Below, in pieces: positions 1 through 32,432 of a stretch of DNA of 32,432 nucleotides. The notes below the pieces were generated by a model. That model saw only the letters and a list, made by a program, of their open reading frames with translations. It had not been told where the DNA came from and made no database searches. Positions within the stretch are counted from its first letter, which is position 1, and the number at the start of each line of letters is the position of its first letter. This DNA comes from Clostridia bacterium (GTDB lineage: Bacteria; Bacillota; Sulfobacillia; RBS10-35; JAJYVM01): the NCBI GenBank assembly GCA_027314765.1, contig DAHVAF010000252.1, positions 1 through 32,432 on the forward strand, given 5' to 3'. A program made the translations under genes and the position numbers.

Positions 1-142
1 CCCCGGCGAGCACCTCGGACCAGGTGACCGCGCTCACGGAAAGGTCGGCGCCAGCGGCAGCCTGGCTCAGCAGGAGCGCCGTGCAGGCCGGATCGGCGCG
101 CAGGTGTCCGATGACGACGGAGGAGTCCCGCAGGAGCGTCAC
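1..142 (-). CDS. VapC-type PIN-domain toxin, 3' end cut by window edge
   Basis: Only the first 47 codons are in the window. They read like the N-terminus of a PIN-domain ribonuclease: a hydrophobic strand followed by Asp6 in the DSSVVIGHLR segment (usual form DTSVLIDHLRG) and Glu43 in the TWSEVLAG segment, the first two acidic metal ligands of the family. The GTG start overlaps the stop of the upstream reading frame as GTGA, the usual coupling of antitoxin and toxin. PIN toxins are Mg-dependent RNases that cut tRNA or rRNA and are neutralised by a partner antitoxin. The remaining acidic residues lie outside the window, so an intact active site cannot be confirmed. It is a non-ribosomal addition at the end of the ribosomal cluster. 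Confidence 0.7.
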   Translation of the reverse strand, partial: MTLLRDSSVVIGHLRADPACTALLLSQAAAGADLSVSAVTWSEVLAG

Positions 143-381
143 GACTTCGCCTGCGGCGACCTGTCGTCGCCCCACACGTCGCGGCGCGACCCCGAACGGA
201 CGTCCGGCAGCTCTTGGTCCCAGCCCACATACGACTTCAGGGCGCCGGCCGTCTCTGCCAGTACCCGCAGCCGCTCCTCGCGACCCATCCGCTCCGGCGC
301 GCAGATGGCCTGGCGCCCCTGAACCGGCCCAAGGCCCTCCCTGGATCCGGCCAGGGTCATCGGCAGCCCGCGCCGCAGCAC
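139..381 (-). CDS. probable VapB-like antitoxin, start uncertain
   Basis: This frame ends four bases into the PIN gene (GTGA overlap), the position of an antitoxin. The first usable start codon, GTG at 381, gives 80 residues. The same frame stays open upstream to 501, and that upstream part encodes a stretch like a ribbon-helix-helix DNA-binding region: AAKRRAAGLGIPLSEVLRRG, with a strand-like VLTHARPTP before it. The GTG start would cut through this helix, and no ATG, GTG or TTG lies further upstream before an in-frame TAG at 502-504. Either an unusual start is used or the antitoxin is 5'-decayed. The C-terminus (ERLRVLAETAGALKSYVGW onward) is charged and tail-like, suited to toxin binding. 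The family call is inferred from context and weak similarity only. Confidence 0.4.
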   Translation of the reverse strand: MLRRGLPMTLAGSREGLGPVQGRQAICAPERMGREERLRVLAETAGALKSYVGWDQELPDVRSGSRRDVWGDDRSPQAKS

Positions 382-501
382 CTCCGACAGAGGGATACCG
401 AGGCCGGCCGCCCGGCGTTTGGCCGCCTGATGAGCGGCAGGCGTCGGCCTCGCGTGGGTCAGGACCCTGTCGTTCGGAAGACGACCCCGAGAACGCGGAT
501 A

Positions 502-513
502 CTACCGCGGTAG
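502..513. promoter_or_regulatory. perfect 12-bp palindrome CTACCGCGGTAG, candidate antitoxin operator
   Basis: CTACCGCGGTAG is a perfect inverted repeat in the short space between the nitroreductase stop (522-524) and the antitoxin reading frame. The half-site ACTACCGC recurs at 521-528, exactly 20 bp (about two helical turns) from its copy at 501-508. VapB-type antitoxins bind inverted repeats in their own promoter, so an operator is plausible. There is no T-run, so it is unlikely to be a terminator. Confidence 0.35.
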
Positions 514-521
514 CGTGACGA

Positions 522-1091
522 CTACCGCTCCACCCAGCGCGTGACCTCGGCCGCCGGCTTGCGCCGCCGCACCGGCGGGACGCTGGCCGGATAGCCAAGC
601 ATGATGATGGCGACAAGGATGTCGTCCTCGGGAATCTCCAGCATGGGTCGGAGCTCCGGGCTGCCGGCCAGGGGGCCCGTCGACCAGAAGGTGCCGAGGC
701 CCTCGCCGCACGCCGCGATGCAGAAGTTCTGGACGGCAGCAGCCGTGGAGCAGAGGTCCTCACGGGCGCGAATGGGATCGGCGACAGGCACGCACGTGAC
801 CACGACCACGGCGCCGGCCCCGGCCATCTCGGCCCGCGCCCGCTCACCGGCCGAGTGCGCCTCCGCCGACGTGGGATCCTGGAAGCCCGAGGCCTTGGCG
901 CGCCCGCGCGCCGCGGCCAGCCGCTCCTTGGCGTCGCCCATGACGACGGTGAACCGCCAGGGCTGCGAGAGGTGGTGGTTGGGTGCATGCACGGCGGCAT
1001 CGAGGAGTGCTGTGATGGTTTCGCGGGAGACCCCGAGGGGCTCCCACTCCTTGATCGACCGCCGGCTCTTGACGAGCTCTGTGCCCTTCAT
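522..1091 (-). CDS. nitroreductase family FMN-dependent oxidoreductase
   Basis: The 189-residue protein has the nitroreductase fold signature. SRRSIKEW near residues 9-16 matches the FMN-phosphate-binding RRS motif, and APNHHLSQPWRF (36-47) is the typical second motif of the YdjA-like branch. A Gly-rich AACGEGLGTFW segment lies near residue 130, and the C-terminus has the family's GYP...RKP ending. Such enzymes are usually dimers that use NAD(P)H to reduce nitro compounds, quinones or related substrates; the true substrate cannot be read from sequence. The ATG follows the rpsI stop with one base between them, so it is very likely co-transcribed and possibly translated by reinitiation. No strong Shine-Dalgarno sequence is visible. 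Confidence 0.85.
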   Translation of the reverse strand: MKGTELVKSRRSIKEWEPLGVSRETITALLDAAVHAPNHHLSQPWRFTVVMGDAKERLAAARGRAKASGFQDPTSAEAHSAGERARAEMAGAGAVVVVTCVPVADPIRAREDLCSTAAAVQNFCIAACGEGLGTFWSTGPLAGSPELRPMLEIPEDDILVAIIMLGYPASVPPVRRRKPAAEVTRWVER

Positions 1092-1092
1092 A

Positions 1093-1500
1093 TCAGCGCT
1101 TGCTGAACTGAGGCGCCTTCCGCGCCTTCTTCAGCCCGTACTTGCGGCGTTCCTTCATCCGCGGGTCGCGGGTGAGAAAGCCCGCCCGCTTCAGGGTCGG
1201 CCGGTTTTCGGGGTCGATCAGGCACAGCGCCCGCGCGATGCCGTGCCGCACGGCGCCCGCCTGGCCCGACACGCCGCCGCCGTGCACCCGCACGAGGACG
1301 TCGTAGCCCTCGGCCGTGCCCGTGACGAGCAGGGGCTGCTGCAACAGCGCCTGGTGCAGCGGCAGGGGGAAGTAGGTCTGCAGGGGCCGCTGGTTGATCA
1401 TCACCTTGCCCTGCCCCGGGACCAAACGCACCCGGGCCACAGCCTCCTTGCGGCGGCCGGTTCCCCAGTACTGCAGCGGTACCTTGCCCTTGGCCGGCAT
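1093..1500 (-). CDS. rpsI: 30S ribosomal protein S9
   Basis: S9, 135 residues, a 30S head protein whose C-terminal tail reaches the P-site tRNA. The N-terminus [20 protein letters not shown] and the C-terminus [14 protein letters not shown] are classic; the terminal SKR is the conserved tRNA-contacting tail. An in-frame ATG further upstream would run into rplM. The start at 1500 fits the family N-terminus and has GGAAAGGA just upstream, overlapping the last codons of rplM. It lies four bases after the rplM stop, forming the usual rplM-rpsI pair. Confidence 0.97.
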
Positions 1501-1504
1501 CTCT

Positions 1505-1945
1505 TCAGTCCTTTCCGAAGCGCAGCGGCTCGGGCCGCTGTGCGGCGTGCGGGTGCTCAGGGCCGGCATAGACCTTCAGCTTGCCGAGCATGGCCCGCCC
1601 CAGCGGCGTCCGCGGCATCATCCCGCGCACGGCCTTCTCAATGACCCGCTCGGGGCGCGTGGCGATGAACTTGCGGTACGTCATGGACCTCAGCCGGCCC
1701 GGATAGCCCGTGTGCCACCGGTACAGCTTGTTGTCGAGCTTCTTGCCCGTCAGGCGCACGCGCGCCGCATTGACGACGATCACGTTGTCGCCGGTATCCA
1801 TGAACGGCGTGAACGTCGGCTTGTGCTTGCCGCGCAGCACCCGAGCCACCTCGGTCGCGAGGCGCCCGAGAACCTGCCCGTCGGCGTCCACGACATACCA
1901 ATTGTGGGTGATGTCTGAGGGCGTCGGTACCCAGGTACTAGACAC
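1505..1945 (-). CDS. rplM: 50S ribosomal protein L13
   Basis: L13, 146 residues, an early-assembly 50S protein. Family blocks are clear: [40 protein letters not shown] and [13 protein letters not shown], ending in [14 protein letters not shown]. The start is GTG, preceded by GGAGGGG at good spacing. It is close in length to the Bacillus protein (about 145). It follows truA by 37 bases and has its own candidate promoter overlapping the truA stop. Confidence 0.97.
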
Positions 1946-1979
1946 CGGGAGATCCCCTCCGATATAGACAGCGTCAATA

Positions 1980-2009
1980 AGTTTAGGTCTCGGCCAGAAA
2001 GTCTGTCAA
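1980..2009 (-). promoter_or_regulatory. candidate sigma-A promoter for rplM-rpsI
   Basis: On the minus strand TTGACA (2004-2009) is followed after 18 bases by TAAACT (1980-1985). The -35 matches consensus perfectly and the -10 matches four of six. The site overlaps the end of truA and would give a leader of roughly 30 bases before the rplM GTG. It is one of few AT-rich spots in the window. Confidence 0.4.
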
Positions 2010-2696
2010 GGATGGCGCCGGCGCAGCGGGATAGTCAACCCGCATAAGGCACAGACCTTGCGCCGGCGCCACCTTTCGCAGGTCGGGCGCGTCGCGCCCG
2101 ACCTCCCACAACCGTCCCACGATGCGTCTGACCATCTTGTAGAGGAACCCGTCCGCAGCCACCGTGATCAGCAGGTGGGGGCCGCGCTCCAGCACATCGC
2201 ATCGTGTCACGGTCCGGACGCCGGAAGCCACGGGCCGGCCCGTGACGGAGTATTCGGTGAAGTCGCGGCGACCGACCAGCGTCGCGGCCCAGGCGCGCAT
2301 CGCCGGCACGTCCAGCGGGCCGGGGTAGTGCCAGGTGCAGCGTGAGACGAACGGCGACGGCGCTTCCGGACGCCAGATCAGATAGCGGTACTGCTTGCCC
2401 AGTGCGGATCTCTGCGGGTCGAAGTCGTCCGCCACGTCCCACGCGGCGATGGCGACGATGTCATCGGGCAGCCGCAGTGCGCGCGTGAGCCGGTCCGTGG
2501 GGACGGTGCCTTGGTACCAGAAGTCCACGACCTGACCCAACGCGTGGACGCCCGCGTCCGTTCGGCTCGCACCGCGAACCGGCGCACCGACGGCCTCCTC
2601 GAGGACCTGCTGGATCGTGGTTTCGCGAGGCTGCCGCTGAAAGCCGGCATACGCCGTGCCGTCGTAGCACACCGACATGGCGATGTGGCGGGCCAT
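1983..2696 (-). CDS. truA: tRNA pseudouridine(38-40) synthase TruA
   Basis: TruA converts U38-U40 in the anticodon arm of tRNAs to pseudouridine. The 237-residue protein has the N-terminal [12 protein letters not shown] motif and the catalytic [14 protein letters not shown] motif, with the nucleophilic Asp at residue 47. Later blocks [13 protein letters not shown] and [14 protein letters not shown] are the conserved C-terminal half. It is slightly short for the family; the missing residues appear to lie just before the catalytic motif and in the C-terminal third. Its ATG overlaps the ecfT stop by one base (TGATG), so translation is probably coupled. Position between ecfT and rplM is the standard Bacillota order. 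Confidence 0.95.
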
Positions 2697-3490
2697 CAGC
2701 GCACCACGACCAAAACAGCCACCAGGGCGAGCATCGCCGCACCGGCCATGGCGTCAGCGGCGCCTAGGCGCCGCTGACGCCACCTGGTTCTGCCCTCGCC
2801 GCCGCGATAGGCCCTGGCCTCCATGGCGGTCGCCAGCTCGTCCGCTCGCCTGAAGGCTGACACGAAGAGGGGAACGAGCAATGGGACCAGCGCCCGCATC
2901 CGCTGGCTGAGGCTGCCGTGCTCGAAGTCGGCGCCGCGCGCCGACTGGGCCCGCATGATCCGCTCCGTCTCCGTCATCAGGGTCGGGATGAAGCGCAGGG
3001 CGATGGTCATCATCATCGCGATGTCGTGGGCCGGCACGCCGAAGCGCCGGAACGGGTTCAGCACGCTCTCCATCCCGTCGGTCAGCTCGACGGGCGGCGT
3101 GCTCAGCGTGAGCAGGGCGCTGGCCAGGAACAGCAGGAGCAGGCGCACGGCCATCTGCAGGCCGAAGTTGATGCCCGGCCATGTGAGGGTGATGAAGCCG
3201 AGGATGCGGTAGGCCACCGGCCCCGGCGTCATGAGCGCGTTCAGCACCAATGTGATGGCCAGAAGCCACAGGATCGGGCGCATGCCGCGGGCCAGCGCGC
3301 GGAGCGGCAGCCGCGCGAGCGCGGCCGCCAGGGCCGCGAAGAGCGCCAGCGCCGCCTGGCCGGGCCAGGTCCACGCGAGAAACAGCGCCGCCACATAGGC
3401 GATCAGCATGAGGATCTTCGTGCGGGCATCCAGCCGGTGGACGGGCGAGTCGCCCGGGACGTACTGGCCGATGACCGCGATCTTAAACAC
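2696..3490 (-). CDS. ecfT: ECF transporter transmembrane component EcfT
   Basis: EcfT is the membrane scaffold of energy-coupling factor vitamin/micronutrient transporters; it links two ATPases to exchangeable substrate-binding S components. The 264-residue protein has several hydrophobic segments (about residues 25-60, 72-90, 95-130 and the C-terminal end). Its cytoplasmic coupling helices carry the two Ala-Arg motifs expected of EcfT, ARG at 184-186 and ARA at 225-227. The GTG start overlaps the end of ecfA2 by eight bases. No S component is encoded nearby, which fits a group II system in which one shared ECF core serves S proteins encoded elsewhere. Confidence 0.93.
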   Translation of the reverse strand: MFKIAVIGQYVPGDSPVHRLDARTKILMLIAYVAALFLAWTWPGQAALALFAALAAALARLPLRALARGMRPILWLLAITLVLNALMTPGPVAYRILGFITLTWPGINFGLQMAVRLLLLFLASALLTLSTPPVELTDGMESVLNPFRRFGVPAHDIAMMMTIALRFIPTLMTETERIMRAQSARGADFEHGSLSQRMRALVPLLVPLFVSAFRRADELATAMEARAYRGGEGRTRWRQRRLGAADAMAGAAMLALVAVLVVVR

Positions 3491-4268
3491 GGGCCATCAC
3501 CCGTGCGACCGCCTCGTCGCCCGACAGGGCGCCCGCATCCAGACCCAGCATCGCGAGCAGCCTCGACCAGTCCGGGGCGCGCAGCGCCCACGCGTGGAGC
3601 TGCTCGCCGCGGGAGAAGAGGGCACGCGGGCCCTCGTCCGCGACGAGGCGCCCGTCGGACATGACCACCACCCGGTCCATCCGCGCCGCCTCTTCCATCC
3701 GGTGCGTCACGAGAATGATGGTCGTGTCGCGAAGGGTCAGGAGCTCCTCAAGCAGCTCCTCGCGGCCTTCGGGATCCAGACCCGCCGTCGGCTCGTCCAG
3801 CACAAGGTGGCGCGGCTGCATGGCCAGGACGCCCGCAATGGCCACGCGGCGCATCTGACCGCCGGAAAGCGAGAAGGGCGACCTGGACGCCAGCTCGGTC
3901 GGCAGGCCGACCATGGCCATCGCCTCGTTGACATTGGCCTCCAGGCCGAAGTTCCTCGGTCCGAAGGCGATGTCGGCGGCCACAGTCTCCTCGAAGAGCT
4001 GGTACTCCGGGAACTGGAACACAAGGCCCACACGGCGGCGCACGTCGCGCAGAGGCGCGCGACGCGCGCCTGTCTCGATGCCGTCGACGGTCACGCGGCC
4101 GCGCTGGGGCTTCAGCAACGCGTTGAAGTGCTGGACGAGCGTGGTCTTGCCGGAGCCCGTCGCCCCGACGATGGCGACGCGCTCACCGTCGCCGATGCGC
4201 AGGGTCACATCCCGGATGGCGGCCTCGCCGCCATAGGCGAAGGTCAGCGCCTCGACCTCAATCGGCAT
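3483..4268 (-). CDS. ecfA2: ECF transporter ATP-binding protein EcfA2
   Basis: Second ATPase of the ECF core, 261 residues. It has Walker A GATGSGKTT (35-43), a Q-loop FQFPEYQLF, ABC signature LSGGQ (134-138), Walker B LVLDEP (155-160) and switch His189. All catalytic elements are present. The C-terminal extension after residue 205 is typical of EcfA proteins. The ATG overlaps the ecfA1 stop by 11 bases and its own stop lies inside ecfT, so the three genes should be made in fixed ratio. Being second in an ecfA1-ecfA2-ecfT string assigns it as A2. Confidence 0.94.
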   Translation of the reverse strand: MPIEVEALTFAYGGEAAIRDVTLRIGDGERVAIVGATGSGKTTLVQHFNALLKPQRGRVTVDGIETGARRAPLRDVRRRVGLVFQFPEYQLFEETVAADIAFGPRNFGLEANVNEAMAMVGLPTELASRSPFSLSGGQMRRVAIAGVLAMQPRHLVLDEPTAGLDPEGREELLEELLTLRDTTIILVTHRMEEAARMDRVVVMSDGRLVADEGPRALFSRGEQLHAWALRAPDWSRLLAMLGLDAGALSGDEAVARVMARV

Positions 4269-5127
4269 GGCGAATCAGTGGGCGCAGGGCATCCGCCAGG
4301 GCTTCGACCGTGACGATGCCCGCGGGCAGGCGCAGGCCCCGCGCCCGCAGGGACTGCGCCATCTGGGCGGCGGGCGGCAGGTCCAGGCCGGGATGCTCGC
4401 GGGTGAAGACATCGGCCGGCGCGGCGTCGTCGACGATGCGCCCGCCCTGCATCACAATAACCCGCTCCGCCAGCGCGGCCTCCTCCATGTAGTGCGTGAT
4501 GAGCACCACCGTCATGCCCCCGGCGTGCAGCCGGCCGAGCACCTCCATGACCTCCTGGCGGCCGTCCGGATCCAGCATCGCCGTGGGCTCATCCAGCACG
4601 AGGATGCGGGGCTGCATCGCCAGAGCGCCCGCAATGGCCACCCGCTGCTTCTGGCCGCCGGAGAGCTTGTCCGGGGCATGGCGGCCGAAGGCGCCCATGC
4701 CGACCGCAGCCAGGGCGGAGTCGACGCGCTGCTTGATGAGCAGGGGCTCGATCCCCAGGTTCTCCGGCCCAAAGGCGACGTCGTCCTCGACGATGCTGGC
4801 CACAATCTGATTGTCGGGGTTCTGGAACACGAGGCCAACCCGGCGGCGGACCTCCCAGCGGGCCTCCGGATCGGCGGTGTGCAGGCCATCCACCAGCACG
4901 CGGCCGGACGTCGGCAGCAGCAGCCCGTCCAGCAGCCTGGCCAAGGTGGACTTGCCCGAGCCGTTGGCGCCGACCACGGCCACGAAAGCCCCCGCAAGGA
5001 CCGAGAGGCTGAGCCCGCTGATGGCGGGCTCGCCGTCTCCGTACGCGAAGGTGACGCCCTGCAGATCCAGGATGGGCGACTGAACGGCGCTAGACGAGCT
5101 CGATATAGACGACGGGCGCGCCGTCAC
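4258..5127 (-). CDS. ecfA1: ECF transporter ATP-binding protein EcfA1
   Basis: First ATPase of the ECF core. From the chosen start the protein is 289 residues with Walker [10 protein letters not shown] (53-61), Q-loop FQNPDNQ, signature LSGGQ (155-159) and Walker B ILVLDEP (175-181). The conserved domain begins at [12 protein letters not shown], for which no ATG, GTG or TTG exists close by. The nearest in-frame candidate is GTG at 5127, preceded by AAGGGG, and this overlaps the 3' end of rplQ by 38 bases. It adds a Ser-rich leader unlike other EcfA1 N-termini. An ATC start nearer the domain is an alternative. The gene identity is firm; the start is not. Confidence 0.9.
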
Positions 5128-5425
5128 CGACCCGGGTCCCCTTGCGGATGATGCGCGTGTAGCCGCCGGCCCGGTCGCCGTAACGCGGCCCGAGGGTGCT
5201 GAAGAGCTTGCTGACCACGTCCTCATCCCGGATGACAGACAGCGCCTGGCGCCGCGCGTGCAGATCCCCGCGCTTGGCCAGCGTGATCATGTGGTCGGCC
5301 AGCCCCCGCAGCTCCTTGGCCTTGGCCTCGGTCGTGACGATGCGCTCGTGGCGCAGAAAGCTCGTCACCTGGTTGCGGAACAGGCTCTGCCGGTGGTCGG
5401 TCCGGCGGCCCAGCTTGCGATACAA
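5090..5425 (-). CDS. rplQ: 50S ribosomal protein L17
   Basis: L17, 111 residues, lies near the peptide exit region of the 50S subunit. The sequence [20 protein letters not shown] followed by [10 protein letters not shown] and [14 protein letters not shown] is diagnostic. Homologs start with M-(G)-YRKLGR, which here falls on a TTG codon at 5425 preceded by GGAGGAG with nine bases spacing; longer in-frame starts are unsupported. It follows rpoA, as in nearly all bacteria. A structured 90-base gap separates them. Confidence 0.95.
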
Positions 5426-5450
5426 GAGCGTCGTCTCCTCCACCACAGAA

Positions 5451-5508
5451 GCGACGGCAGATGCCTCCACGCATGGCCCGCGCCATCCGTGGCCACGGGT
5501 GCCGTCGC
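5451..5508 (-). promoter_or_regulatory. predicted three-way-junction RNA element between rpoA and rplQ
   Basis: In the mRNA, GCGACGGCA (5500-5508) pairs perfectly with TGCCGTCGC (5451-5459). The enclosed bases form two hairpins. One is GCC-ACGGAU-GGC (5482-5493), supported by a flanking CCCG/CGGG pairing. The other is AUGC-GUGGAG-GCAU (5461-5474). The fold ends about ten bases before the rplQ Shine-Dalgarno sequence, so it could control rplQ translation or rpoA/rplQ mRNA processing. Both loops expose GGA. No known leader family is recognised. Confidence 0.45.
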
Positions 5509-5515
5509 CCAAATG

Positions 5516-6463
5516 CTACTCTTCGGACGCCTTCAGGGCCAGGCCGAACTGGGTCAGCTTCTCCTCGACCTCTTCGAGCGACTTCCGGCCGAGGTTTCGG
5601 ACCTTCATCATGTCCTCGGACGTCCTGTTGGTCAGATCGCCGATCGTGTTGATGCCGGCCCGCTTCAGGCAATTGTAGCTGCGGACCGAGAGGTCCAGCT
5701 CGTCGATCGACATCTCCAGCAGGCGGTCGCGCTCGTCCTCGGGCTTGCTCGCCATCATCACGGCGCCGTTGCCGCTCTCCGTGAGGCCCACGAACAGCGC
5801 CAGATGCTCGGAGAGGATCATGGCGCCGCGGCTGGCGGCCTCCTCGGGCCGGATCGTGCCGTTCGTCCAGATCTCCAGGGTCAGCCGGTCGTAGTTCGTC
5901 ACCTGGCCGACGCGCGTGTCCTCGATCGTGTAGTTCACGCGCCGGATGGGCGTGAAGATCGAGTCCACCGGGATGACGCCGATGGGCTGGTCGGGGCGCT
6001 TGTTGCGGTCGGCCGGGACGTAGCCGCGGCCCTTCTCGACCGTCAGCTCCGCGAACAGGCGCGCGTTCTTGTCCAGGGTGGCCAGGTGCAGATCCGGGTT
6101 CAGGATCTCGATGTCGGGGCCGGCCTTGATGTCGGCGGCCGTGACCTCGCCGCTGCCCTCCGCCTCCAGGCGCATGACCTGGGGTTCGTCCGTGTGGACG
6201 CGGATCGAGAGCTCCTTGAGGTTCAGGATGACATCCGTGACGTCCTCCATGACGCCGGGGATCGTGGAGAACTCATGCAGGACGCCGTCGAAGCGGACTG
6301 AGGTCACCGCCGCGCCGGGGAGCGAGCTGAGGAGGATGCGGCGAAGGGAATTGCCCAGGGTCGTGCCGTAGCCGCGCTCAAGCGGCTCCACGACGAAGCG
6401 GCCGTAGCGACCGTCCTCGCTGCGCGCCACGCACTCGATCGTGGGCTTTTCCATCTCCAGCAT
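5516..6463 (-). CDS. rpoA: DNA-directed RNA polymerase alpha subunit
   Basis: The 315-residue alpha subunit nucleates RNA polymerase assembly and contacts UP elements and activators. The N-terminal domain (about 1-230) contains [20 protein letters not shown] and [20 protein letters not shown]. The C-terminal domain holds [19 protein letters not shown] and the helix-hairpin-helix-like [18 protein letters not shown]. The ATG at 6463 matches the family N-terminus ([10 protein letters not shown]) and has GGGAGGG upstream; an in-frame TTG further up is not needed. Length is as expected. The 199-base gap before it (6464-6662) has only weak GC stems and no promoter that I can defend. Confidence 0.97.
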
Positions 6464-6662
6464 GGAATGCTGAACCCTCCCCTGGGACAGCAGGTGAGCA
6501 GCCCCTCCGGGAACGCTGGCCAGGACCTGCGTCAAACGGATCTACCCCCTCTGGCTTACCGCCACCGCGCCTTCCGCCCGTGAGGCTGAAAAGCCGCGCC
6601 ACGATGCAGCCGCCGCCGTGGGGCCGCGTGCCCCGCGGAGGTGGTGGGAGCCAAGTTCGCTC

Positions 6663-7289
6663 CTACCGCGAATAGTGCTCGACGATCAGGTGCTCCTGCA
6701 GGGCCGTGTCGACCTCCGCCCGCTCCGGGATGCGGAGGACGGTCGCGCGCATCGCCTCGGGCTCCATCTGCATCCAGTCCGGGGTCGCGCGCACGCGGGC
6801 CTCCTCGGCGCGGTCCTTGAAGAGGTTCCGGCTCCGGCTGCCCTGGCGGACGGCGATGACGTCGCCGGCGCGCACCAGGTAGCTCGGGATGTCGACCTTC
6901 TTGCCGTTGACCTCGAAGTGACCGTGGCGGACCATCTGCCGCCCCTCCGGCCGCGAGGAGGCGATGCCCATGCGGAAGACGACGTTGTCGAGCCGGCGCT
7001 CCAGCATCTGCAGCAGGGCAGTGCCCGTGACGCCCTTACTGCGGCTGGCCTTGGTGAACGTGTTCTGGAACTGCCGCTCGAAGACGCCGTAGATCCGCCG
7101 CGCCTTCTGCTTCTCGCGCAGGTGGAGGGCGTATTCCGAGAGCTTCCTGCGCTGCGGCGCCGAGGCCCCCGGCGGCAACGCCCGGCGCTCGATGGGGCAC
7201 TTGGGCGTGTAGCAGCGGTGGCCCTTCAGGTAGAGCTTGACGCCCTCGCGCCGGCAGAGACGGCAAACGGGATCGGTGTACCTCGCCAA
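6663..7289 (-). CDS. rpsD: 30S ribosomal protein S4, zinc-binding form
   Basis: S4, 208 residues, initiates assembly of the 30S 5' domain and in many bacteria represses its own mRNA. It is the zinc-binding (C+) form with Cys9, Cys12, Cys26 and Cys31. The S4 RNA-binding domain includes MLERRLDNVVFRMG and GRQMVRHGHFEVNGKKVDIP. The start is TTG at 7289 with AGGAGGA eight bases upstream, giving the expected MARYTDPVCRLCRREG. In Bacillus rpsD is under S4 autogenous control, but it is transcribed alone there; here it is inside the alpha cluster between rpsK and rpoA. A pair of overlapping hairpins lies just upstream. Confidence 0.97.
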   Translation of the reverse strand: MARYTDPVCRLCRREGVKLYLKGHRCYTPKCPIERRALPPGASAPQRRKLSEYALHLREKQKARRIYGVFERQFQNTFTKASRSKGVTGTALLQMLERRLDNVVFRMGIASSRPEGRQMVRHGHFEVNGKKVDIPSYLVRAGDVIAVRQGSRSRNLFKDRAEEARVRATPDWMQMEPEAMRATVLRIPERAEVDTALQEHLIVEHYSR

Positions 7290-7310
7290 GTCGAGGGTCC
7301 TCCTCTTATG

Positions 7311-7337
7311 CCCGCGTGCGCGCGGGATGACCCGCGC
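7311..7337 (-). promoter_or_regulatory. two mutually exclusive hairpins in the rpsD leader
   Basis: In the mRNA, hairpin A is GCGCGGG-UCAU-CCCGCGC (7320-7337) and hairpin B is CCCGCG-CGCA-CGCGGG (7311-7326). They share the segment 7320-7326, so only one can form at a time. Hairpin B ends six bases before the AGGAGGA ribosome-binding site (7298-7304) of rpsD. This is the layout of a translational switch, and S4 is a known autoregulator in other bacteria. Whether S4 binds here is inference. Confidence 0.5.
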
Positions 7338-7347
7338 CTACCATTAC

Positions 7348-7740
7348 TTACACGCGCCGGCGCTTCGGCGGCCGGCAGCCGTTGTGCGGAATCGGGGTCA
7401 CGTCGCGAATGAGCGTCACGTCGAGGCCGACGGACTGCAGCGAGCGGATGGCGGCCTCGCGGCCGGCACCCGGGCCTTTGACGAAGACCTCGACCTCGCG
7501 CATACCGTGTTCCATGGCCTGGCGGGCGGCAGTCTCCGCGGCGGTCTGGGCGGCGAAGGGGGTGCCCTTCTTGCTGCCCTTGAAGCCCTGGCTGCCCGCC
7601 GTGCCCCAGGAGATGGCGTTGCCCTGCGGGTCGGTGATGGTGACGATCGTGTTGTTGAAGGTCGAGCGGATGTGGGCGATCCCCCGCTCGACGTGCTTCC
7701 GTTCCCTGCGCTTCGGGCGACCGCGCGCGGCCTTCGGCAT
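7348..7740 (-). CDS. rpsK: 30S ribosomal protein S11
   Basis: S11, 130 residues, sits on the 30S platform near the mRNA Shine-Dalgarno helix. Diagnostic blocks are [34 protein letters not shown] and the C-terminal [16 protein letters not shown]. The ATG at 7740 has GGAGG seven bases upstream. It lies in the normal rpsM-rpsK-rpsD-rpoA order, but 175 bases separate it from rpsM, which is long for this cluster. Confidence 0.97.
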
Positions 7741-7868
7741 CCGGAAACCTCCCTATCGCGATCCAAGCCTGCGGAGCCCACACCGGGTGCAGGTCCCGCC
7801 CGCGCGGGCACACGGCACCGGCGACATCCACACGTGCGTCCCCATCACCAGAGCCGCCGCACCCCACC

Positions 7869-7889
7869 GGCCGCGCACTGGACGCGGCC
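7869..7889 (-). other. stem-loop in the rpsM-rpsK gap
   Basis: GGCCGCG and CGCGGCC form a seven-base-pair stem with a seven-base loop, about 26 bases after the rpsM stop. The same gap holds the perfect palindrome GCCCGCGCGGGC at 7798-7809. There is no U-tract, so neither looks like a standard terminator. The rest of the 7741-7915 gap shows no gene or promoter that I can support. Confidence 0.3.
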
Positions 7890-7915
7890 CGCGGATGCCG
7901 GGCGGCCGGGGCCGG

Positions 7916-8293
7916 CTACCGCTTCGCGGCCCGCTTCACGCCGACCGTGCGGCGCGGACCCTTGCGGGTGCGGGCGTTCGTCTTGGTGCGCTGGCCACGG
8001 ACCGGGAGGCCCCGCCGGTGGCGCACGCCGCGGTACGTGCCGATCTCGATCAGGCGCTTCACGCTGCGCTGGACCTCCGCGCGCAGGTCGCCCTCGACGC
8101 GGAAGTCGCGGTCGATGACCTCCCGCAGTCGGGCGACCTCGTCCTCGGTCAGCTCGCGGACCCGGGTGTCCGGATTGACGTTGGTGCGCGACAGGATTTG
8201 CCGCGACAGCGAGGGACCGATCCCGTAGATGTACGGCAGCGCCGCCTCAACCCGCTTGTCGCGGGGAAGGTCGATGCCCGCAATGCGCGCCAT
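7916..8293 (-). CDS. rpsM: 30S ribosomal protein S13
   Basis: S13, 125 residues, forms intersubunit bridge contacts and touches P-site tRNA through its basic tail. [25 protein letters not shown] and the basic C-terminal block [19 protein letters not shown] followed by GPRRTVG are classic. The ATG at 8293 is preceded by AAGGGGTGGG. It follows rpmJ by 34 bases, in the standard infA-rpmJ-rpsM order. Confidence 0.97.
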
Positions 8294-8327
8294 GCCTTGC
8301 CCACCCCTTCCCGGGCCGCCTGCCGGC

Positions 8328-8441
8328 CTAGCCCTGTACCTGCTTGTGCTTCGGGTTCTCGCAGATGACCATCACGCGCCCGGCGCGCTTGATGATCTTG
8401 CACTTCTCACAGATCCGCTTGACCGAAGGGCGAACCTTCAC
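8328..8441 (-). CDS. rpmJ: 50S ribosomal protein L36, zinc-binding form
   Basis: A 37-residue gene, easily missed because of its size. The translation begins [14 protein letters not shown] and ends [13 protein letters not shown], an almost consensus L36. Cys11, Cys14, Cys27 and the His in PKHK form the zinc ribbon of the C+ form. The start is GTG at 8441 with GGGGAGG ten bases upstream, and the stop is TAG. It sits between infA and rpsM as expected. Confidence 0.95.
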
Positions 8442-8457
8442 GGCTGCCGCACCTCCC

Positions 8458-8724
8458 CTACCCGCGGTCGCGGTGAACGACGCGGCCCCGGGTCAGGTCG
8501 TACGGGGACAGCTCCACCGTGACACGGTCGCCCGGAAGCACGCGGATGAAGTGCATCCGCATCTTGCCCGAGACCATCGCAAGCACGCGGTGGCCGTTGT
8601 CGAGCTCGACACGGAACATGCCGTTCGGCAGCGGCTCGACGACGGTGCCCTGCACCTCGATGGCGTCCTTGCGCGGCTGCCGCACGCGCGTGCTCGTCTG
8701 TACCGGTCCACGGCGTGGCTTCAA
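8458..8724 (-). CDS. infA: translation initiation factor IF-1, N-terminally extended
   Basis: IF1 binds the 30S A site during initiation. The OB-fold is nearly consensus: [34 protein letters not shown] and [19 protein letters not shown]. The best ribosome-binding site, GGGAGGAAGG, precedes a TTG at 8724 whose first bases overlap the stop of the KOW gene (TTGA). This gives 88 residues, about 16 more than usual, with a basic leader [19 protein letters not shown]. An internal GTG at 8685 would give a normal 75-residue protein but lacks a good Shine-Dalgarno sequence. Identity is certain; start is probable. Confidence 0.93.
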
Positions 8725-9026
8725 GGGCCTTCCTCCCAACCGCTCGTGTCGGCGCTCGGCGCCACGGCGCGGGCGTACGAGGCGATCGCCTCCCGCACCT
8801 CAGCGTCTGTCGGCACCGCACCCCGCGCCACCCCGGCAGCCACGCCCGCATCCACGGCGGCATGCGCCTGCAGGTGGCGGATGTTCTTCCGCTTTGGCCG
8901 ATTCACCCCACGCACGCGGCCATCCGCCACGAGCGCGAAGTGCCCGTCCTCAAGAGCCAGCACCACAAAGATCTGCCCCTGGTCGCGGCCGGCCCGCGAC
9001 GTCACCATCTGGCCTGGCCGCAGCAT
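8721..9026 (-). CDS. KOW-domain RNA-binding protein (L14e/YbzG-like)
   Basis: A 101-residue protein with an N-terminal KOW motif (about residues 3-30, [20 protein letters not shown]), then the strand [20 protein letters not shown]. This is the pattern of the small L14e/L6e/L27e-like proteins encoded between map and infA in Bacillota. Their role is not well defined; an RNA- or ribosome-associated function is inferred from the KOW fold. The ATG at 9026 has GGAGG seven bases upstream and fits the family start better than an upstream ATG at 9119. The C-terminal 50 residues are Ala-rich. Its last codons overlap the infA start. Confidence 0.8.
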
Positions 9027-9055
9027 CGGGGCGCCTCCATGTGCCATTCGCGGAT

Positions 9056-9086
9056 CCCCCGTCCTCCCCGCTGGCTGGCACGGGGG
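9056..9086 (-). promoter_or_regulatory. stem-loop in the leader of the KOW-infA transcript
   Basis: CCCCCGT (9080-9086 on the mRNA strand) pairs with ACGGGGG (9056-9062), with 17 bases between. A competing CCCCG/CGGGG pairing (9081-9085 with 9066-9070) is also possible. It lies in the roughly 115-base leader between the candidate promoter at 9148-9176 and the KOW start at 9026. Confidence 0.3.
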
Positions 9087-9125
9087 CTGGAGCCAGCTTT
9101 CGGTAGGATGGGCATCCATCTTCCC

Positions 9126-9176
9126 ATTATACAGGGACGCGCGCAGTAGTATACCAGGCCTGCAATTCCACGTCTA
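9126..9176 (-). promoter_or_regulatory. promoter(s) for the KOW-infA-rpmJ-alpha cluster
   Basis: On the minus strand TAGACG (9171-9176), a 17-base spacer and TATACT (9148-9153) form a good sigma-A promoter. It has a TG one base before the -10 (TGGTATACT), an extended -10. A second -10, a perfect TATAAT at 9126-9131, follows but lacks a recognisable -35. The region is in the map-KOW gap, where a boundary between the spc and alpha parts makes sense. Confidence 0.6.
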
Positions 9177-9189
9177 GCACCCCGTCGCA

Positions 9190-9957
9190 TCAGGGCAGCG
9201 TCAGCAGCTCAGGGCCGTCCGCGCCGACGGATACCGTGTGCTCAAAATGCGCGGATAGCGAGCCGTCGCGCGTCCGCACCGTCCAGCCGTCGCGGCGGTC
9301 CACCACCACGTCGGAGCCCCCGATGTTGAACATCGGCTCGACGGCGATGGTCATCCCGACCTGCAGCAGCGGGCCCCGTCCGGCGGCGCCGTAGTTCGGG
9401 ACCTCGGGCTCCTCGTGCATGCTGCGCCCGACACCGTGGCCGCAGTACATGCGCACGATCCCATACCCGTTCCTGCGCGCGACCATCTCGATCGCGTGCG
9501 AGACGTCGGAGAGGTGGCGGCCGGGCCAGCACTCGGCGATGCCCACAGCCAGGGCCTGCTCCGTGACCTCCAGGAGCTTGGCGGCCTCCGGCCGCAACGT
9601 GCCGACCGGGAACGTGCGCGCGGCGTCGCCGATGAAGCCCTGGCGCTTGACCGTGACGTCCACCCCGACCACGTCGCCCTCGGCGAGGCGGCGCGCGCCG
9701 GGCACGCCGTGGATCACCTCTTCGTTCACCGATACGCAGATGGACGCCGGGTACGGCGGTACGCGCGGATCCGGCTGGTAGCCGAAATCGGCGGAAGCGG
9801 CGGCGTGCTCGGCCATGACGGCCGCCGCCAGCGCGTCAAGCTCGCGGGTGCGCACCCCGGGGGCGATGGCCTGCCCGACGGCCTGCAGCACGCGCGCGGC
9901 CACGCGGCCGGCCTCTCGCATCGCCTCGATCTCGCGCCTGGACTTGATGATGATCAC
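9190..9957 (-). CDS. map: type I methionine aminopeptidase
   Basis: Removes the initiator Met from nascent proteins. The 255-residue enzyme shows all five metal ligands of the pita-bread fold: Asp100, Asp111, His174, Glu207 and Glu239, plus catalytic His83 in EEVIHGVPG. Motifs CGHGVGRSMHEEPEVPNY and AVEPMFNIG are typical type I. There is no N-terminal zinc-finger extension. The start is GTG at 9957, overlapping the adk stop as GTGA, so the two are translationally coupled. The secY-adk-map order is standard. Confidence 0.96.
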   Translation of the reverse strand: MIIIKSRREIEAMREAGRVAARVLQAVGQAIAPGVRTRELDALAAAVMAEHAAASADFGYQPDPRVPPYPASICVSVNEEVIHGVPGARRLAEGDVVGVDVTVKRQGFIGDAARTFPVGTLRPEAAKLLEVTEQALAVGIAECWPGRHLSDVSHAIEMVARRNGYGIVRMYCGHGVGRSMHEEPEVPNYGAAGRGPLLQVGMTIAVEPMFNIGGSDVVVDRRDGWTVRTRDGSLSAHFEHTVSVGADGPELLTLP

Positions 9958-10598
9958 CCGGACACGGCGGCGGACACGCGGGCCGCGACAGCCGTGACCT
10001 CACCGGCCCCGTCGACTTCCAGCAGCTTGCCCTGGCCGGCGTAGTAGGGAAGCAGGGGCTCGGCCTGGGCCCACTGCACCCGGATGCGGTGACGCGCCAC
10101 CTCGTCACGGTCGTCGTCCCGCTGAATCAGCGCTGTGCCGCAAAGATCGCAGACGCCTGGCGTTTTGGGCGGCTGGGTCTCGACGTGGTAGACGGCGCCG
10201 TCCTTCGGGCAGACGCGGCGGCCCGAGAGTCGCCGGACGACCGCTCCGATGTCCACGCGCAGGTAGAGGGCGTGCTCCAGCGGCGTCGCCAGGTCCTCCA
10301 GCATGCGGTCAAGCGCCTGCCCCTGGGGCAGCGTGCGCGGAAAGCCGTCGAGGATGAACCCCGCGGCGGCGTCCGGCTCCTGGAGCCGGGCCCGGACCAT
10401 GGCGATCGTCACGTCGTCCGGCACGTTTTCGCCCCGGTCCATATACGCGCGAGCCGTGCGGCCGAGCGGCGTCTGGTCGCGCACGTTTGCCCGGAAGATG
10501 TCGCCGGTTGCGATGTGGGACACGCGGGCGGCCCTGGCCAGCAGGGCCGCCTGCGTGCCCTTCCCCGAACCCGGCAGCCCCAAGAACACGACGCGCAA
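9954..10598 (-). CDS. adk: adenylate kinase with zinc-type LID
   Basis: Catalyses ATP + AMP = 2 ADP. The 214-residue protein has the P-loop GLPGSGKGTQ (7-16), the AMP-binding TGDIFR and GFPRTLPQ segments, and a long-form LID. The LID has a metal site, but the ligand order is Cys130, Asp133, Cys150, Cys153. In Bacillus enzymes the usual set is Cys130, Cys133, Cys150, Asp153, so Asp and Cys appear to have swapped places. The start is TTG at 10598; AGGAGG lies about 12 bases upstream and a closer GGAG may serve. It follows secY by 17 bases and overlaps map. Confidence 0.96.
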   Translation of the reverse strand: MRVVFLGLPGSGKGTQAALLARAARVSHIATGDIFRANVRDQTPLGRTARAYMDRGENVPDDVTIAMVRARLQEPDAAAGFILDGFPRTLPQGQALDRMLEDLATPLEHALYLRVDIGAVVRRLSGRRVCPKDGAVYHVETQPPKTPGVCDLCGTALIQRDDDRDEVARHRIRVQWAQAEPLLPYYAGQGKLLEVDGAGEVTAVAARVSAAVSG

Positions 10599-10615
10599 AG
10601 GCCCGCTCCGCCTCC

Positions 10616-11887
10616 TCAGCGCATGAAGCCCTGATAGTGGCGCATCAGCATGTGCGCCTGGATCTGCTTCATCGTCTCCAGCGCCACGCCGACGACGATC
10701 AGCAGCGAGGTACCGCCGAAGTAGATGTTCGGGATGTTCGTGGCGCCCGCGAACGCCACGGGCAGCACACAGACCGCCGCCAGGAAGATGGCGCCCACGA
10801 CCGTGATGCGGATCAGGACCCGGTCAAGGTACTGGGCCGTCGGCCGCCCGGGCCGGTAGCCGGGGATGAAGCCGCCGTATTTTCGGATGTTGTCCGCCAC
10901 GTCGTTCGGGTTGAACGTGATGGCCGTGTAGAAGAACGTGAACGCGATGATCAGGCCCGCGTAGATCAGCTCATACCAGATGCTGCGGAAGTTGAGGAAG
11001 TTCGTGATCGACTGCAGGAAGCCGGCGTGCACGAAGTTGGCCAGGGTCAGCGGCACGGCCATCAGCGACGCGGCGAAGATGACGGGGATGACGCCCGCCT
11101 GATTGACCTTGATCGGGATGTGGGTGCTCTGGCCCCCGTACATCTTCCGGCCGACCACGCGCTTGGCGTACTGGACCGGCACGCGCCGCGCTCCCTCGGT
11201 CACAAAGACGATCGCCGCGATGACGAGCAGGCCGAGGATGGCCACCAGAACCAGGTTGAAGGCGGAGATCGTGCCCGCCTGCAGGTAGGAGATCAGGTTC
11301 TGGGCCCCGCCGGGCAGGCGGGAGACGATGCCGGCGAAGATCAGCAACGAGATGCCGTTGCCGATGCCGTACTCCGTCACGGCCTCGCCGACCCACATCA
11401 GCAGGACGGAGCCGGCCGTCAGCACCAGCACGACCTCGACCAGCGAGAGGATGCCCGGGTGGTAGAGGCCGCCGTTGTCCTGCACGTAGAAGGCGAGGCC
11501 CGTGCCCTGCACCAGCGACAGCAGCACGGTTCCGTACCGTGTCCACTGCGTGATCTTCTTCTGGCCCTCCATGCCTTCCTTGGACCACTGCTCGACCTGC
11601 GGGACGACCAGCGTCAGCAGCTGCATGATGATGGACGAGTTGATATAGGGCATGATGCCCATGGCGAATACGGCGAACAGCTGCAGGGCGCCGCCGGCGA
11701 AGATGTTGAGCAGGCCGAACAGCGTCCCGCCGTTGGCGAACAGGCTCTTCAGGGCGGCCGGGTTGACGCCCGGCACGGGCACGTGGCAGCCGATGCGGAA
11801 GACCAGGAACGCGCCGATGGTGTAGAGGATCCGGCGCCGCAGGTCGTCGGTCTTGAAGGCCCGCCCGAACGACTCGCCGATGGTCAC
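10616..11887 (-). CDS. secY: preprotein translocase subunit SecY
   Basis: The protein-conducting channel of the Sec pathway, 423 residues with ten predicted membrane segments. Conserved parts are RILYTIGAFLVFRIGCHVPV (TM1), ILNIFAGGALQ-like plug region (here LLNIFAGGALQLFAVFAMGI), TEYGIGNGISLLIFAGIV, and the cytosolic loop EGARRVPVQYAKR used for SecA/ribosome contact. The C-terminal loop NPNDVADNIRKYGGFIPGYRPG is diagnostic. The GTG start at 11887 overlaps the rplO stop (GTGA). secE and secG are not in the window. Confidence 0.97.
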   Translation of the reverse strand: MTIGESFGRAFKTDDLRRRILYTIGAFLVFRIGCHVPVPGVNPAALKSLFANGGTLFGLLNIFAGGALQLFAVFAMGIMPYINSSIIMQLLTLVVPQVEQWSKEGMEGQKKITQWTRYGTVLLSLVQGTGLAFYVQDNGGLYHPGILSLVEVVLVLTAGSVLLMWVGEAVTEYGIGNGISLLIFAGIVSRLPGGAQNLISYLQAGTISAFNLVLVAILGLLVIAAIVFVTEGARRVPVQYAKRVVGRKMYGGQSTHIPIKVNQAGVIPVIFAASLMAVPLTLANFVHAGFLQSITNFLNFRSIWYELIYAGLIIAFTFFYTAITFNPNDVADNIRKYGGFIPGYRPGRPTAQYLDRVLIRITVVGAIFLAAVCVLPVAFAGATNIPNIYFGGTSLLIVVGVALETMKQIQAHMLMRHYQGFMR

Positions 11888-12372
11888 GGCGCACCCACCT
11901 TATCGGGCCCGGCGGCGGCCGCGCCGAGCACGGTGACCTTGCCGCCCGCCGCCTCGATCTTGCGCCGGGCCTCGGCGCTGAAGGCGTGGGCACTGACCGA
12001 CCAAGCCGCGCCAACCTCGCCCTTGGCCAGGATCTTCACGGCATCCGGGGTGCGGCGGACCAGGCGGTGCTCGGCCAGCACCTCCGGGGTGACCTCGACG
12101 CCGTCCGGAAGCCGGCTCAGGTCGCCCACATTGACGACCTCATACGTCACGCGGAACGGCTCGTTCTTGAAGCGGAAGAGCTGCGGCAGGCGCCGCTGCA
12201 GCGGGAGCTGCCCGCCCTCGAACCCGGCGCCCTTGACGCCGCCGGAGCGCGCCTTCTGCCCCTTCTGCCCCTTGCCCGACGTCTTGCCGTGGCCGGAGCC
12301 GATGCCGCGCCCGACCCGCTTCTTGCCCTTGCGCGGGGTGCCGGGGCGCAGGCTGGAAAGATCCGTCGCCAC
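11884..12372 (-). CDS. rplO: 50S ribosomal protein L15
   Basis: L15, 162 residues, a 50S assembly protein. The basic N-terminus KKRVGRGIGSGHGKTSGKGQ with KARSGGVKGAGFEGGQLPLQRR is diagnostic; the globular C-terminus contains VEVTPEVL and VKILAKGEV. The start is GTG at 12372, preceded by GGAGAGGGCGG. In most bacteria rpmD lies directly before rplO; here the 76 bases between rpsE and rplO hold only a hairpin. The stop overlaps secY. Confidence 0.96.
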   Translation of the reverse strand: MATDLSSLRPGTPRKGKKRVGRGIGSGHGKTSGKGQKGQKARSGGVKGAGFEGGQLPLQRRLPQLFRFKNEPFRVTYEVVNVGDLSRLPDGVEVTPEVLAEHRLVRRTPDAVKILAKGEVGAAWSVSAHAFSAEARRKIEAAGGKVTVLGAAAAGPDKVGAP

Positions 12373-12405
12373 TTGAAACCGCCCTCTCCGCGAGCCTGAG
12401 CTCAC

Positions 12406-12421
12406 CCCCGCCGAGGCGGGG
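12406..12421 (-). promoter_or_regulatory. hairpin in the rpsE-rplO gap
   Basis: CCCCGC-CTCG-GCGGGG forms a perfect six-base-pair stem with a four-base loop, about 33 bases before the rplO GTG. It occupies the place where rpmD would normally be. It has no U-tract. A 15-base string next to it (12420-12434) recurs in the rpsL-rpsG gap. Confidence 0.35.
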
Positions 12422-12448
12422 CTCGTCGGGGACCTCGGATCCAGAAGG

Positions 12449-12946
12449 CTAGGCGCGCAGCTCCTCGACGGTCTTGCCGCGCAGGCGCGCGACGTCCTCG
12501 GGCCGCTTCAGCTGGCGCAGCGCCGCCATCGTCGCGTGCACGACGTTGTTCGGGTTGCTGCTGCCGATGGACTTCGTCAGGACGTCGCGCACCCCGGCCA
12601 GCTCGAGCACGGCGCGCACGCCGCCGCCGGCGATGATGCCCGTCCCGCGCGAGGCCGGCTTGATCAGCACCCGGCCGGCGCCGAAATGGCCCAGGCTGAT
12701 GTGCGGCACCGTGGTCCCCGCCAGCGGGACCGTCAGCATATCCTTTTTGGCGTTGGCGATCCCCTTGCGGATGGCCTCGGGGATCTCCGTCGCCTTGCCG
12801 AGCCCGGCGCCCACGCGGCCGTCGCCGTCGCCGACGACGACCAGGGCGCTGAAGCTGAACCGCCGGCCGCCCTTGACGACCTTGGCGACACGGTTGATCG
12901 ATACGACGCGCTCGGAAACCTCGTTCTGATCGCCCGGCCTAGGGAT
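12449..12946 (-). CDS. rpsE: 30S ribosomal protein S5
   Basis: S5, about 165 residues, is important for decoding accuracy and mRNA unwinding at the entry tunnel. The core [36 protein letters not shown] and [19 protein letters not shown] are consensus. No ATG, GTG or TTG lies at the expected N-terminus. The best-placed candidate is an ATC at 12946, just after a strong purine run AGGGGGGGAG, giving exactly the usual length; the next in-frame GTG (13015) would overlap rplR by 50 bases without a ribosome-binding site. The start is therefore unusual and tentative. It follows rplR closely. Confidence 0.93.
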
Positions 12947-12965
12947 GGTGGCTCCCCCCCTGATC

Positions 12966-13328
12966 TTAGAACTGAAGCCCGGCCGCGCGGGCCGCGTCGG
13001 CGACAGCGGCCACACGGCCGTGGTACTGGTAGCCGCCGCGGTCGAACACGACCTGGCGCACGCCCTTGGCCAGAGCGCGCTTGCCGATCAGCTCGCCCAC
13101 CAGCTTGGCCGCGGCGACCGTGGCCGGGGAGCCGGGGAGGCTTGACCGCAGCTCCGGATCCAGGGTGGAAGCCGCGCACAGCGTCCGCCGCTGGCTGTCG
13201 TCGATCACCTGTGCGTACATATGGCGCGAGCTGCGAAAGACGCAGAGCCGCGGCCGCTCGCTTGTGCCCTCCAGGTGCCGCCGGCTGCGCGCATGGCGCC
13301 GCAGGCGCAGCGCCCGCCGATTGATCAT
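12966..13328 (-). CDS. rplR: 50S ribosomal protein L18
   Basis: L18, 120 residues, binds 5S rRNA with L5. The basic N-terminus ([16 protein letters not shown]), [20 protein letters not shown] and the C-terminal [28 protein letters not shown] are diagnostic. The ATG at 13328 is preceded by AGGGGG that overlaps the rplF stop. Spacing to rplF is 13 bases. The ending GLQF is the family's usual C-terminus. Confidence 0.96.
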
Positions 13329-13341
13329 CGAAGCCAGCCCC

Positions 13342-13878
13342 CTACTTACCGGTCTTGCCGACCTTGCGGCGGACATGCTCGCCCGCGTAGCGGATGCCCT
13401 TGCCCAGATAGGGCTCCGGCGGCCGCACATCGCGGATGATCGCCGCCAGCTGGCCGACCGCCTGCTTGTCGATGCCGCGCACCACCACGCTGGCCGGGTT
13501 GGGCACGTCGACCTCAACCCCGGCCGGCGGCTCGATCTCCACCGGGTGGGAGAAGCCCACCGTCAACACCAGCTTGCGCCCGGACTTCGCCGCGCGGTAG
13601 CCGGTGCCGACCAGCTCCAGCGGCTTGGTGAAGCCCCCGGTCACGCCCTGGACCATATTGGCCAATAGGCTCCGCGAGAGGCCGTGCAGCGCCCGCTGCC
13701 GCCGCTCGTCGTCGGTGCGCAGCACGTGCAGACGCCCGTCCTTGACCTCGGCGCTGATGCCGGCTGGCAATGCGTGCTGCAACTCGCCCTTGGGCCCCTT
13801 GACGGAAACGGTCCCGGCGTCCGTGCTCACCTGCACGCCCGCCGGCACAGGGATCGGCTTGCGCCCCACCCTGGACAC
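13342..13878 (-). CDS. rplF: 50S ribosomal protein L6
   Basis: L6, 178 residues, lies near the factor-binding site of the 50S subunit. [46 protein letters not shown] and the C-terminal [21 protein letters not shown] are consensus. The start is GTG at 13878, with AGGGGG overlapping the rpsH stop codon. Longer in-frame starts would enter rpsH and are not needed. Confidence 0.97.
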
Positions 13879-13891
13879 TTCGATCAGCCCC

Positions 13892-14284
13892 CTACCAGAC
13901 CCAGCAGAGCACCTCGCCGCCCACACCCGCGCTGCGGGCCCGCCGGTCCGTCATGATCCCGTGGCTGGTGGACATGATCGCGATGCCCAGTCCGCCCAGC
14001 ACCTTCGGCACCTGGTCCTTGCCGACGTAAACGCGCAGCCCCGGCCGCGAGATGCGGCGCAGGCCCGTGATCACCCGCTCGCGCTCGGGACCGTAGCGCA
14101 GGGTCAGGCGCAGGAAGCCCTGCTTGCCGTCCTCGACCCACTGGTAGCTGTCGATGAAGCCCTCATCCTTGAGGATGCCGGCCATCGCCCGCTTCACGCG
14201 CGAGCCGGGCACGTCGACCTGGTGCCGGCGCACGGTGTTGGCGTTGCGAATGCGGGTGAGCATGTCGGCGATCGGATCGGTCAT
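13892..14284 (-). CDS. rpsH: 30S ribosomal protein S8
   Basis: S8, 130 residues, a primary 16S rRNA binder that in E. coli also represses the spc operon at the rplE start. [38 protein letters not shown] and the C-terminal [14 protein letters not shown] are consensus. ATG at 14284 with GAGGGG and GAAGG upstream. It is in the usual rpsN-rpsH-rplF order. Confidence 0.97.
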
Positions 14285-14314
14285 GTGCCTTCTAACCCCT
14301 CTCTGCCCGCCGGC

Positions 14315-14500
14315 CTACCAGCTGGCCTTGGTGACGCCCGGAATGGCGCCCTGATGGGCCAGCTCGCGGAAGCAGAGGCGGCAGAGGGCGAACTTGCGCA
14401 TGTACCCCCGCGGCCGCCCGCAGCGCCGGCACCGGTTCCGCTGCCGTACGACGTACTTCGGGCGGCGGTTCGCCTTCTCGATCATCGCCTTGCGTGCCAT
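14315..14500 (-). CDS. rpsZ: 30S ribosomal protein S14, zinc-binding (type Z)
   Basis: A 61-residue S14 of the short C+ form: [20 protein letters not shown] contains two CxxC pairs that bind one zinc, and the end [11 protein letters not shown] is diagnostic. The short form is typical of Bacillota and Actinobacteria. ATG at 14500 with AGGAGGAG upstream. It lies between rplE and rpsH. Zinc-free paralogs are often encoded elsewhere under zinc control; none is visible here. Confidence 0.96.
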
Positions 14501-14528
14501 GGCTACCGCTCCTCCTGCCCCGCCCTGG

Positions 14529-15074
14529 TCACGACGCCGCGGCCCGGAACGGCATTCCCAGAAGGCGCAGCAGCTCGCGCGCCTCCTCGTCCGTGTGGGC
14601 CGTCGTCACGATCGTGATATCCATGCCGCGGATCTTCTCGACCTTGTCGTACTCGATCTCGGGAAAGACCAGCTGCTCGCGCAGCCCCAGCGAGTAGTTG
14701 CCCCGGCCGTCGAAGCTGTCCGGCGACAGCCCGCGGAAGTCCCGCAGCCGCGGCAGGGCGACCCAGAGCAGCCGCTCCAGGAAGTCATACATCCGCTGGC
14801 CGCGCACGGTCACGCAGGCGCCGATGGCCATGCCCTCGCGCAGCTTGAACGCGGCGATCGACTTCCTGGCCCGCGTGACGATGGGCTTCTGGCCCACGAT
14901 GCGGGTCAGGTCGGCCACGGCGGCATCCAGTAGCTTCGGGTTGCCGATGGCATCCCCGACGCCCATGTTGACGACGATCTTCTCGACGCGCGGCACCTGC
15001 AGGCGGTTTCCGTACTGAAAGCGCCGCGTCATCTCGGCCACCACGTCGCTCTGATACTGCTCGCGCAGGCCCAT
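14529..15074 (-). CDS. rplE: 50S ribosomal protein L5
   Basis: L5, 181 residues, binds 5S rRNA and contacts P-site tRNA across the subunit interface. [26 protein letters not shown]-type region here [20 protein letters not shown], and the C-terminal [20 protein letters not shown] are consensus. The ATG at 15074 has GGAGG upstream, overlapping the end of rplX. Order rplX-rplE-rpsN is standard. Confidence 0.97.
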
Positions 15075-15085
15075 GCTCGGCCCTC

Positions 15086-15445
15086 CTACCGGTCGATGGT
15101 CTCGCCGCAGCGCTTGCAGCGGCGGACCCGGCGCCCGTCGTCCAGGATCTGCACACCCGTCCGGGTCGGCTCATGGCACGAGCGGCAGACCAGCATCACG
15201 TTGCTTGCGTCCACGGCGCTCTCCTGGTCGATGATGCCGCCCTGCAGCACCTTCTGGTTGGGGCGCACGTGCGTCTTGCTCACGTTCACGCCCTCGACCA
15301 CGACCCGGTTCACCTTGGGCAGGACCCGCAGCACCTTGCCCCGCTTGCCCCGGTCCTTGCCCGAGATCACCACGACGTTGTCCCCCGAGCGCACGTGGAT
15401 GGCCTTGCGCACCGGCTCGGGCCCGTGACGCGGCTTCAGCGCCAT
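15086..15445 (-). CDS. rplX: 50S ribosomal protein L24
   Basis: L24, 119 residues, an assembly initiator near the exit tunnel. The KOW core is [20 protein letters not shown] followed by [14 protein letters not shown]. The C-terminus carries two CxxC pairs (CRSC and CKRC), a zinc-ribbon form. The N-terminus [15 protein letters not shown] is about 15 residues longer than in many homologs. The ATG overlaps the rplN stop (TGATG), implying coupled translation. Confidence 0.96.
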
Positions 15446-15813
15446 CAGAGCACCTCCGGCGCGAGCGAGATGATCCGCATGAACTCGTGCTCGCGCAGCT
15501 CGCGGGCCACGGGGCCGAAGATGCGGGTCCCCCGCGGCTCCTTCTCGTCGCGCAGGATCACGCCCGCGTTGTCGTCAAAGCGGATGCGGCTGCCGTCGGC
15601 CCGGTGCAGCCCGTGCACGGAGCGCACGACCACGGCGCGCACGACGTCGCCCTTCTTCACCATGCCGCCCGGCGCGGCCGCCTTGACGGCGCAGACCACG
15701 ACGTCGCCGATGTTCGCGTACCGCCGCCGGGACCCGCCCAGCACCTTGATGACCTGCATCTTCTTGGCGCCGGTGTTGTCCGCCACCGTCAGCCGCGTTT
15801 GCATCTGAATCAT
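15445..15813 (-). CDS. rplN: 50S ribosomal protein L14
   Basis: L14, 122 residues, one of the most conserved 50S proteins; it forms an intersubunit bridge and is the docking site of RsfS in other bacteria. [40 protein letters not shown] and [20 protein letters not shown] are consensus. ATG at 15813 with GTGAGGA upstream, overlapping the rpsQ stop region. Seven bases separate it from rpsQ. Confidence 0.97.
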
Positions 15814-15820
15814 GGGATCC

Positions 15821-16090
15821 TCACTCCGCCCGCTGCAGGATGCGGACCACGCGCCAGCGCTTGTCGTGGCTCAGGGGACGGGTCTCCATGACCTCGACGC
15901 GGTCGCCGGCGTGGGCCTCATTGTTCTCGTCGTGGGCCTTGAAGTGCCGCGTGCGGCGCATGCGCCGGCCGTACAGGCTGTGCGGCACCACGCGCTCGAT
16001 GGCCACGACCACGGTCTTGTCCATTTTGTCGGACACGACCAGGCCGATCATGGTCTTGCGGCTCGGCCGCGCCGGCACCGGCTCGCTCAT
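15821..16090 (-). CDS. rpsQ: 30S ribosomal protein S17
   Basis: S17, 89 residues, a primary binder of the 16S 5' domain. [40 protein letters not shown] and [14 protein letters not shown] are consensus for this OB-fold protein. The ATG overlaps the rpmC stop as ATGA, so the two are coupled. Confidence 0.97.
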
Positions 16091-16305
16091 CGCGCTTCCC
16101 CTCCCGCCGCCAGCTCGCGCAGGCGCAGCACCGTCTTCACCCGGGCGATGTCGCGCCGGACGTCGCGGATCCGCATCGGGTTGTCCAGCTGGCCCGTGGC
16201 GGCCTGAAAGCGCAGCCGGAACAGCTCGCCCTTCAGGTCGGCCTCCTTGCCCGCCAGCTCCTCCTCGCTCAGCTCGCTCAGATCTCTAGCCTTCAGCGCG
16301 GTCAC
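16087..16305 (-). CDS. rpmC: 50S ribosomal protein L29
   Basis: L29, 72 residues, a two-helix protein beside the tunnel exit that helps dock signal recognition particle and trigger factor. [20 protein letters not shown] and [20 protein letters not shown] are diagnostic. The GTG at 16305 lies inside the end of rplP (20-base overlap), with a GGGG run just before it; no other start fits. It overlaps rpsQ by four bases. Confidence 0.94.
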
Positions 16306-16720
16306 CCCCGACGGCCTCGCGCTTGACGAACCGGCACTCGATCGGCAGCTTGTGGGCCGCCAGCCGCATCGCCTCGCGGGCGACAGCCTCCTCGACCCCG
16401 GCCAGCTCGAACAGGACCCGCCCCGACTTCACGACCGCCACCCAGTGGTCCGGCGCGCCCTTGCCACCGCCCTGCCGAGTCTCGGCGGGCTTTTTCGTCA
16501 CGGGTTTGTCGGGAAAGATCTTGATCCACACCTTACCGCCGCGCCGGATGTGCCGCGTGAGCGCAACGCGGGCGGCCTCGATCTGCCGGTCCGTGATCCA
16601 GGCCGGCTCCATGGCCTGCAGGCCGTAGTCGCCATGGCTGACGGACCCGCCGCTGTAAGCGGCCCCGGTCATGCGGCCGCGATGCTGCTTTCTGTACTTG
16701 ACACGCTTGGGCATCAACAT
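16286..16720 (-). CDS. rplP: 50S ribosomal protein L16
   Basis: L16, 144 residues, organises the A-site side of the 50S subunit. [39 protein letters not shown] and [20 protein letters not shown] are consensus. The ATG at 16720 has GGAGG nine bases upstream. The C-terminus has a few extra charged residues overlapping rpmC. Gap to rpsC is 47 bases, with nothing recognisable. Confidence 0.97.
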
Positions 16721-16767
16721 CCGCGGCACCCTCCATTGCAGCCGGATCCGGTCCCCGAGCCCAACCC

Positions 16768-17460
16768 CTATTCCGTACCGAGGGCGCCCACAGCCGGCGC
16801 GGCGGGCGCGGCCGCCGCAGCCGGGGCCTTGGCCGCGCGCAGGACCTCGCCCCGGTAGATCCAGCACTTCACGCCGATCTGGCCGTACGTGGTGAAGGCC
16901 TCGGCGAAGCCGTAGTCGATGTCCGCGCGCAGGGTGTGCAGCGGTACGCTTCCGTCCGCCGTCCACTCCGTCCGCGACAGCTCCGCGCCGCCAAGGCGCC
17001 CGGAGACCATGATCTTCACGCCCTGGGCACCCGCCCGCATCGTGCGCTGCGCCGCCTGCTTGATGGCCCGGCGGAAGGCGATGCGGCGCTGCAGCTGCGT
17101 GGCCACACCCTCGGCGACCAGCTGCGCGGACAGCTCGGGCGAGCGCACCTCCACGATGTTCACGGAGACCTGGCGGCCGGTCATCCGCTCCAGGTCCTGG
17201 CGGAGCCGCTCGACCTCGGTGCCGCCGCGGCCGATCACCATGCCGGGCTTGGCCGTGTGCACGGTGACCTTCAGCCGGTTGGCGGCGCGCTCGAGCTCGA
17301 TCAGGGCGACGCCGGAGTCAAGCAGCCGCTTCTTCACGAAGGCCCGCACGCGGATGTCCTCATGAAGCAAGGCGGTGAAATCCTTGCCCGCGAACCAGCG
17401 GGCGTCCCACGGCCGGATGATGCCGAGCCGCATGCCCTTTGGATGGATCTTCTGACCCAC
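16768..17460 (-). CDS. rpsC: 30S ribosomal protein S3
   Basis: S3, 230 residues, forms the mRNA entry tunnel with S4 and S5. [20 protein letters not shown], the KH domain with [17 protein letters not shown], and the C-terminal [20 protein letters not shown] are consensus. The last 20 residues are an Ala/Pro-rich tail. The start is GTG at 17460 with GGGGAGG eight bases upstream. Order rplV-rpsC-rplP is standard. Confidence 0.97.
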
Positions 17461-17484
17461 GCGGAGCGCCTCCCCTTTGCCTGC

Positions 17485-17850
17485 CTAGGCCCGCTGGCCG
17501 ACCACCACGGTGATGTGGCAGGTGCGGTGCAGGATCCGGAACGCCTGGCCGCGCGCCCGCGGATGGATCCGCTTCAGCACGGGCCCCTGGTCGACAAACG
17601 TGCGGGCGACGTACAGGTCGTCCTCGCGCAGGTCCAGGTTGTTGGTGGCGTTGGCCGCCGCCGACTTCACGACCTTCGCGACGGCGCTGGCGCCGCCGTT
17701 GGGCAGAAAGCGCAGGATGGCCAGGGCCTGCTCGACCGACTTGCCGCGGATGGCGTCGGCCAGGATGCGCGCCTTGTCGGGCCCCAGGCGCACGAACCGC
17801 GCCACGGCCCGCGCCTCCAACGTGTTGGCCTCATCCAGAACCCCGCCCAT
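17485..17850 (-). CDS. rplV: 50S ribosomal protein L22
   Basis: L22, 121 residues, lines the exit tunnel with its beta-hairpin. EARAVARFVRLGPDKARILA, IRGKSVEQALAILRFLP and the hairpin/C-terminal VLKRIHPRARGQAFRILHRT are consensus; no macrolide-type hairpin deletion or insertion is apparent by eye. ATG at 17850 with GGGGAGG upstream. It overlaps nothing and follows rpsS by 22 bases. Confidence 0.97.
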   Translation of the reverse strand: MGGVLDEANTLEARAVARFVRLGPDKARILADAIRGKSVEQALAILRFLPNGGASAVAKVVKSAAANATNNLDLREDDLYVARTFVDQGPVLKRIHPRARGQAFRILHRTCHITVVVGQRA

Positions 17851-17872
17851 GCGGTCTGCCTCCCCGCTCCGG

Positions 17873-18157
17873 CTACTTCAGCGCCGTCGAGCGCTCGGTG
17901 TGGTGGCCGTGGCCGCGGAACATCCGCGTGGGGGCGAACTCCCCCAGCTTGTGGCCGACCATCTCCTCGGTCACATACACGGGCACGTGCTTTCTGCCGT
18001 CGTGGACAGCCAGCGTGTGCCCCACGAAGTCCGGCACGATCATCGAGGCCCGCGCCCACGTGCGCACGACGCGCTTCTCGTTCTTTTCGTTCATCTGGCC
18101 GATCTTCTTGGCGAGGGCCGCGTCCACGTACGGACCCTTCTTCAGCGAGCGGCTCAT
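17873..18157 (-). CDS. rpsS: 30S ribosomal protein S19
   Basis: S19, 94 residues, a 30S head protein. [39 protein letters not shown] and [20 protein letters not shown] are consensus. ATG at 18157 with GGAGGG upstream. The 67-base gap to rplB contains two similar copies of a CGTCACG...GGAGGG-type string, possibly a duplicated ribosome-binding region. Confidence 0.97.
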
Positions 18158-18224
18158 CGCGGTCCCTCCATCGTGACGTAATGGACGACGCTGCTGCGCG
18201 ACCGGCCCTCCGTGACGCGCTCCA

Positions 18225-19055
18225 TCACTTCTTGCGGCGGCGCACGATCAGCGCGTCCGACGCCTTCTTGTGCTTCCGGGTCCGCTTGCCCAGCGCCGGC
18301 TTGCCCCACGGGGTCTTCGGGCCTGGCATCCCGATCGGGGCCTTGCCCTCGCCGCCGCCGTGGGGGTGGTCGACAGGGTTCATGACGGAGCCGCGGACCG
18401 TCGGCCGCCAACCCAGGTACCGCTTGCGGCCGGCCTTGCCGAGGCGGACGTTCTCGTGCTCGACGTTGCCGACCTGGCCGATCGTGGCCATGCACTCCAG
18501 CCGCACCAGGCGCACCTCGCCGGAGGGGAGGCGGATGTGGGCCTGCCCGCCCTCCTTGGCCACCAGCTGCGCCTCGACGCCGGCCGCCCGCGCCAGCTGC
18601 CCGCCGCCGCCCGGATGCAGCTCCACATTGTGGATCACCGTGCCCGTCGGAATCCGCTCGAGCGGGAGCGTGTTGCCGGGCTTGATGTCGGCGCCGCGCC
18701 CCGAGACGACCGTGTCGCCCACCGCCAGCCCCGCCGGTGCCAGGATGTATCGCTTCTCGCCATCCACGTAGTGCAGGAGGGCGATGTGGGCCGAGCGGTT
18801 GGGATCGTACTCGATGGCGGCGACCTTGGCCGGCACGCCGGCCTTGTCGCGCCGGAAGTCGATGATCCGGTACCGCCGCTTGGCGCCGCCGCCCCGGTGG
18901 CGGACCGTGATCTTGCCCTGCGCGTTGCGCCCGGCCTTGCGCGGGCGCGGCGACAGCAGAGCCTTCTCCGGCTCCTTCTTGGTGAGCACCGAGCGGTCGA
19001 GCGTCGACATCTGGCGCCGCCCGGCCGAGGTGGGCTTGTAGATCTTGACCGGCAT
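18225..19055 (-). CDS. rplB: 50S ribosomal protein L2
   Basis: L2, 276 residues, needed for subunit association and peptidyl transferase centre assembly. [40 protein letters not shown] and the C-terminal [20 protein letters not shown], with the conserved His near the catalytic centre, are consensus. ATG at 19055 follows AGGGGGAG. Gap to rplW is 15 bases. Confidence 0.98.
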
Positions 19056-19070
19056 CGCTGCTCCCCCTGC

Positions 19071-19358
19071 CTAGACGAGCCCGTCGAAGAACTCGATCCG
19101 CTGTCCCTCGACCAGCTTGACGATGGCCTTCTTCCAGTCGGGGCGGCGCCCGGCCGCGCGGCCCATCCGCCGCCACTTGCCGTGCATGCGCATGGTGTTG
19201 ACCCGCTCGACCTTGACGTTCCAGATGGCCTCGACGGCCTTTCGGATCTGCACCTTGTTGGCGTGGAGGTCGACCGCGAAGGTGTACTCACCGTTGGCGA
19301 TTCCGCCCATGCTCTTCTCCGTCACCAGCGGCCGCACGATCACGTCGTGCACGTTCAC
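19071..19358 (-). CDS. rplW: 50S ribosomal protein L23
   Basis: L23, 95 residues, at the tunnel exit; docking site for trigger factor and signal recognition particle. [39 protein letters not shown] and [17 protein letters not shown] are consensus. The GTG at 19358 overlaps the rplD stop as GTGA. Longer in-frame starts in rplD are shadows. Order rplD-rplW-rplB is standard S10 operon. Confidence 0.96.
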
Positions 19359-19984
19359 GGCCGGAAGACCTCCTCGATCTGCGCCACGGCCGCCTTTGTG
19401 AGCACCAGCGACCGCGCCCGCAGCACCTCGTACGCGTTGAGGTCGCTGGCCGCCCGCACCACGACGTCCGGCAGGTTTCGGCCCGAGAGCACCACGTTGC
19501 GGTCGGGGGCCGCCGTCACCACCAGGGCCCGGCGGTCGGCCAGGGGCAGCCGCCCCAGCATCGCGGCGAAGGGCTTGGTCTTGGCCTCGGCCAGCTGCAG
19601 CTCGTCGAGCACGCACACGGCCGAGCCCGTGGCCTTCTCGGTCAGGGCCCCGCGCAGGGCGGCCCGCCGCGCCTTCTTGGGCATCTCCTGGCGATACTCG
19701 CGCGGGTGCGGGCCGAAGACGACACCGCCGCCCTTCCAGTGGGGGGCGCGGATGCTGCCCTGGCGGGCGCGCCCGGTCCCTTTCTGCCGCCAGGGCTTTC
19801 TGCCGCCGCCGGCGACAAGGCCCCGCGTCTTGGTGGCGGACGTGCCCTGGCGCTGGTTGGCCAGGTAGGCGACCACGGCCTGATGCAGCAGCGCCGCGTC
19901 GGCCGGCGCGGCGAAGATACTCTCGGGGAGCTCGCACTCCCCCAGGGCCTCGCCGTTCGTATTGTAAAGCGGCGCCATCGGCAT
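19355..19984 (-). CDS. rplD: 50S ribosomal protein L4
   Basis: L4, 209 residues, lines the exit tunnel and in E. coli represses the S10 operon. The tunnel loop [20 protein letters not shown] then [20 protein letters not shown] is consensus. The start is ATG at 19984 with GGGAAGGGTG eight bases upstream; an ATG two codons later is possible. It is 20 bases after rplC and coupled to rplW. Confidence 0.96.
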
Positions 19985-20004
19985 CGCGGCTACACCCTTC
20001 CCGA

Positions 20005-20634
20005 CTACGCCTTGGTGCTGGCCTGGATCATCAGCCAGGCGCCCCGCACCCCAGGCACGGCACCCTTGACCAGCAGGAGGTTGCGCTCGGCATCGACCCG
20101 CACCAGCGTCAGCCCCTGCACGGTCACGCGCTCGCTGCCCATGTGGCCCGGCATCTGGCGCCCCTTGAACACCCGCGACGGCGAGGTCCCGGCGTTCAGG
20201 GAGCCGACGCGCCGGTGGTACTTGCTGCCGTGGGTCATGGACCCGCGGCGCGCGTGGTGGCGCTTGATCACGCCCGCGAAGCCCTTGCCCTTGCTGCGCC
20301 CGATCACGTCCACCAGCTCGCCGACCGCGAAGATGCCGACCGTGACCTCCTGGCCGACCTCCGGCGCGTCCGGCCCGTCCCATCGGATCTCGCGCACCAG
20401 GCGCCGCGGCGCGAGGCCAGCCTTCTTGAAGTGGCCGGTCTCCGGCTTGTTGACGCGGCTCGGCTTCACGTCGCCGAAGGCGAGCTGCACGGCGGCGTAG
20501 CCGTCGCGCTCCGGCGTGCGGCGCTGGACCACGGCGCAGGGGCCCGCGGCGACGACGGTGACCGGCACCTGCCGCCCCTTGTCGTCGAAGACCTGCGTCA
20601 TCCCAAGCTTCTTGCCGAGGAGGCCCTTGCTCAT
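20005..20634 (-). CDS. rplC: 50S ribosomal protein L3
   Basis: L3, 209 residues, one of two initiators of 50S assembly; its long loop reaches the peptidyl transferase centre. MSKGLLGKKLGMTQVFDDKG, GVIKRHHARRGSMTHGSKYH and GRQMPGHMGSERVTVQGL are consensus. ATG at 20634 fits the family start and has GGGGTG upstream. An in-frame GTG at 20679 would start inside a tandem repeat and is not favoured. Confidence 0.97.
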   Translation of the reverse strand: MSKGLLGKKLGMTQVFDDKGRQVPVTVVAAGPCAVVQRRTPERDGYAAVQLAFGDVKPSRVNKPETGHFKKAGLAPRRLVREIRWDGPDAPEVGQEVTVGIFAVGELVDVIGRSKGKGFAGVIKRHHARRGSMTHGSKYHRRVGSLNAGTSPSRVFKGRQMPGHMGSERVTVQGLTLVRVDAERNLLLVKGAVPGVRGAWLMIQASTKA

Positions 20635-20708
20635 GACCGCACCCCGCAAACATGGACGTTGGAGGCCATGCCCTGACACCCCGGAGACCCGGACGTCGGA
20701 GGCGATGC
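20635..20708 (-). repeat. 37-bp imperfect tandem repeat abutting the rplC start
   Basis: Two 37-base units lie head to tail, 20672-20708 and 20635-20671; the second ends at the base before the rplC ATG. Shared blocks are GCATsGCCTCCrACGTCC at the start of each and CGGGGTG near the end. About 27 of 37 positions agree by eye. Each unit contains the GGGGTG that serves as the rplC ribosome-binding site, so the duplication copies that signal. Confidence 0.6.
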
Positions 20709-20716
20709 TGGACGCA

Positions 20717-21022
20717 TCAAAGCTTGATCTCGATGTCGACGCCGGCCGGCAGGTCGAGGCGCATCAGCGCGTCGACCGTCTTCGGCGTGGGATCGAGGAT
20801 GTCGATCAGCCGCTTGTGCGTCCGCATCTCGAACTGCTCGCGGATGTCCTTCTCGCCGTTTGGCGCCGTGAGGACCGTGTAGATGCTCTTCTCGGTTGGC
20901 AGGGGCACGGGTCCGGCGACCTCCGCCCCCGTCCGGCGCGCCGTCTCGACGATCTTGCCGGCCGAGGCGTCCAGGATGCTGTGATCGAAAGCGCGCAGCC
21001 GAATGCGGATCTTCTGTGCCAT
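20717..21022 (-). CDS. rpsJ: 30S ribosomal protein S10
   Basis: S10, 101 residues, a 30S head protein also known as NusE in antitermination. [37 protein letters not shown] and the C-terminal [15 protein letters not shown] are consensus. ATG at 21022 with GAGGGGA upstream. It starts the S10 section, 163 bases after tuf. That gap contains a perfect GC hairpin and one ANGGAU hairpin. Confidence 0.97.
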
Positions 21023-21042
21023 CCCGCGGTCCCCTCACTTCC

Positions 21043-21063
21043 GGCGGCGGCGCTGCCGCCGCC
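21043..21063 (-). promoter_or_regulatory. perfect 9-bp stem-loop before rpsJ
   Basis: GGCGGCGGC-AGC-GCCGCCGCC forms a perfect nine-base-pair stem with a three-base loop. It lies 20 bases before the rpsJ ATG, just upstream of its ribosome-binding site. No U-tract follows, so it is more likely to affect translation or RNA processing than to terminate. Confidence 0.5.
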
Positions 21064-21131
21064 TGCCCCTGCCTTGCCAAGGTCCATCGGGTCCTTCGGA
21101 ACCGTCCTGGTCGGCGCGGACTGCGTCCGGC

Positions 21132-21157
21132 AGGCCTGGCGCCATCCTTGGCTCCGG
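21132..21157 (-). repeat. dispersed ANGGAU hairpin repeat in the tuf-rpsJ gap
   Basis: The core GCC-AAGGAU-GGC at 21141-21152 can fold into a three-pair stem with a six-base loop. The copy extends to about 25 bases shared with the element at 25325-25349 (one gap and two mismatches by eye). It lies about 30 bases after the tuf stop. Confidence 0.55.
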
Positions 21158-21185
21158 GCGCGCGCCGTCACAAACGCGCTCTGGG

Positions 21186-22388
<1,203 letters not shown>

Positions 22389-22423
22389 GGTCCCTTCCGA
22401 CCTCCTCATGGGCGGCAGCTCTG

Positions 22424-22449
22424 GTGGGCGCGGGTCCTCCCGCGCCCAC
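22424..22449 (-). promoter_or_regulatory. perfect 11-bp stem-loop before tuf
   Basis: GTGGGCGCGGG and CCCGCGCCCAC pair perfectly around an AGGA tetraloop. The element lies 35 bases before the tuf ATG, in the fusA-tuf gap. Without a U-tract it is not a classic terminator. It could reduce readthrough, mark a processing site, or hide or present the GGAGGA in its loop. Confidence 0.55.
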
Positions 22450-22550
22450 GCGGGATCAGCGAACTCGGGACGGACGGGGCACCCGGCCGGGCGGGCCGTG
22501 ACGCGGTGGCGCGCCAACTGCCGGCCGGTGACCCTACCCGGCTGAGCGCA

Positions 22551-24674
22551 TCAGCGTCCCTTGCCGGAGCCGCGGGCGGCGATCTCCTCCGCCACGGTCC
22601 GCGGAACCTCCTCGTAGTGGTCGAACTGCATCGTGTAGACGCCGCGGCCCTGGGTGCGCGAGCGCAGGTCCGTCGCGTAGCCGAACATCTGCGCCAGGGG
22701 CACCATCGCGCGGATCACCTGGGCCCCGGAGCGGGCCTCCATGCCCTCGATGCGGCCGCGGCGGGCGTTCAGGTCGCCGATGACGTCGCCCATGAACTCC
22801 TCCGGCACCACGACCTCGACCTTCATCGCCGGCTCAAGCAGCACGGTCTGGGCCCTGCCCGCCGCCTGCTTGAACGCCAGCGACCCGGCGATCTTGAAGG
22901 CCATCTCCGAGCTGTCGACCTCGTGGTAGCTGCCGTCGACCAGCGTGGCCTGCACGTCGATGACGGGGTAGCCGGCCAGCGTACCGGCCGCCAGGGCCTC
23001 GCGGATCCCGGCCTCCACGGGGGCGATGTACTCGCGCGGAACGGCGCCGCCCACGATCTTGTTGACGAACTGGTAGCCCCCGCCCGGCGGCAGCGGCTCG
23101 AAGTCGACGACCACGTGGCCGTACTGGCCGTGGCCGCCCGTCTGGCGCACGAAGCGCCCCTCGCCGCGGGCCGGCTTTCTGATGGTCTCCTTGTAGGCCA
23201 CCTGCGGCGCGCCCACGTTGGCCTGGACCTTGAACTCGCGCAGCAGGCGGTCGCGGATGATCTCCAGGTGCAGCTCGCCCATGCCCGAGATGATGGTCTG
23301 GCCCGTCTCCGGGTCCGTGTGGATCCGGAAGGTCGGGTCCTCCTCCGCCAGCTTGGCCAGGGAAGCGCCCATCTTGTCCTGGTCGGCCTGCGTCTTCGGC
23401 TCGATGGCGATGGAGATCACGGGCTCGGGGAACTGCATGGCCTCGAGCACAATGGGGGCGTCCTCATCGCAGAGGGTATCGCCCGTCGTCGTGTCCTTCA
23501 GGCCAACGGCCGCCGCGATGTCGCCCGTGGCCACCACCTCGAGGTCCTCGCGGCGGTTGGCATGCATCTGCAGGAGGCGCCCAATGCGCTCCTTCTTGTT
23601 CTTGTTGGCGTTATGGACGTACGAGCCGGCCTGCAGGACGCCCGAATACACGCGGAAGAACGTCAGCTTGCCGACGTACGGATCCGTGGCGATCTTGAAG
23701 GCCAGCGCCGCGAACGGCTCGTTGTCCGAGGCGCCGCGCTCAGCCTCCTCACCCGTGCGGACGTCGACGCCGCGCACGCGGCCGACCTCCAGGGGCGAGG
23801 GCAGGTAGTGGACGACGGCGTCGAGCAGGGGCTGCACGCCCTTGTTGCGGTAGCTGGCGCCGCAGAGCACCGGCACCAGACGCAGCTCGATCGTGCCGCG
23901 CCGCAGTGCGGCGCGGATCTCGTCCGCACTCAGCGTCTGGCCGTCCAGGTAGCGCTCGAGCAGCGTGTCGTCCATCTCGGCGGCCGTTTCGATCAGGCGC
24001 TCGCGGTGGACGGCGACCTGCTCCTGCATATCGGCCGGGATCTCGGTCTCCTCGGCGTGCGTGCCGAGGTCGTCGGTGTAGAGGATCGCGCGGCCCGTGA
24101 TCAGGTCGACCATGCCGCGGAAGTTGTCCTCCACCCCGATCGGCAACTGCAGGCAGACGGGGCGCGCGCCGAGGCGCTCCTTCATCTGCTCGACCACCGC
24201 GAGGAAGTCGGCGCCGATCGTATCCATCTTGTTGACGTACGCGATCCGGGGAACGTGGTAGCGGTCGGCCTGGCGCCAGACGGTCTCCGATTGCGGCTCG
24301 ACGCCGCCCTTCGCGCAGAAGATGGCGACGACGCCATCGAGCACGCGCAGCGACCGCTCCACCTCGACCGTGAAGTCCACGTGGCCGGGCGTGTCAATAA
24401 TGTTAATGCGGTGGTCCTTCCAGAAGCAGGTCGTGGCAGCCGAGGTGATCGTGATGCCGCGCTCCTGCTCCTGGACCATCCAGTCCATCGTCGCGGCGCC
24501 CTCGTGCACCTCGCCCATGCGGTGCAGGCGCCCCGTGTAGAAGAGGATCCGCTCCGTGGTCGTGGTCTTACCCGCGTCGATGTGCGCGGAGATGCCGATG
24601 TTGCGCAGCCGGTCGAGGCGGAACGACCGCTCAGCGGTCACACCCTTGCCGCCGGTCTTCGTGACAGCTGCCAT
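22551..24674 (-). CDS. fusA: elongation factor G
   Basis: EF-G, 707 residues, drives ribosomal translocation and recycling. G1 [10 protein letters not shown] near residue 30, switch [10 protein letters not shown] and NKMD are intact. Domain III-V motifs include [27 protein letters not shown], and [20 protein letters not shown]. Length and motifs mark it as canonical EF-G1, with a slightly extended N-terminus ([20 protein letters not shown]). ATG at 24674 with TGAGGAA upstream. It lies 69 bases after rpsG. Confidence 0.98.
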
Positions 24675-24743
24675 CGTTCCTCACATCCCTCTGAAAGCGT
24701 TCCGTTTCGGGTCGTCTCGGGCCCGAGGCCGTACTCGCCGCCG

Positions 24744-25214
24744 TTACCAGCGGTAGTGTGCGAAAGCCTTGTTCGCCTCGGCCATCCGGTGCACTTCTTC
24801 CTTGCGCCGGACCGCGCCGCCCGCGTTGTTGGCGGCGTCCATGACCTCGCCGGCCAGACGGGCCACCATGCCCCGCTCGCTGCGGGCTCGCGAGAACTGC
24901 ACGAGCCAGCGCAGGGCCAGGGTCATGCGCCGGGCGGGGCGCACCTCGGTCGGCACCTGGTAGCTCGCGCCGCCGACGCGCCGCGCCCGCACCTCGAGGA
25001 CCGGCATGGTGTTCTTCACCGCCGCCTCGAAGACGTCCATGGCGCTCTTGTGCGTGCGTTCCGCGACCAGGTCCATGGCTCCGTAAAAGATGCTCTGGGC
25101 CTGCCCCTTGGCCCCGTCGCGCATCAGCTTATTGATGAACCGCGTCGCCGTCTGACTCTGGTAGACGGGGTCCGGCAGCAGCTCCCGCCGTGGCACCCCT
25201 CCGCGCCTGGGCAC
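24744..25214 (-). CDS. rpsG: 30S ribosomal protein S7
   Basis: S7, 156 residues, initiates assembly of the 30S head; in E. coli it represses the str operon by binding the rpsL-rpsG junction. Consensus blocks: [30 protein letters not shown], and the C-terminal [15 protein letters not shown]. The start is GTG at 25214, with GAGGAGG nine bases upstream; an in-frame ATG 18 bases earlier would swallow this site. The 236-base gap before it is long and filled with repeated hairpins. Confidence 0.97.
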
Positions 25215-25237
25215 GCGCGCGCACCTCCTCATGCCTA

Positions 25238-25344
25238 GCCATCCGTGGCTTCCGATAGCCGCGCCATCCGTGGCAGAAACATCCACGCCAGGACTTCGCC
25301 ATCCCTGGCAGAAGCATCCGAGCTAGGCCTTCGCCATCCCTGGC
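25238..25344 (-). repeat. array of four GCC-ANGGAU-GGC hairpins in the rpsL-rpsG gap
   Basis: Four copies of a 12-base inverted repeat lie at 25333-25344, 25298-25309 (both GCCAGGGATGGC), 25263-25274 and 25238-25249 (both GCCACGGATGGC). The first two belong to a 35-base tandem unit with about 30 of 35 matches. Between them lies a second weak stem, GAAG...CUUC in unit one and GAAG...UUUC in unit two, whose pairing is kept by a G-U change; its loop also holds GGAUG. The array ends eight bases before the rpsG ribosome-binding site. The loop motif matches the CsrA/RsmA consensus CARGGAUG. Confidence 0.6.
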
Positions 25345-25450
25345 TCCGGATCATGGGCAGCGCTTCGCGCTCCCCACTTCTTGCAGCGCTTCCCACCCCA
25401 ACCAGCCGCGGCGGCTCGTCGGGGACCCCGGGAGCCACCCAGCCAGCTCG

Positions 25451-25825
<375 letters not shown>

Positions 25826-25864
25826 CGCACCCGCCCCCACCACGTCGACTTCGGGCAGAGATCA

Positions 25865-25887
25865 GTGCCGCCGCGAGGCGGCGGCAC
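25865..25887 (-). promoter_or_regulatory. perfect 10-bp stem-loop before rpsL
   Basis: GTGCCGCCGC and GCGGCGGCAC pair perfectly around a three-base loop, in the gap between the L7Ae-like gene and rpsL. It ends 39 bases before the rpsL start. No U-tract follows. A role in processing or in setting the ratio between the two genes is possible. Confidence 0.5.
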
Positions 25888-25907
25888 CGCGGCTCCACTT
25901 CAGTCCC

Positions 25908-26150
25908 CTACTTGAGGATCGCTGCCGAGGCGGCCCCCACCTCGACGCCGCAGGCGCGGCCGAGGGCCCGCATCGACTCGACTTCGACAACCTGCACCCC
26001 GTGCTGGCGGCAGAGCGCCAGCAGGTGCCTCGTCACGTGGGCCTCGGCGTCACGGGCGACGTATACGGTCAGGGCGTTGCCCTTCTCGACGGCCCGCGTC
26101 ACCTGCTTGGTCCCCACCGCCCGCTGCCGGGCCGCCGTCAGCGATTCCAC
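25908..26150 (-). CDS. rplGB: L7Ae-like K-turn RNA-binding protein (YbxF/RplGB)
   Basis: An 80-residue L7Ae/L30e/S12e/Gadd45-family protein. TKQVTRAVEKGNALTVYVARD, HVTRHLLALCRQHGVQVVEV and GRACGVEVGAASAAIL match the Bacillus YbxF pattern, including the GIEVGAA-type end of the RNA-binding loop. Bacillus members bind kink-turn RNA; the physiological target is unclear. Position between rpoC and rpsL is characteristic of Bacillota. The start is GTG at 26150, with only a weak GGGG before it. It is the first gene after the promoter at 26180-26208. Confidence 0.9.
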   Translation of the reverse strand: MESLTAARQRAVGTKQVTRAVEKGNALTVYVARDAEAHVTRHLLALCRQHGVQVVEVESMRALGRACGVEVGAASAAILK

Positions 26151-26179
26151 AGACGGACCCCGGCGACAGACACCTGCGT

Positions 26180-26204
26180 ACTATAGCACCGGCCATGACC
26201 GGTG

Positions 26205-26208
<4 letters not shown>
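26180..26208 (-). promoter_or_regulatory. strong sigma-A promoter for the rplGB-rpsL cluster, with inverted repeat in the spacer
   Basis: TTGACA (26203-26208) and TATAGT (26180-26185) are separated by exactly 17 bases on the minus strand; this is the best promoter in the window. Its -35 overlaps the rpoC stop codon. The spacer consists largely of the inverted repeat CACCGG-TCATGG-CCGGTG (26187-26204), which may be an operator or an RNA hairpin at the end of rpoC. The expected start of transcription is about 20 bases before the rplGB GTG. Confidence 0.75.
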
Positions 26209-28901
<2,693 letters not shown>

Positions 28902-28907
28902 GGCCTC

Positions 28908-32432
<3,525 letters not shown>

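Follow-up and report, generated by a model that had tools for sequence, protein, structure and literature searches.

The folded RNA between rpoA and rplQ contains one copy of a genus-specific dispersed two-hairpin repeat

What is the structured segment that separates rpoA from rplQ, and does it serve rplQ in particular? The question arises from a sequence-only reading of the window (the whole 32,432-nucleotide stretch of DNA analysed here), which described a closing stem around two hairpins in this gap and took the structure for a translational control element of rplQ. Overall, that interpretation was partly supported. The structure was recovered, whereas the proposed dedication to rplQ did not find support.

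A folded RNA in the rpoA-rplQ gap

The element lies on the minus strand, which is the coding strand of both rpoA and rplQ. The features of this region are as follows.

5516 to 6535, minus strand: rpoA, RNA polymerase alpha (Pfam RNA_pol_A_bac, RNA_pol_A_CTD, RNA_pol_L)
5518 to 5516, minus strand: rpoA stop codon TAG, 7 nt 5′ of the closing stem
5500 to 5510, minus strand: 5′ arm of the closing stem (P1), GGGCGACGGCA, from the sequence; pairs with 5449-5459, the two outermost pairs being G-U
5460 to 5498, minus strand: copy of the dispersed core repeat, CCGNAGCCANGGATGGC-linker-NTGCNNGANGCAN; model match at 5458-5501 with 51.7 bits
5482 to 5493 (read 5493-5482), minus strand: hairpin A, GCC-ACGGAU-GGC, from the sequence; its loop is ANGGAN family-wide
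5461 to 5474 (read 5474-5461), minus strand: hairpin B, AUGC-GUGGAG-GCAU, from the sequence; its outer pair covaries across the family
5449 to 5459, minus strand: 3′ arm of the closing stem, TGCCGTCGCTT, from the sequence and the comparison with G001
5090 to 5425, minus strand: rplQ, ribosomal protein L17 (Pfam Ribosomal_L17); probable start codon TTG at 5425-5423

The perfect nine-base-pair closing stem that had been read around the loops ACGGAU and GUGGAG is exactly present on the minus strand, where GCGACGGCA (5508-5500) pairs with TGCCGTCGC (5459-5451). It reaches 11 base pairs when the two outer G-U pairs are counted. The element is placed 7 nt past the rpoA stop codon and about 8 nt 5′ of the rplQ Shine-Dalgarno sequence, GGAGGAG, which itself stands about 9 nt 5′ of the TTG codon. 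With this sequence upstream, the TTG start assigned to rplQ is plausible, and both are identical in the sister species.

The 90-nt minus-strand region was predicted to fold at -46.9 kcal/mol (z = -3.25), and 1 of 200 shuffled sequences was equally stable. In the single-strand fold, the closing stem paired with a probability of about 1.0. The two-hairpin interior described earlier fared less well at this site, since it loses to one long hairpin, CCACG.AUGGC-GCGG-GCCAU.CGUGG. The total energy is -41.1 kcal/mol with the long hairpin and -25.4 kcal/mol in the two-hairpin form (P ~4e-12), a difference of about 16 kcal/mol, as compared to 11 in the sister species. The rplQ ribosome-binding site is not clearly covered by the predicted fold. 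Rfam covariance models gave no match to the element, either at the gathering score or at E <= 1.

The sister species, G001, is the sole other genome of the genus. Its rpoA-rplQ gap retains the element, and the sequence outside the element is identical. Within the closing stem, 4 of the 11 pairs showed double compensatory changes (Watson-Crick in both species), 1 changed from G-C to G-U and none was broken. The core differences between the two species are all in the linker, in the loops or immediately flanking the hairpin stems; they are confined to variable positions and both hairpins are intact. At a second orthologous locus (L196/L210), the closing stem has 9 pairs, of which 3 carry double compensatory changes and none is broken. 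The covariation at rplQ is suggestive of maintained pairing, short of a phylogenetic test because two genomes give one comparison. Since the fold is more stable than nearly all its shuffled counterparts and compensatory changes occurred in the sister species, the structure goes beyond chance, and a folded RNA between rpoA and rplQ is confirmed. The rpoA-rplQ gaps of the other inspected members of the order contained no such element, and an order-wide rplQ leader was rejected on this ground.

A dispersed repeat family

A DNA search with the gap sequence returned partial copies elsewhere in the same genome (G000), and the family was searched with a covariance model built from eight copies. There are at least 100 copies in G000 and at least 121 in G001, both numbers being lower bounds obtained from 150 candidates scored per genome. 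The 19 other order and class members gave 0-10 weak matches each. When 250 genomes of the phylum were drawn, matches at E <= 1e-5 were found in the genome studied here and in none of the 249 others. The core at rplQ is therefore one copy of a genus-specific dispersed repeat. A REP-like two-hairpin repeat family in an uncultured Bacillota genus is new to the record.

Alignment of the copies defined a core of about 38 nt with sharp ends and with flanks that carry little information. Its consensus reads CCGNAG-CCANGGANGGC-linker-NTGC-NNGAN-GCAN-TC. Directly 5′ of the first hairpin stands a tag, G[GTC]AG, which is GGAG or GCAG in most copies (order G>C>T at the second position). About 110 of the 124 copies examined lie outside predicted genes and 14 lie inside. 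With neighbours called by a simple codon-score gene finder, the nearest genes were 108 sense and 94 antisense. This random orientation rules out a strand-biased leader or terminator element. The in-gene copies were antisense in 11 of 14 cases, and one antisense copy (L017, G000:C291) lies within a predicted transporter gene with the reading frame preserved.

Further copies occur in the window itself:

21118 to 21160, minus strand: second copy, tuf-rpsJ gap, within the closing stem CGGCGCG/CGCGCCG
20678 to 20720, plus strand (opposite strand): third copy, rplC-rpsJ gap, with hairpin A stem GAC/GTC
25238 to 25352, minus strand: array ahead of rpsG, in which B-like hairpins are interspersed among four A hairpins

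The array holds its four A hairpins in about 110 nt and adjoins the rpsG ribosome-binding site on the 5′ side; its best full match is 25309-25352, with 30.4 bits. The link that had been drawn between this array and the rplQ element is correct, because both are composed of one common repeat unit. As to the shared factor proposed for the two sites, conservation of loop A as ANGGAN would allow one, only if it reads the whole family.

The rplC-rpsJ copy is absent from the orthologous gap in G001, which is an empty site, and several orthologous loci differ through tandem expansion or replacement. Because of the empty site, these locus differences, the mostly intergenic placement and the balanced orientation, the core behaves as a DNA repeat, unlike a leader RNA. 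Head-to-tail tandem expansions were observed at L218 (G001:C522), L231 (G001:C443), L328 (G001:C116) and L289 (G001:C307), with a period of about 28-33 nt and orthologous loci of unequal length.

Conserved hairpins and closing stems

Though the long hairpin is the lowest-energy interior at rplQ, pairing across copies rules out one long palindrome as the conserved family form. Among 115 distinct copies, the two-hairpin form had 97.3% of cells paired and the long hairpin 66.7%. At the outermost pair of hairpin B, 104 of these copies are complementary (CG 42, AT 33, TA 16, GC 13), and none of 2000 shuffles showed covariation as good. Judged from these alignments, it is the two-hairpin form, not the long hairpin, that is conserved across the repeat family.

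The stem of hairpin A is mostly GCC/GGC, with GGC/GCC and GAC/GTC occurring too. Of 102 copies picked via hairpin B alone, 85 had an intact A stem, and the ANGGAN loop on a 3-bp, C-G closed stem was displayed by 78 of these 85. Conservation reaches 96-100% at loop positions 1, 3, 4 and 5 (A, G, G, A), whereas positions 2 and 6 vary freely. A search artefact does not readily explain this contrast, since changes at position 2 cost about as much in the seed model as changes at its neighbours, although it was with this model that the loci had been retrieved. Loop B reads NNGAN, and GGA is often missing from it.

An uninterrupted closing stem of at least 7 bp was found at the core boundary in 21 of 124 copies, whereas 5.4 were expected from swapped flanks; stems of at least 9 bp occurred in 7 copies (0.9 expected). 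At shifted boundaries, used as a control, stems of at least 7 bp numbered 2-9. Such stems belong to a subset of copies and the flanks are low in information, which rules out a closing stem as a component of every copy. Within the subset, 13 of the 21 copies have a stop codon, on one strand or the other, no more than about 45 nt away, and a TTTG/TTTT/GTTGG motif stands just 5′ of 10 of the 21, as compared to 11 of the 103 other copies. Comparison with the sister species indicates that some closing stems, at least, exist as hairpins independently of the core, because the tuf-rpsJ gap of G001 (L230) has a plain 9-bp hairpin, GCGCCGGCG-GCTCG-CGCCGGCGC, without the core. The sequence of its stem is unrelated to that in the genome studied here.

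Origin and possible role of the element

The element in the rpoA-rplQ gap is probably a stop-proximal intercistronic hairpin whose loop bears one REP-like repeat of about 38 nt, with a general role instead of that of a switch specific to rplQ. The family is called REP-like because its copies are numerous, sharply bounded, for the most part intergenic, found in either orientation and present or absent at orthologous sites. Like REPs, or GTAG-tagged palindromes (PMC3733652, PMC2817692), which measure 20-40 nt, exceed 100 copies per genome and are mostly extragenic, the repeat forms hairpins behind a short unpaired 5′ tag, with some copies in genes and some near stop codons. REPs are however single palindromes with an unpaired GTAG or CGTC tag and are associated with a RAYT (Y1) transposase, whereas here two short hairpins stand in tandem, most tags are GGAG or GCAG, and the repeat, so far a feature of one Bacillota genus, was observed as stand-alone copies or head-to-tail arrays. 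The elements mobilised by RAYTs, REPINs among them (PMC3116915), are likewise short dispersed repeats that are non-autonomous, end sharply and are polymorphic for presence or absence; a REPIN is an inverted REP pair, which the repeat described here is not.

No match to the RAYT/Y1 transposase (Y1_Tnp, PF01797) was obtained in either genome of the genus, G000 being 88% complete and G001 85%, and this candidate was rejected as the mobiliser. The family might still be of the classical REP/REPIN type, its mobilising RAYT having escaped the draft assemblies, as its 38-nt length, its more than 100 intergenic copies and a G[GTC]AG tag comparable to the GTAG of REPs (PMC3733652, PMC2817692) could suggest. 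Considering the negative search at this level of completeness, the scarcity of GTAG among the tags and the two short hairpins in place of a single palindrome, we regard this as unlikely. In either case the repeat would spread as DNA, presumably through a machinery that reads its hairpins.

The conserved loop raises another possibility. RsmE binds an ANGGAN loop, which is also found, as a short-stem hexaloop form, among CsrA SELEX ligands (PMC7652899). Hairpin A might accordingly be a CsrA/RsmE site, and its sense copies would put mRNAs under CsrA or titrate CsrA. As in the known targets (PMC7652899), the stem is short, the loop is an ANGGAN hexaloop in 78 of the 85 stem-intact copies and the two variable positions match; the genome also encodes CsrA (72 bits; L028, G000:C95). 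However, unlike CsrA/RsmE targets, the repeat occurs in both orientations, its neighbours do not favour the transcribed strand (the rplQ copy itself being sense) and the in-gene copies are mostly antisense. Moreover, the loop of the second hairpin is NNGAN, often without GGA, and loop A is not displayed in the lowest-energy rplQ fold. CsrA as the general function of the family is disfavoured because of the absent strand preference and the predicted rplQ fold, and we hold this reading to be improbable. There is a similarly slim chance that mobile DNA seeded more than 100 consensus CsrA loops genome-wide, including before rplQ, rpsJ and rpsG, where the array would offer four sites; the fixed A, G, G, A with two free positions would then be the mark of CsrA. 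Through the ANGGAN loop, a connection of mobile repeats with CsrA becomes directly testable.

A dedicated leader RNA controlling rplQ translation, as in the sequence-only reading, would resemble ribosomal-protein leader RNAs in being a structured RNA between ribosomal operon genes. A location downstream of rpoA and ahead of the rplQ ribosome-binding site, the weak TTG start and the closing stem covarying in G001 are all consistent with it. In contrast to such leaders, the element is not specific to ribosomal-protein genes: an identical type of core is found at more than 100 sites, in both orientations and mostly between unrelated genes. Its absence between rpoA and rplQ in the other inspected order members, the lack of an Rfam match and a ribosome-binding site not clearly sequestered also argue against this reading, which we consider very improbable. 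The element is unlikely to be a switch built specifically for rplQ.

The hairpin could also be neutral, that is, decaying mobile DNA with a stem kept perfect by mutation and not by selection. Template switching in replication can create perfect hairpins and maintain them with no selection acting on the RNA (PMC8794818). The change in the rplQ stem partly resembles a block change (GACGG to GGACG) transferred from one arm to its partner, which template switching can yield (PMC8794818), and a strand bias is not needed for function. Against this, changes in the rplQ core touch variable positions only and leave both hairpins intact, and the L196/L210 pair shows three separated single-base compensations. 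We judge a neutral origin possible, though rather unlikely.

If the stop-proximal hairpin bearing a REP-like repeat is functional, we infer that in the rpoA-rplQ mRNA it may protect the end of the upstream message or slow terminating ribosomes. In E. coli, according to a study cited in PMC12306157, REPs can reduce translation when they stand less than 16 nt past a stop codon; by analogy, the position of the rplQ element, 7 nt past the rpoA stop, would fit such an effect. The family is notable for its two-hairpin body, for the absence of a detectable RAYT and for occupying the loops of hairpins near stop codons, with stems that covary between the species. It offers a natural case for testing how such repeats disperse when no RAYT is present, and whether selection or template switching accounts for compensatory changes.

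GC-rich intergenic hairpins without the core were also observed in G000 and G001 (for example L198, L238 and L291), often with TTTG on their 5′ side. A few of them have GTTCCCGG on their 3′ side. They possibly represent a second repeat family.
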